Of a stretch of 64,000 bases of DNA, positions 1 through 64,000 are shown one piece after another. Position 1 is the stretch's first letter, and the number at the start of each line of letters is the position of its first letter. The stretch lies in NCBI GenBank assembly GCA_005791165.1, contig SXXW01000025.1:124001-188000 (forward strand), read 5' to 3'. The notes below the pieces were generated by a model, which worked only from the letters and a program-made list of their open reading frames with translations, was not told where the DNA came from and searched no databases. The DNA comes from Cytophagaceae bacterium (GTDB taxonomy: Bacteria > Bacteroidota > Bacteroidia > Cytophagales > Spirosomataceae). Made by a program: the position numbers and the translations under genes.

Positions 1-314
1 AGCGAACGATCACCCACGGTGATATTTTATGTCAGGCGATCCCTATTGGCGGTATTCGAATGATTGACCACGGTGAGGCCGACGATAAAATTATTGCTGT
101 TTTAAAAGATGATCCTATTTATGGAAAATGGCGCGATATTTCAGACGCACCTAAGGATATCGTCCAAAGACTTAGGCATTATTTTTGGACTTACAAAATG
201 CTTCCTGGAGAAACGAGTTCAAATTTAGTGGACATCGATGAAGTTTATGGCCGCGAAATTGCCCATGAAGCGATCCTGCAAGCCAGGGAAGATTACCGGG
301 TCAATTTCGGTTAA
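1..314 (+). CDS. ppa: Inorganic pyrophosphatase, C-terminal part (5' end outside window)
   Basis: Soluble family I pyrophosphatase hydrolyses PPi to two phosphates in the cytoplasm and pulls biosynthetic reactions forward. The reading frame is already open at the left edge (first full codon at position 3), so the start lies outside; the visible 103 residues read through to TAA at 312-314. The segment contains the family core pattern MIDHGEADDKIIAV, whose Asp/Lys residues correspond to the metal and phosphate ligands of the active site, followed by a C-terminal helical part with HYFWTYK. An internal ATG at 60 is not the start because conserved sequence (GDILCQAIPIGG) precedes it. No neighbour on the left is visible; sppA follows with its own promoter, so they are separate units. 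Confidence 0.93.
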   Translation, partial: RTITHGDILCQAIPIGGIRMIDHGEADDKIIAVLKDDPIYGKWRDISDAPKDIVQRLRHYFWTYKMLPGETSSNLVDIDEVYGREIAHEAILQAREDYRVNFG

Positions 315-328
315 ATTTTACCCTTCAT

Positions 329-359
329 TTTGGGATTTTATCCATTGAACATAATTTTG
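329..359 (+). promoter_or_regulatory. Predicted Bacteroidota promoter of sppA
   Basis: A TTTG at 329-332 is followed after 19 bases by TAATTTTG at 352-359, an exact match to the Bacteroidota -33/-7 pattern TTTG-N19-TAnnTTTG. Transcription would begin near 366, giving a leader of about 48 bases before the sppA ATG. This is the best-spaced promoter in the window together with that of kup. Confidence 0.6.
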
Positions 360-413
360 ATTGACTTGTTAAATTTAAATCCCAATTTATTCTTTTAATC
401 ATCTTAGATCATT

Positions 414-2192
414 ATGTGGCAATTTTTTAAATACACCCTAGCAACCCTTATGGGCTTATTCCTTTTCCTAATTATAAGTATACTGATGATTGTAGGCATC
501 GGTGCAGCTATGAGTGGAGGAGAATCAGAATTCGAGGTAAAAGAAAATTCAATTCTTAAATTGGATTTAAATCGGCCTATCGTAGAAAATGCAAGCACAG
601 AAGACGATAATCCATTCGCAACCATCCCCAATCCCTTTTTTGAAAGCACTGAAAAAATAGGCTTGATTCAAATTTTATCAGCGCTGGAACGCGCACGTAT
701 AGACAACAACGTTAAAGGAATTTACTTAGATGTTAGTTTTCCAATGGCCGGTTATGCCAAATTAACTGAAATTAGAAATGCCTTAGAAAAATTTAAACGC
801 TCAGGTAAATTCATTTATGCTTATGCGAATTCCTATTCTGAAAAAGGCTACTATATTGCATCCGTTGCTGATGAAGCGTATTTGAATCCATCGGGTTTAT
901 TAGATTTTAATGGGATTAGTGTTCAATATATGTTTTATAAAAAGGCATTTGACAAATTGGAAATTGAGCCTTTGGTTTTCAGGGTAGGCCAATATAAATC
1001 TGCCGTAGAGCCTTTTATCCGAGAGGATATGAGTCCTGAGAATAAAATGCAGACGCAATCATTTATTAGCTCGATTAACCGTGAAGTGTTTGCTAAAATA
1101 TCATTAAGCAAAAAAATCTCTGCCAATAAACTGAATCAAATTGCGGATAGTCTATTAGCCATGAATCCGGTGAAAGCAGAAAAGTTAGGGATGATTAAAT
1201 TAGGATATTGGGATCAATTTGAATCCCTTTTAAAATCAGCTGTTAAAATAAAGGAAAAAAGTGAGTTGACTTTTATCAAACTGGCTGATTACCTAAAAGC
1301 AAAAAATCCGATTAAGGCTGTTGAAGGAACCGATAAAATTGGGGTATTAGTTGCCGAAGGTGAAATCGTAGGATCAAGAGGTGGTGATGAAAATATTGGG
1401 TCAGAGGATTTTGTGAAGGAATTAAGAAAATTGCGGGATAATAAATCCGTAAAAGCAATTGTACTTCGTATTGATTCTCCGGGGGGTTCTTCCTTGGCTT
1501 CTGATGTGATGTGGAGGGAAATCGAGCTAGCCAAAAAAGTGAAACCCATCGTGGCGTCTATGTCGGACTATGCGGCTTCGGGTGGCTATTACATGGCTAT
1601 GGGGACTAATACCATCGTGGCACAGCCTACTACCGTGACTGGATCCATTGGAATTTTTGCGCAATGGTTAAATATTGATCGGTTTTTGAGCAACAAGATT
1701 GGCATCACTCAAGATTATGTAAATACGCATGCCAATTCAAATTTCATGAATTCCTTAGGTGAGTTAACCGAATTTCAAAAATCGGTGATACAAAATATGG
1801 TCAATCAGGGTTATGAAACATTTACATCAAAAGCCGCTTCGGGCAGAAAGATGGACATTGAAAAATTGAAATCCTTAGCTGGTGGTCGGGTATGGACCGG
1901 AATTCAAGCGAAAGAAATAGGTTTAGTGGATGAATTAGGCGGATTAGATGTGGCTATTGAAATAGCTGCAAAAAAAGGAAAGCTTAAGCCAGGAGCCTAT
2001 AAAGTGGTCGTGTATCCAAAAGCAAAATCATTCTTTGACCAACTGTTATCCTCCGCTATGTCAGAAAGCTCCATGGCTGAAAAATTCGCGGCCAAAAATT
2101 TACCTTGGGCAAAATCAATTTTGGAGTTGGAGCGTTGGAAGAAAAGAGAAGGATATCTAGCCTTAATGCCTTACTTGATGGAATTTGAGTAG
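414..2192 (+). CDS. sppA: Signal peptide peptidase SppA, 67-kDa type
   Basis: Membrane-anchored serine protease of family S49 that degrades cleaved signal peptides in the envelope. The 592-residue length fits the long SppA form with two tandem S49 domains. One N-terminal membrane helix (about residues 8-33) precedes the periplasmic part. The catalytic dyad is visible: general-base Lys195 in VGQYKSAVEPF in the first domain and nucleophile Ser389 in DYAASGGYYMA in the second. The ATG at 414 follows a well-formed promoter and no in-frame start lies closer to the helix. It stands alone between ppa and bioB, each of which appears to be transcribed separately. Confidence 0.95.
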   Translation: MWQFFKYTLATLMGLFLFLIISILMIVGIGAAMSGGESEFEVKENSILKLDLNRPIVENASTEDDNPFATIPNPFFESTEKIGLIQILSALERARIDNNVKGIYLDVSFPMAGYAKLTEIRNALEKFKRSGKFIYAYANSYSEKGYYIASVADEAYLNPSGLLDFNGISVQYMFYKKAFDKLEIEPLVFRVGQYKSAVEPFIREDMSPENKMQTQSFISSINREVFAKISLSKKISANKLNQIADSLLAMNPVKAEKLGMIKLGYWDQFESLLKSAVKIKEKSELTFIKLADYLKAKNPIKAVEGTDKIGVLVAEGEIVGSRGGDENIGSEDFVKELRKLRDNKSVKAIVLRIDSPGGSSLASDVMWREIELAKKVKPIVASMSDYAASGGYYMAMGTNTIVAQPTTVTGSIGIFAQWLNIDRFLSNKIGITQDYVNTHANSNFMNSLGELTEFQKSVIQNMVNQGYETFTSKAASGRKMDIEKLKSLAGGRVWTGIQAKEIGLVDELGGLDVAIEIAAKKGKLKPGAYKVVVYPKAKSFFDQLLSSAMSESSMAEKFAAKNLPWAKSILELERWKKREGYLALMPYLMEFE

Positions 2193-2194
2193 AT

Positions 2195-2229
2195 TTTGTA
2201 TGGATTCTTAATCTAAGCGTTTATATTTG
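2195..2229 (+). promoter_or_regulatory. Predicted promoter of bioB
   Basis: TATATTTG at 2222-2229 matches the -7 consensus TAnnTTTG, with TTTG at 2195-2198 upstream (23-base spacer, at the long end of the usual range). Transcription would start near 2236, leaving only about 9 bases before the ATG at 2245. The TTG at 2227 that opens the longest ORF is part of this -7 element and so cannot be the start codon of a transcript made from here. Confidence 0.5.
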
Positions 2230-2244
2230 TTAAATTTTGAAGAT

Positions 2245-3243
2245 ATGATTCGTACTAATTGGACACGTAAAGAAGTTGAGGAAATATTTAACCAACCATT
2301 TTTAGATTTGGTCTATCAGGCTGCTACCGTGCATCGCCAATTTCATGACCCCAACGAAGTTCAAATAAGTACCTTGCTTTCTATAAAAACAGGCGGTTGC
2401 CCTGAGGATTGCTCCTATTGTTCGCAAGCCGCTCGCTATCATACGAATGTGAAAGTTCAGAAATTACTGCCTTATGAGGAGGTGATTCAAGCGGCTAATC
2501 GTGCTAAGGACAATGGAAGTTCCCGCTTTTGCATGGGAGCAGCTTGGCGTGAGGTGCGTGATAACAAAGATTTTGACCGCGTATTAGACATGGTAAAAGG
2601 GGTTAATTCTTTAGGTATGGAGGTTTGTTGCACCTTAGGGATGCTGACAGAGCAGCAAGCTGAAAAATTAAAAGAGGCGGGATTGTACGCGTACAATCAC
2701 AACATAGATACCAGTGAAGAGTATTACGATGATGTAATTTCGACGAGAACCTATGATGACCGATTAGAAACATTAGGCAATGTTCGAAAGGCAAAATTAT
2801 CAGTTTGTTCTGGGGGTATCATCGGCATGGGTGAATCTACGGGCGATCGGATAGGCATGTTATTAACTTTGGCTAACCTTCCTGAACACCCAGAATCAGT
2901 TCCAGTAAATAATTTAGTTCCCGTAGAAGGAACTCCTTTTGAAAACCAAAAAACAGCGTCTGTTTGGGACTTAGTTCGGGTAATTGCAACGGCTCGAATT
3001 ATGATGCCAAAGTCGGCAGTGAGATTATCGGCAGGCCGATTAGAATTAAATTACGAGGGGCAGGCTTTTTGTTTTATGGCCGGCGCAAATTCCATTTTTT
3101 CTGGCGATGTGTTATTGACAACACCCAATCCTGACGCTAAATCTGATCAGGAGTTATTCCAAATCCTAAGTATAAAACCTAAAGCAGCATTTAAAGATGC
3201 TAAAAAATCACCCGTTGAGTTTAATCAAATCCCAATGCATTAA
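2245..3243 (+). CDS. bioB: Biotin synthase
   Basis: Radical-SAM enzyme that inserts sulfur into dethiobiotin to make biotin, the last step of the pathway. The radical-SAM cluster ligands are Cys52, Cys56 and Cys59 in [18 protein letters not shown]. Further family stretches include [24 protein letters not shown] and the C-terminal [14 protein letters not shown], so the 332-residue protein is complete. The ATG at 2245 ([13 protein letters not shown]) is preferred over an in-frame TTG at 2227, because the latter sits in the -7 promoter element and homologues begin close to the NWT motif. No other biotin gene is adjacent. The next gene starts 48 bases downstream on the same strand. Confidence 0.96.
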
Positions 3244-3291
3244 TCTTATTTAAGGGATAGATTCATTTAAATTTTTATCGGTTTAGTTTTT

Positions 3292-4749
3292 ATGGGATTA
3301 TACATTAAACGCACATTTTTGCTTTTGCTTTTGCTCCAAATCGGGATGCAAACTCGGGCCGACTTTTATTATTTTTTACAGCATAATGAAAAGTCGGCTT
3401 ATCGAATTAATAGTAATTCAAGGAACTTAGAAAAATTTCAAAAAGAAGGTAAGTGGGGGATTGTCAAAGCTGTTAAATTTGATAGCCTTACTTTTTTTAG
3501 CTTACCCAAAAATATAATAATAAGCCAAATTCCTTCTTTGGATTCAAGTAAGGTTTATTTCATCGCTAATTGTACAAACCAGTTTTACTTATTTGACTTA
3601 AAAACAATGGTTTTTAAGCGCATGGATAAGACCTTTTACCGCGGGGATAATTGCCATGCCTATCATTTTTTTCGAAAAGGAGTACTTCACTCGGTCGGGG
3701 GATACGGTTTTTGGCGGACCAACAATCACATCATTTATTTTGATGAAAAGAGCAAAGAGTGGGAGGCCTATTCATCCAATGGTACACCGCCATTTGGAAT
3801 TTATGGCGGATTCGTCGCATACATACCTGAAAAAGATGAGTTAATTTCTTTTATGAATTATACACATGATGTTAACATAAATAATGGAGCTTTTTTTAGA
3901 GACAAATCGATTTATGTATATTCTTTTAAAAAGGGTATTTGGACAAAATCCGGGATGGTTTATTCTAAAGAATTCTTAGAAATATTTAACAAAACAGCGA
4001 TATTGCTTCATTTTACCAATTACTTTACGGGTAAATATTTTATAATCCCTGCGATCCCTTTTAGTGGATTTAATCAATATTATGCAATTAATGCAAGGAC
4101 GTTGGAATTATTTTTTTACAAAGATGTCACGAACAGACTTTCCAAATTTCAAATTGAACCTTACGGAGGGCCAAGAAATGTGGTTTTGGGAAATCATAAT
4201 CTTTTGTTAAATATTAGGCCTAATCAAAGTGAAAAAGATGTTTTTGAAGATTTTCAGTTGGAAAATATGGATGATTTATTTGTAAATGCAAAGTCTGTAG
4301 GTTTTATCCATTATGAAATATGGTACCAATCTGATAGCTTCACATGGTTTTTATGTTTCTTGATTATTTCGCTCATTGTGGGGGGAGTTTTTAAAAAGGG
4401 AAAATCATTATTTTTAAAGCGTTTTAAATATGTTAATGAATTAAAGTTTTCAAGTAACTTGGTCAATAAATCGACCATATTTTTGTTGAAAAGATTGGTA
4501 GAGACCTATGAAACAGGTGGAATAGATGTGGATGAAACCAATTCAATTTTAGGATTATCGACTTTGGCTCATGATGCACAGCGATACAAAAGGAGCGCTT
4601 TTGTCAAGGAAGCGAATGTGAAGCTAGCCTTGTTGACCAATTGCCACGATACGATTCAACGCCAAGATTCCGAATTAGACCGTCGACAAAAGCGGTATAT
4701 GATTAATTCGATGGCTATTAAGTCCATCAAAGAGTTTATCAAATCCTAG
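3292..4749 (+). CDS. Unrecognised secreted propeller-like protein with membrane helix and cytoplasmic tail
   Basis: I do not recognise this 485-residue protein by name. It begins with a signal peptide (LLLLLLQIGMQTRA), followed by about 320 residues of repeated aromatic/glycine strand patterns reminiscent of Kelch-type beta-propellers (for example HSVGGYGFWRTNNHIIYFDEK). A single hydrophobic helix lies at about residues 350-366 (WFLCFLIISLIVGGVF), then a basic stop-transfer segment and a tail of roughly 110 residues. The tail has a pattern like a winged helix: a helix LLKRLVETYE, then DETNSILGLS, then a basic helix RYKRSAFVKEAN, then RRQKRYMI. Inference: a one-piece transmembrane sensor or regulator with a periplasmic sensor and a cytoplasmic DNA- or protein-binding tail. 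Its stop TAG shares CTAG with the stop of the convergent Fur-type gene. Confidence 0.6.
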   Translation: MGLYIKRTFLLLLLLQIGMQTRADFYYFLQHNEKSAYRINSNSRNLEKFQKEGKWGIVKAVKFDSLTFFSLPKNIIISQIPSLDSSKVYFIANCTNQFYLFDLKTMVFKRMDKTFYRGDNCHAYHFFRKGVLHSVGGYGFWRTNNHIIYFDEKSKEWEAYSSNGTPPFGIYGGFVAYIPEKDELISFMNYTHDVNINNGAFFRDKSIYVYSFKKGIWTKSGMVYSKEFLEIFNKTAILLHFTNYFTGKYFIIPAIPFSGFNQYYAINARTLELFFYKDVTNRLSKFQIEPYGGPRNVVLGNHNLLLNIRPNQSEKDVFEDFQLENMDDLFVNAKSVGFIHYEIWYQSDSFTWFLCFLIISLIVGGVFKKGKSLFLKRFKYVNELKFSSNLVNKSTIFLLKRLVETYETGGIDVDETNSILGLSTLAHDAQRYKRSAFVKEANVKLALLTNCHDTIQRQDSELDRRQKRYMINSMAIKSIKEFIKS

Positions 4750-5171
4750 GCAATATTACAATCCTGGCAGACTCCCTGGATGAGTAAATTACTTTCTTGC
4801 TTTAAGAATTTATCAGGCAATTGAATTTTGGGGATGATGACATGTTCCAAACAAATAGTTTGACCACATGCATTGCATTTGAAATGTACATGATCATGCT
4901 GGTGAACATGTTCCCCCTGATGACATAAATCTTTACAAAGCGCATATTTTGCACCTCCTTGATCATCTAAAACTTTATGGATTAACCCTTGACTTAAAAA
5001 AGTTTTAAGCGTTCGGTAAATGGTCACTCGGTCAAAAGCGGCTTGTAATTTCAACTCAATATCTCCTTGACTCAAAGCAAATCCGACTCCTTCAAATGCC
5101 TTCAGCACCTCTATTCTGCAGGCAGTAGGTCTTAATTTGAAATCTGTTAAATGTCCTTCTAACGTATCCAA
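4746..5171 (-). CDS. Fur-family metal-responsive transcriptional regulator
   Basis: A 141-residue protein of the Fur/Zur/PerR family: an N-terminal winged helix (LRPTACRIEVLKAF, then FDRVTIYRTLKTFLSQGLIHKV) and a C-terminal dimerisation/metal part with histidines (HVHQHDHVHFKC) and two Cys pairs, CNAC and CQDC, which normally bind structural zinc. Which metal it senses cannot be decided from sequence. The ORF contains no ATG. The only usual start is TTG at 5169-5171, nine bases after the stop codon of the upstream ABC exporter and in the same reading frame as it. It is the last gene of a minus-strand run valS-gldB-ABC-fur, and its stop overlaps the convergent propeller gene by four bases. Confidence 0.88.
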   Translation of the reverse strand: MDTLEGHLTDFKLRPTACRIEVLKAFEGVGFALSQGDIELKLQAAFDRVTIYRTLKTFLSQGLIHKVLDDQGGAKYALCKDLCHQGEHVHQHDHVHFKCNACGQTICLEHVIIPKIQLPDKFLKQESNLLIQGVCQDCNIA

Positions 5172-5180
5172 GATTGGTAT

Positions 5181-6983
5181 TTATAAATTTTCAGTTTGCA
5201 ATTTGACCATTTTTTGATAAACACCCTGTTTTTTTGCCATCAAATTTTCATGTGAACCCATCTCGACAATCTTGCCAGATTCCATCACAATGATCTTATC
5301 GGCAGACCTGATCGTCGACAAGCGATGTGCGATAATCAAACTGGTTCTATTTTTCATTAATTCCTCCAATGCCGATTGTACCCACTTTTCTGATTCAGAA
5401 TCTAGGGCACTGGTGGCTTCATCCAAGATTAAAAATTTAGGATCTTTTAAGATGGCTCGAGCAATGGCTATTCGTTGCCTTTGCCCCCCTGAAAGTTTTA
5501 CGCCTCGTTCGCCTACCAACGTATCATATTTTTCAGGGAATGATTCGATGAACTCTTTGGCATAGGCCTGCTCAGCTGCTTGTTGGATTTCCTGCTCAGA
5601 GGCACCCGGTTTACCATAGGCAATATTTTCGCGAATACTTCCTCCAAACAATAATACCTCCTGGGGCACTAAGGCCACCATTTTTCTCCAATCGCCCACC
5701 GGCATATCTTGAATGGCATAATCGCCCATCATGATTTTACCCTGACTCGGTTCATAAAATCGCATCATCAATTGGGCCAATGTAGATTTTCCTGTACCAG
5801 AAGTTCCTACAATGGCTACCTTTTGCCCTGGCTCAATCGTAAAACTAATGCCTTTTAAAATTTCTACACTAGGCCTGCTAGGATATGAAAAATGAATATC
5901 TTGAAGGTCAATAGCACCAAAACCCAATGAAGCCTTCGTTTCGGTTTCATATATATCCACCTCGGACGGATCCTCCAATATTTCAAGGATTCGATCAGAT
6001 GCGCCAATAGTCTTTTGTAACTGGGCATAGATATCACCTAAGCCTCCCACCGAACCGCCAATGAAGGCTGTATAAAAAATGAAGGTCAACAAATCTGCTA
6101 AAATTAAATCTCCCTGGGCGACGAGTTGGGCCCCGTACCATACCACCCCCACAATCCCTCCAAACAAGGCAAAAATGATAAAACTGACAAAACCTCCGCG
6201 AAGCGTTGCAGCCTTCAAAGCTCCATTGACCACTTTATTAAGGGAATTTGTGTACCGATTAACCTCATACTTTTCATTGGTAAATGCTTTTACCGCTTGA
6301 ATCGATTGAAAGGTTTCTTCCACGATAATGTTGGTATTCGCTAATTCGTCTTGCGCCTTTTTTGAGATTTTTCGAATAAATTTCCCGAAGACTATGGCTG
6401 AAATAACAAGTAGGGGGAAGGTGGCTAACATGAAGAGCGTCAACTTCCAAGACAGGTAAGTAATTAACACGACGCCTCCAACTAAGGTAAATATTTGTCT
6501 AAAAAATTCAGCTAAGGTGATCGACAATACATCTTGTAACTGCGTAATGTCGGATGTGATGCGGCTCATCAACTCTCCTACACGCCTTTTTTCAAAATGA
6601 AAAATGGGTAACGTAATGATTTTGGCATACAATGTCTGCCGCACATCTCGCATCGCTTTTTCAGATACTTGCGCAAAGGTGTAAATCCTAAAAAATGAAA
6701 GGATGGACTGAATGATTAAAATGGCAAAGAAAAATAGCGTGACCTCGTTAATCTGAAATTTTGATTTCCCCTCAATCACTTTCGTCATTTCACCGATCAA
6801 CAATGGAAAACTAAGTGTGGTTAAATTGGAGAGCAATAAGAAAACCATGCCCAACACAAATGTCCATTTATACGTAATGACAAATCGGAAAATCTTAATC
6901 GCCTTGGAAAGGTTTTTCTTCGTAACCTTTACAGAATCTTTAGGATCAACCCCCGCTCCAAACTTTTCGTGTCTTTTTGCCAT
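5181..6983 (-). CDS. ABC exporter half-transporter (MsbA/lipid-type permease-ATPase)
   Basis: A 600-residue fused permease-ATPase that would act as a homodimer in the inner membrane. The N-terminal 330 residues hold about six membrane helices of the ABC exporter type 1 fold, with the coupling-helix region EKRRVGELMSRITSDITQLQ. The C-terminal ATPase has Walker A (VGTSGTGKST, about residue 390), signature LSGGQRQRIAIARA, Walker B LILDEATSALD and the switch histidine in IIAHRLST. Substrate cannot be read from sequence; MsbA-like lipid export or multidrug export are both possible. It lies 11 bases behind gldB and 9 bases before the Fur-type gene, so co-transcription is likely. Confidence 0.93.
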   Translation of the reverse strand: MAKRHEKFGAGVDPKDSVKVTKKNLSKAIKIFRFVITYKWTFVLGMVFLLLSNLTTLSFPLLIGEMTKVIEGKSKFQINEVTLFFFAILIIQSILSFFRIYTFAQVSEKAMRDVRQTLYAKIITLPIFHFEKRRVGELMSRITSDITQLQDVLSITLAEFFRQIFTLVGGVVLITYLSWKLTLFMLATFPLLVISAIVFGKFIRKISKKAQDELANTNIIVEETFQSIQAVKAFTNEKYEVNRYTNSLNKVVNGALKAATLRGGFVSFIIFALFGGIVGVVWYGAQLVAQGDLILADLLTFIFYTAFIGGSVGGLGDIYAQLQKTIGASDRILEILEDPSEVDIYETETKASLGFGAIDLQDIHFSYPSRPSVEILKGISFTIEPGQKVAIVGTSGTGKSTLAQLMMRFYEPSQGKIMMGDYAIQDMPVGDWRKMVALVPQEVLLFGGSIRENIAYGKPGASEQEIQQAAEQAYAKEFIESFPEKYDTLVGERGVKLSGGQRQRIAIARAILKDPKFLILDEATSALDSESEKWVQSALEELMKNRTSLIIAHRLSTIRSADKIIVMESGKIVEMGSHENLMAKKQGVYQKMVKLQTENL

Positions 6984-6994
6984 AATTTTTATGC

Positions 6995-7999
6995 CTATTT
7001 GCCTCGATATCCTGAAGCTAAAAAAATCTTATTGGCCTCTTTATTTGCCATTAATTTGGGTAAGCTAATCTTACTGTCTTGTTTTGCGTATAAATCTACT
7101 ATGCGCCAACCGAGCCACCTGCCGATGGATCCTGGACATGCAGGTCCTATTTCAGGTGTTTTTGGACGTTCCCCAACGTACTTCGCTTTTACATATTCCT
7201 CCTTCTTGAACAACAAAGAATTATCTATGAAATGTTCCCAAACTTCAGATTGGAATGCCTCCGTTTCGGCTAATTCTTTAGCTGTATAGCCAAACAAGAG
7301 GCTATCGGGCAACGAAGGCAAGATTTTTTTCGTAAATACAAATCCTTTTCCATACCAAATCATATCACTCAATAAGGTATGATCTTCAGAATTTTGCTGG
7401 TTGAAAAATGCTGAATATTGCAACACGATTTGTCCCACGACAGCCTTAGGTTCTAATCTGCGCATCTGATAATCATAAACATTCGGTGGATGATACTTGC
7501 CCTTCTTTCCCATAAAAAAATCCAATCCCACAACAATCAATGTATCGGTTACATAAAGATGTTGGACTGCAAACTCACTTCCAATTCCACCAAATCCAGA
7601 AAAAACGGTTCGTATTTTGGGAACTTTTGTTTGAGGAAATTGATTGTGGATTTCTTGAAAGGCTGCCTTTACATCAATTTCTAATTGATTCCCCCCATAA
7701 AATTCAGGTTTCTGACTTTGCTCATAAAAGCTCTTTAATTCCGGATTTTGAAATAATGCAAATAAATCTTTGGCCAGAAACGGAATTTTTTCTGGAGTAC
7801 AATGGAAGTACCCAACCGTGATTTCAGGATTTTTTTTCAAGAGACTATCTATTTCCTTGATACTTTTCGCCTCAGCTAACAAGCGGTCAAAACGAATAAA
7901 ATCCAATTGGATTTTAGGCAATTCCACTTCTTTCCCCTTCTTAGGCTCGCAAGCCGCGAAAGTTAAAGTCGTAAAAAGGAGTAATAAATAGGGTCTCAT
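6995..7999 (-). CDS. gldB: Gliding motility lipoprotein GldB
   Basis: A 334-residue lipoprotein with signal peptide and lipobox ending at Cys16 (TLTFAACEPKKG). The body carries the GldB pattern: IRFDRLL near the start, a central FSGFGGIGSEF and LIVVGLDFFMGKKGKY, then LLSDMIWYGKGFVF, and a C-terminal CPGSIGRWLGWRIV. In Flavobacterium johnsoniae GldB is needed for gliding and for type IX secretion; here the role is inferred by family. The ATG overlaps the stop of valS by one base (TAATG), suggesting translational coupling. That places a motility/secretion gene under the control of a housekeeping tRNA synthetase transcript. Confidence 0.88.
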   Translation of the reverse strand: MRPYLLLLFTTLTFAACEPKKGKEVELPKIQLDFIRFDRLLAEAKSIKEIDSLLKKNPEITVGYFHCTPEKIPFLAKDLFALFQNPELKSFYEQSQKPEFYGGNQLEIDVKAAFQEIHNQFPQTKVPKIRTVFSGFGGIGSEFAVQHLYVTDTLIVVGLDFFMGKKGKYHPPNVYDYQMRRLEPKAVVGQIVLQYSAFFNQQNSEDHTLLSDMIWYGKGFVFTKKILPSLPDSLLFGYTAKELAETEAFQSEVWEHFIDNSLLFKKEEYVKAKYVGERPKTPEIGPACPGSIGRWLGWRIVDLYAKQDSKISLPKLMANKEANKIFLASGYRGK

Positions 8000-10623
8000 T
8001 AATTAAATCGTGCTAAAATCTCCTTAAGCGATTTTATTTTATTTTCTGTATCGGATAACTTTTGTTTTTCACGCTCAACCAAATCAGGTTTTGCATTTTG
8101 AACAAACTTTTCGTTGGCCAGTTTTGCTTCCACCGACTTTTTAAACCCTTCTAAATACACCAATTCCTTTTCAGATTCTTCTTTTAATTCATCCTGATTT
8201 TCCTCTTTTTGTAAGGGGACGAAAAATTGATCTGAGCGGACTACAAATGTCTGTGCCTCTGGATTCGCTTGGTCTGCATACACGATGGACTCTAAATTGG
8301 CCAATTTGGAAAGGATTGCTTTTAAATGATCATAGGATGAGCTATCGCCTGTCTTTATTTCTAGGGATAAGGCTAATTTTGGAGATAATTGCTTTGAATT
8401 TCTGATCTCCCTGATTTTCGTTACCACCTCAAAAACCGTATCAAACTGCTGAATTAAAGCAGCATTTACTTGCGTCGATTTCGGGAATGGCGCTTTACAT
8501 ATGCTTGTATTGGCTTCCCTTACATCGATCGCCTGCCATATTTCTTCCGTAATAAATGGCATATACGGATGAAGCAGTCTCATTAATTGGTCAAAAATTT
8601 GGAATGCATCCTTCAATGTATCCGCATGTATTGGGGTCTGATATGCCGGCTTAATGATCTCCAAGTACTTGCCACAAAAATCATCCCATACCAAATTATA
8701 AATACTTAAGAGCGCATCTGAAATTCTGAATTTGCTAAAATGATCCTGAACCTCTTCGATTGTTAAAGAAATCCGGGTTTCCAGCCATTCCGTGGCCAGC
8801 AAATGTTCAGGCAAGGATTTTCCTTCTATCACATCTAAGCCTTTTAAGAGTCGGAATGCATTCCAAATTTTGTTAGAAAAATTGCGGCCTTGCTCACAAA
8901 GTTTTTCGTCGAACAATAAATCATTTCCAGCGGGTGCTGAAAATAAAAGGCCGGACCGTACTCCATCGGCACCAAATCGTTCGATTAACTCTAATGGATC
9001 TGGGGAATTCCCTAGCGATTTGGACATTTTTCGACCTTGTTTATCCCGAACAATTCCTGTTAAATACACATTTTTAAAGGGTAACTCGCCCCTCCACTCA
9101 TAGCCTGCCATGATCATTCTCGCCACCCAGAAAAATAGAATATCGGGTCCCGTGACTAAATCATTGGTAGGATAGTAATAGTTAATCTCTTCATTATCAG
9201 GATTTTCTATTCCATCAAAAACGGAGATTGGCCATAGCCATGAAGAAAACCAAGTATCCAACACATCTGGATCTTGCGTTAAATCATCTTCCACTAACGC
9301 ATATAATTGATATTTATCTCGAGCAATTCTTAAAGCTTCCTTTTTATCTTTGGCGACGATCAATGTTCCGTCCTCCATGTAAAAGGCGGGAATTTGTTGG
9401 CCCCACCACAACTGCCTTGAGATACACCAATCGTGTACATTTTCCATCCAAGAGCGGTAGGTATTTTTAAACTTCGCCGGATGTAATTGTATGTCATCAT
9501 TCATGACATGCTCCAAAGCCGGTTTGGCCAAATCCTCCATTTTCAAAAACCACTGCAAGGATAGTTTGGGTTCGATCACCGCCCCGGTTCTTTCTGAGGT
9601 GCCAACGGTCGATTTATATTCGTCTGTTTTAACTAAAAATCCTTCCTCTGTCAATTGCTTGACGATTCTTTTTCGAGCTTCGAAACGATCTAGCCCAACA
9701 AATAAAACGGCTTTTTCATTTAATGTACCATCATCATTGAGCAAGTCAATCACAGGTAATTTATGTTTGATCCCTAACTCATAATCATTTAAATCATGTG
9801 CAGGAGTAACTTTTAAACAACCGGTACCAAAATCTAAACTCACATATTCATCCGCAATTATGCTTATTTCTCGATTAATTAAAGGGATGAATACTTTCTT
9901 TCCATGATACTTGATATAACGCTCATCTAAGGGATTAACGCAGATGGCCGCATCAGCCATAATCGTTTCAGGCCTTGTTGTGGCAATCGTTAAATGCCCC
10001 GATCCATCCACAAATGGATATTGAATGTGATATAATTTCGCTTGGACGTCTTTATGAATTACCTCTTCGTCCGAAACAGCTGTTTTTCCAGCCGGATCCC
10101 AATTGACCATTCGGACCCCTCTATAAATCAAGCCCTTATTATAAAGCCTAACAAAAGTGTCAATAACGGCTTGGTACAGAGAGGGCTCCATCGTAAACCG
10201 TGTCCTATCCCAGTCACACGAAGCCCCCAGTTTTTTCAATTGGTCTAAAATAATGCCCCCATATTTTTCTTTCCACTCAAATGCATGAGCCAAAAATTCT
10301 TCCCTAGAAATATCCTTTTTTTCAATGCCCTTTTCTTTTAGCATGGCAACTACCTTAGCCTCAGTGGCAATGGAAGCGTGGTCAGTTCCTGGTACCCAAC
10401 AAGCCTCTTTGCCTTCCATTCGCGCTTTTCTGATCAAAACGTCTTGGATAGTATTGTTGAGCATATGCCCCATATGCAAAACCCCAGTTACATTAGGCGG
10501 AGGAATAACAATGGTATATGCCTCTTTTTCAGGATGTGGCTTGGAAGAAAATAATTTATTTTCGAGCCAATAAGTATACCATTTTTGCTCTATTTCTTGG
10601 GGTGCGTATTTTTTGTCAATCAT
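7999..10623 (-). CDS. valS: Valyl-tRNA synthetase
   Basis: Class I aminoacyl-tRNA synthetase charging tRNA-Val with valine. The 874 residues contain the HIGH-type motif PPNVTGVLHMGHML (about residues 42-55), the editing domain with TTRPETIMAD, the KMSKS loop GRKMSKSLGNSPDP (about residues 530-543), an anticodon-binding domain and a C-terminal Lys/Glu-rich coiled coil typical of ValRS. The ATG at 10623 follows a minus-strand TATCTTTG element. It is the first gene of the run valS-gldB-ABC-fur and its stop codon overlaps the gldB start. Confidence 0.98.
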   Translation of the reverse strand: MIDKKYAPQEIEQKWYTYWLENKLFSSKPHPEKEAYTIVIPPPNVTGVLHMGHMLNNTIQDVLIRKARMEGKEACWVPGTDHASIATEAKVVAMLKEKGIEKKDISREEFLAHAFEWKEKYGGIILDQLKKLGASCDWDRTRFTMEPSLYQAVIDTFVRLYNKGLIYRGVRMVNWDPAGKTAVSDEEVIHKDVQAKLYHIQYPFVDGSGHLTIATTRPETIMADAAICVNPLDERYIKYHGKKVFIPLINREISIIADEYVSLDFGTGCLKVTPAHDLNDYELGIKHKLPVIDLLNDDGTLNEKAVLFVGLDRFEARKRIVKQLTEEGFLVKTDEYKSTVGTSERTGAVIEPKLSLQWFLKMEDLAKPALEHVMNDDIQLHPAKFKNTYRSWMENVHDWCISRQLWWGQQIPAFYMEDGTLIVAKDKKEALRIARDKYQLYALVEDDLTQDPDVLDTWFSSWLWPISVFDGIENPDNEEINYYYPTNDLVTGPDILFFWVARMIMAGYEWRGELPFKNVYLTGIVRDKQGRKMSKSLGNSPDPLELIERFGADGVRSGLLFSAPAGNDLLFDEKLCEQGRNFSNKIWNAFRLLKGLDVIEGKSLPEHLLATEWLETRISLTIEEVQDHFSKFRISDALLSIYNLVWDDFCGKYLEIIKPAYQTPIHADTLKDAFQIFDQLMRLLHPYMPFITEEIWQAIDVREANTSICKAPFPKSTQVNAALIQQFDTVFEVVTKIREIRNSKQLSPKLALSLEIKTGDSSSYDHLKAILSKLANLESIVYADQANPEAQTFVVRSDQFFVPLQKEENQDELKEESEKELVYLEGFKKSVEAKLANEKFVQNAKPDLVEREKQKLSDTENKIKSLKEILARFN

Positions 10624-10670
10624 AAAGAAAATTTAATCAGTTGATAGGGTATGGGCCAACCTATAGCCTA

Positions 10671-10678
10671 CAAAGATA
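10671..10678 (-). promoter_or_regulatory. Predicted -7 element of valS
   Basis: Read on the minus strand the eight bases are TATCTTTG, matching TAnnTTTG. The start of transcription would be near 10664, giving a leader of about 40 bases. A TTTG lies only 12 bases upstream (10691-10694), which is shorter than usual, so the -33 part is uncertain. Confidence 0.4.
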
Positions 10679-10746
10679 ATTGTTTTCAATCAAAGGAAGA
10701 GGTGGATTTTTAAAACAATTCCATGTAATTTCGGTTTTGGATTAAA

Positions 10747-11187
10747 ATGAAAATTATCGCAATAGTTATTTGGTTAGGTACTTTTTTGTCGATGGAAGCT
10801 TTTGCCTGGCTTACACATAAGTACATTATGCATGGCTTTATGTGGCGCTGGCATGAATCTCATCATGTGCATCACAAAAATGCCTTGGAAAAAAATGACC
10901 TTTTTTCGGTGGTTTTTGGAATAACATCGACCTTGACGATCATGATAGGAGCGGAAATTCCTCGCTTTTGGCCCTTAATTTGGATCGGCTTAGGAATTGC
11001 AACCTATGGAATATTTTATTTTATATTTCATGATATCATTGTACATCGCAGAATTAAAATAAAATACAAGGCGACAAGTAAATACATGAAGCGCATTATG
11101 AAGGCTCATTACGTACATCATGAGGTTCATACCAAAGAAGGAGCTGAGGCTTTTGGGTTTTTATATGCGCCTAAAAAATTCGAATAA
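10747..11187 (+). CDS. crtZ: Beta-carotene hydroxylase, CrtZ type
   Basis: A 146-residue membrane di-iron hydroxylase of the fatty-acid hydroxylase superfamily, predicted to add hydroxyl groups to the rings of beta-carotene to give zeaxanthin. The His clusters that bind iron are visible: HKYIMH, HESHHVHH, HDIIVHRR and HYVHHEVH. Four membrane segments separate them. Its length fits bacterial CrtZ. No other carotenoid gene is in the window, so substrate is inferred from the family. The gene abuts cysN stop to stop (TAATTA). Confidence 0.88.
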   Translation: MKIIAIVIWLGTFLSMEAFAWLTHKYIMHGFMWRWHESHHVHHKNALEKNDLFSVVFGITSTLTIMIGAEIPRFWPLIWIGLGIATYGIFYFIFHDIIVHRRIKIKYKATSKYMKRIMKAHYVHHEVHTKEGAEAFGFLYAPKKFE

Positions 11188-12438
11188 TTAATCGACGAAG
11201 CCTACGCCAACGGTCGAATTCGAAAATTCATCAATCAAGATGAAAGACCCATTGGATGGATTTTCGACATAAATATCAGCAGAAATGGCCTGTGCTGTTC
11301 GTAAGGAAATCTTCCCTATTTCATTCAAGTTTAATTGGCCTACTTCAGTGGTCGACGTTTGTTGGGTTACATCAAGTCGCTCGGTTATCTGAGTAATTTT
11401 TGCTTTAGTGGTATGTATGCCATGCTGTAAAAGATATGTTTTTCCCGCGCTTAGGGCTTGGTGGTCGAGCCAACAAACATGCGCCGAGAAATCTTTTAAG
11501 GATGGTACGTTGGTTTCTGAGGCTAGTACAATGGAATTTCCTCTTGAAATATCAATGTCATTCGAAAGGGTCATAACGATGGATTCCCCCGCAATGGCTT
11601 GATCTAATGAATTTTCAAATTTTTCAATCGTGGCAATGGTACTCGTTTGTCCCGTAGGTAAAACGCGAATTTCGTCGCCAACTTTAAAAGTTCCTGAACT
11701 TATTTTACCTGCATACCCCCTGTAATCATGGTAGGCTTCCGTCATGGGTCTAACGACAAATTGGACCGGAAAACGAGCCGGCGCTTGAGCTAATGTTTCG
11801 GCAAATTCAAATGTTTCTAATTCCTGTAATAATGTGTTTCCAGTGAACCATGTCATTTCATCGGCCTTCTTTGTAATGTTTTGACCAAATAAAGAAGAGA
11901 TAGGTAGATAAGAAACTATCTGGCCTTGGAAGGTAGTTTTGCGTACTAATTCGGATAATTTATCCTGTATTTCATTGAATTTTGATTCCTGATATTGAAC
12001 CAAATCCATCTTGTTCACACATATGATAACTTTAGGAATTCTCAATAAAGAAGCGATGGATAAATGCCTCGCTGTCTGCTCCACAATGCCTTGTCGGGCA
12101 TCCACTAAAATCAAGGAAACCTTTGCATTTGATGCTCCAGTCACCATATTTCTAGTATATTCTATATGACCAGGTGTATCTGCAATGATGTACTTTCTTG
12201 TTGGCGTAGAAAAATAAATATGTGCCACGTCAATCGTAATGCCTTGTTCTCTCTCAGCAATTAGGCCATCGGTCAATAGCGAAAGGTCTAAAAAATTTAA
12301 GCCTTTTCTTTTAGAGGCACTTTCAAGTGCTTCGATTTTATCTTTAGTAATCGAATTTGTCTCATACAATAAGCGGCCGATTAATGTACTTTTTCCATCA
12401 TCTACTGAACCTGCCGTTGCTATGCGTAAAATATCCAT
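11188..12438 (-). CDS. cysN: Sulfate adenylyltransferase subunit 1 (GTPase subunit)
   Basis: GTPase subunit of ATP sulfurylase that drives activation of sulfate to APS by GTP hydrolysis, working with CysD. The N-terminal GTPase has P-loop GSVDDGKST (residues 9-17), switch II ADTPGHIEYTRNM and NKMD, followed by two beta-barrel domains as in EF-Tu-like proteins. At 416 residues it lacks a fused APS kinase domain (CysC), in keeping with an APS-reducing CysH upstream that needs no PAPS. It follows cysD by seven bases and is last in the cysH-cysD-cysN operon. Confidence 0.95.
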   Translation of the reverse strand: MDILRIATAGSVDDGKSTLIGRLLYETNSITKDKIEALESASKRKGLNFLDLSLLTDGLIAEREQGITIDVAHIYFSTPTRKYIIADTPGHIEYTRNMVTGASNAKVSLILVDARQGIVEQTARHLSIASLLRIPKVIICVNKMDLVQYQESKFNEIQDKLSELVRKTTFQGQIVSYLPISSLFGQNITKKADEMTWFTGNTLLQELETFEFAETLAQAPARFPVQFVVRPMTEAYHDYRGYAGKISSGTFKVGDEIRVLPTGQTSTIATIEKFENSLDQAIAGESIVMTLSNDIDISRGNSIVLASETNVPSLKDFSAHVCWLDHQALSAGKTYLLQHGIHTTKAKITQITERLDVTQQTSTTEVGQLNLNEIGKISLRTAQAISADIYVENPSNGSFILIDEFSNSTVGVGFVD

Positions 12439-12445
12439 CTCTTAA

Positions 12446-13372
12446 TTAAAAATAACCTTGTTGTTTTCTTTTTTCCATCGCCGCTTCCGATCTTTTATCA
12501 TCGATCCGGGCCCCTCTCTCTGAAATTTCTGCAGATAAAATTTCTTCAATAATGACATCGATGTCTACTGCAGTAGAACTCACTGCTGCCGTACAAGTCA
12601 TATCACCCACCGTTCTAAAACGAACCGTAGTCTCAAATGGAATTTCATCCGCCTCTTTATTCAAGTGTTCTGAATCTGCCCAAAGCATCCCATCGCGTTG
12701 AATGACTTGTCGCTGATGAGCAAAATAGATGCTCGGGATTTCCATTTTTTCCTCTTTGATATAATTCCAAACATCCAATTCTGTCCAGTTGGAAATGGGG
12801 AAAACACGTACATTTTCGCCGACAGAAATACGACCGTTCAACATATCAAACAACTCAGGTCTTTGGCGCTTGGCGTCCCATTGGCCAAAATCATCTCGAA
12901 CCGAAAATATTCGTTCTTTTGCTCGAGCCTTTTCCTCATCACGTCTTGCGCCACCGATGCAGGCGTCAAATTTAAATTCCTCAATCGTATCAAGCAAAGT
13001 AACCGTCTGCAATACATTTCTAGACGCATATTTTCCGCTTTCCTCCTTAGCTTTTCCTTGATCTATGGAATCTTGAACATAGCGAACAATAAGCTCGGCC
13101 CCTGTTTCTTTGGCCAACCAATCCCTGAATTCAATCGTTTCTGGAAAATTATGTCCTGTGTCAATATGAACTAAAGGAAAAGGAATTTTTCCCGGAAAAA
13201 AAGCTTTCTGCGCTAAGCGTACCAATGTAATCGAATCTTTTCCACCCGAAAACAAAAGTGCTGGACGATCAAACTGAGCGGCCACTTCGCGCATGATGTA
13301 GATAGACTCATCCTCCAGTTCTCTTGGAAATTGACCTATTTTATCGTGGATGGCTGACATATTTTTACTCAT
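12446..13372 (-). CDS. cysD: Sulfate adenylyltransferase subunit 2
   Basis: Catalytic subunit of ATP sulfurylase, an adenine-nucleotide alpha-hydrolase-fold enzyme that forms adenosine 5'-phosphosulfate from ATP and sulfate. The PP-loop is SGGKDSITL near residue 43; other family stretches are HIDTGHNFPET, GGARRDEEKARAKERIFS and PISNWTELDVWNYI. The 308-residue length is normal. The ATG at 13372 is taken, but a second ATG four codons on (13360) is also possible. It starts ten bases after cysH and is followed by cysN after seven. Confidence 0.96.
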   Translation of the reverse strand: MSKNMSAIHDKIGQFPRELEDESIYIMREVAAQFDRPALLFSGGKDSITLVRLAQKAFFPGKIPFPLVHIDTGHNFPETIEFRDWLAKETGAELIVRYVQDSIDQGKAKEESGKYASRNVLQTVTLLDTIEEFKFDACIGGARRDEEKARAKERIFSVRDDFGQWDAKRQRPELFDMLNGRISVGENVRVFPISNWTELDVWNYIKEEKMEIPSIYFAHQRQVIQRDGMLWADSEHLNKEADEIPFETTVRFRTVGDMTCTAAVSSTAVDIDVIIEEILSAEISERGARIDDKRSEAAMEKRKQQGYF

Positions 13373-13382
13373 TTTTTAAATT

Positions 13383-14075
13383 TTAGGCATGTAATCCGCA
13401 CTCTTTTTGAGAATTTTCCCACCACCAGCGTCCCGCTCTTGGGTGTTCATCTGGCCCTATTGCTCTTGTACAGGGCGCACAACCAATCGAAATGAACCCT
13501 TTTTTGTGTAGAGGATTTTGTGGAATTTTATGCTCAGTCAAATAGGTATTCAATTTTTCTGTAGTCCAATCAATGATGGGATTAACCTTGATTAAATTCC
13601 TTGCCTCATCCCATTCTAAGATTGGCATATTGGCCCTATTTTCAGATTGTTCTGCACGCAATCCTGTAATCCAAATATTGACACCCTCCAGTGCTCTTGC
13701 TAATGGCTCCATTTTACGAATGAAGCAACACTCTTTTCTATTTTCAACGGAGGTATAAAACGAATTAAATCCCTTTTCACGAACTAAATTTTCAGTTTTA
13801 ATATGATTGGGAAAATAGGTAATTAAGTCGAGTTCGTATTTTTTTTTCGTCAGGTCCATCAACTCATAGCTTTCTTGAAATTGCCTTCCTGTGTCCAATG
13901 TAAAAATTTTAATGGGCAATTTTTGAGAGGCAATCGCATGGGTTATGGCTTGATCTTCTTGACCAAAAGAGCTTGAAAATGCAATGACATCCTTCGAATA
14001 GGTAGACGTTAAAAGACTTAATCGGTCTTCTAATGGCAAATTCATAAGGGAATTTCCTAAGGATTCGAGTTCCAT
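13383..14075 (-). CDS. cysH: Adenylyl-sulfate reductase (assimilatory, iron-sulfur type)
   Basis: Reduces activated sulfate to sulfite with thioredoxin. A PP-loop-like AFSSSFGQEDQ lies near residue 31. Both cysteine pairs of the iron-sulfur APS reductases are present, CC in RKECCFIRKMEPL and CAPC in IGCAPCTRAI, and the C-terminal catalytic motif is ECGLHA. The double Cys pairs argue for APS rather than PAPS as substrate, which agrees with absence of an APS kinase in the operon. The 230-residue protein is the first gene of cysH-cysD-cysN; a TATATTTG -7 element lies about 50 bases upstream. Confidence 0.94.
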   Translation of the reverse strand: MELESLGNSLMNLPLEDRLSLLTSTYSKDVIAFSSSFGQEDQAITHAIASQKLPIKIFTLDTGRQFQESYELMDLTKKKYELDLITYFPNHIKTENLVREKGFNSFYTSVENRKECCFIRKMEPLARALEGVNIWITGLRAEQSENRANMPILEWDEARNLIKVNPIIDWTTEKLNTYLTEHKIPQNPLHKKGFISIGCAPCTRAIGPDEHPRAGRWWWENSQKECGLHA

Positions 14076-14126
14076 TTTTTAAATTTTGACAAAAATACAT
14101 AATGTCTATTGAATAACTATACTAAG

Positions 14127-14134
14127 CAAATATA
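14127..14134 (-). promoter_or_regulatory. Predicted -7 element of the cysHDN operon
   Basis: On the minus strand the bases read TATATTTG, matching TAnnTTTG. The transcript would begin near 14120 with a leader of about 45 bases. No clear TTTG is found at the usual distance upstream, so only the -7 part is supported. No operator repeat was evident. Confidence 0.4.
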
Positions 14135-14193
14135 TTTTTTCGTTAATCACTTAATTTGAAAACTTTTGTAAATTGAAATGAGTTTAATAGCGC

Positions 14194-14889
14194 ATGAGAT
14201 CGGGATCAGAAATTTTATTGGAATCCACTAATTGGGAGCATGAAAATGATTTTTTAGATTTAAAAAATCTTAAAAATTTAGTTCGTCATGGAGAGGGTCA
14301 GCGACTTGAATTTAAGATGAAGGTTAAGTTTCCTGAGAAGATTATCAAGGAATTGGTAGCCTTTGCGAATACAGATGGAGGTCATTTATTTTTAGGGGTG
14401 TCAGATGAAGGCCAAATCGAAGGCCTTAAGTTTGCAGAAGAAGAACAATTCTTATTAGAGCGTGCGATTGAAAAATATTGCTTCCCAGCTTTTTCCTATA
14501 ACGCTTACCCTATTTCATTGGATAATGGTCGGACTGTTTTGGTCTATCAAGTATTTGAGAGTGTGGATAAACCGCACTTTGTCCAATTAAGCGCAGATTC
14601 CCAACCTCAGTGTTTTGTTCGGATTAAAGACAGAACTGTGCAGGCAAGTAAGGAAATGAAGCAGATATTGAGGCGTGAGAACCAAGAGGGAATTCAGTTT
14701 TCCTATGGAGATTCTGAGCGCTGGTTGATGGAATATTTACGAAATACCCCTACGATAACCTTAGAAGAATTTGCTTCTTTAAATAAATTACCCGTTTGGA
14801 TTGCTTCAAGGAAATTAGTTTTGTTAGTTTTGACACAAGTTTTAAAAATAATACCAGGAGAGTCTTTTGATCAATATTCACTGAGATGA
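14194..14889 (+). CDS. AlbA_2 (Schlafen-like) putative DNA/RNA-binding domain protein
   Basis: A 231-residue cytoplasmic protein. Residues about 30-150 match the AlbA_2 domain: EGQRLEFKMK, then IIKELVAFANTDGGHLFLGVSDEG (the hallmark acid-FANT-GG-GV pattern), then a strand-rich section ending in CFVRIKDRTVQASKEM. The last 60 residues resemble a small winged helix (TLEEFASLNKLPVWIASRKLVLLV). Such proteins are often described as transcriptional regulators, but function is generally unknown. The stop overlaps the start of the next gene in ATGA, implying translational coupling with the copper/haem lipoprotein, a partner I would not have predicted. Confidence 0.78.
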   Translation: MRSGSEILLESTNWEHENDFLDLKNLKNLVRHGEGQRLEFKMKVKFPEKIIKELVAFANTDGGHLFLGVSDEGQIEGLKFAEEEQFLLERAIEKYCFPAFSYNAYPISLDNGRTVLVYQVFESVDKPHFVQLSADSQPQCFVRIKDRTVQASKEMKQILRRENQEGIQFSYGDSERWLMEYLRNTPTITLEEFASLNKLPVWIASRKLVLLVLTQVLKIIPGESFDQYSLR

Positions 14890-16280
14890 AAAATACATTG
14901 CGTGTTCTTTTAGTCACCATGAGTTTATTTGCTTGCAGCAAATCAGCTGTTGATACGCCTGTAAGTCCCATTTCTCAGACTGCAACGATTAATTCCTTTG
15001 ACTTATTACAAGATAAATTATTAAGTCCTAGTTGCGCTACCTCGGGTTGCCATTTATCTGTTCAAGATGCCTCTTATGCTCAGCATGGATTAGTTTTGTC
15101 AAAGGGACTTGCTTACGGAAATTTAATTGGAACCACGCCCAAAAACTCGGTTGCTGTAACAAACAAATTACAAAGGGTCAAGAAATTTTCATCAGCCGAA
15201 AGCCTATTATTTCATAAATTAAATTGGGATTTAAGTCATCATGCAACTGCTAATTATGCAGCTCCTATGCCCTTGGGAGGAAAGCCTGTGAGTAAAGGCC
15301 AATTGGATTTCGTTCAAAAATGGATTGAAGCAGGTGCTCCAGATAAAGGTGAGGTGGTTGATGCCAAATTATTAGATGATACCACACCGAGTTTCACTGA
15401 GCCTTCTAATTTTTCAGCTTTGGACTCCCCGGTTAAAGAGGGAAAGACAGGATTTCAATTGAAAGTGGATCGCTTCATTGTCCCACCTAATTTTGAGCGT
15501 GAGATTTTTGTTCGTCGGGCTTTGAATAATACTGAACCCATTTTTATATCCCGGATTAAACTTAAATCCAGATCAAATAGCCATCATTTAGTTGTGTATG
15601 ATTTCAGATCAAAACTTCTTTTACCCAACATGGATGAAATTCGGGATTTGAGGAATCTGGATAATTCACTCAATATTGGTACGGTTTTTCAAATGTCAAA
15701 TCATATATTTTTAGGAGGTGGCACAGATCCAAATTCAGACTATACATTTCCAGAAGGTACTGCGTTAAAACTACCAGCAAATAGTTCGGTAGACCTAAAT
15801 CCACATTATTTTAACAAAACGAAGGATAACTTATATGGGGAGAATTATGTAAATCTATATACAGTCCCCGAATCACAGGTAAAAAATGTGGTCAGTATGA
15901 TTGATTTTAATAATTCAAGTTTCACACTTCCTCCAAATCAAACGACTGTTGTCACGAAAGACTTTTTTAATTTTGATGGCTTTGTGAAAGGCTCTGGTAA
16001 ATCGGTTATGATTGTATCGCTAACCTCGCATACACATGAAAGGGGAAAACTTTTCCAAATCAAGATTAAGGGAGGAGCTCGTGATGGGGAAGTTATTTAC
16101 GAAGACAACGATTGGGCTCATCCTAAAGTCATCAATTATGCAAAGCCAATTGCCTTGAAAGAAGGAGAAGGATTGACTTCTGTGGTTACCTATGTGAATA
16201 ATACCAATAAACCATTGGGCTTTGGATTGACTTCTGAAGATGAAATGAACATTATTTTCGGGTATTATTATATACAATAA
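14886..16280 (+). CDS. Lipoprotein with CX4CH motif and PHM-like copper monooxygenase domain
   Basis: A 464-residue lipoprotein: signal peptide with lipobox SLFAC at residue 17. Residues 45-150 form a cytochrome-c-like module with Cys50-ATSG-Cys55-His56 (CX4CH instead of CXXCH) and end in the usual QLDFVQKWIEAGAPDKG. Residues about 190-464 look like a copper type II, ascorbate-dependent monooxygenase: His233-His234 (NSHHLVVYDF), His307 (LNPHYF), His382-Thr-His384 (SHTHERGK) and Met454 (EDEMNII). These correspond to the CuH ligands (HH, H) and CuM ligands (HxH, M) of peptidylglycine hydroxylating monooxygenase, and the 72-residue spacing between the first His of HxH and Met equals that of the rat enzyme (H242, M314). 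The substrate is unknown. Exported location is inferred from the lipobox. Confidence 0.72.
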   Translation: MKNTLRVLLVTMSLFACSKSAVDTPVSPISQTATINSFDLLQDKLLSPSCATSGCHLSVQDASYAQHGLVLSKGLAYGNLIGTTPKNSVAVTNKLQRVKKFSSAESLLFHKLNWDLSHHATANYAAPMPLGGKPVSKGQLDFVQKWIEAGAPDKGEVVDAKLLDDTTPSFTEPSNFSALDSPVKEGKTGFQLKVDRFIVPPNFEREIFVRRALNNTEPIFISRIKLKSRSNSHHLVVYDFRSKLLLPNMDEIRDLRNLDNSLNIGTVFQMSNHIFLGGGTDPNSDYTFPEGTALKLPANSSVDLNPHYFNKTKDNLYGENYVNLYTVPESQVKNVVSMIDFNNSSFTLPPNQTTVVTKDFFNFDGFVKGSGKSVMIVSLTSHTHERGKLFQIKIKGGARDGEVIYEDNDWAHPKVINYAKPIALKEGEGLTSVVTYVNNTNKPLGFGLTSEDEMNIIFGYYYIQ

Positions 16281-16335
16281 ATTGCTGACCAGCAGCTACT
16301 TATCTCATCTCAATCAAGAAAAATTCAAAACCTTA

Positions 16336-16365
16336 TTTGATATATCAAAATTGAAGGTATATTTG
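16336..16365 (+). promoter_or_regulatory. Predicted promoter of kup
   Basis: TTTG at 16336-16339 and TATATTTG at 16358-16365 are separated by 18 bases, matching the Bacteroidota promoter pattern. Transcription would start near 16372, leaving a leader of roughly 110 bases before the kup ATG. The leader is AT-rich and I found no convincing riboswitch fold in it. Confidence 0.55.
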
Positions 16366-16484
16366 CCTCCGTTTCTTGAAATATTTAAATAAATAGACTC
16401 GAAATAGTACAATTTTTTGTAAAACTTGTATTCTAAACATATTAATTCCGATTTGAATAAAATTTTATTACCCTATCTTCTATA

Positions 16485-18446
16485 ATGGAACAAAAACACA
16501 AAAATAAATTCACGGCTGCTGGACTTTTGGTAGCTATGGGGATCATTTATGGAGATATTGGGACTTCTCCTCTTTATGTGATGCAAGCTGTCATTGGGGA
16601 TGAACCAATCAATTCTTTGACGGTTTTAGGAGGCTTATCTTGTATTTTTTGGACTCTGACATTACAGACTACACTTAAATATGTCATATTAATTCTTCGT
16701 GCAGATAATAAGGGTGAGGGCGGAATTTTTGCCCTTTTTGCGTTAGTCAGACGTCATGCAAAATGGCTGACTTTGCCAGCCATTATCGGTGGGGCGGCAT
16801 TGCTTGCGGATGGAATTATCACGCCACCTATCTCGGTATCTTCTGCAGTAGAGGGATTGCGTATGCTTCATCATCCAGACGGTACGCCTTATGTTACGGA
16901 TACGGTTCCACTCGTAATATTTATTTTAACTATTCTCTTTATTTTCCAAATTTTTGGAACTAAGGTGGTCGGCAAGTTATTTGGGCCGATCATGCTTTTA
17001 TGGTTTTCCATGCTTGGACTTTTTGGAATTATCTGGATACAAAATGATTGGTCTATTTTGCGTGCCATTTCTCCTGTGTATGCCTGGGAATTGTTAACGA
17101 CACACCAAGCAGGAAGTGCTGGATTTTGGGCTTTAGGTGCGGTATTTTTGTGTACGACGGGAGCGGAGGCACTTTATTCCGACTTAGGTCATTGTGGCCG
17201 TGGAAATATTCGAGTAAGTTGGATTTTTGTTAAAATCACTTTACTTCTGCAATATTTTGGGCAAGGTGCTTGGCTTTTAGCACATCAAGGAATGACCCTA
17301 GATGGACGTAAACCTATTTTCGAATTACTTCCCCGTGAATTTTTATTTTCTGGAATTATGGTCGCTACCGCTGCTGCCGTTATTGCCAGTCAGGCATTAA
17401 TTTCAGGATCTTTTACGTTGATTTCCGAGGCGATTCGACTTAATTTTTGGCCAAAAGTACGCTTGGTTTATCCGTCTGATCAAAAGGGACAATTGTATGT
17501 ACCTTCCGTCAATATCTTATTGTGGATGGGTTGTGTAGGAGTTGTATTATGGTTTAAGGAATCCACTAATATGGAGGCCGCTTATGGGTTGGCGATTACG
17601 TTGACTATGTTGATGACCACCATGTTAATGGCCTATTACCTACATATCAAGAAGATAGATATGTGGTGGATCCTACTTTTCCTTTTAATATATGTGTCCT
17701 TAGAAGGCTCTTTCTTGGTCGCTAATTTGCAGAAATTTTCCCATGGGGGTTATGTATCTCTTTTCATTGCGGGTGTGATTATTTTGGTCATGTGGGTTTG
17801 GTTTAGAGCTTCTCGCATTAAAAATAAATTGACCGAATATGAGCCTTTATCAGAGTATATAGAGCCGTTAAAGGATTTGAGTAATGACGATACTATTCCT
17901 AAATATGCCACGCATTTAGTTTTTATGTCCAATGCCGGTAGAGTGACCGATATTGAATCAAAAATCATTTATTCCATTTTCCAGCGTCGTCCCAAAAAAG
18001 CCGATATTTATTGGTTTGTCCATGTAGATACCTTGGATGAGCCATATACGATGGATTATAAAGTAACCGTGATCGAACCCGATGACATTATCAAAGTTAA
18101 TTTCAAATTAGGTTTCAGGGTAGAACAAAAAATCAATTTGTACTTCCGTAAAGTAGTGGAAGAAATGGTTTCTAGGGGCGAGGTAGATATAACCTCTCGA
18201 TACAAGTCCTTGAATGAGCAAAATGTGATTGGCGATTTCCGATTTGTAGTCCTTGAAAAATTCTTATCTTTTGATAATGAATTACCCCTTTTAGATCGAA
18301 TGGTCATGAAGGCTTATTTCTTTGTCAAGCAGTTTACACCTTCAGAAGACAAGTGGTTTGGGTTAGATAGTGATGCCGTAAAATTGGAAAAAGTGCCTTT
18401 GATTATTAAGCCTGTTTCTAAGTGTAATCTAAGACGTATTGATTAA
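16485..18446 (+). CDS. kup: Kup-family potassium uptake permease
   Basis: Inner-membrane K+ symporter of the KUP/HAK/KT family. The 653-residue protein opens with the family motif YGDIGTSPLYVMQ (about residues 22-34), has around twelve membrane helices to residue 440 and a cytoplasmic C-terminal domain of about 200 residues. GGIFALFALVRR and TTGAEALYSDLGHCGR are further family stretches. The HIT gene follows after two bases, so the two are probably one transcript. Confidence 0.96.
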   Translation: MEQKHKNKFTAAGLLVAMGIIYGDIGTSPLYVMQAVIGDEPINSLTVLGGLSCIFWTLTLQTTLKYVILILRADNKGEGGIFALFALVRRHAKWLTLPAIIGGAALLADGIITPPISVSSAVEGLRMLHHPDGTPYVTDTVPLVIFILTILFIFQIFGTKVVGKLFGPIMLLWFSMLGLFGIIWIQNDWSILRAISPVYAWELLTTHQAGSAGFWALGAVFLCTTGAEALYSDLGHCGRGNIRVSWIFVKITLLLQYFGQGAWLLAHQGMTLDGRKPIFELLPREFLFSGIMVATAAAVIASQALISGSFTLISEAIRLNFWPKVRLVYPSDQKGQLYVPSVNILLWMGCVGVVLWFKESTNMEAAYGLAITLTMLMTTMLMAYYLHIKKIDMWWILLFLLIYVSLEGSFLVANLQKFSHGGYVSLFIAGVIILVMWVWFRASRIKNKLTEYEPLSEYIEPLKDLSNDDTIPKYATHLVFMSNAGRVTDIESKIIYSIFQRRPKKADIYWFVHVDTLDEPYTMDYKVTVIEPDDIIKVNFKLGFRVEQKINLYFRKVVEEMVSRGEVDITSRYKSLNEQNVIGDFRFVVLEKFLSFDNELPLLDRMVMKAYFFVKQFTPSEDKWFGLDSDAVKLEKVPLIIKPVSKCNLRRID

Positions 18447-18448
18447 CG

Positions 18449-18841
18449 ATGAGCTCTATTTTTTCTAAAATCGTTCGAGGCGAAATTTCTTGCCACATAA
18501 TTGCCGAAGACGATCAATTCTTAGCCTTTCTAGATGTGATGCCTTTGGTAGAAGGCCACACATTAGTCATTCCAAAACAAGAAATTGATTATATTTTTGA
18601 CCTAGATCCGGAGGCTTTGGCCGGCCTAATGAAGTTTGCTCAGCGTATTGCTCCAGCGATCAAAAAGGCAATTCCTTGTAAGCGCATTGGTGTAGCCGTT
18701 ATCGGCCTAGAGGTGCCTCATGCTCACGTGCACTTGGTGCCCCTAAATCGGATGTTGGACATTAATTTTTCTCAAGAGAAGTTGAAACTGAGCCAAGACT
18801 CTCTCGCAAAAACGGCGGAGCTTATTCGATCATTTATTTAA
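18449..18841 (+). CDS. HIT-family nucleotide hydrolase
   Basis: A 130-residue histidine-triad protein. The N-terminal SSIFSKIVRGEISCHIIAEDD and the triad HAHVHLVPL near residues 90-98 are typical of the Hint/HinT branch, which hydrolyses purine nucleotide phosphoramidates. It starts two bases after the kup stop. The C-terminus is convergent with gpsA and overlaps it by eight bases (TTATTTAA, one stop codon on each strand). Confidence 0.93.
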   Translation: MSSIFSKIVRGEISCHIIAEDDQFLAFLDVMPLVEGHTLVIPKQEIDYIFDLDPEALAGLMKFAQRIAPAIKKAIPCKRIGVAVIGLEVPHAHVHLVPLNRMLDINFSQEKLKLSQDSLAKTAELIRSFI

Positions 18842-19859
18842 GATATCCTTTTAACTTATTCATTTCAATCAAAGGATTTATCTTCTCATAGACAATGTGG
18901 TAGACTGCATCGATGATCGGTAATTTAATATGATGCTGTTTTGAAATCAAGTAAATACTTCGAACGGCATAATATCCTTCCGCGATCATATTCATCTCAA
19001 TTTGCGCTGATTTTACCGAATAGCCTTTGCCTATCATATTTCCAAAAGTTCTATTTCGAGAGAATTGTGAATAGGCGGTCACCAATAAGTCCCCTAAATA
19101 CCCTGAGTTATTTAAATCCCGATTCTCTTTTGGATAGATTTCATCTAAAAATATCTTAATTTCTTGCATGGCATTACTGACCAAAACCGCTTGAAAATTG
19201 TCCCCAAATCCTAAACCTCTAGTGATACCACAAGCAATTGCAATGATGTTTTTAATTACGGCGCAATATTCCACTCCATATAAATCAGTAATCGCATTCG
19301 CTTGTAAAAATCGGCAATTCAATAAATTAGCAAATGATTGTGCTACCTCGATATTAGGAGAAGCAATGGTTAAATAAGATTGCTTTTCTAAGGCAACTTC
19401 CTCCGCGTGACAGGGTCCGGCAATCACACATGTTTGCCCGATAGGCAAACTAAATTCTCTGGTTAACCAATCCGTAACCAACAAATTTTCTTCAGGAATC
19501 ATACCTTTGATCGCTGAAACTACTTTTTTCCCCTCAAAATGCTTCTTATTTAAATCCTTTAACGTTGCTGGAATAAAAGCCGCAGGAATGGCTAAAATTA
19601 TATATTCGACGCCATTTAAAGCTTCAGACATTTTATTATAAGTCTTTACCTTGCGTGTATTAATCGCAACGTCAGTTAAATAGCTTGGATTGTGGTTGTA
19701 TTTTCTAATGAAATCAACATCCGCTTTTCTGCGAATCCACCACTTAATTTTTACCTGATTCTCAGAAAGAATTTTTACTAATGCCGTAGCCCAACTCCCT
19801 CCACCAATCACTGCAATTTGAGTTGGTATTTTCTTTTTTAATTCTTCTAAACTAGTCAT
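18834..19859 (-). CDS. gpsA: NAD(P)-dependent glycerol-3-phosphate dehydrogenase
   Basis: Cytoplasmic enzyme interconverting dihydroxyacetone phosphate and sn-glycerol-3-phosphate, supplying the backbone for phospholipids. The 341-residue protein has the Rossmann motif VIGGGSWATALV, the stretch IKGMIPEE, the catalytic Lys in YCAVIKNIIAIACG, and GLGFGDN and SRNRTFG near the C-terminus. It reads alone on the minus strand, divergent from the GH2 gene. Functionally it meets glpF/glpK/glpD, found elsewhere in the window, at glycerol-3-phosphate. Confidence 0.95.
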   Translation of the reverse strand: MTSLEELKKKIPTQIAVIGGGSWATALVKILSENQVKIKWWIRRKADVDFIRKYNHNPSYLTDVAINTRKVKTYNKMSEALNGVEYIILAIPAAFIPATLKDLNKKHFEGKKVVSAIKGMIPEENLLVTDWLTREFSLPIGQTCVIAGPCHAEEVALEKQSYLTIASPNIEVAQSFANLLNCRFLQANAITDLYGVEYCAVIKNIIAIACGITRGLGFGDNFQAVLVSNAMQEIKIFLDEIYPKENRDLNNSGYLGDLLVTAYSQFSRNRTFGNMIGKGYSVKSAQIEMNMIAEGYYAVRSIYLISKQHHIKLPIIDAVYHIVYEKINPLIEMNKLKGYLK

Positions 19860-19946
19860 GACGTAAAAATAGCTTTTAAATTAAAAATTATCCGTTTTTT
19901 AATTTTTTTTACCCATTTTTGCCTCAAATACCTATTTATAAATAAT

Positions 19947-22712
19947 ATGAAAATCAAAATGTTATTATTGGCGCTATTCAGTGCCCCTTTTTTATATGGC
20001 CAACAAGCCTCTTTTCTTCCCGAGCATCCAAGGCCTGACTTCGAGCGGAGCCAATGGATTAATTTAAATGGCGAATGGGATTTCAAATTTGATCCTAAAG
20101 ATGCGGGTGTCAAAGAACATTGGGAAAAAAATCAGCAAAAATATCCATTGAAAATTCAAGTTCCTTTTCCCTGGGGGTCCCAATTGTCAGGCGTGAAGGA
20201 TGAAGCGGATATTGCCTGGTATCAGCGTTTGATCGAGGTGCCGGCCAACTGGCAAACCAAGCGTACATTTTTGGTGATCGGAGCTAGTGATTGGAAAACG
20301 GATGTTTTCTTAGACGGTCAAAAAATAGGTTCACACGAAGGTGGCTATACTCCCTTTTCTTTTGATTTAACAAAATTTCTTAAATCAGGTCAAAAACAAG
20401 TATTAAACATTCGTGTAGACGACAAAAGGCGGATGTTCACCCTGTACGGTAAACAAGGGTACGGAAACGCCCGAGGTATCTGGCAAACGATTTATCTAGA
20501 ATCGCGTGGTGATCAATATGTTGACTATGCCCAAGTAAGCCCCGATATTGATCACTCTACAGCAAAATTTCAAGTGGAATTAGCCGCACCTGTCAAACAA
20601 AAAACGTCGGTCAAAGTAACTCTTTCCACAGGTTTTTCAGGCTCACAAATAATCGCTGCTGGTGCTAAAACTGCCCAAATTGAAATTAAAATACCCAACG
20701 CACATCTGTGGTCGTTGGAGGATCCATTTCTATACAACTACCAAATTCAAGTAGGTGAGGGTGTTCAATCAGATGAAGTGAAGGGGTATTTCGGGATGCG
20801 AAAAATATCTGTGATGAATTTGCCTGGGAGTACAATTCCATACATCGCGCTCAACAATAAACCCATTTATTTGCAATTGGCCCTCGATCAAAGTTATCAT
20901 CCCGAAGGTTTTTATACTTTCCCAACCGACGATTTTATGCGTGAGGAAATCATGCGCAGTAAGCGAATTGGATTGAATGGAATTCGTACGCATGTTAAAA
21001 TTGAAGTGCCTAGAAAACTGTATTGGGCGGATATATTGGGTTTATTAGTCATGGCGGATGTTCCTAATTCTTGGGGTCCACCAGATGCAGACATGCAAAA
21101 GGAAACAGAGTATACGTTGGAGCAAATGGTTCGTAGAGATTTTAACCATCCATCTATTTTTTCTTGGATTACCTTTAACGAAACTTGGGGTTTACTTTCA
21201 GACGTGAAGGTTGACGGCAAAAAGAGCAGAGTGTATACCCCTGAGACACAAAAGTGGGTGGTGGACGTGTACAAAAAAGCTAAATCCTTAGATCCTACTC
21301 GATTAGTAGAAGATAATTCTATTTGTTGCGGAAAGGGACATACAGAAACGGACATTCACTCATGGCATTCATATTTACCTGGCTACGAGTGGGATAAATT
21401 CAACAAGGAGCAATCGGACAATACCTTTCCAGGGAGTACTTGGAATTTTGAAAAAGGATATAAGCAGGGGAGCCAACCGATGATCAATTCGGAATTTGGA
21501 AATGTTTGGGGCTATGATGGAAGTTCAGGTGATGTGGATTATACCTGGGATTACCATAAAGCGATGAACTCATTTCGTAATTTCCCAAAAATGGCCGGTT
21601 GGTTATACACGGAACACCACGATGTCATTAACGAGTGGAACGGGTATTATCGATTTGATCGTACGGAAAAGGAAACGGGATTAGGCGCTATAGCTCCCGG
21701 GATGACATTGAAAGATTTGCATGGGCCATTTTACTTGTCGACAGGCCAGGAAATTGCTTGGGCTGGAAATGGAGGCCAAAAATTAAAAATTCCTTTAACC
21801 TTATCTGCCTTAATTGGTGGCTCAGATTTACCCAAAGAGCTTGTGTTAAAAATGGAATTTTCCGGACAAAATGCGTTGGGCGAGAAGAAAAATTGGTGGT
21901 CTAAATCTAAGCAAATTGTTTGGACTCCATGGTCCGTCAAAGCCTTGGATTCATTGGAGATAACTTTACCAGAGGAACAATCCTTAAACACCTTGATATT
22001 GAAATTGGAAGATGGCAATGGACATGTGTTGCATCAGAACTTTGTTTCTTTGATTGTCGAGCAAGGAAAAATAAATTTAACACCCAAGCAGGTTTTACTG
22101 ACGGTTCCTGTGGATAAAATTTCAAAAGCTGAATGGTCTAAAAAACAATGGACAGGTGTCTTAGGAAATAAAGTGAATGGGGCAGGATCAGGCTATTTCG
22201 AATACAATTTTGATTGGGCTAAGGTGCCATTAGAATCCATCGACCAAGTAAGTTTTTTTGTGGAGGCATCATCAAAACCGTTGTTAGGTAAGGACAAGCC
22301 AAATTCTGGTGCAATGAACGGGGATTATATGTTGGGAAAAGGAACCTTTGATCCAAGTAAAAACCCAAATGCCTATCCACAAACAGATAATAAAAAGAAT
22401 CCGTCTGTGGTTCAGATTTTATCCAATGGACAATTTGCAGCTTCCTTTGATTTGGATGATGACCCTGCGGATCACCAAGGAGTTTTATCGTGGTTTTATC
22501 AAGCTAAAAATCATAAATTAGACGAGCCAGGAACCTATGGATATTGGGTGCAATGTACATTGCCTCGCTCTTCCATTGAAGTTGCCAATGCAACGGGTAA
22601 ATTGACTATTCGATTAGAAGTTCCGGAAGGATATCCGAATGGGCTTTCGTTGTATGGGGCAAAATCGGGCCGGTATATCAATGACCCGAGTATCTTGATT
22701 TTACGGAAATAA
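19947..22712 (+). CDS. Glycoside hydrolase family 2 protein, secreted
   Basis: A 921-residue exported glycosidase of clan GH-A. A signal peptide (residues 1-19, MLLLALFSAPFLYGQQ) precedes a jelly-roll sugar-binding domain (RPDFERSQWINLNGEWDF), an immunoglobulin-like domain and a TIM barrel. Acid/base Glu412 lies in TFNETWG and the nucleophile Glu516 in INSEFGN, both as in GH2. About 270 further C-terminal residues form an extra beta-rich domain. Activity (beta-galactosidase, glucuronidase or mannosidase type) cannot be chosen from sequence. It faces a pectin-degrading fusion gene across a strong hairpin, consistent with a plant-polysaccharide role. Confidence 0.88.
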   Translation: MKIKMLLLALFSAPFLYGQQASFLPEHPRPDFERSQWINLNGEWDFKFDPKDAGVKEHWEKNQQKYPLKIQVPFPWGSQLSGVKDEADIAWYQRLIEVPANWQTKRTFLVIGASDWKTDVFLDGQKIGSHEGGYTPFSFDLTKFLKSGQKQVLNIRVDDKRRMFTLYGKQGYGNARGIWQTIYLESRGDQYVDYAQVSPDIDHSTAKFQVELAAPVKQKTSVKVTLSTGFSGSQIIAAGAKTAQIEIKIPNAHLWSLEDPFLYNYQIQVGEGVQSDEVKGYFGMRKISVMNLPGSTIPYIALNNKPIYLQLALDQSYHPEGFYTFPTDDFMREEIMRSKRIGLNGIRTHVKIEVPRKLYWADILGLLVMADVPNSWGPPDADMQKETEYTLEQMVRRDFNHPSIFSWITFNETWGLLSDVKVDGKKSRVYTPETQKWVVDVYKKAKSLDPTRLVEDNSICCGKGHTETDIHSWHSYLPGYEWDKFNKEQSDNTFPGSTWNFEKGYKQGSQPMINSEFGNVWGYDGSSGDVDYTWDYHKAMNSFRNFPKMAGWLYTEHHDVINEWNGYYRFDRTEKETGLGAIAPGMTLKDLHGPFYLSTGQEIAWAGNGGQKLKIPLTLSALIGGSDLPKELVLKMEFSGQNALGEKKNWWSKSKQIVWTPWSVKALDSLEITLPEEQSLNTLILKLEDGNGHVLHQNFVSLIVEQGKINLTPKQVLLTVPVDKISKAEWSKKQWTGVLGNKVNGAGSGYFEYNFDWAKVPLESIDQVSFFVEASSKPLLGKDKPNSGAMNGDYMLGKGTFDPSKNPNAYPQTDNKKNPSVVQILSNGQFAASFDLDDDPADHQGVLSWFYQAKNHKLDEPGTYGYWVQCTLPRSSIEVANATGKLTIRLEVPEGYPNGLSLYGAKSGRYINDPSILILRK

Positions 22713-22738
22713 AAGTACCAATTTCTTGAACTTTTCCC

Positions 22739-22779
22739 CCTTACCATTGCCAAACCTTGGAAGATTGGCAATGGTAAGG
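22739..22779. terminator. 15-bp perfect hairpin between convergent GH2 and pectinase genes
   Basis: Bases 22739-22753 (CCTTACCATTGCCAA) and 22765-22779 (TTGGCAATGGTAAGG) are perfectly complementary around an 11-base loop. It begins two bases after the stop of the minus-strand gene and 26 after that of GH2. Neither side carries a proper U-tract, so it may act as an mRNA 3'-end stabiliser or a non-canonical bidirectional terminator. Confidence 0.6.
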
Positions 22780-22781
22780 AG

Positions 22782-24968
22782 CTAATTGAGTTTCCAATTC
22801 TTCACATGAAACATCTCCGATTTCTTCGTACCTGTTTCTGTGAATTTTGCTTGTTTTAAGGTAATATCCTTCGCCTCTATTACTCGGTACCCTTGATTAC
22901 TTTCGATATCGATATTGTTTAATTCTATGTGGTGAATTGGCATTTCGGGTAAGCCACGGATAAGCAAACCTGTTTCAGCGCCTTTGGCAACTACGTTATC
23001 GATGAAAATATTTTTGAATTGAGGGGTTCCTTCATTGACCGGTACTAATTCTATTTTGGGTGTTTCACCTCCATTACCAAAGGTAGAAACAGGATCTTTA
23101 CCTTGGTAATACATATCGAAAAGAATAGCCTCTCCCGCGATATTTTTCATCGATATATCTCGAATGAAAACATTTTCAACCACACCTCCTCGGCCCCTCA
23201 TTGTTTTAAACCTTAATCCAACATCAGTATCCAAGAACTGGCAATTATTTACAAATAAATCGTGGACTCCTCCAGACATTTCACTTCCGACAACTACGCC
23301 ACCATGCCCATGAAATACGATGCAATTTTCGATTAAAATATGTGCGCTGGGCCTCGCACGTTTTCGACCTTCCGCATCTTTGCCAGATTTTAAACATATT
23401 CCGTCATCACCTACGTCGAATTTCGAATTTCGCACAGATACAAACTCACAAGATTCTATGTCAATCCCATCCCCATTTTGGGCAAACCAAGGATTTTTAA
23501 CATAAATATTTTCAACGGTTAAATGCTTGCAAAGTAAGGGATGAATGTTCCAAGCGGGGGAATTTTGAAAAGTTACACCTTCCAATAAAACCTGCTCGCA
23601 TTCCCTTAAACTAATCATATTCGGGCGTAAAAATTCTTTGATTTCTTCCGTGTTTGCTTCTGTAAAACCAGCTGCAATGACACCAGGTCTATCCATGGTG
23701 GATGCTTTTAAAGCTCCTTCTGTTGGATACCAAGTTTCCCTTTTTGAGTCTAAAACGCCCCCTGAACGAGTTAGTTTATCCCATTCACCGGCCGTTAATT
23801 TTCCTTTTTTTACAGGTCTCCAGGCTTCACCGGCTCCATCTATAATACCTGAACCCGTGATCGCAATGTTTCTTTGGCCTTTAGCAGAAATAGGAGATTG
23901 TGCCCGGATGGCATCGACTCCTTCCCAATTCGTTCTAATAAGTGGGTAGTCTTTTGGTTTATTACTGAATTGAAGCACTGCACCATTTGAAATATGCAAA
24001 TTTACATTGGACAATAATGTAATGGGACCCGTTAACCAAAACCCAGATGGAACTAATACCATTCCCCCACCTTGTTTTGCGGCGATATCAATCGCTTGTT
24101 GGATCGCACTCGTATTCAATGTATTTGCCGAAGAGACAGCGCCATACGAAATGATATTAAAAGTATCTTTTTTAAAAACGGTTGCAGAAACAAGGGGCAA
24201 TTCAAATTCGTATTTCTGAGGGAAAATCGATTTCTTTAGAAAGCTTCGCAGATGTTCATTGGAAGCTAATATAGCCTCTGCCACCATATCGGAAATTTTC
24301 ATTGCCCCAAATGGAGAAAAGTGTGTATCATCTGCCGCACCTTTCATGAACTTCCTAAAAATGCCTACTGGATAATGCAGGAACATTTTTTTGGCACCTT
24401 CTAGACCTTCTGAGGTAATGTATTTTTTGCTTTCTTTTTCGATGTCGATCAATAATACCTTTTCCTTTGCTGCTACCTCACGCACTACATTTGGATAATC
24501 AGCATGCTGGTCTATGAAAACGCCCGTGGAATCAAATTTTCTTCGTTGGGTCGGTGTTAACAAGATCGGAATTCCACCTTTTGCTCGTGTTTCTGCCACG
24601 TAGCGTGTTAAATTTTCTCTAAAATCCGTCTGAGATGGGGCATATCGAGTGGTATCACTGACTTTAGCATCATTATGCCCAAATTGAATAAATACGTAAT
24701 CCCCTTTTTTTAATTGAGCTTGCACCTTCGCCCAGCGTCCCTCACGGCGAAAGCTTTTGGTACTTCGGCCATTGTACGCGTGGTTCTGAACTTCCACCGC
24801 TTCATTGAAAAGTTTTGAGAATGGCATACCCCATCCCGTCTCTGGAAAATCGGCTGGTAATTTATCGGCCATTGTTGAGTCCCCTATAAGGAACACACGG
24901 ATTGGATCTTTAGCTGTAAAACTAAAAAATAGACAAGTACTAATAATCAGTGCGAGGCGAAATTTCAT
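22782..24968 (-). CDS. Fused CE12 rhamnogalacturonan acetylesterase and GH28 polygalacturonase
   Basis: A 728-residue exported two-domain enzyme. After a signal peptide (IISTCLFFSFTA) residues about 22-235 form an SGNH/GDSL esterase of the CE12 type: nucleophile Ser in FLIGDSTMAD, GWG, GHNDAK and catalytic DTHFSPFG. Residues about 265-728 form a right-handed beta-helix of GH28 with all four signature motifs: NGDGIDIES, GDDGICLKS, GHGGVVVGS and RFKT. Together they would remove acetyl groups from, and cleave, pectic polymers. The fusion into one chain is less common than separate neighbouring genes. No SusC/SusD pair is adjacent, so this is not a canonical utilisation locus. Confidence 0.88.
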   Translation of the reverse strand: MKFRLALIISTCLFFSFTAKDPIRVFLIGDSTMADKLPADFPETGWGMPFSKLFNEAVEVQNHAYNGRSTKSFRREGRWAKVQAQLKKGDYVFIQFGHNDAKVSDTTRYAPSQTDFRENLTRYVAETRAKGGIPILLTPTQRRKFDSTGVFIDQHADYPNVVREVAAKEKVLLIDIEKESKKYITSEGLEGAKKMFLHYPVGIFRKFMKGAADDTHFSPFGAMKISDMVAEAILASNEHLRSFLKKSIFPQKYEFELPLVSATVFKKDTFNIISYGAVSSANTLNTSAIQQAIDIAAKQGGGMVLVPSGFWLTGPITLLSNVNLHISNGAVLQFSNKPKDYPLIRTNWEGVDAIRAQSPISAKGQRNIAITGSGIIDGAGEAWRPVKKGKLTAGEWDKLTRSGGVLDSKRETWYPTEGALKASTMDRPGVIAAGFTEANTEEIKEFLRPNMISLRECEQVLLEGVTFQNSPAWNIHPLLCKHLTVENIYVKNPWFAQNGDGIDIESCEFVSVRNSKFDVGDDGICLKSGKDAEGRKRARPSAHILIENCIVFHGHGGVVVGSEMSGGVHDLFVNNCQFLDTDVGLRFKTMRGRGGVVENVFIRDISMKNIAGEAILFDMYYQGKDPVSTFGNGGETPKIELVPVNEGTPQFKNIFIDNVVAKGAETGLLIRGLPEMPIHHIELNNIDIESNQGYRVIEAKDITLKQAKFTETGTKKSEMFHVKNWKLN

Positions 24969-25018
24969 ATTTTAATTATTTACCTTAAAAGAGATGTTCA
25001 CCTTTTATTTACTCAGTA

Positions 25019-25978
25019 TTAGCGATTAATAGCTACCGAACTTAAAATAGTTTGAATGATTTGAAGCGTAGATATATTATCCGCCTCTGCCTCATAAGTT
25101 AAAATAATCCGATGATTTAGCACATCAGGAGTCATTTCCTTGATGTCTTCAGGTAGAACATAATCTCGTCCTTCCAAATAGGCCATTACTTTGGCGGCTA
25201 GATTTAAGTGAATGCTTGCGCGTGGAGATGCTCCAAATTGAATGTAATCGGCCTCTTTTGTTAGGCCATAATCTGCTGGATTTCTGGTGGCAAATATAAG
25301 CTCAATGATGTACTTTTCAAGTGTTTCACTGATGGTAATCTTATTGATTTCTTTTCGAATATTTTGAATATCGTCAAAAGTCAAAATGGCTTTAGGTTCG
25401 TATTTAAAGTCCATATTGGACATCTTTCTCATCACTTCTAGCTCCTGATCTTTATCGAGGTAATTTAAAAATACCTTGAGCATAAAACGGTCCACCTGAG
25501 CTTCCGGTAATGGGAAAGTTCCTTCTTGCTCCACGGGATTTTGAGTAGCCAAAACCAAGAATGGCTTGTCCAATGGATAGGTAGTTTCCCCAATGGTCAC
25601 CTGCTTTTCTGCCATGGCCTCCAACAAGGCCGATTGGACTTTTGCAGGGGCACGGTTAATTTCATCCGCAAGAATAATTTGGGCAAAAATTGGACCCTTT
25701 TTTACTTCAAATTCATTTTTTAGTGGATTGTAAATCATGGTCCCCACTAAATCAGAAGGTAATAAATCAGGCGTGAATTGAATACGTTGGAAATGTAAAT
25801 CTAAGATTTTAGCAAGCGTATTGATTGTTAACGTTTTGGCTAATCCAGGAACTCCTTCTAAAAGTACGTGGCCACCGGTGAAAAGTCCAACTAATAGTCG
25901 GTTGATTAAGCGCTCCTGCCCAATCACTACTTTACCCATTTCGTCAATGACTAATTGAATTTTTTCTCTTGGTGTCAT
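25019..25978 (-). CDS. MoxR-family AAA+ ATPase
   Basis: A 319-residue chaperone-like AAA+ ATPase. Walker A is LLEGVPGLAKT (about residues 39-49), Walker B IILADEINRAP, sensor 1 region LATQNPVEQEGTFPLPEAQ, all standard for MoxR. These proteins usually work with DUF58 and von Willebrand-type membrane proteins encoded next door. No such gene is present here: ettA lies 24 bases upstream and the pectinase 50 bases downstream on the same strand. Its partner is therefore unknown. Confidence 0.93.
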   Translation of the reverse strand: MTPREKIQLVIDEMGKVVIGQERLINRLLVGLFTGGHVLLEGVPGLAKTLTINTLAKILDLHFQRIQFTPDLLPSDLVGTMIYNPLKNEFEVKKGPIFAQIILADEINRAPAKVQSALLEAMAEKQVTIGETTYPLDKPFLVLATQNPVEQEGTFPLPEAQVDRFMLKVFLNYLDKDQELEVMRKMSNMDFKYEPKAILTFDDIQNIRKEINKITISETLEKYIIELIFATRNPADYGLTKEADYIQFGASPRASIHLNLAAKVMAYLEGRDYVLPEDIKEMTPDVLNHRIILTYEAEADNISTLQIIQTILSSVAINR

Positions 25979-26002
25979 AATTAAAATTATTAAAGCCCAA
26001 CT

Positions 26003-27670
26003 CTACTGCAACTTCTTATATTTAATTCGTTTGGGCGTTATGTCATTTCCTAATCTCTTCTTTCGAGCTTCTTCGTATTCGGAATAATTACCTTCAAAAT
26101 AAGTGACTTGGGAATCTCCTTCAAAAGCCAAAATATGAGTAGCGATTCGATCTAAAAACCATCTATCGTGGGAAATGACTACGGCACAACCTGCAAAATT
26201 CTCTAATCCTTCTTCTAAAGCCCTTAATGTATTTACATCCAGGTCATTGGTCGGCTCATCCAATAATAGCACATTTGCTCCCTCTTTTAACATCATCGCT
26301 AAATGAACTCTATTGCGCTCTCCACCTGATAAATTGGCAATTTTTTTCTCCTGATCTGCTCCGTTGAAATTAAACTTACTCACATAAGCCCTCGCATTTG
26401 ACTGCTTTCCGCCCAACATCACCCAGTCATTGCCATCGGATACCGTTTCAAAAACGGATTTTTCAGCCATTAATTGATTATGCTCTTGATCGACATAGGC
26501 TAGTTTTACGGTTTCGCCAACCTCAAAGCTTCCACTGTCAGGTTCTAATTGGCCCGTAATCAATTTAAACATCGTCGTTTTACCCGCACCATTGGGTCCG
26601 ATAATTCCAACAATACCTGCAGGAGGCAATGAAAAGCTTACATTTTCGTACAATAATTTGTCACCAAAAGATTTGGATACCCCTTGTACTTCGATGACTT
26701 TATTTCCCAATCTAGGGCCCGCCGGAATGAACAATTCTAACTTGTCCTCCTTTTGCTTATTCTCTTCAGATAATAATTTTTCGTATGCTCCAATTCGGGC
26801 TTTCGATTTTGCTTGCCGTGCTTTGGGCGACATCCTTACCCATTCTAATTCACGCTGTAATGTTTTTTGTCTACGAGATTCTGTCTTCTCTTCCTGAGCT
26901 AATCTATTTTGTTTTTGCTCTAACCAAGATGAATAGTTTCCTTTCCAAGGAATTCCTTCACCACGATCTAATTCTAAAATCCAGCCCGCTACATTATCCA
27001 AGAAATATCGATCGTGAGTAACGGCGATCACAGTCCCTTTATATTGACGTAAATGTTGCTCGAGCCATTCAACAGATTCTGCATCTAGGTGGTTGGTCGG
27101 CTCATCCAACAATAAAACATCGGGTTCTTGTAACAGTAATCGACACAAAGCCACACGTCTTTTTTCTCCTCCTGAAAGGGTACTTATGAGTGCATTAGGG
27201 TCAGGACAACGCAAGGCATCCATCGCCTTTTCTAATCGATTATCTAACTCCCATGCATTAAAGTGATCTAATTTTTCTTGAACTTCTCCCTGTCTTGCTA
27301 ACAGTTTATCAAAATCGGCATCTGCATCACCAAAAGCCTCATTTATTTCGTCAAACTCTTTTAGTAAATTTTTAATTTCAACCACCGCTTCTTCCACCAC
27401 TTCTAAAACCGTTTTTTGAGGATCAAGTTGGGGTTCCTGCTCCAGCATTCCCACGGTATATCCTGGGGACCAAACTACATCACCTGTAAATGATTTATCT
27501 AGCCCAGCGATGATACGAAGAAGAGTTGATTTACCGGAACCATTAAGGCCTAGGACCCCAATTTTCGCTCCATAAAAAAAAGAAAGGTAAATATTTTTAA
27601 TGATCGTTTTCTGAGGGGGAATTACCTTAGAAACGCGTTCCATGGAAAATATAATGGTTTCGTTACTCAT
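26003..27670 (-). CDS. ettA: ABC-F translation factor EttA (energy-dependent translational throttle)
   Basis: A 555-residue soluble ABC-F protein with two ATPase domains and no membrane part, which binds the ribosomal E site and gates the first elongation step. Domain 1: Walker A GLNGSGKST, signature LSGGEKRRVALC, Walker B LLLDEPTNHLD. Domain 2: GPNGAGKTT, LSGGERNRVHLA, LLLDEPTNDLD. The linker and the arm region (LEWVRMSPKARQAKSKARI) match EttA. It is divergent from the DUF349 gene and is followed by moxR after 24 bases. Confidence 0.95.
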   Translation of the reverse strand: MSNETIIFSMERVSKVIPPQKTIIKNIYLSFFYGAKIGVLGLNGSGKSTLLRIIAGLDKSFTGDVVWSPGYTVGMLEQEPQLDPQKTVLEVVEEAVVEIKNLLKEFDEINEAFGDADADFDKLLARQGEVQEKLDHFNAWELDNRLEKAMDALRCPDPNALISTLSGGEKRRVALCRLLLQEPDVLLLDEPTNHLDAESVEWLEQHLRQYKGTVIAVTHDRYFLDNVAGWILELDRGEGIPWKGNYSSWLEQKQNRLAQEEKTESRRQKTLQRELEWVRMSPKARQAKSKARIGAYEKLLSEENKQKEDKLELFIPAGPRLGNKVIEVQGVSKSFGDKLLYENVSFSLPPAGIVGIIGPNGAGKTTMFKLITGQLEPDSGSFEVGETVKLAYVDQEHNQLMAEKSVFETVSDGNDWVMLGGKQSNARAYVSKFNFNGADQEKKIANLSGGERNRVHLAMMLKEGANVLLLDEPTNDLDVNTLRALEEGLENFAGCAVVISHDRWFLDRIATHILAFEGDSQVTYFEGNYSEYEEARKKRLGNDITPKRIKYKKLQ

Positions 27671-27792
27671 ATTTTGATTGTATTTTTTCTAATAACCTGC
27701 AAAGAATGTGATTTTTGTGTTAAAATTTGAATTTCTAATCAAAAATTCTTCATTTATTCATTTATTTTTAAATAAATTCGTGAGTTAAATAT

Positions 27793-29133
27793 TTGGATAA
27801 AAATTATAAAGTACAATTTGAGCCAAAGCATTTGCTTGAAGCTCTATCATTTAATCTTATGAAATCTGCCACAGAAAACGAGTATGGATTTTGCCAAGAT
27901 GGCAAAGTATTCATACGTGCCTATTTAAATTTCCCACAAAGAGAAATTGGATTTGTTCGCGAAACGGAAGAAGCTTCCTTAGCTTATTTTGTTAAACGCT
28001 TTGAATTAGCTAAAAACAAAGTTGATATTTTAGCTCGCGAAGTGACCACGGTTCAAAATAAAGGATCTTTCCTGACGAAGGTCGTTCAAATGAAAGCATA
28101 CCTAGCTGACTTTGACGGCTTAGGTGATTTTTTACCCTTATTTGATCAATTGGAGCAAATGGAGTCCTATTTACGTGGACTTATTCAGAATAATCAAATT
28201 AAAAATCTAGAGATCAAAAGGGCTTTGATTCAAGACGCTGTTCAATTAGTTGAACAGGAAGATATTTTAAAAGCCACCGAAGATTTATTAGAAATAAAAA
28301 TAAAATGGGTTAAAACAGGGCCTGTAGACAAGCAATTTCAGGATGAGCTTTCTGAGGAATTCCAAGCGGTACTCGATGCATTTTTCCTTCGTAGAAGAGC
28401 TTATTTTGAAGAAAAAAATCGTCAAATCGACGAAAAAATTGCTATTCTTCAAGGGTTTATTGACTCAGTACACCAATTAAGAAAAGCCGAAGACATTGAC
28501 GATTCAGTCGTTAAGGTAAAAGAATTGCAAAGAGAGTGGAAAACCATAATGGGATTACCTCCTAAAAAGCAGTCGATGCTTTGGAAGAATTTCAAGAAGG
28601 CCAATGATATGTTTTTTGAGAAGTATAATCGAATTAAAGGCATTGACTATAAACCTCGAGTGGACCCACGTGTTCAGGAATTGAATACGATGACTGGCGA
28701 GCTTGAAGTAAAGTTAGGTGATCAAGAAAATATGGTGGCCACAGCTGAGCTTGCAAAAGCTTATTTAGTTAAATGGAAAGAAGTGTCTGCTCAAATTAAG
28801 ACCATAGACCGTTCCATGGCAGAGCGATTCAGAAACGCATGTGATAAGATTTTTGAAATGAATTATTTGTTGAGAGTCATTTCTTATCGGCATGCCAACT
28901 TAAACGAAAAACCTCGCTTGGAGCAATTGAAAATCATGATTAATCAAATGGATTACATGACTAAAAAAGAAAAAGGCGAATTGGATGATTTTATTGCCCA
29001 AGCGGAGCGAGATCGTCAAATGGAGGAAAAACCTATTCAAAGTAAAATCAATACACAAAAAAGGAAAATTAGCATGAAAGAGATGCTTTTGACTAATTTT
29101 AAAACGGAATTGGATGCTATTTTAAATAGTTGA
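27793..29133 (+). CDS. DUF349 domain protein
   Basis: A 446-residue, charged, largely helical cytoplasmic protein with repeated DUF349 segments (pattern L..W....P......LW..F....D.FF), seen for instance in QREWKTIMGLPPKKQSMLWKNFKKANDMFF. Function is not established for the family. The only in-frame start upstream of conserved sequence is TTG at 27793, since a TGA lies at 27781-27783. The first ATG is 22 codons further in. Its stop overlaps that of convergent mpl by 12 bases. Confidence 0.82.
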   Translation: MDKNYKVQFEPKHLLEALSFNLMKSATENEYGFCQDGKVFIRAYLNFPQREIGFVRETEEASLAYFVKRFELAKNKVDILAREVTTVQNKGSFLTKVVQMKAYLADFDGLGDFLPLFDQLEQMESYLRGLIQNNQIKNLEIKRALIQDAVQLVEQEDILKATEDLLEIKIKWVKTGPVDKQFQDELSEEFQAVLDAFFLRRRAYFEEKNRQIDEKIAILQGFIDSVHQLRKAEDIDDSVVKVKELQREWKTIMGLPPKKQSMLWKNFKKANDMFFEKYNRIKGIDYKPRVDPRVQELNTMTGELEVKLGDQENMVATAELAKAYLVKWKEVSAQIKTIDRSMAERFRNACDKIFEMNYLLRVISYRHANLNEKPRLEQLKIMINQMDYMTKKEKGELDDFIAQAERDRQMEEKPIQSKINTQKRKISMKEMLLTNFKTELDAILNS

Positions 29134-30492
29134 CAAGCCCATTTTTCCCGCTAAATCTTTTAAATCTAATTCATCAAAAGTCCCAGAAGACATCATGAGT
29201 AAATTAGCCTCATGCCATGATTTGCTGATCAACTCTGTAGCTAAAGTGGCTGGATCTCGGATCACTTTCAACGAGGGGTGTTTAAAATAGTTTTGAATCA
29301 ACGATTCTTCCATTCGATCCATTTGTTTTATCTGGCGTACATGCTCGCTTAAATAAATGATGGCTTCGTCCGCCTTAGCTAATGTGGACTCATATTCAGG
29401 CAAAAATGCAGGATTTAAACTGCTAAAAGTGTGCAATTCTAAGCATGCTACTAATTTTCTTTCAGGATATTGTTCTTTAAGCGCAGCTGTGGTGGCGGCC
29501 ACTTTTGATGGGGCATGCGCAAAATCTTTATATAATAATGAATTTGTGCTTTTTGCAACCAACTCAAGCCTTTTTGCCGCACCCTTGAACGAGCCTATAC
29601 TTGCATAAAAATCTGTACTTGAAACGCCGATTTTTTCGCAAATTAAGCGAGCCCCATTTAAATTTTTAAGAGTATGCTGTCCAAAAACTTCGATTTCATA
29701 CCTTTTTCCATCCACCCCTACAAGAATCGTATTCCCATTTTTAATTTCCGCTTGATGTGCTTCATATCCATTCACATCGATATCTTCGGGACTGTTTTTT
29801 ACTAGTTTGCTTAAAGTTTCATCGGTTTGATCAAAAAATAAATGACCTGCTTTGGGCATTTGCTTAATTAATTGAACGAACGAATCCGTGTAAGATTGGA
29901 AGGTAGGATAGACGTTTATATGATCCCAGGCAATGCCAGAAATTAAGGCAATATGGGGTTGATATAATAAAAATTTGGCTTGTCGGTCAATTGGAGAAGC
30001 TAAATATTCATCGCCTTCAATAATGATAATAGGGGCGTCTGACAAAGAAGCCATGAGTTCAAATCCTTCAATGCGTGCGCCCACCAAATAATCGAATTTT
30101 CTATGTAGACTTTTCAACACATGTAAAATCATGGATGTGATACTTGTTTTTCCATGACTACCGGCGATCACAATACGTTGTTTGTGTTTGCTTACTTCAT
30201 ATAAAAATGATGGGTATGATTCTATTTTTATCCCTAATTCTTGGGCCCGAATTAATTCTGGATTGTCGGCTTTGGCATGCATCCCTAAAATGACCGCATC
30301 TAAATCTGCAGTAATTTTTTCAGGAAACCACCCAAATCCCTCTGGTAGGATCCCATGGGAGGCTAATAAACTTTTTGAAGGCTCATATATTTCATCATCT
30401 GAACCTGTAATTTGATATCCTTTGGCCTTTAAAGCTAAGGCTAAATTATGCATCGCAGCGCCACCAATTGCGATAAAATGAATCTTCGGCAT
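29122..30492 (-). CDS. mpl: UDP-N-acetylmuramate: tripeptide ligase (peptidoglycan recycling)
   Basis: A 456-residue Mur ligase of the Mpl type, which joins recycled L-Ala-gamma-D-Glu-meso-DAP to UDP-MurNAc. The start IHFIAIGGAAMHNLA is the MurC/Mpl UDP-binding motif; the ATP loop is IAGSHGKTSIT; further on come EGDEY and DFAHAPSKVAAT. MurC is the main alternative, but the DFAHHPT-like motif here reads DFAHAP, and there is no division cluster nearby, favouring Mpl. Transcription diverges from speA. Confidence 0.9.
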   Translation of the reverse strand: MPKIHFIAIGGAAMHNLALALKAKGYQITGSDDEIYEPSKSLLASHGILPEGFGWFPEKITADLDAVILGMHAKADNPELIRAQELGIKIESYPSFLYEVSKHKQRIVIAGSHGKTSITSMILHVLKSLHRKFDYLVGARIEGFELMASLSDAPIIIIEGDEYLASPIDRQAKFLLYQPHIALISGIAWDHINVYPTFQSYTDSFVQLIKQMPKAGHLFFDQTDETLSKLVKNSPEDIDVNGYEAHQAEIKNGNTILVGVDGKRYEIEVFGQHTLKNLNGARLICEKIGVSSTDFYASIGSFKGAAKRLELVAKSTNSLLYKDFAHAPSKVAATTAALKEQYPERKLVACLELHTFSSLNPAFLPEYESTLAKADEAIIYLSEHVRQIKQMDRMEESLIQNYFKHPSLKVIRDPATLATELISKSWHEANLLMMSSGTFDELDLKDLAGKMGLSTI

Positions 30493-30558
30493 AGAACATT
30501 ATGTTGAATAGTTTGCAAAGTACATACTTTTATTGCAGTTTTGCACGTTTTTACACTA

Positions 30559-30576
30559 ACTCAAGAACACTTGAGT
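30559..30576 (+). promoter_or_regulatory. Inverted repeat upstream of speA
   Basis: ACTCAAG (30559-30565) and CTTGAGT (30570-30576) are perfect complements around the four bases AACA. The element ends 19 bases before the speA ATG. It could be an operator or a small leader hairpin near the ribosome-binding region. It lies in the 103-base gap between divergent mpl and speA, so it could also affect mpl. Confidence 0.4.
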
Positions 30577-30595
30577 ACATATTTGTTGATTAGGA

Positions 30596-32074
30596 ATGAA
30601 AAATTATATCGATCTTATTGATCAAACCATTGAATTTCCGACGAGGGAATTTAACATTAATGAGGATAACGAATTGTTGTTCAACAATGTGCCTTTGATG
30701 GAAATCATCAAGCAGTATGGAACGCCATTAAAAATATCTTATTTGCCAAAAATTTCTGAGCACATTGATAATGCCAAGTTATTGTTCAGAAACGCGATAA
30801 AAAAATATAATTACAAAGCTAATTACACCTATTGTTACTGTACAAAATCGTCTCATTTCTCTTTTATTTTGGAAGAGGTATTGAAGCAACATGTCCATTT
30901 AGAAACGAGTAGCGCCTTTGATATTCCGATTATTCGGGATATGTACAACCAAGGAAAAGTTTCGAAATCAACCTATATTCTGTGCAATGGATACAAACAA
31001 CCTTTGTATACCCAGTTTATTTCTGAGTTGATCAATGATGGATTTAATTGCATCCCAATCCTTGATAATTTAAAAGAGATCGATTTCTATGAAAAATCGG
31101 TGACTGCCGATAAGGTTAATTTAGCGATTCGAATTGCTACTGATGAAGAGCCAGATTTCTCTTTTTATACGTCTCGATTAGGCGTTCGTTATTCGGATGT
31201 TAATACATTATACGAGGAAAAAATAAAGCCAAATCCGAAGTTCAACCTAAAGATGTTGCACTTCTTTATCAATACTGGAATCAAGGATAGTGCCTATTAT
31301 TGGTCTGAATTAAGTCGTTTTATTTATAAGTATTGTGAAATGAAAAAGATTTGTCCTGAGCTAGATTCAATCGATCTAGGTGGAGGCTTACCGATTCAAA
31401 CATCACTTCAATTTAATTATGATTACCAGGCGATGGTCGATGAAATTGTGGAATCGATTTCATGGATTTGCAATAAAAACAATGTGCCTGTACCGAATAT
31501 TTTCACGGAATTTGGTTCTTACACTGTAGGTGAAAGTGGTGCCGTTTTATATGAAATTATTGACCAAAAGCTTCAAAATGACAAGGAGCTTTGGTACATG
31601 ATTGACGGTTCGTTCATTACTCAATTACCAGATTCATGGGGAATGAACCAAAAATACATTATGCTTCCGGTCAATAATTGGGGCCTACCTTATCAGAAGG
31701 TAAACTTAGGAGGATTGACTTGCGATTCCATGGATTTTTATAATACGGAAGCGCACAGTTCTGATTTATATTTACCTATTTTTGAGGAAGATTCTGAAAG
31801 GCAATATGTTGGTTTTTTCCACACAGGTGCTTATCAAGAGTCTTTAGGTGGTTACGGGGGAATTCAACATTGTTTAATTCCAGCTCCTAAGCATGTGATT
31901 GTGGACCGATTAGAGGATGGAACGATTACAACTAGATTGTTTTCTGAGGAGCAATTGAGTGGTCCAATGTTAACGATTTTGGGCTATAATCAAAACCAAG
32001 AAGCGCCACTTAATGTCGTTATTGAAATTGAAAAACCAGAAATGGTTAAAACTGAAAAATTAGCTTCTGTATAA
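30596..32074 (+). CDS. speA: Arginine decarboxylase (PLP fold type III)
   Basis: A 492-residue decarboxylase of the alanine-racemase-fold family, converting arginine to agmatine for polyamine synthesis. The PLP lysine lies in CYCTKSSHF (about residue 83). Family stretches include HLETSSAFDIPI, DLGGGLP, FTEFGSYTVGESGA and the C-terminal GFFHTGAYQESLGGYGG with the substrate-side Cys region GLTCDSMD. It matches the shorter Bacteroidota SpeA form; a diaminopimelate or carboxynorspermidine decarboxylase is a less likely alternative. A 40-residue lipoprotein gene follows after three bases. Confidence 0.88.
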   Translation: MKNYIDLIDQTIEFPTREFNINEDNELLFNNVPLMEIIKQYGTPLKISYLPKISEHIDNAKLLFRNAIKKYNYKANYTYCYCTKSSHFSFILEEVLKQHVHLETSSAFDIPIIRDMYNQGKVSKSTYILCNGYKQPLYTQFISELINDGFNCIPILDNLKEIDFYEKSVTADKVNLAIRIATDEEPDFSFYTSRLGVRYSDVNTLYEEKIKPNPKFNLKMLHFFINTGIKDSAYYWSELSRFIYKYCEMKKICPELDSIDLGGGLPIQTSLQFNYDYQAMVDEIVESISWICNKNNVPVPNIFTEFGSYTVGESGAVLYEIIDQKLQNDKELWYMIDGSFITQLPDSWGMNQKYIMLPVNNWGLPYQKVNLGGLTCDSMDFYNTEAHSSDLYLPIFEEDSERQYVGFFHTGAYQESLGGYGGIQHCLIPAPKHVIVDRLEDGTITTRLFSEEQLSGPMLTILGYNQNQEAPLNVVIEIEKPEMVKTEKLASV

Positions 32075-32077
32075 ATT

Positions 32078-32200
32078 ATGAAAAAAATTGCAGCCATTGC
32101 CTTATTAGCCGCCTTGTTTATGAGCTCTTGTGCTCAAAGTAACAATTGCCCTGCGTATGGAACCACTCGCTTAGATACACCTAAAGTTAAAAGGGGCTAA
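32078..32200 (+). CDS. 40-residue lipoprotein downstream of speA
   Basis: A short ORF, ATG 32078 to TAA 32200, starting three bases after speA. It reads as a full lipoprotein precursor: basic n-region MKKIAA, hydrophobic core, and lipobox FMSSC with Cys18. The mature part would be only 23 residues, with a second Cys in NNCPAYG and a basic end KVKRG. Function is unknown. The clear lipobox, tight spacing to speA and the stop abutting that of glpK (TAATTA) support it as a real gene rather than noise. Confidence 0.75.
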   Translation: MKKIAAIALLAALFMSSCAQSNNCPAYGTTRLDTPKVKRG

Positions 32201-33694
32201 TTAATCTTCAGCCCAGTCAAAACTTTTTGTGACTGCTTTCTTCCATTGCGCGCGCATTTTGGTGCGTGTGTCGACGGACATATTAGGTTTCCATGTATTT
32301 GCAATGGCCCAGTTTTTACGTAAGTCATCAAGATTTTCCCAATATCCAACAGCTAATCCCGCCGCATAGGCTGCCCCCAAAGCTGTTGTTTCAATTATTT
32401 TTGGACAAATAACTTCTTCTCCCAAAATATCCGATTGGAATTGCATCAGCAATTGGTTGACCACCATTCCACCATCTACTCTCAATGAGGTAATCGATAT
32501 TCCCGCGTCTTTTTCCATGGCTTCCAATACTTCCCAAGTTTGAAAAGCGGTGGCCTCTAAAGCCGCTCGGGCAATGTGTGATTTATTGACATAACGAGTT
32601 AAACCCACTAAAACGCCGCGCGCATCTTGTTTCCAATAGGGTGCATAAAGTCCTGAAAAGGCAGGTACAAAATAACATCCCCCATTATCTTCCACTTCTT
32701 TGGCTAATTTTTCAATATCTGGGCTATTTTTGATGATGCCCAAATTATCTCGTAACCATTGAACGAGTGCCCCTGTAATGGCCACAGATCCTTCTAGTGC
32801 GTAATGTACGGGTTCGTTGCCCAACTGGTATGCCACTGTAGTCAATAATCCATGCTGTGATTGAACAGGTTTTTTTCCTGTATTCATTAATAAAAAACAA
32901 CCTGTTCCATAAGTGTTTTTTCCTTGGCCTGGATCAAAACAAGTTTGTCCTACCAGAGCAGCTTGTTGGTCCCCTAAAATTCCCGCCAATGGAACTCCTC
33001 CCAACACACCTTTTGCTTTTGCATACACTTTGGAACTGGCTTGGATCGCTGGCAACATCGACTTTGGAATTGATAAAACTTCTAATATTTCATCATCCCA
33101 TTGGCAAGTAGCTAAATCCATTAATTGGGTCCGACTCGCATTAGTCACGTCAGTAATATGAATGCCTCCTTCGACCCCTCCCGTTAAATTCCAGGCAATA
33201 AAAGTATCCATATTGCCAAAAAGCGCCACTCCTTTTTCCGCATCTTCTCGTAATCCTTTGACGTTATTTAGGAGCCATCTTAATTTCAGTCCACTAAAAT
33301 AGGTGGCTAGAGGCAAACCAGTTTTAGCCCTGAAACGATCCATTCCTCCATCTTTAGCTAATTCGGCCAGCTCAGAACCTACCCGAGTATCTTGCCAAAC
33401 AAGCGCATTGTAATAGGGTTTTCCAGTGACTTTATTCCATGCGAGGGTGGTTTCTCTTTGATTGGTTATCCCGACGGCCGCTAAATCCTTGGCTGATAAA
33501 TTAGCTTTTCCTAAAGCCAAGCCAATAACTTCTTGGGTATTTTGCCAAATTTCATCCGAGTCATGCTCGACCCAACCGGCTTGTGGATAAATTTGTTTAT
33601 GTTCTTTTTGGCCTACCGAAATGATGTCTCCCCCCTTATTAAAAATAATAAAACGAGTGCTTGTCGTGCCTTGGTCAATGGATCCTATGTACAT
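32201..33694 (-). CDS. glpK: Glycerol kinase
   Basis: Phosphorylates glycerol entering through GlpF to sn-glycerol-3-phosphate. The 497-residue FGGY-family kinase begins [14 protein letters not shown] (phosphate loop), has [10 protein letters not shown], the family signature [19 protein letters not shown] and C-terminal [17 protein letters not shown]. It starts six bases after glpF on the same strand; together they form the uptake operon. glpD, which oxidises the product, lies 15 kb away. Confidence 0.97.
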
Positions 33695-33700
33695 ATTTTG

Positions 33701-34402
33701 TTAATTAAGCGTCAATATAAATGCTCCAATGGCAGCGCCAACAGCCGGCCCTAATACGGGTATCCAAGCGTATCCCCAATCGGAAGTCCCTTTATTTTTA
33801 ATGGGTAAAATAGCATGCATGATTCTAGGACCTAAATCACGGGCAGGATTAATGGCATAACCTGTTGTTCCGCCCAATCCTAATCCAATCGCCCAAACTA
33901 AAATCCCGACTAAAAAGGGTCCAAGACCGTGTTCAATGCTTGAAAAAGTACCTAAAGCAACAATTGCTAAAGCTGAGGCAAAAGCCTCTGAAATAAAATT
34001 AAATGGCGTGTTTTTGATGGCAGGATCTGTGCAAAATGAAGCTCTAATTGCTCCCGCATCATCCGTCGCATCATAATGAGGTTTATAGTGTAACCATACC
34101 AAAAATTGGCCCAACATGGCGCCGATCAACTGAGCTCCGATATAGGTTGGAAATAAAGACCAATCTTCCGACTTAATGCAGCCGGCAATGGTCACTATGG
34201 GATTTAAATGAGCACCAGATGAACCAAAATAAGTAGAAACGAAAACTCCTATAGTTACTGCGAAAGCCCAACATGCGGCTATGGCTAACAATCCCGTTCC
34301 ATTTCCTTTTGTATTTTTCAAAAGCATATTTGCAACCACACCATTTCCAAGATATAATAACGTAGCTGTACCGGCGAGTTCGCCAATAAAAATTGATGAC
34401 AT
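33701..34402 (-). CDS. glpF: Glycerol uptake facilitator (aquaglyceroporin)
   Basis: A 233-residue MIP-family channel with six membrane helices. The second pore motif, INPARDLGPR, has the Asp after NPAR that marks glycerol facilitators. The first pore motif reads HLNPIVTIAG, with Ile in place of the usual Ala (NPI, not NPA), which sits at the narrow middle of the pore. It is the first gene of glpF-glpK and has a TAGTTTTG -7 element about 27 bases upstream. Confidence 0.93.
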   Translation of the reverse strand: MSSIFIGELAGTATLLYLGNGVVANMLLKNTKGNGTGLLAIAACWAFAVTIGVFVSTYFGSSGAHLNPIVTIAGCIKSEDWSLFPTYIGAQLIGAMLGQFLVWLHYKPHYDATDDAGAIRASFCTDPAIKNTPFNFISEAFASALAIVALGTFSSIEHGLGPFLVGILVWAIGLGLGGTTGYAINPARDLGPRIMHAILPIKNKGTSDWGYAWIPVLGPAVGAAIGAFILTLN

Positions 34403-34428
34403 AGTTTTAGGTTTTTATTTTGGTTTTC

Positions 34429-34436
34429 CAAAACTA
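34429..34436 (-). promoter_or_regulatory. Predicted -7 element of glpFK
   Basis: On the minus strand the bases are TAGTTTTG, matching TAnnTTTG; transcription would start near 34422, twenty bases before the glpF ATG. No clear -33 element is found at normal spacing. Confidence 0.4.
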
Positions 34437-34459
34437 TGAAATCTTCGCAATAAAAAAAT

Positions 34460-34467
34460 TATCTTTG
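34460..34467 (+). promoter_or_regulatory. Predicted -7 element of ruvB
   Basis: TATCTTTG matches TAnnTTTG and lies 28 bases before the ruvB ATG. No TTTG at the right distance upstream was seen. It is back to back with the glpFK element, 24 bases apart. Confidence 0.38.
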
Positions 34468-34495
34468 ATTTCAAATTTGAATTATTGTCAAATAG

Positions 34496-35521
34496 ATGCG
34501 CGAAGATTATTTAACAGGTGAATCAGAATCATTAAATCCTCAAGAAAAGGAATTTGATAAGGCCTTACGTCCTTTAAGCTTCCTAGATTTTTCTGGTCAA
34601 GGAAAAATTATTGACAATTTAAAGATCTTTGTAGGTGCTGCAAAAGGCCGCGAAGAGGCTTTAGATCATGTTTTATTGCATGGGCCTCCAGGTTTAGGTA
34701 AAACTACCTTGTCGCATATTATTGCGAATGAATTAGGTTCAACTTTGCGAATTTCTTCGGGTCCTGTGTTGGATAAGCCATCAGATTTGGCGGGCTTATT
34801 GACTAATTTGCAACCCTTTGACGTCTTGTTTATTGACGAAATACATCGGCTAAATCCCATCGTTGAAGAATACTTATATTCTGCAATGGAAGATTATAAA
34901 ATTGATATAATGTTGGACTCAGGTCCAAACGCCCGAAGCATTCAAATAGGGTTAAATCCATTTACCTTGATTGGGGCGACCACTCGGGCAGGTTTATTGA
35001 CCTCCCCATTGCGGGCTCGTTTTGGCATTAATGCCCGACTAGAATATTATGACGCCGCGTTATTGACGAAAATTGTCAAACGTTCTGCCTCCATTTTAAA
35101 AATGCCGATTGATGAATCTGGTGCTTTTGAAATTGCTCGAAGGAGTCGGGGCACGCCTCGTATAGCCAATAATTTATTACGTCGTACTAGAGACTTTGCC
35201 CAAGTGAAGGGTTCGGGGATTATTGACGTAGAGATTGCTCAAATAGCACTGGATGCCTTGGATGTAGATCAAAATGGCTTGGATGAAATGGATAATCGGA
35301 TCTTAATGACGATTATTGAAAAATTCAAAGGTGGCCCTGTGGGTTTAACAACCATTGCCACTGCTTGTGGCGAAGAAGCGGAGACGATCGAGGAAGTCTA
35401 TGAGCCATTTTTAATTCAAGAAGGTTTCTTGAAAAGGACTTCTCGGGGAAGAGAAGCCACTGAAAAAGCGTATAGGCATGTTGGCATAGAACCTAAAGCA
35501 CAAACTGGTTCTTTATTTTAA
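34496..35521 (+). CDS. ruvB: Holliday junction DNA helicase RuvB
   Basis: AAA+ motor of the RuvAB branch-migration complex in recombination. The 341 residues contain [12 protein letters not shown] at the start, Walker [10 protein letters not shown] (about residues 63-71), Walker [10 protein letters not shown], sensor 1 [14 protein letters not shown], and the C-terminal winged helix with [18 protein letters not shown]. Complete and typical. Its stop shares TTAA with the stop of the convergent CBM9-like gene. Confidence 0.98.
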
Positions 35522-36216
35522 TTAAATTTCAAATAGCCAAATTTTTCAAATTCATGGAAGGTCCCTTTAACTGGCATCCATGCTGATTTAGCCATTTTTT
35601 CGTGGTCGTAATCTAAGCGATAAAAATTAGCACGCCAATAGGTATTTTGTTGTGGGGGTGTGTTCTCCAAGGGGTTAAATAAAGTATAGGGGAAAAACAT
35701 TTCAGCTGACCATTTTTTCATTTTGCCTTTTTCATTTGTGATGGAAACCGCTTTTTCGACTTTTTTCTCACCATCATAATGCCAAGGAATCCAACCAAAA
35801 AACTTTTTGTTGAAATTAGGTACAAGTAAAACAAGCTCCTTGTTTAACGCATTAATCTCATATTCAAAGTATAAGGGTTCTTTGGGATTTGGGTGGAAAA
35901 ACACCTCAAAAACATCGCCCTTATATAAATCATCAAAGTCCTTTTTGTAATTAGTGGTAATCTTATTGTCTTCGCCTTCCATGAGTACGTAGATTCCTTT
36001 TGCGGAATATAAAATTTTAAATTGGCTTGAATAGGGAGCGATTTCAGATGATAAATTTTGCAATGGGACCCAGGGAGTTTTTTTCCAGGCGGCATTTGAT
36101 CCCTTTCCGTTGACTTTAAAATCGCTCGTTTGTAAAACTTGAAGTGTATCTGACGCAGCAAATATGTTACCTATTACGCCCAAAATTAAAAAAATAAGTA
36201 GGACCGATTGTTTCAT
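35518..36216 (-). CDS. Exported CBM9/DOMON-like protein
   Basis: A 232-residue protein with a signal peptide ([17 protein letters not shown]) followed by a single carbohydrate-binding module family 9-like beta-sandwich: [15 protein letters not shown] at the start, [36 protein letters not shown] and the final WRANFYRLD. Ligand is unknown; such proteins in Bacteroidota are periplasmic or lipid-free and often accompany sugar-acting oxidoreductases. It is divergent from the large fused oxidoreductase gene, with 111 bases between them. Confidence 0.8.
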
Positions 36217-36327
36217 TTCTCATCAAATTGTTGGTTTGCAATTTGGAAAAAAAAATGGATTCAAAATCATTTTTAGAGGTTTGATTTTTGAAAAAAATCT
36301 TAGTTCTTTGGAAAAAATATAGAGTCT

Positions 36328-39300
36328 GTGCTAAAAAATAAATTTGATGCAATTGTCATTGGCTCAGGGATTTCTGGCGGTTGGGCCGCTAAGGAACTCT
36401 GTGAAGCGGGTCTGAAAACATTAGTGCTGGAGCGTGGGCGTGATGTGAAGCATGTGGAGGATTACCCAACAGCCATGAAGGATCCATGGGAATTTAAGCA
36501 CGGAAATAAGATTCCTAAGCGCGAAGCAAATCCCATCGTTAGTAAATGTTACGCCTACGATGCAGGGACAGAACATTTTTTTGTTAAAGACGAGAAGCAT
36601 CCTTATGTTCAGGAAAAGCCTTTTGATTGGATACGTGGATACCAAGTAGGAGGAAAGTCTTTGATTTGGGCTCGTCAAACGCAGCGTTGGAGTCAGTATG
36701 AATTTGACGCACCTAAGCGAGATGGATATGCCATCGAATGGCCCATTTCATATCAAGAACTCGCCCCTTTTTATACTCATGTCGAAAAGTTTGTGGGCAT
36801 TAGTGGAAATAAAGATGGGATTTCTAGCTTGCCCGACGGCCATTTTTTGAAACCTTGGGAACTAAATTGTGTCGAAAAACATGTTCAATCCCGTGTGAAA
36901 GAATTTTATAAAGGGAATCGCCATGTCATTATTGGCCGCTGCGCGCATTTAACCTCGCCCGAACCTCAGCACATTGAGCAGGGAAGGGGACAATGCCAAG
37001 CGCGAAATTTATGTTATCGGGGTTGTCCTTATGGAGCCTATTTTAGTTCTAATTCTTCCACGCTACCCTCGGCAGCTAAAACGGGTAACCTTACGTTAAA
37101 CCCCTTTTCTACCGTAGAATCCATCTTGTATGATGAGAAAAAACAAAAGGCGATAGGCGTCCGAGTGATCGACACGCAAACGAATGAAGTGAGCGAGTAT
37201 TTTGCCAAAATTATTTTTGTCAATGCTGCTACCTTAAATACGAATTTGATTTTAATGAATTCAAAATCCAATCGCTTTCCAAATGGTCTTGGAAATGATT
37301 CCGGGGTATTGGGTCATTACGTTGCCTTTCATAATTACCGTGGAAATGCGGGGGCTGATTTTGAGGGTTTTGAAGATTCGTACTATAAAGGCAGGAGGCC
37401 CACATCTGCATTTATGCCTACTTTCAGGAATTTACACCAACGAGACACTGATTTTTTGGGAGGGTATATGGTTGCATTTTCAGCAGCTAGAGGCGGATGG
37501 AATCGGGATCAATCTGGATTGAGTTTTGGGGAAGATTATAAAGAAAAAGTTACTAAGCCAGGACCTTGGCATATTTTTATGATGATGCAAGGGGAGACCG
37601 TACCGATATTTGAAAATCATGTCAAATTAGATCCTCTCAAAAAAGATGCTTGGGGCATTCCTCAATTAGTTACTTCCATTGGATATACGGAAAATGATGT
37701 TAAAATGTTTACAGATTTTCACCAACAAGCCAGAGAGATGTTAGAAATATCAGGTGGAAAAAATATTTCCACTTGGGATACGCATCAAAATCCGGGCTTA
37801 GATATTCATGAAATGGGCGGTGTTAGAATGGGCAAGGATCCCAAAACTTCCATGTTAAATAAATACAACCAAATGCACGCTTGTAAAAATGTTTTTGTGA
37901 CGGATGGTGCCTGTATGACGACAGTCGGCAATCAAAATCCTTCCCTAACTTTCATGGCCTTAACAGCTCGCGCAGTTAAACATGCCATTTCTGAAAGCAA
38001 AAAAGGCCTCCTTGGCTTGCTATTGTTTCTTACTTCTTTTTCTTCTCTTTTTGCCCAGTCGGCCCCCATCATGGACTATGATGTTATTATTTATGGGGGT
38101 ACATCAGCTGGAGTCATTGCGGGTTATTCCGCTAAAAAGTTAGGGAAGAGTGCGTTAATTATTGAACCATCCAATCACCTAGGAGGCCTAACTTCTGGTG
38201 GCTTAGGCTTTACGGATATTGGTAATAAATTTGCCGTGACGGGTTTGGCTAGAGACTATTACCGTCGAATAGGGAAACGATATGGGGCTTTTGAAAAATG
38301 GACCTTTGAACCTAGTGTGGCTCGGTCTGTTTTTGAAGATTATGTCAAAGCGGTTAAATTAAATGTTTGGTATCAATCTGTGTTGAAAAAAGTGGTGAAA
38401 AAAGGGACAGTCATTCACACTTTGGAAATTCAGACTCCTTCTGGCATCAAAATAGTTCGAGGAAAACAATTCATTGATTGCACGTATGAAGGGGATTTGA
38501 TGGCGATGGCTGGCGTTAGTTATACTGTTGGCCGCGAATCTAACCAAACTTACGGAGAGACTTGGAATGGGGTTCAGCTGTTAGATAAACACCAATTTCC
38601 TGATTTTGTGGATCCATATCGATTGAAGGGAAATCCATCGAGTGGTTTGCTTTGGGGAATTAGCCCTCAGTCATTAGCGGCTAAAGGTTCAGGTGATTCC
38701 CATACACAGGCCTATAATTTCCGAATTTGTTTGACCGATAGTGTCGAAAATCAAATTCCCATTACTAGACCTTTAGGGTATGATTCAACTCAGTTTGAGT
38801 TATTATTAAGGTATATCGAAGTGAAGAAGCCGCATGAATTAAATTGGTTATTAATGCATTTGCAGCCGATGCCTCACCGCAAAACGGATATTAATAATTC
38901 AGGGCCATTTTCTACCGATATGATTGGTGAGAGTGATGATTTTGCTGAGGCTTCTCCAGAAAAACGGAAGCAGATTTTTTTGAAACATCAATTGTATAAT
39001 CAATCGTTTTTGTATTTTTTAGGGCATGATCCAAGGGTTCCTATTCATTTAAGAAGGGAGATGTTGACCTATGGCTACCCCAAAGACGAATACATAAATA
39101 ATGGAAATTGGTCACCGCAAATGTATGTCCGCGAAGCCAGACGAATGATTGGCGAAGAAGTCATGACTCAGGCACATTGTGAGGGAAGAACTATTGCCAT
39201 GAATCCGATTGGTATGGCAGCTTATACGATGGATTCACATAATTGCCAACGCCTTGTTGTCAAAATTAATGGGGTAGATATGGTCAAAAATGAGGGAGAT

Positions 39301-39996
39301 GTTCAGTCAGGTGGATTTGGTCCTTATCCGATCGGATATGGCGCTTTAGTTCCTAAACGTGCTGAATGCACCAATTTGATTGTCCCCGTTTGTTTATCCG
39401 CCAGTCACATTGCATATGGTTCCATTCGGATGGAGCCTGTATTTATGGTTTTAGGCCAAACCGCCGCTGTTGCAGCTGTTCAAGCCATTAAAAATGCCGG
39501 GGCTGTTCAAGAAGTTAAGGTCAGCGATATCCAACAAATTTTAAATCAAAATCCTTTGTTGGACGGAAGCAAACCTGAAATTTTAGTAGATGATGCACAA
39601 TTGGCCCAAGTAACTAAAAGTGGAAATTGGACCAAAGAAATTAATAAAAAAGGATGTTATGGATCTTCCTTGTTATTAACAAATCCGACAAATAATGAGG
39701 ATTCGAAAGTCGTTTTTAAATCTCCTGGACCCTTGGATGGAAAGTATACCCTGTATTTTTACTTGCCAAACTTAGAGAATAATAGCACTATTTTTAACTG
39801 GGACATCAAGCAAGGTTCAAAAAAATTGACGGTCCAAATTAAATTGGACGGATCTAAAAGTACTCTAAAAGGGGAATGGATTTCTCTAGGCGATTTTGAC
39901 TTTAAAACTAAAAATAAGGCGGAGGCCATTTTATATTCAAAAGGAGCAAATGGATTAGTTCCTGCCGATGCGATTTTGTGGGTGCCTGTTAAATAA
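36328..39996 (+). CDS. Fused GMC oxidoreductase and FAD-dependent oxidoreductase with internal signal peptide
   Basis: A single open frame of 1222 codons from GTG 36328. Residues 1-557 form a complete GMC oxidoreductase: FAD motif VIGSGISGGWAA, GGKSLIWA, Cys-rich CQARNLCYRGCPYG, and active-site His494 (HEMGG) with Asn537 (NQNPSLT). Residues 558-578 are a textbook signal peptide, KK then GLLGLLLFLTSFSSLFAQS. Residues 582-1085 form a second FAD enzyme (YDVIIYGGTSAGVIAG, LGGLTSGGLGFTD) of the FAD_oxidored type, and about 1085-1222 form a golvesin-like beta domain. The GMC part has no signal peptide (a TAG lies in frame at 36301), so the halves would end on opposite sides of the membrane, or signal peptidase would separate them. 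Alternatives are stop-codon loss between neighbours, or an indel in the A6 run at 37999-38004. Acting on sugars or polyols is inferred. Confidence 0.8.
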   Translation: MLKNKFDAIVIGSGISGGWAAKELCEAGLKTLVLERGRDVKHVEDYPTAMKDPWEFKHGNKIPKREANPIVSKCYAYDAGTEHFFVKDEKHPYVQEKPFDWIRGYQVGGKSLIWARQTQRWSQYEFDAPKRDGYAIEWPISYQELAPFYTHVEKFVGISGNKDGISSLPDGHFLKPWELNCVEKHVQSRVKEFYKGNRHVIIGRCAHLTSPEPQHIEQGRGQCQARNLCYRGCPYGAYFSSNSSTLPSAAKTGNLTLNPFSTVESILYDEKKQKAIGVRVIDTQTNEVSEYFAKIIFVNAATLNTNLILMNSKSNRFPNGLGNDSGVLGHYVAFHNYRGNAGADFEGFEDSYYKGRRPTSAFMPTFRNLHQRDTDFLGGYMVAFSAARGGWNRDQSGLSFGEDYKEKVTKPGPWHIFMMMQGETVPIFENHVKLDPLKKDAWGIPQLVTSIGYTENDVKMFTDFHQQAREMLEISGGKNISTWDTHQNPGLDIHEMGGVRMGKDPKTSMLNKYNQMHACKNVFVTDGACMTTVGNQNPSLTFMALTARAVKHAISESKKGLLGLLLFLTSFSSLFAQSAPIMDYDVIIYGGTSAGVIAGYSAKKLGKSALIIEPSNHLGGLTSGGLGFTDIGNKFAVTGLARDYYRRIGKRYGAFEKWTFEPSVARSVFEDYVKAVKLNVWYQSVLKKVVKKGTVIHTLEIQTPSGIKIVRGKQFIDCTYEGDLMAMAGVSYTVGRESNQTYGETWNGVQLLDKHQFPDFVDPYRLKGNPSSGLLWGISPQSLAAKGSGDSHTQAYNFRICLTDSVENQIPITRPLGYDSTQFELLLRYIEVKKPHELNWLLMHLQPMPHRKTDINNSGPFSTDMIGESDDFAEASPEKRKQIFLKHQLYNQSFLYFLGHDPRVPIHLRREMLTYGYPKDEYINNGNWSPQMYVREARRMIGEEVMTQAHCEGRTIAMNPIGMAAYTMDSHNCQRLVVKINGVDMVKNEGDVQSGGFGPYPIGYGALVPKRAECTNLIVPVCLSASHIAYGSIRMEPVFMVLGQTAAVAAVQAIKNAGAVQEVKVSDIQQILNQNPLLDGSKPEILVDDAQLAQVTKSGNWTKEINKKGCYGSSLLLTNPTNNEDSKVVFKSPGPLDGKYTLYFYLPNLENNSTIFNWDIKQGSKKLTVQIKLDGSKSTLKGEWISLGDFDFKTKNKAEAILYSKGANGLVPADAILWVPVK

Positions 39997-39998
39997 AA

Positions 39999-40029
39999 AA
40001 AACGTCGGAAAGTTTCCTTCCGACGTTTT
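39999..40029. terminator. Bidirectional intrinsic terminator
   Basis: A 12-bp perfect stem, AAAACGTCGGAA (39999-40010) with TTCCGACGTTTT (40018-40029), around a seven-base loop. A-rich sequence before and T-rich after give a U-tract on either strand. It separates the fused oxidoreductase (plus) from the convergent T9SS-tail protein (minus). Confidence 0.85.
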
Positions 40030-40057
40030 AATTTTCAAACCTTTGGCGAATTGAATA

Positions 40058-40906
40058 TTAATCTACTTGAACTCTGCGTACTGCCCCATCATTAGATTGA
40101 GTCACTCGGACAAAATATACACCCGCGCCAGATTTCTTTACATCGATCTGTCCAAGGTATAAACCTGAAAAGTCCTTAATTTGTTCAGATGCAATTTCTT
40201 TTCCATTCACATCAGTCACCGAAATAGTTACATTTCCCTTGTCAGGAGCCTTAAATCGGATATTTAATTTCCCATTGAAGGGTTTATTTGGGTAGGAAAT
40301 TAAACCTTTAATTGTTTTTGAGCCATTTTTTTGATCCTTAAACTTCATTTTATTTTTGCCTCCCATTCTTCCAAGCGTCATCCCACCTCTCATTCTTTTT
40401 CTGTATCCCATAAATCTTTCAAATGGCGGCGGACCTTGCATGCCAAAATTTCTTCTTGGACCCATTTTAGGGTTGATGGAATCATTATCTCTAAAAATTA
40501 ATACATCCGCAGGATTTCCACCTTTATTCATTCTTCGGATGATCATTCTTTCTGCACCAGGACCACCGGGTCCTAAATCACCTTTAAAATCTTCTGTAAT
40601 GATATTTAATTCCTTACCTTCTGGTCCTTTAAATTGAGGTCCATTACCACGTCGATCATCTTTATTGACCTCTATGCGAACAATTTTATTCTTACCACCG
40701 CTAGTAGATATTTTCAAATCTAATGAATCTGATAATTTTTTGATCTCAGCATCTGCTTTTTTGATGTCAAAGTATTTTCTTTCAATGACTTTTTCTTTTC
40801 CATTCTCAATAACGACAATTTTTATAGTTGCTTCTTTTTTAGCTTCCTGCGCAAAGGAACTGATTTCTAGCAAAGCTATTAGTGCGGTTAACAATACGTT
40901 TTTCAT
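40058..40906 (-). CDS. Secreted Gly/Met/Arg-rich protein with T9SS C-terminal sorting domain
   Basis: A 282-residue exported protein. The signal peptide is MKNVLLTALIALLEISSFAQ. The N-terminal third is Lys/Glu/Asp-rich, the middle (about residues 95-195) is rich in Gly, Pro, Arg and Met (for example GPGGPGAERMIIRRMNKGG, MGGKNKMKFK) and looks unstructured. The last 75 residues are a type A sorting domain (YPNKPFNGKLNIRF, GNVTISVTDVNGKEI, GAGVYFVRV). The longer frame to 40999 is rejected because it would read through the promoter element at 40930-40937. It is divergent from a histidine kinase/response regulator pair with shared control DNA. Function unknown; a stress-related surface protein is inference. 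Confidence 0.78.
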   Translation of the reverse strand: MKNVLLTALIALLEISSFAQEAKKEATIKIVVIENGKEKVIERKYFDIKKADAEIKKLSDSLDLKISTSGGKNKIVRIEVNKDDRRGNGPQFKGPEGKELNIITEDFKGDLGPGGPGAERMIIRRMNKGGNPADVLIFRDNDSINPKMGPRRNFGMQGPPPFERFMGYRKRMRGGMTLGRMGGKNKMKFKDQKNGSKTIKGLISYPNKPFNGKLNIRFKAPDKGNVTISVTDVNGKEIASEQIKDFSGLYLGQIDVKKSGAGVYFVRVTQSNDGAVRRVQVD

Positions 40907-40929
40907 ACATTTTTGTTTTTGTTGTGCCG

Positions 40930-40937
40930 CAAACATA
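40930..40937 (-). promoter_or_regulatory. Predicted -7 element of the T9SS-tail protein gene
   Basis: Minus-strand bases read TATGTTTG, matching TAnnTTTG; a TTTG (40957-40954 on the minus strand) lies 16 bases upstream. Transcription would start near 40923, 17 bases before the ATG at 40906, which fixes the short start. Confidence 0.5.
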
Positions 40938-40956
40938 CGAAATCCTTTTAATTCAA

Positions 40957-40976
40957 AAATGTTAAGAAATGTTAAG
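40957..40976. repeat. Perfect tandem 10-bp direct repeat, candidate response-regulator site
   Basis: AAATGTTAAG occurs twice head to tail (40957-40966 and 40967-40976). On the other strand this is CTTAACATTT twice. One helical turn between copies is the arrangement used by OmpR/PhoB-family dimers, and the adjacent operon encodes exactly such a regulator. It touches the -33 region of the minus-strand gene. Confidence 0.55.
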
Positions 40977-40991
40977 TTGGGGCCCAACTTA
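40973..40991. promoter_or_regulatory. 19-bp palindrome in the divergent control region
   Basis: TAAGTTGGG and CCCAACTTA (nine-base arms) flank a central G. It overlaps the last four bases of the tandem repeat and lies 22 bases upstream of the kinase -7 element, between the two divergent promoters. It could be an operator for a dimeric regulator. Confidence 0.5.
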
Positions 40992-41012
40992 TTTTTCATA
41001 TCATTAAAGTTT

Positions 41013-41020
41013 TAAATTTG
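41013..41020 (+). promoter_or_regulatory. Predicted -7 element of the two-component operon
   Basis: TAAATTTG matches TAnnTTTG and lies 17 bases before the kinase ATG. No clear TTTG at the usual distance upstream; the palindrome at 40973-40991 occupies that area, which would suit regulation there. Confidence 0.42.
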
Positions 41021-41036
41021 TAAACTCGTAAAAACC

Positions 41037-42857
41037 ATGACAAAGAAGAAAATCACCTTGATAATAAGTCTTATGTCCTTTGCCTTGCTTGGCTTAGTGG
41101 CATTTCAGGCTTATTGGTTAGGCTTTATGATGGAAACAAAGAAGGAACAATTTTCTTCGGATGTTCGTGGTTCCTTAGAACAGGTGGTTCGTAAACTTGA
41201 AAAGCAGGAATTAATTATTTTGGCTCAAAAGCAAAGAGATTTACAAGGCCAACAAGATAAATTGGCTTCGATGGCTTTAGAATTGAAAGCTAAGAGGAAA
41301 GCAAAATTACCTAAAAAGGACCGGGTAGAGGCATTGAATTCCGATCAATTAGCGGATAATTTTTCACCAGATCATTTATTAAATCGTGAATTACAAAGGC
41401 AATTCCAATTGGAAATTCCTAACGATATTGTCTATGTGCGCAAGTCTTTTGTTTTACCGAACGGTCAAATTGCCGAAATAACGGAAGAATATCAGGTCAA
41501 TGGGGGACAAAATGAACTTAATCGAAGGTTAAGAGAGGAGCAACAATTAAATGAAATATTTGGTGGCCCAAGACCCAAATCATTAAATGAATTTAATCGG
41601 CCAAATAAGAATAGAATGTTAAATCGATTAAATAGAAGGCAATTAGAAAATAAAATAGCCACTGAAAAAACTTTTTCAGATCTAAAAAAACAAAATAAAA
41701 TTGATTCAAAAAAAGTCGAGGATGAAAAACGGGCCTTGCAAAAAGTCCTTCAGAAAACCGAAATGGCTAAAGAGGTTTTTGCAGATTTCCTTTTTAAAGA
41801 ACGGCCCATTGAGCAGCGAGTAGCTCCCAAGTACATCGATAGTTTATTGGCCCGTGAGTTGAAAGGTAAAAATATTGACTTAAAATATGTTTTTGGAATA
41901 GGCTCGAATCAAAAAAAGAGTCAATATGTGTATGCTTCCTCACCTATTTTAAAAAATCCTGAAATTCAATCCGCGACCTTTTTTACTCCGCTTTTCCCTA
42001 ATGACTTGAAAAATTCAAATCAGTTGTTACAGGTTTATTTCCCAGGCCAACAGGAGTTTATTTGGCAGACGATGGGTTTTAGTTTTTTAGGTTCAGCATT
42101 ATTATTAATGATCATGATCGGTTGTTTTTACATCGCTGTAAATACCATTTTAAAACAGAAGAAATTGGCGGAGGTGAAGAATGATTTTATCAATAACATG
42201 ACGCATGAGTTTAAAACGCCGATTTCTACGATCTCTCTCGCGACCCAATTAATCCAAGAGGAAAGTGCGGTAGCTAAAAACGAAACGATTCTACGTTATT
42301 TGGGTATCATTAAGGAGGAAAATATTCGATTAGGAAATCAAGTAGAGCGCGTTTTACAGACAGCTCAAATGGAAAAAGAGGAAATTATTTTAAAGAAAAA
42401 AGACGTTGACATTCATACTTTGATTCAGCATGTTGCTGAAAATATCAATCCAATTATACATGCAAATCAGGGAATTTTAAAATTAAATTTGGATGCCAAA
42501 AATCCCATTTTGGCATTGGATGAAGTACATATTTCTAATGTAATTCATAATTTAATGGATAATGCCATTAAGTATAGTCCGAATCAATTAGATGTGGAAA
42601 TTCAAACGGAATCCCATGATGGGCAGTGTGTCATCAAAATAAAAGATCAGGGAATAGGAATGGAAAAAAGTGTTCTTGAATCTGTTTTTGAGCCTTTTTA
42701 TCGAGTGCCCACGGGTAATATCCATAATGTTAAGGGTTTTGGTTTAGGCCTAAGCTATGTCAAAAAGATTATTGACGCTCATGGAGGAAAAGTTAAAGTA
42801 GAAAGTACCTTAGGTGCTGGAAGTACATTCATTATTTCGTTGCCGTATGGAAGTTAA
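41037..42857 (+). CDS. Sensor histidine kinase
   Basis: A 606-residue membrane kinase. One helix at residues 8-30, a long periplasmic part of about 310 residues that is mostly charged coiled coil (LAQKQRDLQGQQDKLASM) with a basic Asn/Arg-rich section, then a second helix at about 345-368. The cytoplasmic part has the phospho-acceptor His390 in NMTHEFKTPIS, the N box NLMDNAIKYSP, DQGIGM and GFGLGLSYVKKII. It phosphorylates the response regulator encoded by the next gene, which overlaps it by 11 bases. It is divergent from the secreted Gly/Met/Arg-rich protein, the probable first target. Confidence 0.95.
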   Translation: MTKKKITLIISLMSFALLGLVAFQAYWLGFMMETKKEQFSSDVRGSLEQVVRKLEKQELIILAQKQRDLQGQQDKLASMALELKAKRKAKLPKKDRVEALNSDQLADNFSPDHLLNRELQRQFQLEIPNDIVYVRKSFVLPNGQIAEITEEYQVNGGQNELNRRLREEQQLNEIFGGPRPKSLNEFNRPNKNRMLNRLNRRQLENKIATEKTFSDLKKQNKIDSKKVEDEKRALQKVLQKTEMAKEVFADFLFKERPIEQRVAPKYIDSLLARELKGKNIDLKYVFGIGSNQKKSQYVYASSPILKNPEIQSATFFTPLFPNDLKNSNQLLQVYFPGQQEFIWQTMGFSFLGSALLLMIMIGCFYIAVNTILKQKKLAEVKNDFINNMTHEFKTPISTISLATQLIQEESAVAKNETILRYLGIIKEENIRLGNQVERVLQTAQMEKEEIILKKKDVDIHTLIQHVAENINPIIHANQGILKLNLDAKNPILALDEVHISNVIHNLMDNAIKYSPNQLDVEIQTESHDGQCVIKIKDQGIGMEKSVLESVFEPFYRVPTGNIHNVKGFGLGLSYVKKIIDAHGGKVKVESTLGAGSTFIISLPYGS

Positions 42858-43557
42858 TCATCAACCGAGAATTTTGTTGGCCGAAGATGATCCCAATTTA
42901 GGATTATTGCTATCAGAATTTTTAAAGAAAAAGGGTTTTTTAGTTACTTGGGCTCAAAATGGGGACCAAGCGCTAGGATATTTTGTCGACGGCCAATTTG
43001 ATTTATGTTTGTTGGACGTCATGATGCCCAAGAAAGATGGTTTTTCTTTGGCCAAAGATATACGAGCGAATCACCGTCAAGTGGCTATCATTTTTTTAAC
43101 GGCAAAGGCGATGGAAGCAGACACTTTGCAGGGATTCAAATTAGGTGCCGATGATTATTTAACAAAACCTTTTTCCATGGAAGTTTTGTTGGCCCGCATT
43201 CACGCCGTTTTACGTCGATCAGATTCTGATAAAGTTTTGCCAGCCTTGGCTGAACAAATACACCTAGGGCAATATATTTTTTATCCGAATAAAATGCGCT
43301 TGTCTCTGGGGGCGGTTGATGTAAAATTAACGCCCAAGGAAAATGATTTAATGAAACTGCTTTGTGAAAATTTGGGCCAGCCGGTTAGTCGGAGTTTTGC
43401 CCTAAAATTAATTTGGGGGGATGACACCTATTTTAACGCACGCAGCATGGATGTCTACATGACTAAATTGCGGAAAATTTTAAAGGATGATTCATCTGTC
43501 CAGCTCATCAATTTGCATGGAGAAGGTTTCAGGCTGAGTGTAGACGGGATTAATTAA
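42847..43557 (+). CDS. OmpR/PhoB-family response regulator
   Basis: A 236-residue regulator: receiver domain with acidic pocket (LAEDD), phospho-acceptor Asp57 in LLDVMMPKKDG, Thr in IIFLTAKA and Lys in LTKPF, followed by a winged-helix DNA-binding domain (LTPKENDLMKLLCENLGQ, ARSMDVYMTKLRKIL). The ATG at 42847 overlaps the kinase stop by 11 bases; a longer GTG form from 42814 adds eleven residues not needed for the receiver. Its stop overlaps that of serS in the palindrome TTAATTAA. Confidence 0.95.
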   Translation: MEVNHQPRILLAEDDPNLGLLLSEFLKKKGFLVTWAQNGDQALGYFVDGQFDLCLLDVMMPKKDGFSLAKDIRANHRQVAIIFLTAKAMEADTLQGFKLGADDYLTKPFSMEVLLARIHAVLRRSDSDKVLPALAEQIHLGQYIFYPNKMRLSLGAVDVKLTPKENDLMKLLCENLGQPVSRSFALKLIWGDDTYFNARSMDVYMTKLRKILKDDSSVQLINLHGEGFRLSVDGIN

Positions 43558-44821
43558 TGTGAGTAAATCCAGTATAAGGAACCAGGATTTCGGGAATTTT
43601 GATTCCATCCGGACCTTGATTGTTCTCTAATAAAGCAGCTACAATTCTCGGAAGTGCCAACGCTGAACCATTTAGCGTGTGACAAAGAATCGATTTTCCC
43701 TCCACTTTAGTACGCAGTTTTAAACGGTTTGCTTGGAACGTTTCAAAGTTGGAGACCGAACTTACCTCAAGCCACCGATTTTGAGCTCCTGACCAAACTT
43801 CCATATCATAAGTTAGTGCTGAAGCAAAACCCATGTCGCCCCCGCAAAGTCTTAAAACGCGGTAATGGAGATTGAGTTTTTGCAATAAGCCTTGAACATG
43901 CAAGGACATTTCTTCCAATGCTTGGTAAGAAGTTTCAGGTTTATGGATTTGAACAATTTCAATTTTGTCGAATTGATGCAATCGATTAAGCCCGCGTACA
44001 TGGGCTCCCCAAGATCCTGCTTCACGTCGAAAACAAGGAGTATGGCCTACATTTTTGATAGGTAATTCCTTTTCATTGACGATGACATCCCGGTATAAAT
44101 TGGTAATGGGGACCTCCGCCGTAGGAATTAAAAAAAGTCCTTCCTCTTTCGTTACGTACATTTGACCTTCCTTGTCGGGCAATTGGCCTGTTCCAAAACC
44201 CGAATCTTCATTAATTAAAATGGGGGGTTGGATTTCGTAATAACCTACTTTTATCGCCTCGTCTAAGAAAAAATTAATCAATGCTCTTTGTAACCTTGCT
44301 CCCTTTCCCTTGTAAACAGGAAATCCAGCACCCGTAATTTTATTTCCTAAATCAAAATCAATAATGTCATATTTTTTAATTAGGTCCCAATGTGGCTGGG
44401 CGTCAGCTTGCATCTCGGGCAATGAGCCCCATGTTAAAACTACTTCGTTTTCTTCTGCCGTTTTTCCTTCTGGAACGGAGCTATGTGGGAGGTTGGGTAG
44501 CGTGACTAATAAGTCGAGCATTTGTTTTTCTGCCGCTTTTGCTGCCTCTTCTTTTTCTTTTATGGTTCCTTTTAAAGCGGCTGATTCTGCTCGTTTACCT
44601 TCTGCCAATTCTTTTTGGCCTGATTGCATGAGCGTGCCAATTTCCTTTGCCGCCACATTCGATATCTCCAAAGCAGATTCAGCTTGTTGCAATAAGCTTT
44701 TACGCTGGTCATCCATAGCAATCAATTGACCGACAATTTCGGATGCATTAGCCACATGCTTTTTTCTCAATCCATGGATAGTGATTTCTGAATTTGCCCG
44801 AATGAAAGGAATGGTTAACAT
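43550..44821 (-). CDS. serS: Seryl-tRNA synthetase
   Basis: Class II aminoacyl-tRNA synthetase of 423 residues. The N-terminal long antiparallel coiled coil (residues about 25-100) that holds tRNA-Ser is visible, followed by motif 2 PCFRREAGSWGAHVRGLNRLHQF and motif 3 ALALPRIVAALLENNQ. Complete and typical. It starts three bases after lysC and closes the operon ribH-lysC-serS. Confidence 0.97.
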   Translation of the reverse strand: MLTIPFIRANSEITIHGLRKKHVANASEIVGQLIAMDDQRKSLLQQAESALEISNVAAKEIGTLMQSGQKELAEGKRAESAALKGTIKEKEEAAKAAEKQMLDLLVTLPNLPHSSVPEGKTAEENEVVLTWGSLPEMQADAQPHWDLIKKYDIIDFDLGNKITGAGFPVYKGKGARLQRALINFFLDEAIKVGYYEIQPPILINEDSGFGTGQLPDKEGQMYVTKEEGLFLIPTAEVPITNLYRDVIVNEKELPIKNVGHTPCFRREAGSWGAHVRGLNRLHQFDKIEIVQIHKPETSYQALEEMSLHVQGLLQKLNLHYRVLRLCGGDMGFASALTYDMEVWSGAQNRWLEVSSVSNFETFQANRLKLRTKVEGKSILCHTLNGSALALPRIVAALLENNQGPDGIKIPEILVPYTGFTHIN

Positions 44822-44824
44822 AAT

Positions 44825-46150
44825 TTATTTTTTAAAAAGTCCGTCGTTTAATGCATTTAAGGCATCATTTTTATGTTTTGCATCTACAAGTAAAGAAATA
44901 TTATGTTCGGATGCACCATAAGAGATCATTCGGATTGGAATACTTTTAATGGCATCCAATACTTTAATAGCAATACCTTCTTTATCTGCCCAAAAATTCC
45001 CTACGATGCAAATAATCACTTGGTCTTTATCCGGATTTTCCAATTCGGCAAATTCCCTCAAATCACTCATGATGGCGTCTAAATGGGTCGTTTGGTCGAT
45101 GGTCACAGAAACAGAAACCTCTGAAGTTGTGATCATATCCACGGGTGTTTTGTATTTTTCAAATACTTCAAAAACTCGTTTTAGAAACCCATAGGCATTC
45201 AACATTCGGGTGGAATGTATATAAATGGCTGTAATATTATCTTTAGCTGCAATAGCTTTAATTTCAATATCAGTCGATTTTTCAGAAATCAACGTACCAA
45301 ATGCCGTGGGCTCCATTGTGTTTTTTAATCGCACAGGAACACCCTTCATTTTAGCCGGTGTAATGGTACTTGGATGAAGAATTTTTGCTCCAAAATAAGC
45401 TAGCTCTGCTGCTTCAGCAAAAGATAATTCGCGGATTGGAAATGTATTCTTCACAATTCGAGGATCATTGTTGTGCATTCCATCGATGTCGGTCCAAATT
45501 TGTACCTCTTCGGCTTGGATAGCTCCGCCAATGAGGGATGCGGTATAATCGGAACCTCCACGCTTTAAATTGTCAACTTCCCCGGCAGGGTTTCTACAAA
45601 TAAATCCTTGGGTGATAAAAATTTGTTTTCCTTTATGTGGGGCTAATATTTCAGCAATGTTTTTTTCTATTTTCCACATGATGGGCTCATTGTCTTCATC
45701 GATCACCATGAAATCAAGCGCTGGCAAAAGCAATGAATCAACACCTTCTTCTTGTAGATAAGCTTCAAAAATTTGGGTCGACAAAAGCTCCCCTAAAGCC
45801 ACCATTTCCTTTTCTTCTTTGATGGAGTAAGGAGTGGTTTCGATCAACTTATTTATGAAATCAAACTCACGGTTGATAATTTCTTGACCTGCGCTTAGGC
45901 CTTTTTCTGTCAGAAATAACGCATGAATAAATGAATGATAATGTTCTTTTAAAAATGTGGCCTTAGCTTCCGCTTCAGCAATGTTATTTGTGATTACTGA
46001 CTCCGTGATGGATAATAAGGCATTAGTTGTGCCTGATAATGCTGAAAGCACCACAACTTTCGGTTGGCCATCCTCAGTGATGAGTTGGCGTATCGATTTC
46101 ATTCTCTCGGGCTTCCCAACGGAAGTTCCTCCAAATTTCCAAACTTGCAT
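44825..46150 (-). CDS. lysC: Aspartate kinase (monofunctional)
   Basis: First enzyme of the aspartate pathway to lysine, threonine and methionine. The 441-residue protein begins VWKFGGTSVGKPERM, contains GFICRNPAGEVDNLKRGGSDYTASLIG and ends with two ACT-type regulatory repeats (VDMITTSEVSVSVTID; IRMISYGASEHNISLLVD), implying feedback control by an end product. It has no fused homoserine dehydrogenase. It lies ten bases after ribH and three before serS. Confidence 0.96.
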   Translation of the reverse strand: MQVWKFGGTSVGKPERMKSIRQLITEDGQPKVVVLSALSGTTNALLSITESVITNNIAEAEAKATFLKEHYHSFIHALFLTEKGLSAGQEIINREFDFINKLIETTPYSIKEEKEMVALGELLSTQIFEAYLQEEGVDSLLLPALDFMVIDEDNEPIMWKIEKNIAEILAPHKGKQIFITQGFICRNPAGEVDNLKRGGSDYTASLIGGAIQAEEVQIWTDIDGMHNNDPRIVKNTFPIRELSFAEAAELAYFGAKILHPSTITPAKMKGVPVRLKNTMEPTAFGTLISEKSTDIEIKAIAAKDNITAIYIHSTRMLNAYGFLKRVFEVFEKYKTPVDMITTSEVSVSVTIDQTTHLDAIMSDLREFAELENPDKDQVIICIVGNFWADKEGIAIKVLDAIKSIPIRMISYGASEHNISLLVDAKHKNDALNALNDGLFKK

Positions 46151-46160
46151 ATCGTAAAAA

Positions 46161-46637
46161 TTAAAAAGCTAACATTTTTATGGCTGTAATAGCCGCTTCA
46201 TCTCCTTTATTTCCATGTTTTCCTCCCGCTCGGTCCATCGCTTGTTCTTGAGTATTCGGAGTTAATACACCAAAAATGACGGGTTTGTTAAATTTAATGC
46301 TCACCTCTGTGATTCCTTGGGCAACGGCCTGACAAATAAAATCAAAATGTTTTGTTTCCCCTTGAATCACACATCCCAAACAAATGACTGCGTCAACCTC
46401 TGGTTTTTGAGCCATCTTTTGAGCACCTAATGTCAATTCAAAACTTCCCGGTACCGATTGGCTAATAATATTTTTCTCTTGTGCCCCATGTTTTATTAAC
46501 GTTTCATAGGCCCCTGCATACAAGGAATTAGTCACCTCTTCGTTCCATTCAGAAACTAAAATGGCAAACTTTTTATGTTGAATTTCGGGTAATTTATTGG
46601 TGTGAAATTCGCTCAAATTTTTATTTGCTGATGACAT
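46161..46637 (-). CDS. ribH: 6,7-dimethyl-8-ribityllumazine synthase
   Basis: Penultimate enzyme of riboflavin synthesis; forms the icosahedral or pentameric lumazine synthase. The 158 residues hold FAILVSEWNEEVTNSLYAGA, VPGSFELTLGAQ, CLGCVIQGETKHFDFIC and GGKHGNKGDEAA, all typical. No other riboflavin gene and no FMN riboswitch is visible upstream; a hairpin lies between it and the TPR gene. It leads the operon ribH-lysC-serS. Confidence 0.97.
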   Translation of the reverse strand: MSSANKNLSEFHTNKLPEIQHKKFAILVSEWNEEVTNSLYAGAYETLIKHGAQEKNIISQSVPGSFELTLGAQKMAQKPEVDAVICLGCVIQGETKHFDFICQAVAQGITEVSIKFNKPVIFGVLTPNTQEQAMDRAGGKHGNKGDEAAITAIKMLAF

Positions 46638-46656
46638 ATTAATGGGATTAAAATAA

Positions 46657-46688
46657 TAAGGGATAAAAGCGTTTGCCCTTATCCCTTA
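46657..46688 (-). terminator. Hairpin between the TPR gene and ribH
   Basis: TAAGGGATAA (46657-46666) pairs perfectly with TTATCCCTTA (46679-46688) around a 12-base loop. On the minus strand it is followed by TTATTTTAAT, a modest U-tract. It would end the TPR transcript or attenuate entry into ribH-lysC-serS. Confidence 0.6.
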
Positions 46689-46707
46689 AAACATCATTCA
46701 TATTTTT

Positions 46708-47385
46708 TTATTCAGAGATAGAGCTTTCTAAAAGCGCTTTGTATTTTTTTGCAGGTACCGATTCAGCTGATTCAGGGAATTTATCCGTGATTTGCGAATA
46801 AGCATCTAGCGCTTCTTTTCCTTGTTTATTTGCTTCAAAAGCTAATGCTAATTTTAACAAATAGGTAGGAGTGAAAAACTTATTTGGTTTGTAATCTGCT
46901 GCTTTTTGATAATATTCAATAGCTTCTCCAAAAGATTTTTTCTCTGAATAAGCATCTCCAATTAATGAATATGCACGTGCCTGAACTAATAAATCAGAAC
47001 TGCTGAAGTTCTTTAATTTTTCGATTGCTTGGTCATATTTCCCTTGTTTCAACAAAGTAATTCCCAAATATAAATCAGATAAATTCTGGGTATTGCCTCC
47101 AAATTCATCAGAAATTTTGGCCATATCTTTAGCTGCTGCAGACAATGAATCAGATTCAAATGCGTAAACAGCTTTGTATAATTTCTTTTCACCCTCAACA
47201 TCCTGGGAATTTTTATACCATTGATAACCGAAAAATCCAGCAAAAATTGCGATTAAAATTACACCCGCTCCTAATGTGGTCGATTTATTTTTTTCAAAAA
47301 ATCCAGTCACTTTAGAAACTTCTTGTTGTAGTGCCTCTGGACTTTCAATCATTTCCATTACATCTTTTTTTTCTTTCTTTGCCAT
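46708..47385 (-). CDS. Membrane-anchored TPR protein (YfgM-like)
   Basis: A 225-residue protein with a charged cytoplasmic N-terminus, one membrane helix at about residues 36-55 (TTLGAGVILIAIFAGFFGYQW) and a C-terminal run of tetratricopeptide repeats (LYLGITLLKQGKYDQAIEKL, AYSLIGDAYSEKKSFGEAIE, YLLKLALAFEANKQGKEALD). The layout resembles YfgM, which sits next to the Sec translocon, but this is family analogy only. It stands alone on the minus strand, ending in a hairpin before ribH. Confidence 0.8.
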   Translation of the reverse strand: MAKKEKKDVMEMIESPEALQQEVSKVTGFFEKNKSTTLGAGVILIAIFAGFFGYQWYKNSQDVEGEKKLYKAVYAFESDSLSAAAKDMAKISDEFGGNTQNLSDLYLGITLLKQGKYDQAIEKLKNFSSSDLLVQARAYSLIGDAYSEKKSFGEAIEYYQKAADYKPNKFFTPTYLLKLALAFEANKQGKEALDAYSQITDKFPESAESVPAKKYKALLESSISE

Positions 47386-47579
47386 AATAATCCTGTTACA
47401 GGAATCTAAATTAACGCTCTTTTATATTTGAATAGCTAATATGTTTTAGGAAGCTAACTCAAAGGACTGCAAAATTATAAAATCTCTTCCATTTTTATCA
47501 ATATTAATGGAATCTTTTGCGTTTTATTTTATCTGATATTAGTAATTTGCCTATTATTTATTTGAAATTAAATTATTAG

Positions 47580-49145
47580 ATGTCATTCAACCGCCAAGAG
47601 CAATTCAAAAAATTAGCCGATTCATATGATATTTGTGTGATCGGTGGCGGGGCTACGGGAGCCGGAGTTGCTTTAGACGCAACTTTACGTGGCTACAAAG
47701 TGATTGTCATTGAACGGGGTGATTTCGCCTCGCAAACTTCCTCTAAATCGACTAAATTAGTGCATGGTGGCGTTCGCTATTTGGAGCAGGCCGTTAAAAA
47801 TTTGGATTGGCAACAATTTAAAATGGTCTATAAAGCGCTTCATGAGCGAAAAATCATGCTTCAAAATGCACCTCATCTAGCTCATCCCTTGGCATTATTA
47901 ACTCCTTGTTATTCTTGGTTTGACCAAGCCTATTACCGGATTGGCATGTGGCTGTATGACAAAATTGCGGGTGCTACAAATTTAAAGGATTCAAGAGGCT
48001 TAAATAAAAAAGAAATTCAAAAGGAGGTTCCTGCTTTAAATTTGAAAAAAATTGTCGGTGGTATTTTATACTACGATGGCCAAATGAATGACGCTCGGTA
48101 TGCCTTGTCGATTTTGCAGGAGGCAGAAAGGTTAGGGGCCACAGTTTTGAATTACGCAGAATTGTGTTCGTTTATTTCTAGCGATGAAAGTTTAAAAATA
48201 AAGGAAGTTCATGGAAAGGATTTAATTGGAAATAAAGAATTTCAATTCAATGTTCGAGCTGTTGTTAATGCTACGGGTCCCTTTACTGATAAAATTAGGA
48301 AGTTGGCAAACCCAAATCTGCAAGAAAGAATGAAGGTGAGTCGGGGAGCTCATATTGTTTTAGAAAAGAAATTTTGGCCGGGAGATACAGCTTTATTGAT
48401 ACCAAAAACGGACGATGGCCGTGTTGTATTTTTATTGCCTTGGTGTGGATATGTGTTAGTCGGTACGACAGATGATGCGGATAAATTATCTGAAAATCCC
48501 ATTATATTCGACGAGGAGAAGACTTATTTGCTTGAATATTTCAATCGGTTTGCCTTGGAAAAAGCAAGCCTATCTGATATAAAAGCGGGGTTTGTGGGCC
48601 TTAGACCTTTATTGCAAGTCCAACTTCAGACGGCTCTGCAGACAGATACCAAATCACTTGTTCGTGATCATGAGGTGGAGGTGGACCGCAGAAGTAAATT
48701 GGTCAGTATTATGGGCGGCAAGTGGACCACTTATCGAATCATGGCGGAAGACACCATGGATATTTTAGAAACGGAAGTTTTGCATGTCCCCAAATCTCCA
48801 TGCTTGACTAAAAATCATCCGATCATGGGGGGTGATCAATTTGATGTAGACCTATTTCTTAACTCGTCAATTTTGAATTTGGAAACGCGCAGACATTTAT
48901 ATGAAACCTATGGTTCATTGGCCCCGAAGGTGATTGACTTTTGTCAGAATATACCGAAAGGCACTGAATTAATTGTGGAAGGTCTCCCTTATATGAAAGG
49001 CGAAATTGATTATTTGAAAAAACACGAAATGGCAACTTGCTGGGATGATGTGGTCAACCGGCGCTGGGGTATTGGGTTGCGCGATGAGGCATTGGGCAGG
49101 AAACTTGAGGACATAAAAAAAGAGGCTTTCGCCTCTATTTCTTAA
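47580..49145 (+). CDS. glpD: Glycerol-3-phosphate dehydrogenase (quinone-linked)
   Basis: FAD enzyme at the inner membrane oxidising glycerol-3-phosphate to dihydroxyacetone phosphate and passing electrons to quinone. The 521 residues have the FAD motif VIGGGATGAGVALDA, the family stretch SSKSTKLVHGGVRYLEQ, and IMGGKWTTYRIMAED near residue 380. It completes the glycerol route begun by glpF-glpK. The 3' end encodes a hairpin that looks like a terminator for the convergent DUF2795 gene; the two stops share TTAA. Confidence 0.96.
   Translation: MSFNRQEQFKKLADSYDICVIGGGATGAGVALDATLRGYKVIVIERGDFASQTSSKSTKLVHGGVRYLEQAVKNLDWQQFKMVYKALHERKIMLQNAPHLAHPLALLTPCYSWFDQAYYRIGMWLYDKIAGATNLKDSRGLNKKEIQKEVPALNLKKIVGGILYYDGQMNDARYALSILQEAERLGATVLNYAELCSFISSDESLKIKEVHGKDLIGNKEFQFNVRAVVNATGPFTDKIRKLANPNLQERMKVSRGAHIVLEKKFWPGDTALLIPKTDDGRVVFLLPWCGYVLVGTTDDADKLSENPIIFDEEKTYLLEYFNRFALEKASLSDIKAGFVGLRPLLQVQLQTALQTDTKSLVRDHEVEVDRRSKLVSIMGGKWTTYRIMAEDTMDILETEVLHVPKSPCLTKNHPIMGGDQFDVDLFLNSSILNLETRRHLYETYGSLAPKVIDFCQNIPKGTELIVEGLPYMKGEIDYLKKHEMATCWDDVVNRRWGIGLRDEALGRKLEDIKKEAFASIS
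49115..49136 (-). terminator. Intrinsic terminator for the DUF2795 gene, inside the end of glpD
   Basis: Read on the minus strand: AGAGGC, GAAA tetraloop, GCCTCT, then a run of T (49120 down to 49115). A six-base-pair stem closed by a GNRA loop and followed by a U-tract is a compact intrinsic terminator. It overlaps the last codons of glpD on the other strand. Confidence 0.65.
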
Positions 49146-49363
49146 TATTCATCTTCATTAAAGAAGAAATCGTCTTTGGTGGGATAATCAGGCCAAATTT
49201 CTTCGATACTTTCGAAAGGTTGTCCGTCATCTTCTAATTCTTGTAGATTTTCAACCACCTCTAAAGGAGATCCTGTACGGATGGCAAAATCAATTAATTC
49301 ATCTTTTGAAGCAGGCCAAGGGGCATCTTCTAAATAGGAGGCTAGTTCTAGTGTCCAATACAT
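49142..49363 (-). CDS. DUF2795 small acidic protein
   Basis: A 73-residue acidic protein with the DUF2795 pattern: LASYLEDAPWPASKDELIDFAIRTG followed by VVENLQELEDDGQPFESIEEIWPDYP. The domain is short and widespread, of unknown function. The high Asp/Glu and Trp content is normal for the family. It is monocistronic, with an intrinsic terminator just beyond its stop within glpD. Confidence 0.82.
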   Translation of the reverse strand: MYWTLELASYLEDAPWPASKDELIDFAIRTGSPLEVVENLQELEDDGQPFESIEEIWPDYPTKDDFFFNEDEY

Positions 49364-49519
49364 AGGATATAAATTTATGCTTAAAACTTATTATTGAAAA
49401 TTATTTCTAAATTTTGTACTCCGAATTGAAATTACTTCGCTTCGGTTTGCAAAAGTAAAATAAAAAAATATTTATAAAAGATTTATTTTTTAAATTTTAA
49501 ATAAATATAAAATAAGTGC

Positions 49520-49536
49520 CAAATTGGCCCAATTTG
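49520..49536. promoter_or_regulatory. 17-bp palindrome just upstream of cutC
   Basis: CAAATTGG (49520-49527) and CCAATTTG (49529-49536) flank one C. The element ends 10 bases before the cutC ATG, overlapping the ribosome-binding area. It could be an operator or an mRNA fold blocking translation. The surrounding 180-base gap is otherwise very AT-rich with no gene. Confidence 0.45.
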
Positions 49537-49546
49537 AGATATTAAT

Positions 49547-50302
49547 ATGGAGAAAAATCCGGGTGTACAAGTAGAAGTTTGTGCCTATTCATACATTTCT
49601 TGCTTGGCTGCAGATCGTGCGGGTGCAAATCGTGTCGAATTATGTGCGTCACCTTGGGATGGGGGGACAACTCCTTCAGGGGGCTTATTGAGCCAAGTAT
49701 TATCGCAAACTAATATAGAGGTTCATGCGATGCTTAGGCCACGCGGGGGGGATTTCTGTTATGACTCCCATGAAAAAGATACGATGGAAGCGGAAGCCAT
49801 TGCATTAATTGAATCAGGGGTCCACGGTCTTGTTTTGGGTGCTTTGCTTCCAAATGGCGAAATAGATTATGCATTTATAGATCGAATTCGCAAGGCGACG
49901 GGAACCATACCTTTAACATTTCACCGTGCGATCGATGTTTCTAAAGAACCAATATTAGTCATGGAGGCGTTGATTTCGTTGGGATTTACACGGATATTAA
50001 CTTCGGGTCAGCGTGACCAAGCGCTTGATGGTATTTTAAATATTGCCCAAATGGTCCAAGCGTCAAATGCTCGTATTGAAATCATGGCGGGCAGTGGAGT
50101 TCATCCTGATAATTGCCAAGAATTCTTGCAAATTGGCGTAGATGCCATTCACTTAAGTGCTAGAGCCATGAAAGATTCCCAAATGGAGTATAGGAGACCC
50201 AACATTTCCATGGGTGGAATTCCAGGAATATCCGAATTTGAAATTATGTATGCTAGCGAAGAATTAATCCGCAAAACCGTAAACAAGGTTAGCGAATATT
50301 AA
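49547..50302 (+). CDS. cutC: CutC-family protein (copper homeostasis, putative)
   Basis: A 251-residue TIM-barrel protein with the CutC signature: VEVCAYSYISCLAADRAGANRVELCA, LRPRGGDFCYD, LTFHRAIDVSKEP, RILTSGQRDQALDG and IMAGSGVHPDNC. The name comes from copper sensitivity in E. coli; the biochemical role is disputed. A palindrome lies directly upstream of the ATG. The stop shares TTAA with the stop of ftsZ. Confidence 0.93.
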   Translation: MEKNPGVQVEVCAYSYISCLAADRAGANRVELCASPWDGGTTPSGGLLSQVLSQTNIEVHAMLRPRGGDFCYDSHEKDTMEAEAIALIESGVHGLVLGALLPNGEIDYAFIDRIRKATGTIPLTFHRAIDVSKEPILVMEALISLGFTRILTSGQRDQALDGILNIAQMVQASNARIEIMAGSGVHPDNCQEFLQIGVDAIHLSARAMKDSQMEYRRPNISMGGIPGISEFEIMYASEELIRKTVNKVSEY

Positions 50303-51588
50303 TCTTCATAAAGCGCTAATTCGATCCAACGATCTTGAGGAACTGTTCTCAAATCATACAATGGGACCTTATTTCTTTGGTAGGCAGGAATGGCAAAATC
50401 TTTTTCAGAAGGTCCACCATTTTTGTATAGGTCGACTAGTTTAGCAAATCGAACTACCTCATTTTCTATGTCAACTGTCTGACCTGCAGATCCATAGTCG
50501 TCAAAATCAAATTTATCTCCAGCTTGTAAAACGGATGCCTGGGTACCCTGCTTATATCCTTCGGTACTTCCTCGGTGAAACTTATCTAGGTCATCATTTT
50601 CGTGTTCAAAACCTGCGGCAATCACAGTTAAGTAAAGATCGTCTTGTAAATCTTCGTCCGTTGATATACCAAACTTGATCATATCGGCTTGCTCACTAAT
50701 CCTGGCTTGCAAATACTCAACGATGATATCTTGTTCACTCATGACTAAGTCTCTCTTACTACTAGTTGAGACCGTTACTAAAATTCTTTTTGCTCCTTTA
50801 ATTTCTTGCGAATTAAGCAATGGAGATTCTAACGCATCTGAAATAGCCATTAAAGCCCTTTCTTCTCCTTGGCCTAAGGCTGAACTCATCATCGCTTGAC
50901 CTGCATTTTTCAATACCTTCTTAACATCCATAAAGTCCGTATTGACATCACCTGGTTTTGCGATCACATCAACTACACTTTTTACTGCCTTTGCAAGCAC
51001 ATCATCCGCCTTGGAGAATGCATCTTTTAAGGCTAAATCTTTATGGATTTCAGCTAATTTATCATTCATGACTACCAATACGGTGTCACAATAAGTTTTA
51101 AGTTCTTCAATTCCCTTTAAGGCATAATTTATTTTCTCTTTCCCCTCCCACTTATAAGGTGCTGTTACTATACCGACGGTCAAAAGCCCTTTTTCACGAG
51201 CTAATTGCGCTATTACTGGAGCTGCACCCGTTCCTGTACCTCCACCCATTCCAGCTGTTATGAATACCATTTCAGTTTCATCAGTCAAAACTTTACTAAG
51301 CTCTTCTTTACTTTCGATGGCAGCTTGTCGGCCTACCTCAGGATCCGTTCCCGCACCTAAACCTTGATTTCCAAGTTTAATTTTTGTTTTGACAGAATTG
51401 GATGCCAAGGCTTGTGAATCGGTATTGCAGATAATTAAATCGGCACCTTTAATGTGCAGCTTATCCATGTGGCGTACGGCATTAGAGCCACCTCCTCCAA
51501 TTCCAATAACTTTGATGATTGACTTAAACGAAGATTCGGGAACTATTTCCATATTATGATCAAAGAAAGAAGGATTCAAGTTATTCAT
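50299..51588 (-). CDS. ftsZ: FtsZ-family tubulin-like GTPase, possibly a second copy
   Basis: A 429-residue tubulin-like GTPase. N-terminal VIGIGGGGSNAV, the GTP signature GMGGGTGTGAAPVIA and the T7 loop NTDFMDVKKVL with the catalytic acidic residues are intact, so polymerisation and GTP hydrolysis are expected. Two things are unusual. It lies outside a division-wall cluster, 40 bases behind an M28 peptidase gene. Its tail after PAYQRNKVPLYDL ends in RWIELALYED and lacks the usual Bacteroidota C-terminal peptide (FLHDNVD-like) that binds FtsA. A paralogue besides the main FtsZ is therefore plausible. Confidence 0.9.
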   Translation of the reverse strand: MNNLNPSFFDHNMEIVPESSFKSIIKVIGIGGGGSNAVRHMDKLHIKGADLIICNTDSQALASNSVKTKIKLGNQGLGAGTDPEVGRQAAIESKEELSKVLTDETEMVFITAGMGGGTGTGAAPVIAQLAREKGLLTVGIVTAPYKWEGKEKINYALKGIEELKTYCDTVLVVMNDKLAEIHKDLALKDAFSKADDVLAKAVKSVVDVIAKPGDVNTDFMDVKKVLKNAGQAMMSSALGQGEERALMAISDALESPLLNSQEIKGAKRILVTVSTSSKRDLVMSEQDIIVEYLQARISEQADMIKFGISTDEDLQDDLYLTVIAAGFEHENDDLDKFHRGSTEGYKQGTQASVLQAGDKFDFDDYGSAGQTVDIENEVVRFAKLVDLYKNGGPSEKDFAIPAYQRNKVPLYDLRTVPQDRWIELALYED

Positions 51589-51628
51589 ATTTTTAAAAAG
51601 CTTGTCATATATATTAAAAAATTATTCA

Positions 51629-53116
51629 TCAATCGTTGCCCCAGCGCCACTCATTGCCTAATTCTAATTCCCTCCTGAGATTTTCTTTGATGAAAAAATC
51701 ACGTGTAGAATAGAAGTCAAGTCGTTTGGCAGGAAAATTATTTGTGTTTGCCATACCATAGAGTAACATGGCTGTATACTTTACTGTGTTTTCCATTTCT
51801 TTTTTATTGACTAAGTCAAACACGTCACAATCGGCGTGATAGCAGTCCAAAACACTTTTCTGTAATTTTCCCATTGGGGCACTAGCAGGAATTCCTTCGA
51901 GCAAAAATGATTGATGATCTGAATGTAAACCGGCGGAATTCTCAAGTTCATTCGCGAATTTTTCGTCGATGGATTTAATCTTGTCCCCAATTTCTTTTAA
52001 TAATGGCATGAGTTCTTTTCTTCCTCCCCCATTAAATCCGTGCACATTATTTGTCATGTCTAAATTGATCATGTAAACAATTTGGTCTATGTCACCCGAT
52101 TTTTTTGCTCGTTCTATGTAGGCTTTCGAGCCCAACAATCCACCTTCTTCTCCCATAAACGCAACAAATTCAATGGTGCGCTTACTTTTTAAACCCAATG
52201 CTTTGAAGGTTCTGGCGATATCAATCACCGAAAATGAACCAATTCCATTGTCGATGGCCCCTGTCGCTAAATCCCATGAATCTAAATGGCCGCCGATAAT
52301 AATTTTTTCATGTTTGTATTTTCGATTATCCCCCTTTAATGTAGCTACTACATTTCTAGCTTTAATCGGTTGGCTGACATTGTGCATCTCAATTAACCCC
52401 AATAAACCAGGTTGGTCTTTTAGCCATTTTCTGATTTCAATCCCGCTTTCATAAGATACACAAACAGCAGGAATGGAAATCAAATTCCCAGTTACTGATG
52501 CTGTTCCCGTCAATAAAACTTGGCCTTTCACGCTGTTGGAAAATATAACGCCAATCGCACCATATTGTATGGCAAGAGCTGTTTTTTCGGATCGATGTAA
52601 ATTTTTTGTTCCTGGCGCGGCATCTAATAAACCGATATTAGCTAAAACGACCTTGCCTTTTATCCATTCCTTTTTGGATTCAAAATCGGCATCTAGTCCA
52701 TTGCCCACATCCACGATGGTTCCTTGAATGTTCGCCTCTACGGGAGTCATTGCAAGTGAAACTACTTGGATTTCCCTGAAGTCATCTGATTTTGGGGGTG
52801 CGACGGATAAGGTTACGGTGTCTCTAGCCCATGCTTCAACTTGAAATCCTTGATATTTTACGTCGCGAAATCCATAATCTTTGAACATTTTGTAGACGTA
52901 CTCTTCTGCTTTTTTACCTTGAGGACTTCCCGTTAATCGATGGCCTATTTTTGCACATGCATCACCTAATGTTGTATAGGCCTTTGAGTTATTTTCAACC
53001 TCCTCTTTAATTCGTTTGAATACATCCTCAAGACTTTCTTCCCCACCTAAAGGGGTCGAACTTGTGGAAACTAACAAAACAGAAAGTGAGAGAAATAAAG
53101 TAAAAATTCTTTTCAT
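51629..53116 (-). CDS. Exported M28-family zinc metallopeptidase with PA domain
   Basis: A 495-residue exopeptidase with signal peptide (TLFLSLSVLLVSTSS), a protease-associated insert (about residues 130-240) and an M28 catalytic domain. The two-zinc ligands are visible in order: His and Asp in GGHLDSWD and GAIDNG, catalytic Glu-Glu in MGEEGG, Asp in NLDM and His in HSDHQSF. It resembles carboxypeptidase Q-like enzymes. ftsZ follows 40 bases downstream on the same strand with no visible terminator. A TACCTTTG -7 element lies upstream. Confidence 0.9.
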   Translation of the reverse strand: MKRIFTLFLSLSVLLVSTSSTPLGGEESLEDVFKRIKEEVENNSKAYTTLGDACAKIGHRLTGSPQGKKAEEYVYKMFKDYGFRDVKYQGFQVEAWARDTVTLSVAPPKSDDFREIQVVSLAMTPVEANIQGTIVDVGNGLDADFESKKEWIKGKVVLANIGLLDAAPGTKNLHRSEKTALAIQYGAIGVIFSNSVKGQVLLTGTASVTGNLISIPAVCVSYESGIEIRKWLKDQPGLLGLIEMHNVSQPIKARNVVATLKGDNRKYKHEKIIIGGHLDSWDLATGAIDNGIGSFSVIDIARTFKALGLKSKRTIEFVAFMGEEGGLLGSKAYIERAKKSGDIDQIVYMINLDMTNNVHGFNGGGRKELMPLLKEIGDKIKSIDEKFANELENSAGLHSDHQSFLLEGIPASAPMGKLQKSVLDCYHADCDVFDLVNKKEMENTVKYTAMLLYGMANTNNFPAKRLDFYSTRDFFIKENLRRELELGNEWRWGND

Positions 53117-53179
53117 AGGTTGATGGATAGAACCGGGTTAGAAACCTTTTAGAAAATTAGTTTTTTTTCAGTAAAATAC

Positions 53180-53187
53180 CAAAGGTA
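53180..53187 (-). promoter_or_regulatory. Predicted -7 element of the M28 peptidase gene
   Basis: Minus-strand bases read TACCTTTG, matching TAnnTTTG. Transcription would start near 53173, about 57 bases before the ATG. No -33 element was evident. Confidence 0.38.
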
Positions 53188-53214
53188 AAAGCGATAAGAT
53201 GGATATAATTTATC

Positions 53215-54231
53215 TTATTGGGTTAAAGGACAAGGCATTTCCGCTTTTTGATTTCTCTTTAATTGCGTGCACCAAAATTCCATTTCTTTTTCAGGAATGG
53301 GTTTGCCTTGATAATAGTTTTTGATTTTCCCCGTTGCATCCTGAATATTTTGTTGGCCTAAGTCAATTAACACCTCCAAAACAATGCAGCGTGTAGCAAT
53401 TTGATTTTCGGGCACACCTAATAACCTAAGTCCACTTTTTATTTGATCAATTTTGCTTGGGGAATATTTTCTAGCCCTACTGCAATATAAACTAGACATT
53501 AGAACATTTTCGGCCGTTTGTTTTACCTCCAAGGAATCAAATTTTTTCTTGTAGGCCGGAAGATTTTGAATGAAAAATTGGAATAGCTTATTATCCGTAT
53601 CCAACATTACTCGCTGCATTAATAAAAAAGACATTTTATCCAGATACTGTTCAGGCTTTACGGAATTGGCAAGTTTATTAACAACTTCCATATTTTTTAC
53701 CGTATCCATCGTATATCGTGCGAATAGCGCCACGGATAACATATTGTCAAAATCCTGATCTCCAGCATCAAACTTCTTAAGGCTAGCGACCATATTTTTA
53801 TTCATATCTTTCGCCTTATTTAAAATCAACTGAATCCCATCGATGGTATTTGTTTCATCTCCCACAGGTTCGACATTGATCACTTTACCTTCAGGTGAAA
53901 AAATGATAAAGGAGGGAGTTGAAGGAACAAATATTTTATTTTTTCTTAGAAATAATCCATTCTCTCTTTTGCTCAAATCCAATTGGTAAGCTAAAAAATT
54001 AGTTGACAAGTATGATTTTATTTTTGGGTCGCGTAATGTCTTATCATAGGCCATGCAATGAGAACATGTTGGCAGATATGCTTCGAAAAACACAGGCTTT
54101 TTTTCTTTAATAGCTTTGGCAAATATTTGCTCAAAACTCTCTAAAGGCCTAAATGAAGGATTTTCTGTTTTGCTTTGTCCTAAAGCAATTTGTTGAATGA
54201 AGAGGAATAGAATTGAAATTTTCTTTAGCAT
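53215..54231 (-). CDS. Exported thioredoxin-fold protein
   Basis: A 338-residue protein with a signal peptide (MLKKISILFLFIQQIALGQ) and a thioredoxin-like domain at about residues 30-150. The redox motif is Cys56-Ser-His-Cys59 in YLPTCSHCMAYD, with a cis-Pro in VPSTPSFIIFSPEGK. About 190 helical residues follow, with no recognised domain. Likely a periplasmic disulfide/thiol oxidoreductase. The ATG at 54231 is preferred: the longer TTG start at 54249 falls within a -7 promoter element, as at bioB. comM lies upstream. Confidence 0.85.
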   Translation of the reverse strand: MLKKISILFLFIQQIALGQSKTENPSFRPLESFEQIFAKAIKEKKPVFFEAYLPTCSHCMAYDKTLRDPKIKSYLSTNFLAYQLDLSKRENGLFLRKNKIFVPSTPSFIIFSPEGKVINVEPVGDETNTIDGIQLILNKAKDMNKNMVASLKKFDAGDQDFDNMLSVALFARYTMDTVKNMEVVNKLANSVKPEQYLDKMSFLLMQRVMLDTDNKLFQFFIQNLPAYKKKFDSLEVKQTAENVLMSSLYCSRARKYSPSKIDQIKSGLRLLGVPENQIATRCIVLEVLIDLGQQNIQDATGKIKNYYQGKPIPEKEMEFWCTQLKRNQKAEMPCPLTQ

Positions 54232-54246
54232 AAACCTATTTTTTTT

Positions 54247-54254
54247 CAAAAATA
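54247..54254 (-). promoter_or_regulatory. Predicted -7 element of the thioredoxin-fold gene
   Basis: Minus-strand bases read TATTTTTG, matching TAnnTTTG, just upstream of the ATG at 54231 (start of transcription near 54240). It overlaps the ORF's TTG pseudo-start. The -33 area lies within the end of comM. Confidence 0.4.
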
Positions 54255-54256
54255 CA

Positions 54257-55795
54257 TTATCCTGCCCAATTTTCTCTATCTAAATTTCGATAGGTAATGG
54301 CCTCAGCTACATGTGCTAAGTCAATTTTATTCATTTGACTTAAATCTGCAATCGTTCTTGCCAACTTCAAAATTCGGTCATAAGCTCTGGCGGAAAGTTG
54401 CAAATTATCCATGGCTCGTTTAAGTAATTGTTGGGACGCAGTATCTAATTGGCAAATTTCTTTAACCATTTGTGAAGACATGGTTGCGTTTGAATAGGTA
54501 TTCTGTGATCTTTCAAAACGTTTTTTCTGCATATCAACGGCCTTTATCACTCTTTGGCGGATTGTTTCGCTATTTTCCGTCGGCTTTTCTGAAGTCATTT
54601 CTTCAAAATATATAGGAGTAATTTCTACGTGCATGTCGATTCGATCTAATAATGGACCCGAAATTTTATTTAAATATTTACGAACATTTTCCGACCCACA
54701 CGTACATGTCTTGATGGGATGATTGTAAAACCCACAGGGACATGGGTTCATGCTCGCTATCAACATGAAGTTGGCCGGAAATTCGACCACCCACCTTGCC
54801 CTAGAAATGTGAATGCTTCGATCTTCAAGCGGTTGGCGCAACACCTCTAACACATGTCTTGAAAATTCCGGCAATTCATCCAAAAAAAGAACGCCATGAT
54901 GTGCAAGTGAAATTTCCCCTGGTTGGGGAACGGATCCACCGCCAATCAAAGCTACGGCTGAAATAGAATGATGAGGCGATCGAAATGGCCTAGTTGCAAT
55001 GAGTGCTTTTTTATCACTTAATTTCCCAGCCACTGAATGTATTTTGGTCGTTTCGAGTGCTTCTTGGAGCGTCATTGGCGGTAATATGCTTGAGATTCTT
55101 TTGGCTAACATTGTTTTGCCAGCACCTGGCGGACCTATCATAAGGAGGTTATGTGCACCAGCAGCGGCAATTTCCATGGCTCTTTTAGCGTGTGCCTGAC
55201 CTTGAACATTCGAAAAATCAACTTCAAAATCGTGGCTTTGATGAGTAAACAAATCTTCAATACTGATTAAAGTTTTATGGTGTATCGTTTTGCCTCGCAA
55301 AAACTGGACGGTTTCTTGGAGTGTTTCCATCCCAAAGACCTCCACTTCACTGACAATGGCGGCCTCGTTGGCATTTTGTTTGGGTAAAATGATTTTAAAA
55401 ATACCCTGTTTTTTAGCCTCTAAAACCATCGGCAATGCCCCTTTTATCGGCCTTAAATCTCCATTTAACCCTAGCTCGCCCATGATGACGTAGCGATCTA
55501 AATCAGGAAAACTAATTTGTTCAGAGGCATGTAAAATGGAAAGTGCTATGGGTAAATCGTAAGCCGAACCCTCTTTTCGAATATCGGCTGGGGCTAAATT
55601 AATAATCACTTTTCTACGCGGGAAGAAGAATCCCAATTGTTTTAAGGAGGATTCTACTCGAAGGATGGATTCTTTGATGGTTGAATCGGGGAGGCCCACT
55701 AAAAAGCATTTGGTGCCTTGGCCGACATTGGTTTCAATGGTTATTAAAGAAGCGGATACTCCAAAAACAGAGCTTCCAAAAGTTTTTGCGAGCAT
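54257..55795 (-). CDS. comM: YifB/ComM-family Mg-chelatase-like AAA+ ATPase
   Basis: A 512-residue AAA+ helicase-like protein. In Vibrio and others ComM promotes branch migration during natural transformation, while many non-competent bacteria also carry it. An N-terminal Lon-protease-like S5 domain (SASLITIETNVGQG, LPIALSILHA) precedes the ATPase with Walker A GPPGAGKTMLAKR, Walker B VLFLDELPEFSR and a four-Cys zinc section CPCGFYNHPIKTCTCG. The C-terminal part (LSARAYDRILKLARTIADL) is typical. Confidence 0.93.
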   Translation of the reverse strand: MLAKTFGSSVFGVSASLITIETNVGQGTKCFLVGLPDSTIKESILRVESSLKQLGFFFPRRKVIINLAPADIRKEGSAYDLPIALSILHASEQISFPDLDRYVIMGELGLNGDLRPIKGALPMVLEAKKQGIFKIILPKQNANEAAIVSEVEVFGMETLQETVQFLRGKTIHHKTLISIEDLFTHQSHDFEVDFSNVQGQAHAKRAMEIAAAGAHNLLMIGPPGAGKTMLAKRISSILPPMTLQEALETTKIHSVAGKLSDKKALIATRPFRSPHHSISAVALIGGGSVPQPGEISLAHHGVLFLDELPEFSRHVLEVLRQPLEDRSIHISRARWVVEFPANFMLIASMNPCPCGFYNHPIKTCTCGSENVRKYLNKISGPLLDRIDMHVEITPIYFEEMTSEKPTENSETIRQRVIKAVDMQKKRFERSQNTYSNATMSSQMVKEICQLDTASQQLLKRAMDNLQLSARAYDRILKLARTIADLSQMNKIDLAHVAEAITYRNLDRENWAG

Positions 55796-55814
55796 TTTGG
55801 CGAATTGATTGACT

Positions 55815-55822
55815 CAAATCTA
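55815..55822 (-). promoter_or_regulatory. Predicted -7 element of comM
   Basis: Minus-strand bases read TAGATTTG, matching TAnnTTTG, 20 bases before the ATG at 55795. A TTTG 13 bases upstream is closer than usual, so the match is partial. Confidence 0.33.
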
Positions 55823-55845
55823 GCCCTTATTACACCAAATGAATC

Positions 55846-56748
55846 TTAAAGCTGAACAGTTAGTTGGACTTTTTCAGAACTTATCAGTAAGTTGGTCTTC
55901 ACTCCAAAAACCACCGGATGGTTTGCCGGGACATGTCCTAATGGAAAATCAAAGGCAATGGGAAATTGATAATCTTCGGTGTGTTCTAAAATTAATTCCT
56001 GCGCAGATTTTCCAATGGTTAATGGAGCTTCATTGCAATCAGTAAATCCACCAATAATCATTCCGGTAAGTCCCTCAAAATATCCTGATCGTTTTAATTG
56101 GACCAACATGCGATCTACGTGATATAGTCTTTCGCCTATTTCCTCAATCACTAAAATTTTTCCATCAGGCTTATTAAAGCTCGGCGTGCCCATTAAATGT
56201 GTTAATAAGGACAGATTTCCGCCGATTAATTCTCCTTGAACCTCTCCTAAGATATTGTATGGACTTGGTTTACATGTGTACATGACGCTACCATTAAACA
56301 GTAATCTGTTCAATGCCTGCAGAGAATATTCTCCTCCTTTTTGGCAAAAATTATTGGGCATAGGGCCATGAATTCCGGCAACACCTAATGAATCAATGTG
56401 CGTTAATAATGCGGTTATATCTGAAAAGCCAACAATCCATTTCGGATTTTGCAAAAAATGGGAAAAATCTAAATCGTCTAATAAGCGACTAGAGCCATAA
56501 CCCCCTCTGATTGGAAAAATGGCTTTAATTTCAGGATTATCTAGTGCTTTTTGTAAGTCGCTTAAGCGCTCTGCATCGGTGCCTCCAAAACCAAAATGTT
56601 GAGATAAATAATGTTCACTTCGGTCCACACGCAATCCCCATTTTTCAAGTACTTCTATTCCTTTTTCCCAGGCATTGGAGTTGGTATGTGATGCCGGGGA
56701 TAAAACCGAAACTAGGTCGCCAGAATTTAATAATGGGGGAATTGACAT
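55846..56748 (-). CDS. ldcA: LD-carboxypeptidase, family S66
   Basis: A 300-residue cytoplasmic serine peptidase that removes the terminal D-Ala from the murein tetrapeptide during cell-wall recycling. The nucleophile Ser is in WIVGFSDITALL, with the glycine-rich IRGGYGSSRLLDDLDF before it and the His/Glu region further on (LGHVPANHPVVFGV). It complements Mpl, found at 29-30 kb, in muropeptide recycling. It has no signal peptide, as expected for recycling. Confidence 0.9.
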   Translation of the reverse strand: MSIPPLLNSGDLVSVLSPASHTNSNAWEKGIEVLEKWGLRVDRSEHYLSQHFGFGGTDAERLSDLQKALDNPEIKAIFPIRGGYGSSRLLDDLDFSHFLQNPKWIVGFSDITALLTHIDSLGVAGIHGPMPNNFCQKGGEYSLQALNRLLFNGSVMYTCKPSPYNILGEVQGELIGGNLSLLTHLMGTPSFNKPDGKILVIEEIGERLYHVDRMLVQLKRSGYFEGLTGMIIGGFTDCNEAPLTIGKSAQELILEHTEDYQFPIAFDFPLGHVPANHPVVFGVKTNLLISSEKVQLTVQL

Positions 56749-56865
56749 AGATTTTTTTATTTGGTAAATATCTGCGTTTTTTTATTCATACCCAAGGTAT
56801 TAATTTCGGATTATTTCAAAAAAATAGAGTTTGAAAGTTCATAAATCTCTTGACCTAGTTCATTC

Positions 56866-57102
56866 ATGTTACAATCCGCACCTACATTGGGACAGGATTT
56901 GGTGCATTACTATGGGCAATGGGTCAAGATGTTACCGAAAGAACTTCAAATTGAGGTTTATGCCTTGAATGATGGTAATTCTAAAGGGATTATTGAATAA
57001 AATATTCAGTTTATAACCGCTGAAATTCTCCATTTTCATTTTAATGATTTGTGGATCGATGATTCAAATAATTTCATTAAAGAAAAATCACTTCCTTAAC
57101 TA
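56866..57102 (+). pseudogene. Short ORF of 44 codons and its read-on frame, probable gene remnant
   Basis: The 328 bases between ldcA and the DUF721 gene hold an ATG at 56866 and a TAA at 56998-57000 (44 residues, with GQDLVHYYGQWVKMLPKEL). Beyond the TAA the same frame stays open for 33 more codons to 57100-57102, with residues of ordinary composition, running into the DUF721 gene on the other strand. This looks like a small gene broken by a stop codon, or two unrelated short frames. I recognise no family. The rest of the gap holds nothing I can identify. Confidence 0.3.
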
Positions 57103-57406
57103 CCTCGCTTTCAGCTGATTTGTTGATTAACTCGATCATTTTTTGTTTGGCCATCATCAGTTCTTTCTTGAGTGGCGCGGAATCGATTTGTAGAAATAAT
57201 TTATGATTCGTCACGTACACCTTTTGCGTTCTGGCAGCGATCGGTTTGCCCATAATGGATTCCCAGTTGGCCGTAACATACGTCTCATCAAATTTCCCTT
57301 GTAATTTATATATTTTAAGTAGAGATTCAATGGCTTCTTTAAGAGAGGAGCTATCACTTTTTCTAGATGATGCTTTTGGGCTTTTTTTGTAAAAAGGAGA
57401 ATCCAT
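57077..57406 (-). CDS. DUF721 (DciA-like) protein
   Basis: A 109-residue protein of the DUF721 family. After a basic disordered start (KKSPKASSRKSDSSSLKEA), a KH-like domain follows with YVTANWESIMGKPIAARTQKVYV and LFLQIDSAPLKKELMMAKQKMIELIN. Members related to DciA load the replicative helicase, but short Bacteroidota forms are less studied. The region upstream (57407 onward) is a long AT-rich gap shared with the exbB operon. Confidence 0.85.
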   Translation of the reverse strand: MDSPFYKKSPKASSRKSDSSSLKEAIESLLKIYKLQGKFDETYVTANWESIMGKPIAARTQKVYVTNHKLFLQIDSAPLKKELMMAKQKMIELINKSAESEVVKEVIFL

Positions 57407-57752
57407 GTGCTGTTTAATTGGAGTCTAAATTAATAATTAGACGATAAATTATACCAATTAGAGGTTTTTTTAATTTTTTTTTAATTTTTTTTCAAATTCT
57501 TAATCCCAAAAAAGTACCCTATTATTGATGCTATTTCGGGGAAAATATTAAGATAGTACAATAGGCTTCTTGGGCATGAAAAAAAAATCATCTTAATATA
57601 ACCTAAACCATGTTAAAATTAAATTAGAATTACATTACTTTTGCTTTCACTGAAAATACCAAGGAAGCGCTAACTATGAAAACTACGTGACTTGTGTTTT
57701 TTGAAAGTGTTATGTAAACTATTAATTTTTTAACCCCAAATTTACCAAACTA
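57407..57752. other. 346-base AT-rich divergent intergenic region
   Basis: No gene is visible. It holds two long T-runs (about 57463-57492), which give A-runs towards the DUF721 side, and the exbB promoter element at 57636-57643. A short ATG frame around 57576 ends after six codons and is not credible. No stable hairpin or repeat was found. Confidence 0.5.
57636..57643 (+). promoter_or_regulatory. Predicted -7 element of the exbB operon
   Basis: TACTTTTG matches TAnnTTTG. Transcription would start near 57650, leaving a leader of about 100 bases before the exbB ATG at 57753. No clear -33 element was seen. Confidence 0.4.
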
Positions 57753-58589
57753 ATGAGTACACAACAACCAAAGCCAGCTGCTAAGCCAGCTGCAACTGAA
57801 AAAAAATCTGGCGGTATTTCTGCAGGTTTAATTTTAATTATTCTATTTGTTATTTCCATTGCTATTTTCACATTTGTGATGGGAGATGGTTCACACTTTG
57901 AGGGTGGAACAAATGAAGGTCACCCACTTCCAGGCGATTACTTTGGTATCGTTTATAAGGGTGGTGTCATTGTACCAGTTTTGATAACGTGTTTCTTAAC
58001 GGCATTAACATTTTCAATTGAGCGTTTATTGACTATTGGAAAAGCAAAAGGAACGGGTGATGTAAATGCATTTGTTCGTTCGATTCAAGCATCTTTGGAT
58101 AAGGATGATACTGAAGCTGCAATCGCTGCATGTAACAAGCAAAAAGGATCTGTTGGAAACGTAACACTTTCTGCAGTGAAAAAGTACAAGCAATTAACGG
58201 GTGACAAGTCCTTAGATAAGGAGCAAAAATTAGCTTCTTTAAGTAAAGAAGTTGAGGAAGCTACTTCATTAGAGTTACCTATGTTAGAGAAAAACTTAAC
58301 GATCATCGCTACTTTAGCATCGGTGTCTACGTTAATTGGTCTTTTAGGAACGGTAATCGGTATGATTAAGGCGTTCTCTGCTTTAGGAAATTCAGGTGGA
58401 TCTACAGATTCAACAGCATTAGCGAATGGTATCTCTGAGGCGCTTGTAAATACAGCGTTAGGAATTGGTACTTCTGCGATCTGTATCATTGCGTATAACT
58501 TATTTACATCTAAAATTGATGAATTGACTTATTGCATTGATGAGATTGGTTTGAGCGTTAACCAAAATTATGCTACGCATCATAATTAA
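57753..58589 (+). CDS. exbB: ExbB/MotA/TolQ-type proton channel protein
   Basis: A 278-residue inner-membrane protein forming the pentameric proton channel that drives TonB. An N-terminal Pro/Ala/Lys-rich stretch (PKPAAKPAA) is followed by a first helix (ISAGLILIILFVISIAIF), a second at about residues 75-93, a cytoplasmic loop, and a long pair of helices with the family core LASVSTLIGLLGTVIGMIKAF and NTALGIGTSAICII. First gene of exbB-exbD-exbD-tonB. Confidence 0.95.
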   Translation: MSTQQPKPAAKPAATEKKSGGISAGLILIILFVISIAIFTFVMGDGSHFEGGTNEGHPLPGDYFGIVYKGGVIVPVLITCFLTALTFSIERLLTIGKAKGTGDVNAFVRSIQASLDKDDTEAAIAACNKQKGSVGNVTLSAVKKYKQLTGDKSLDKEQKLASLSKEVEEATSLELPMLEKNLTIIATLASVSTLIGLLGTVIGMIKAFSALGNSGGSTDSTALANGISEALVNTALGIGTSAICIIAYNLFTSKIDELTYCIDEIGLSVNQNYATHHN

Positions 58590-58654
58590 TATTTGAACCT
58601 TTTGGGCGAAAGCCTATTTTAAATTATTTTTCACAGTTCAAATTATTAATTGTT

Positions 58655-59254
58655 ATGCCAAAAGTTAAAGCCAAACGACAAAGTGTATCACTCGATATGA
58701 CAGCGATGTGTGACGTGGCTTTCCTTTTGTTGACGTTCTTCATGTTAACCGCGAAGTTTCGTCCTGAGGAGGCAGTTACCATAGTGCCACCATCATCTAT
58801 TTCAGAGAAACCTTTGAATGCGAAAGATGGTATGCTGACGATAAGTGTATCGAATGAGGGTGGTGTTTATTTGGCATCTGACGATCAATTAGGTAGGGAG
58901 TTTATGTTAGAGCGCATGGCTAATCGCTATGGAGTTGCTATAACAGCTGAAATGAAGAAGAATTATATGGCTTCTGAAATTGTAGGCTACCCGGCTGGTG
59001 CGATGCGTCAAGTGTTGAATATGAAACCAGCAGATGCGAAAAAATTGATAAAAGGTATTCCGATCGATTCAGCTAATAATGAGCTGTCATATTGGGTAGG
59101 ATATGCCAAATTATCAAATCCGAATCTGAAGATTGCGATCAAGGGAGATCAGAATTCTAATTATGAAATTTTCAGTGATATCATTGGTACTTTGCAAGCG
59201 CAAAATATCAATATATTTCAGTTGATTACATCTCCTGAAGGAAAACCTAAATAA
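58655..59254 (+). CDS. exbD: ExbD-type biopolymer transport protein, long form
   Basis: A 199-residue protein with one membrane helix (residues about 22-38) carrying the proton-path Asp in MTAMCDVAFLLLTFFM, then a periplasmic domain. It is longer than usual ExbD because of an insertion of about 50 residues in the periplasmic part. It differs clearly from the second ExbD encoded next, so the pair is not a recent tandem duplication. It follows exbB after 65 bases. Confidence 0.93.
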   Translation: MPKVKAKRQSVSLDMTAMCDVAFLLLTFFMLTAKFRPEEAVTIVPPSSISEKPLNAKDGMLTISVSNEGGVYLASDDQLGREFMLERMANRYGVAITAEMKKNYMASEIVGYPAGAMRQVLNMKPADAKKLIKGIPIDSANNELSYWVGYAKLSNPNLKIAIKGDQNSNYEIFSDIIGTLQAQNINIFQLITSPEGKPK

Positions 59255-59280
59255 GTATTCATTATTAATTAGATTAAGAA

Positions 59281-59799
59281 ATGGCAGAAATAGATAGCTC
59301 CGGTGGGGGTAAGAAAGGCGGAGGGAAGAAGCGAAGTAAAAAAATGTCAACCAAAATTGACATGACACCGATGGTGGACTTAGGCTTCTTGCTAATCACT
59401 TTCTTTATGTTAACGACTACGTTAGCTAAACCCGTGACCATGCAATTAAACATGCCTGATAAGACGGATACAAAGGAAACGTCACCAGTTAAATTGTCTG
59501 AGACCTTAACGGTCATTCCAGATGAGTTCAAGGTGTATTATTACCAAGGTATCCCGACTGATGCAGGTACTAAAATAGATGTGACTGATTATTCTGATAC
59601 AGGTATTCGTAAGGTAATTGCGGATTTGAAGAAGAAAATTGGGAACAACTTTACGCTCGTTATTAAACCAACGAAAAAAGCAAAATACCGTAATATGGTG
59701 GATATGCTTGATGAATGTGCGATTACTGGAAATAAGCGTTATGCCTTATTAGAGATTGATCCAGCTTCGGAGGATTTAATTAAACGTTCAAAAAAATAA
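59281..59799 (+). CDS. exbD: ExbD-type biopolymer transport protein, second copy
   Basis: A 172-residue ExbD with a Gly/Lys-rich cytoplasmic start (SSGGGKKGGGKKRSKK), the membrane helix with the key Asp (MTPMVDLGFLLITFFM) and a periplasmic domain (KKIGNNFTLVIKPTKKAKYRNMVDMLDECAI). Two diverged ExbDs in one cluster is frequent in Bacteroidota and suggests a heterodimer inside the ExbB ring. It starts 26 bases after the first exbD. Confidence 0.93.
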   Translation: MAEIDSSGGGKKGGGKKRSKKMSTKIDMTPMVDLGFLLITFFMLTTTLAKPVTMQLNMPDKTDTKETSPVKLSETLTVIPDEFKVYYYQGIPTDAGTKIDVTDYSDTGIRKVIADLKKKIGNNFTLVIKPTKKAKYRNMVDMLDECAITGNKRYALLEIDPASEDLIKRSKK

Positions 59800-59843
59800 A
59801 ATGGCGACAGCCTATTTAATAAATTTTTAAATTAAGAAATACT

Positions 59844-60662
59844 ATGTCACAAGTAATAAGCCAAGATGCTACATTGGATGACATTATCTTTAAAGAGAAG
59901 AACCGAGAATTTGGGGCTTTCTTGCTAAGGACAACCTATCCAAAGGTTATCAAACGGTCGGTATTACTAGGCTCTGCTCTCTTCGTAGGTGCATTGTTGA
60001 TTGCAGCATTCTGGAAACAGTTGACAGCAAACCTCACTACCAAGGAAGAAATCACAGCTGAAGTAATGAAATTAGATGCGCCACCTCCACCTAAGAAGGT
60101 TGAGTTGCCGCCGCCGCCACCGCCGCCACCACCCAAAGAAATCCCTAAGGTAACAACGACTAAGTTTTTACCTCCTGAGATTAAACGTGATGAGGAAGTT
60201 ACAAAGCCTGAGCCGCCACCAGAGGAGGTAAAAGGAAATACAGCTTCTGAAACTGTGAAGGGTGAAACGGAAAATTTCGAACCACCTGTTGATCCAGATG
60301 CGAAAGGTTCAGCTCCCGTAGAGCCACCTAAGCCTGCTGAAGATGAAATCTTTACTGCGGTGGAACAACAAGCTGAATTCCCTGGTGGACCACGTGCCTT
60401 TGGTGCGTTCCTTCAGAGAAATTTGAAATACCCATCAGCTGCTCAGCGTGCAAATGTAGGCGGTAAAGTATATGTTCAATTCGTTGTTAATACAGATGGA
60501 ACGATACAAGATGTTCAGGTTTTGAAATCAGTAGGATTTGGATGCGATGAAGAAGCGATTCGCGTGATTAAATCAGTACCTAAATGGAATCCAGGCAAGC
60601 AGTCTGGCCGTGCAGTACGTTCAAGATTTACTCAGCCAATTACCTTTGTATTATCTGAATAA
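59844..60662 (+). CDS. tonB: TonB energy transducer
   Basis: A 272-residue TonB of the Bacteroidota type. The cytoplasmic start (ATLDDIIFKEKNREFGAF) precedes the single helix at about residues 38-58, a periplasmic Pro-rich spacer with a run of nine prolines and further PPP segments, and a C-terminal TonB domain (EFPGGPRAFGAFLQRNLKYP, GKVYVQFVVNTDG, PKWNPGKQSGRAV). It hands proton-motive energy from ExbB/ExbD to outer-membrane receptors. It ends in a clear intrinsic terminator. Confidence 0.95.
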   Translation: MSQVISQDATLDDIIFKEKNREFGAFLLRTTYPKVIKRSVLLGSALFVGALLIAAFWKQLTANLTTKEEITAEVMKLDAPPPPKKVELPPPPPPPPPKEIPKVTTTKFLPPEIKRDEEVTKPEPPPEEVKGNTASETVKGETENFEPPVDPDAKGSAPVEPPKPAEDEIFTAVEQQAEFPGGPRAFGAFLQRNLKYPSAAQRANVGGKVYVQFVVNTDGTIQDVQVLKSVGFGCDEEAIRVIKSVPKWNPGKQSGRAVRSRFTQPITFVLSE

Positions 60663-60679
60663 TATATAATTTATTTCCT

Positions 60680-60725
60680 TCAGACCTGCTAAATTTGTTT
60701 TTGGCAGGTCTGATTGTTTTTAAAA
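60680..60725 (+). terminator. Intrinsic terminator after tonB
   Basis: TCAGACCTGC (60680-60689) pairs with GCAGGTCTGA (60704-60713) around a 14-base loop, followed by a T-rich tail. It may only partly stop transcription, since the following gene starts seven bases beyond the tail with no promoter of its own apparent. Confidence 0.75.
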
Positions 60726-60731
60726 TTCAAG

Positions 60732-60974
60732 ATGAAATTGTCTGCTGCAGAAATAATTAATGTTTTGTTTCGCTTAATCGCTGCCCTAGCTTATTGTTTG
60801 TTAGGAGTTTATGTGGCGTTTTGGTCGGAGGCCCAACTCGGTATTTGGTTTGGTTTATCCATTAATTATTACCTTGGGTTCTTGTTTTTAGCCTATGGAT
60901 TTTTTAGATTTTATAGAGCATATTTATATTATAAAGAATTAAATGAAGATGAATATGGCGAATACGGCTCGTAA
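60732..60974 (+). CDS. Small two-helix membrane protein
   Basis: An 80-residue protein from ATG 60732; the longer TTG form from 60714 begins inside the terminator tail and is rejected. Two membrane helices (IINVLFRLIAALAYCLLGVYV and INYYLGFLFLAYGFFRFYRAY) and an acidic tail (NEDEYGEYG). I do not recognise the family. It overlaps the PstS-like gene by 32 bases and lies between tonB and that gene, a placement consistent with a role in the envelope. Confidence 0.72.
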   Translation: MKLSAAEIINVLFRLIAALAYCLLGVYVAFWSEAQLGIWFGLSINYYLGFLFLAYGFFRFYRAYLYYKELNEDEYGEYGS

Positions 60975-61908
60975 TTTATGTGGAGTGTTTTTCCTTTCTG
61001 GCATCTTATTTTCATGTTCTTTGTTCAGTAAGAAAGAGGATATCAAGGACGGTCCAGCGCAAGGAGAAATTTCAATCGCGGTGGATGAGTCTTTTCAGCT
61101 TTTATTAAAATCTGAAAAAACAGCTTTTGAAAACAATTATCATTTTGCTCACATTAATTTAAAATTCACCCCAGAAAATGAAGCGGTTGCCGATTTGCTG
61201 AATGAAAAAGTTCGGTCTATTGTAGTTTCCCGCGACCTTACCTCGAAAGAAAAAGAAATTTTTACGCGTGAAAAAATAACCTACCGCAGCTTCCCATTTG
61301 CTGCGGACGGAATAGCTCTTTTAACTAATAAGAAAAATACGGATACCTTAATTAGCTTACCCCTTTTGAAAGAATTATTGCAAGGAAAGATTTCCAATTG
61401 GAATAAATTGGGAGCCCATTCTGTTTCCGGAGAAATTTTATTGGTGGTGGATAAAGCAAATTCAAGTAATATTAAATTTTTAATCGACAAATTAGGTATT
61501 CCGGCCACTCAGAAATTGGCCGTCTTTGCTGCAGGTTCTAATCCGGCTGTTATTGAGTATGTTAAAAATCATTCGAATGCTTTGGGAATTATTGGATCAA
61601 ACTGGATTAGTGATGGAGATAACCCTACTTCGTTAGGATTCATTAAATCGGTTCATGTGATGTCAGTCGCTGAAAAAGATGGATTGACACAAGATAAATA
61701 TTTGCAACCTTTTGGATATAATTTGGCCTTAAAAACGTATCCTTTGCGTAGGGAAATTAAGTTGATTTTAAAAGAATCACATCTAGGTTTAGGAACAGGT
61801 TTTGTCAATTACGTTTGTGGCGAGATGGGTCAACTCATTGTATTAAAGGCGGGCTTGATTCCGCTGACCCGACCTATCACGATTAGAACGTACCAAATTA
61901 ACCAATAG
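60943..61908 (+). CDS. PstS-like substrate-binding lipoprotein
   Basis: A 321-residue lipoprotein (lipobox GILFSC, then SLFSKK) with a type II periplasmic-binding fold: ISIAVDESFQLLL, IVVSRDLTSKE, AADGIALLTNKKNT, LKELLQGKISNW and LGIIGSNWISDGDN. These match the phosphate-binding PstS family, but no PstABC genes are adjacent. Next to exbBD-tonB such proteins may have another role in uptake. ATGs at 60943, 60949 and 60955 are all possible starts; the last gives the most normal signal peptide. Overlap with the upstream small membrane protein suggests coupling. Confidence 0.82.
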   Translation: MKMNMANTARNLCGVFFLSGILFSCSLFSKKEDIKDGPAQGEISIAVDESFQLLLKSEKTAFENNYHFAHINLKFTPENEAVADLLNEKVRSIVVSRDLTSKEKEIFTREKITYRSFPFAADGIALLTNKKNTDTLISLPLLKELLQGKISNWNKLGAHSVSGEILLVVDKANSSNIKFLIDKLGIPATQKLAVFAAGSNPAVIEYVKNHSNALGIIGSNWISDGDNPTSLGFIKSVHVMSVAEKDGLTQDKYLQPFGYNLALKTYPLRREIKLILKESHLGLGTGFVNYVCGEMGQLIVLKAGLIPLTRPITIRTYQINQ

Positions 61909-62059
61909 TAAAGAATTTGTTTTTTTAATTGACAAAATCTAAATTTTTATAATTAATTTTGTCATTCGATTTTAATGAAACTTTTAGATTATATTGTTGA
62001 ACATTTTGATGTTCTAAGCCTTAGAAAAAAATTATTTTAGCAAAAAATTAAAACTTACA

Positions 62060-63784
62060 ATGATGAAATTTAAAGCATGGATATTAGGTATAGGATTATT
62101 AATATCCAACGTAGCATTTAGTCAAACGGTACAAGACGGTTTTCGTTTTTTAGATCGACATCAGCCAAGTAGGGCTAAACAAGTTTTTGAAGGACTTGTG
62201 GCTTCTGCTCCTACGGGTGAGAATTACTTCAATTTAGGTTTATACTATTTGCATTTACGCGATTGGGATAATGCCAAAATTAGTTTTGAAAAAGGGAAAG
62301 CTGCAGATCCTAAAAACCCTTTAAATCAAGTCGGTTTAGCTTCTATTTTAGTAGGACAAAATAATGTTTCTGCTGCTAAAGTCGAGTTTAATAAAATTAT
62401 TGCAGACACAAAATCAAAAAATATTGATGTTTTATATCGCATAGCTGAGGCTTACTCCATGTATTATATTTTAGGAAAAGAGGAAAGCTTTAACGCGAAT
62501 AATAATGACCCAGGTGAGGCCATACGTTTAATTGATGTGATTCAAGAGCGTATGTTAAAGGATAAAAAATTGCCTGCGCCTGAGCATTACATTGTAAAAG
62601 GAGACGCGTTTTTAATTAAGAACGATGGAGGAAATGCGGTGACAGCTTATGAAGCTGCTATTGCTCAAGATCCACGCAATGTAAAAGCTAAGGTTAAAAT
62701 TGGTACTGTTTATTTAAGAGGAAAAAATTATAAAGAAACGCAAGCACGTTATAAGGAGGCTTTGGATTTAGATTCAAATTATGCTCCTGGACATCGTCGT
62801 TATGGTGAGTACTTGATCATCGGTGGTCAGTATAAAAATGCTTCTCGGTATTTTAGAAAGTACATTGAAAAAGCAGAAGCCACTCCAGAGGTTACGATGG
62901 AAACAGCCAAATTGCTTTTCCTTTCTAAGGATTATGATGGAGCGATGAAATATACGGATGAGGCTGATAAGCGTGGAGTTCGTGATAATGATATTTACCG
63001 TATGCGTGGGTATTCACGCGTTGAAATGGGTAATTTCCAACAAGGTATCGACAATTTAGATGAGATGGTAAAAAAAGGAGTTAAGCCTTACTTTATGGAT
63101 GATTTATACTTCGGTAAAGGATATCAGGGTTTAGGTAAGGATTCTTTAGCCATTGCTTACATGGAAAAAGCGGCACCTTTAGATACCAATAACAATGTGT
63201 ATACTTTGATTCATGACATTCGATATAAGCAAAAAAGATATTTAGAGGCTTCTATTGCTGGGACTAAATCGATTGAATGGAAAGTGAAAAGAGCTCAAAC
63301 GGTAGGATCAGGAGATTATTTTAAAGTGGCTATGGATTTATATTTAACAGCTGCCTACATCAATAAAGCAGATACGATTGGCCGACCAGCCATGGCGATG
63401 CGTGCTGATTCAATGTTTGCTAAGTCCATTTCAGTGAATGATAAATGGCCTCCATTTTATATCAATCGTGCACGTGCCAACAACTTTATCGATTATGATG
63501 GAACGAAATGGTTAGGTGCTCCTTACTATGAAAAATTCATCGCGGTAGTGGATCAGTTAAAAGCTGAAAAAAGTACTCAATACAAAGAAGATAAGAATCA
63601 ATTATTTGAGGCATATAAGTTTTTAGGTGGATATCATTTATCTGTAACAAAAGATGAGGCTAAAGTGAAAGAATTGTTCACAAAAGCGCAGGAGATTAAA
63701 GCAGATGACCCTGATATAAAAGCATATTTTAACCCTGCACCACCAGCTGCTGCTGCCCCTGGTGCTGTTGCTCCCAAGAAATAA
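62060..63784 (+). CDS. Exported tetratricopeptide-repeat protein
   Basis: A 574-residue exported protein with a signal peptide (MKFKAWILGIGLLISNVAFSQ) and around ten tetratricopeptide repeats (for example NYFNLGLYYLHLRDWDNAKIS, AKVKIGTVYLRGKNYKETQA), ending in an Ala/Pro-rich tail. It probably sits in the periplasm as a scaffold. The cluster order exbB-exbD-exbD-tonB-small membrane protein-PstS-like-TPR suggests a common envelope function, but this gene has a 151-base leader and may also be transcribed on its own. It ends at a compact terminator. Confidence 0.83.
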   Translation: MMKFKAWILGIGLLISNVAFSQTVQDGFRFLDRHQPSRAKQVFEGLVASAPTGENYFNLGLYYLHLRDWDNAKISFEKGKAADPKNPLNQVGLASILVGQNNVSAAKVEFNKIIADTKSKNIDVLYRIAEAYSMYYILGKEESFNANNNDPGEAIRLIDVIQERMLKDKKLPAPEHYIVKGDAFLIKNDGGNAVTAYEAAIAQDPRNVKAKVKIGTVYLRGKNYKETQARYKEALDLDSNYAPGHRRYGEYLIIGGQYKNASRYFRKYIEKAEATPEVTMETAKLLFLSKDYDGAMKYTDEADKRGVRDNDIYRMRGYSRVEMGNFQQGIDNLDEMVKKGVKPYFMDDLYFGKGYQGLGKDSLAIAYMEKAAPLDTNNNVYTLIHDIRYKQKRYLEASIAGTKSIEWKVKRAQTVGSGDYFKVAMDLYLTAAYINKADTIGRPAMAMRADSMFAKSISVNDKWPPFYINRARANNFIDYDGTKWLGAPYYEKFIAVVDQLKAEKSTQYKEDKNQLFEAYKFLGGYHLSVTKDEAKVKELFTKAQEIKADDPDIKAYFNPAPPAAAAPGAVAPKK

Positions 63785-63792
63785 GATTAAAG

Positions 63793-63816
63793 CTGCTCAT
63801 TGAGCAGATTTTTTTC
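63793..63816 (+). terminator. Intrinsic terminator after the TPR gene
   Basis: CTGCTC (63793-63798) pairs with GAGCAG (63802-63807) around a three-base loop, followed by ATTTTTTTC. It separates the TonB-cluster TPR gene from the short-chain dehydrogenase. Confidence 0.75.
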
Positions 63817-63835
63817 ATCATAAAGAAAATTATTT

Positions 63836-64000
63836 ATGTCTTACGCATTAATTACTGGAGCTAGTAAAGGGATTGGAAAAGAAATAGCCAATGAACTGGC
63901 TTCGCGTGGCTATGATTTATTGATCGTCGCTCGGAATTCCTATGAGCTCCAACAAGTTAAAGAGGCGATTGAAAAAAAATATGCCAATACGGTTGACTAC
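63836..64000 (+). CDS. Short-chain dehydrogenase/reductase, N-terminal part (3' end outside window)
   Basis: Fifty-five codons from ATG 63836 to the right edge. The NAD(P)-binding motif TGASKGIGKEIA (residues 7-18) and the second strand LLIVARN identify a classical SDR with a preference for NADPH suggested by the Arg after the second strand. Catalytic Tyr/Lys residues lie outside the window, so the substrate cannot be proposed. It has its own terminator-separated unit. Confidence 0.88.
   Translation, partial: MSYALITGASKGIGKEIANELASRGYDLLIVARNSYELQQVKEAIEKKYANTVDY

Follow-up and report, generated by a model that had tools for sequence, protein, structure and literature searches.

One gene can yield two proteins when signal peptidase cuts at an internal signal, as is the case for FbcH, the cytochrome b/c1 precursor of Bradyrhizobium. 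Processing of the fused gene described here is predicted to follow the same route. However, the products of FbcH are subunits of one complex, and its first half is polytopic, whereas the fusion would give two flavoenzymes of soluble type, one expected on each side of the membrane. A second parallel is the anti-sigma factor RsiP, which is inserted N-in: one helix links its large N-domain in the cytoplasm to an outside domain, and signal peptidase cuts just outside the helix according to excerpts of the report (PMC8844934); the same layout is predicted for the fusion. In these excerpts cleavage of RsiP is the regulated destruction of a regulator, while cleavage of the fusion would yield two enzymes. 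By analogy, signal-peptidase cleavage at such joints can be said to have precedent. A literature search on internal signals and polyproteins returned no matching bacterial case, which leaves the absence of one unproven.

Three further groups of proteins are close to parts of the fusion. In Bacteroidetes, glutamine directly after the cut is a rule for signal peptidase I substrates, with a mean of 71% across species (excerpts of PMC5837995; the rule also stands in excerpts of PMC10653852). The fusion has this Gln right after its predicted cut, but its signal begins at residue 558, whereas theirs are N-terminal. The GMC half has the fold family and C-x5-C-x3-C spacing of the direct-electron-transfer FAD glucose/fructose dehydrogenases, whose catalytic subunits are exported by a Tat hitchhiker subunit in the excerpted text of PMC6719666; none lies beside the fusion. 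Finally, the stand-alone secreted FAD_oxidored-golvesin enzymes of Bacteroidota are 52-60% identical to the second half among the matches listed and have an equal domain order. Unlike the second half of the fusion, each of them is encoded by a gene of its own and carries its signal at the N-terminus.

We analyzed a 64,000-nucleotide stretch of a Cytophagaceae bacterium genome (the window). We consider it probable, judging from sequence comparison, that one gene in it encodes a two-enzyme precursor cut at an internal signal into a membrane-tethered GMC enzyme and an exported FAD enzyme.

The fused frame and its presence in the genus

The gene is a single open frame of 1222 codons followed by a stop (Table 1). 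Pfam found GMC_oxred_N at residues 95-312 (41.1 bits, cut-off 23) and GMC_oxred_C at 429-545 (65.3 bits, cut-off 24.6) in the first half, then FAD_oxidored (PF12831; 351.1 bits, E 1.4e-104) and, C-terminal to it, Golvesin_C (PF25275; 55.1 bits). These domains agree with the earlier note on this DNA, which had described a GMC enzyme whole to residue 557 followed by a FAD_oxidored enzyme with a golvesin-like tail. The in-frame TAG that it placed upstream of the frame lies at 36301-36303. An ATG nine bases upstream of the GTG (window 36319-36321) is present in seven of the nine relatives with a 5' end; the window and G032 have ATA at this spot, leaving GTG as the start. The GTG itself was found in 10/10 genomes compared.

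Table 1. Features of the fused gene and its neighbor, in window coordinates
Feature	Coordinates	Strand	Evidence or remark
Divergent neighbor, secreted CBM9-like protein	35518..36216	-	Beside the fusion in most, not all, relatives
Whole fused gene	36328..39996	+	GTG start, TAA; frame shared by ten other genomes
GMC dehydrogenase half, residues 1-557, without export signal	36328..37998	+	Pfam; nearest solved relatives
Cys223-x5-Cys229-x3-Cys233, predicted 3Fe-4S ligands	36994..37026	+	Invariant in 19 aligned rows; Burkholderia cepacia spacing
GMC end and internal signal-peptide-like segment, residues 552-576	37981..38055	+	Aligned to N-terminal signals in stand-alone relatives
Predicted signal peptidase I site, Ala576/Gln577	38053..38058	+	A and Q invariant in 11/11; Q-rule (excerpts of PMC5837995)
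FAD_oxidored domain, residues 585-1072	38080..39543	+	Pfam; model mean pLDDT 85.7
Golvesin-type C-terminal domain, residues 1085-1216	39580..39975	+	Pfam; match to the end of a solved xanthan lyase

The window's own genome consists of 42 contigs and is 83.9% complete. We compared 38 genomes of the genus. A second half with 85-100% identity occurs in 11 of them, counting the window's own genome, and each of these has both halves in one unbroken frame. The alignment of the joint (residues 541-600) is gap-free in 11/11. The other ten come from separate public MAG records that bear eight different sample prefixes, and their sample codes suggest a freshwater origin. In three of them (G014, G026 and G009) the fused gene is cut elsewhere by contig ends, with the joint intact. 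A base error or missed stop at the joint was rejected, the joint being stop-free and gap-free in the ten further genomes; the single uninterrupted chain claimed in the earlier note therefore holds, with no indel or missed stop near 37990-38010. A check for relatives with two separate genes found none inside the genus (11/11 judged genomes fused) and separate genes outside it.

One more genome, G004, has pieces that contig ends cut short of the joint, and it was left out of both the fusion verdict and the selection counts. Its GMC piece, 95% identical, runs to the edge of one contig; the FAD piece, 180 residues at 72% identity, is on another (L047, L186). Either a replaced second half or a binning error would account for this mismatch of the halves.

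The segment between the two enzymes

The residues between the GMC and FAD_oxidored halves read ISESKKGLLGLLLFLTSFSSLFAQSAP. Within them lies a signal-peptide-like helix, KKGLLGLLLFLTSFSSLFA, followed across the predicted cut by QS. An n-region with KK at 558-559 precedes a hydrophobic stretch at 560-576, and Ala576 and Gln577 are unvarying in 11/11 orthologues. All three features of a processed precursor, namely a basic start, a hydrophobic core and a conserved cleavage site, are thus present, as the earlier note had proposed in calling the segment a complete internal signal peptide. It had put the cut after the FAQ; the Q-rule places it one residue earlier, between Ala576 and Gln577. At position -3, where AXA has a small residue, the orthologues carry Leu, replaced by Ile or Met in two of them. 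In the window, a crude count among 48 ORFs found 18 with a hydrophobic stretch at the N-terminus, 6 of them with a Q-rule site. Since membrane proteins and lipoproteins are among the 18 and one of the six sites is doubtful, the count lends weak support.

The helix is of moderate hydropathy (1.94). A buried segment of the FAD domain at 1038 is nearly as hydrophobic (1.81), so hydropathy alone is no proof of a membrane segment. In the predicted model of the second half and joint (mean pLDDT 85.7), residues 545-574 form one helix of low confidence. The model of the GMC half with the helix is poor (mean pLDDT 57.1), with a low-confidence helix at 538-575 across the joint. Moderate hydropathy and the similar scores of other helices of the chain would suit a bifunctional cytoplasmic enzyme, in which the helix packs between the domains and has no role in export. 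Against this stand the replacements within 560-576 across the 11 orthologues: each of the 12 types seen is hydrophobic or small, a property shared by 75 of the 109 replacements that single base changes could produce. The invariant Ala-Gln and the N-terminal signals of the second-half relatives also speak against it. We regard such a cytoplasmic enzyme as quite improbable.

A different possibility is that translation also starts inside the gene, at Met543 or another in-frame codon, so that a FAD enzyme with an ordinary N-terminal signal is made beside the long chain. Met543 lies before a usable signal (MALTARAVKHAISESKKGLL...), and synonymous divergence dips just upstream: the 25-codon window from 515 has 0.276, in the lowest 0.9% of windows, and the six segments tested have 0.41-0.53 synonymous differences per site (11 sequences). 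However, the dip does not go beyond permutation (permuted minima have a median of 0.29), and the gene's lowest window is at 384. Met543 is kept in stand-alone GMCs too, and the GTG at 550 is not kept, the window having GTT. For overlapping coding or a start signal at the joint itself we found no synonymous dip there, only the non-significant one at 505-534. No match to a Bacteroidetes-type promoter was found inside the GMC half, but as there is none before the fused gene either, this result is uninformative. Overall, an internal start seems improbable to us. Across the whole window, the pattern TTTG-N16-24-TAnnTTTG occurred 15 times against 6.7 expected from shuffles (0/100 reached 15), with none before the fused gene; this excess is consistent with Bacteroidetes-type promoters.

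The sides of the membrane

Among solved structures, the GMC half comes closest to two catalytic subunits, those of fructose dehydrogenase (5.9e-30) and FAD glucose dehydrogenase (3.5e-22). H494 and N537, near the GMC C-end, are invariant in 19 aligned GMC rows, and we take them to be the expected catalytic His/Asn pair. C223, C229 and C233 are unvarying in the same 19 rows. In Burkholderia cepacia glucose dehydrogenase the 3Fe-4S ligands are Cys212, 218 and 222 (excerpts of PMC6719666); because the C-x5-C-x3-C spacing is the same, the GMC half probably binds a 3Fe-4S cluster as well as FAD.

The first enzyme has no export signal, as the earlier note had stated. In the window's own genome, all four hitchhiker genes (PF13618) lie beside other GMC genes, while three other GMC genes, fusion included, have none beside them. 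A search for Tat hitchhiker genes found none next to the fusion, none within 1.5 kb of the 28 stand-alone orthologues from other genera and none in six wider stretches. Lacking both a signal and an adjoining hitchhiker, the GMC clade of the fusion can be expected to stay in the cytoplasm, in keeping with an internal signal inserted N-in, although a hitchhiker encoded elsewhere is possible.

The second half points outward. The only solved relative found by sequence matches the golvesin tail, aligning with the end of xanthan lyase, and a fold search returned generic FAD enzymes only (query-normalised TM-scores 0.17-0.30 among the best 50 listed). In all 12 golvesin-type relatives aligned, inspection by eye showed a hydrophobic segment at the N-terminus, and two are lipoprotein-like. 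From these signals, export appears to be the normal fate of the second-half enzyme. The fusion's internal segment aligns with the N-terminal signals of these stand-alone relatives, so that an export signal directly before the FAD_oxidored domain is present in the fusion too, though internal.

A gene in genome G016 bears on the fate of the signal. In a tree of 38 of 47 chosen loci (nine dropped by a motif filter; 9 of the 11 fused genomes included), the G016 GMC is sister of the fused clade with support 100/100. The gene has no FAD half: it closes with ISELKKLNLIWIGALLSLFS-stop, and the next gene lies 33 bases further on. Its last 11 residues have a mean of 2.01 on the Kyte-Doolittle scale, and among 254 open 11-codon stretches after stop codons in the loci compared none reached 2.0 (maximum 1.89). 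The letters of the tail are weakly similar to the fusion signal, and the stop falls near the predicted cut site. It is probably either a fusion remnant without the second half or a gene that gained its tail independently by stop loss. With either origin, its product, a GMC enzyme with a hydrophobic tail, looks like the predicted cleaved GMC product.

Concerning topology, cleavage, tether, cofactors and substrates, we infer the following course. Residues 1-557 would form a GMC-type dehydrogenase that folds in the cytoplasm and uses FAD, probably together with 3Fe-4S. The signal-like helix at 558-576 would enter the Sec translocon N-in, with its lysines inside, and the FAD_oxidored-golvesin part would be exported across the inner membrane. 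Signal peptidase I would cut before Gln577, which is expected to cyclise, so that the mature exported enzyme would begin pyroGlu-SAPIMDYDVIIYGG... and be released outside the inner membrane. The GMC enzyme would keep the spent signal, which would tether its C-terminus to the membrane. However, a signal that emerges only after 557 residues have folded may be exported poorly.

The earlier note had offered two readings, a two-sided chain or release by signal peptidase, and both are admissible. The uncut form would keep the helix as a permanent signal anchor, with the GMC enzyme on the inside and the FAD enzyme on the outside of one chain that perhaps passes electrons or couples the two activities. 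This arrangement shares the topology evidence given above, and large N-domains are nothing unusual in type II membrane proteins. However, a permanent anchor needs no invariant Ala-Gln at the cleavage position (11/11). Since Ala-Gln is invariant at the site and the sister gene in G016 stops near it, we favor release, and an uncut protein seems unlikely.

Origin of the fusion and its meaning

Outside the genus the two enzymes are separate. The 28 GMC orthologues from other genera (66-72% identity) all stop at most 12 residues past the common A(V/I)xE region, where the helix begins in the fusion, and most read KKxNL-stop. No FAD gene was found within 1.5 kb of any of them. In the family, 133/222 genomes have a second-half relative (E <= 1e-150); the 11 fused genomes are all in the window's genus, and the other matches listed have open frames of 532-747 residues. 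In a phylum sample, 16/395 genomes match the second half at 1e-80, with a frame above 1000 in the own genome only. An order sample of 341 genomes, scoring at most two candidates per genome, gave a whole-chain match in the own genome only among the matches listed; the other fused sister species were not among the sampled genomes listed. As the halves are fused in the genus and separate elsewhere, the fusion is a young, genus-level invention.

The surrounding genes also vary. In G005 and G017 the locus is empty of the fusion, for ruvB directly adjoins the gene found after the fusion in the window. In the window's clade the fusion sits between ruvB and this downstream gene, usually with the CBM9-like gene (absent in G032). 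The fusion of G025 (88% identity) is at a different location, beside a Gfo/Idh-type gene. Considering horizontal transfer as well, we find vertical descent possible, as 88% lies within the range of this genome's serS (93%) and response regulator (80%). Sulfatases lie beside the G016 gene. Both enzyme families, together with the CBM9-like, Gfo/Idh-type and sulfatase neighbors, suggest oxidation of sugars or sugar derivatives.

Two other arrangements were seen on the way. In G034 (contig C1, L190:3102-7955, +), a 1617-residue ORF has an N-terminal signal, BNR (sialidase-like) repeats, FAD_oxidored and further BNR-like sequence, which makes it another unusual FAD_oxidored fusion within the genus. 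At four loci (L023, L025, L028, L029), a paralogous GMC gene ends in a stop, and one or two codons later another long ORF begins in frame, an ordinary two-gene layout resembling a pre-fusion state.

GMC tails often read E-M-K-K and second-enzyme signals may begin M-K-K; a short deletion joining the two would yield the present in-frame joint. Selection is purifying along the whole fused gene, with dN/dS (11 sequences) of 0.037 for GMC, 0.004 for the GMC end (520-557), 0.16 for 558-579, 0.059 for FAD and 0.134 for golvesin. A neutral fusion, in which a deletion in a small genome joined two genes and both halves work as before, fits the spread limited to one genus and the tails and signals (EMKK-x-NL-stop; several signals beginning MKK) that a short deletion could join, and under it G016 could have lost the FAD half without harm. 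We nevertheless hold it to be highly improbable. It does not conflict with the mechanism of the cleaved precursor and denies only an advantage of the joint, and the low dN/dS means that both halves matter, saying nothing on the value of the joint.

For the cleaved precursor, a tentative further idea is that one signal first exports the second enzyme and then anchors the first, which would give equal amounts of inner-face and exported oxidoreductase, and that G016 is a descendant keeping the anchored half. When an export signal appears in the middle of a long enzyme, a base error or a wrong gene call is readily blamed; here, 11 genomes show the same arrangement. The case is a clean natural test of whether a Bacteroidota signal peptidase splits a precursor of two soluble-type enzymes, and also of whether a spent signal can act as a tail anchor.
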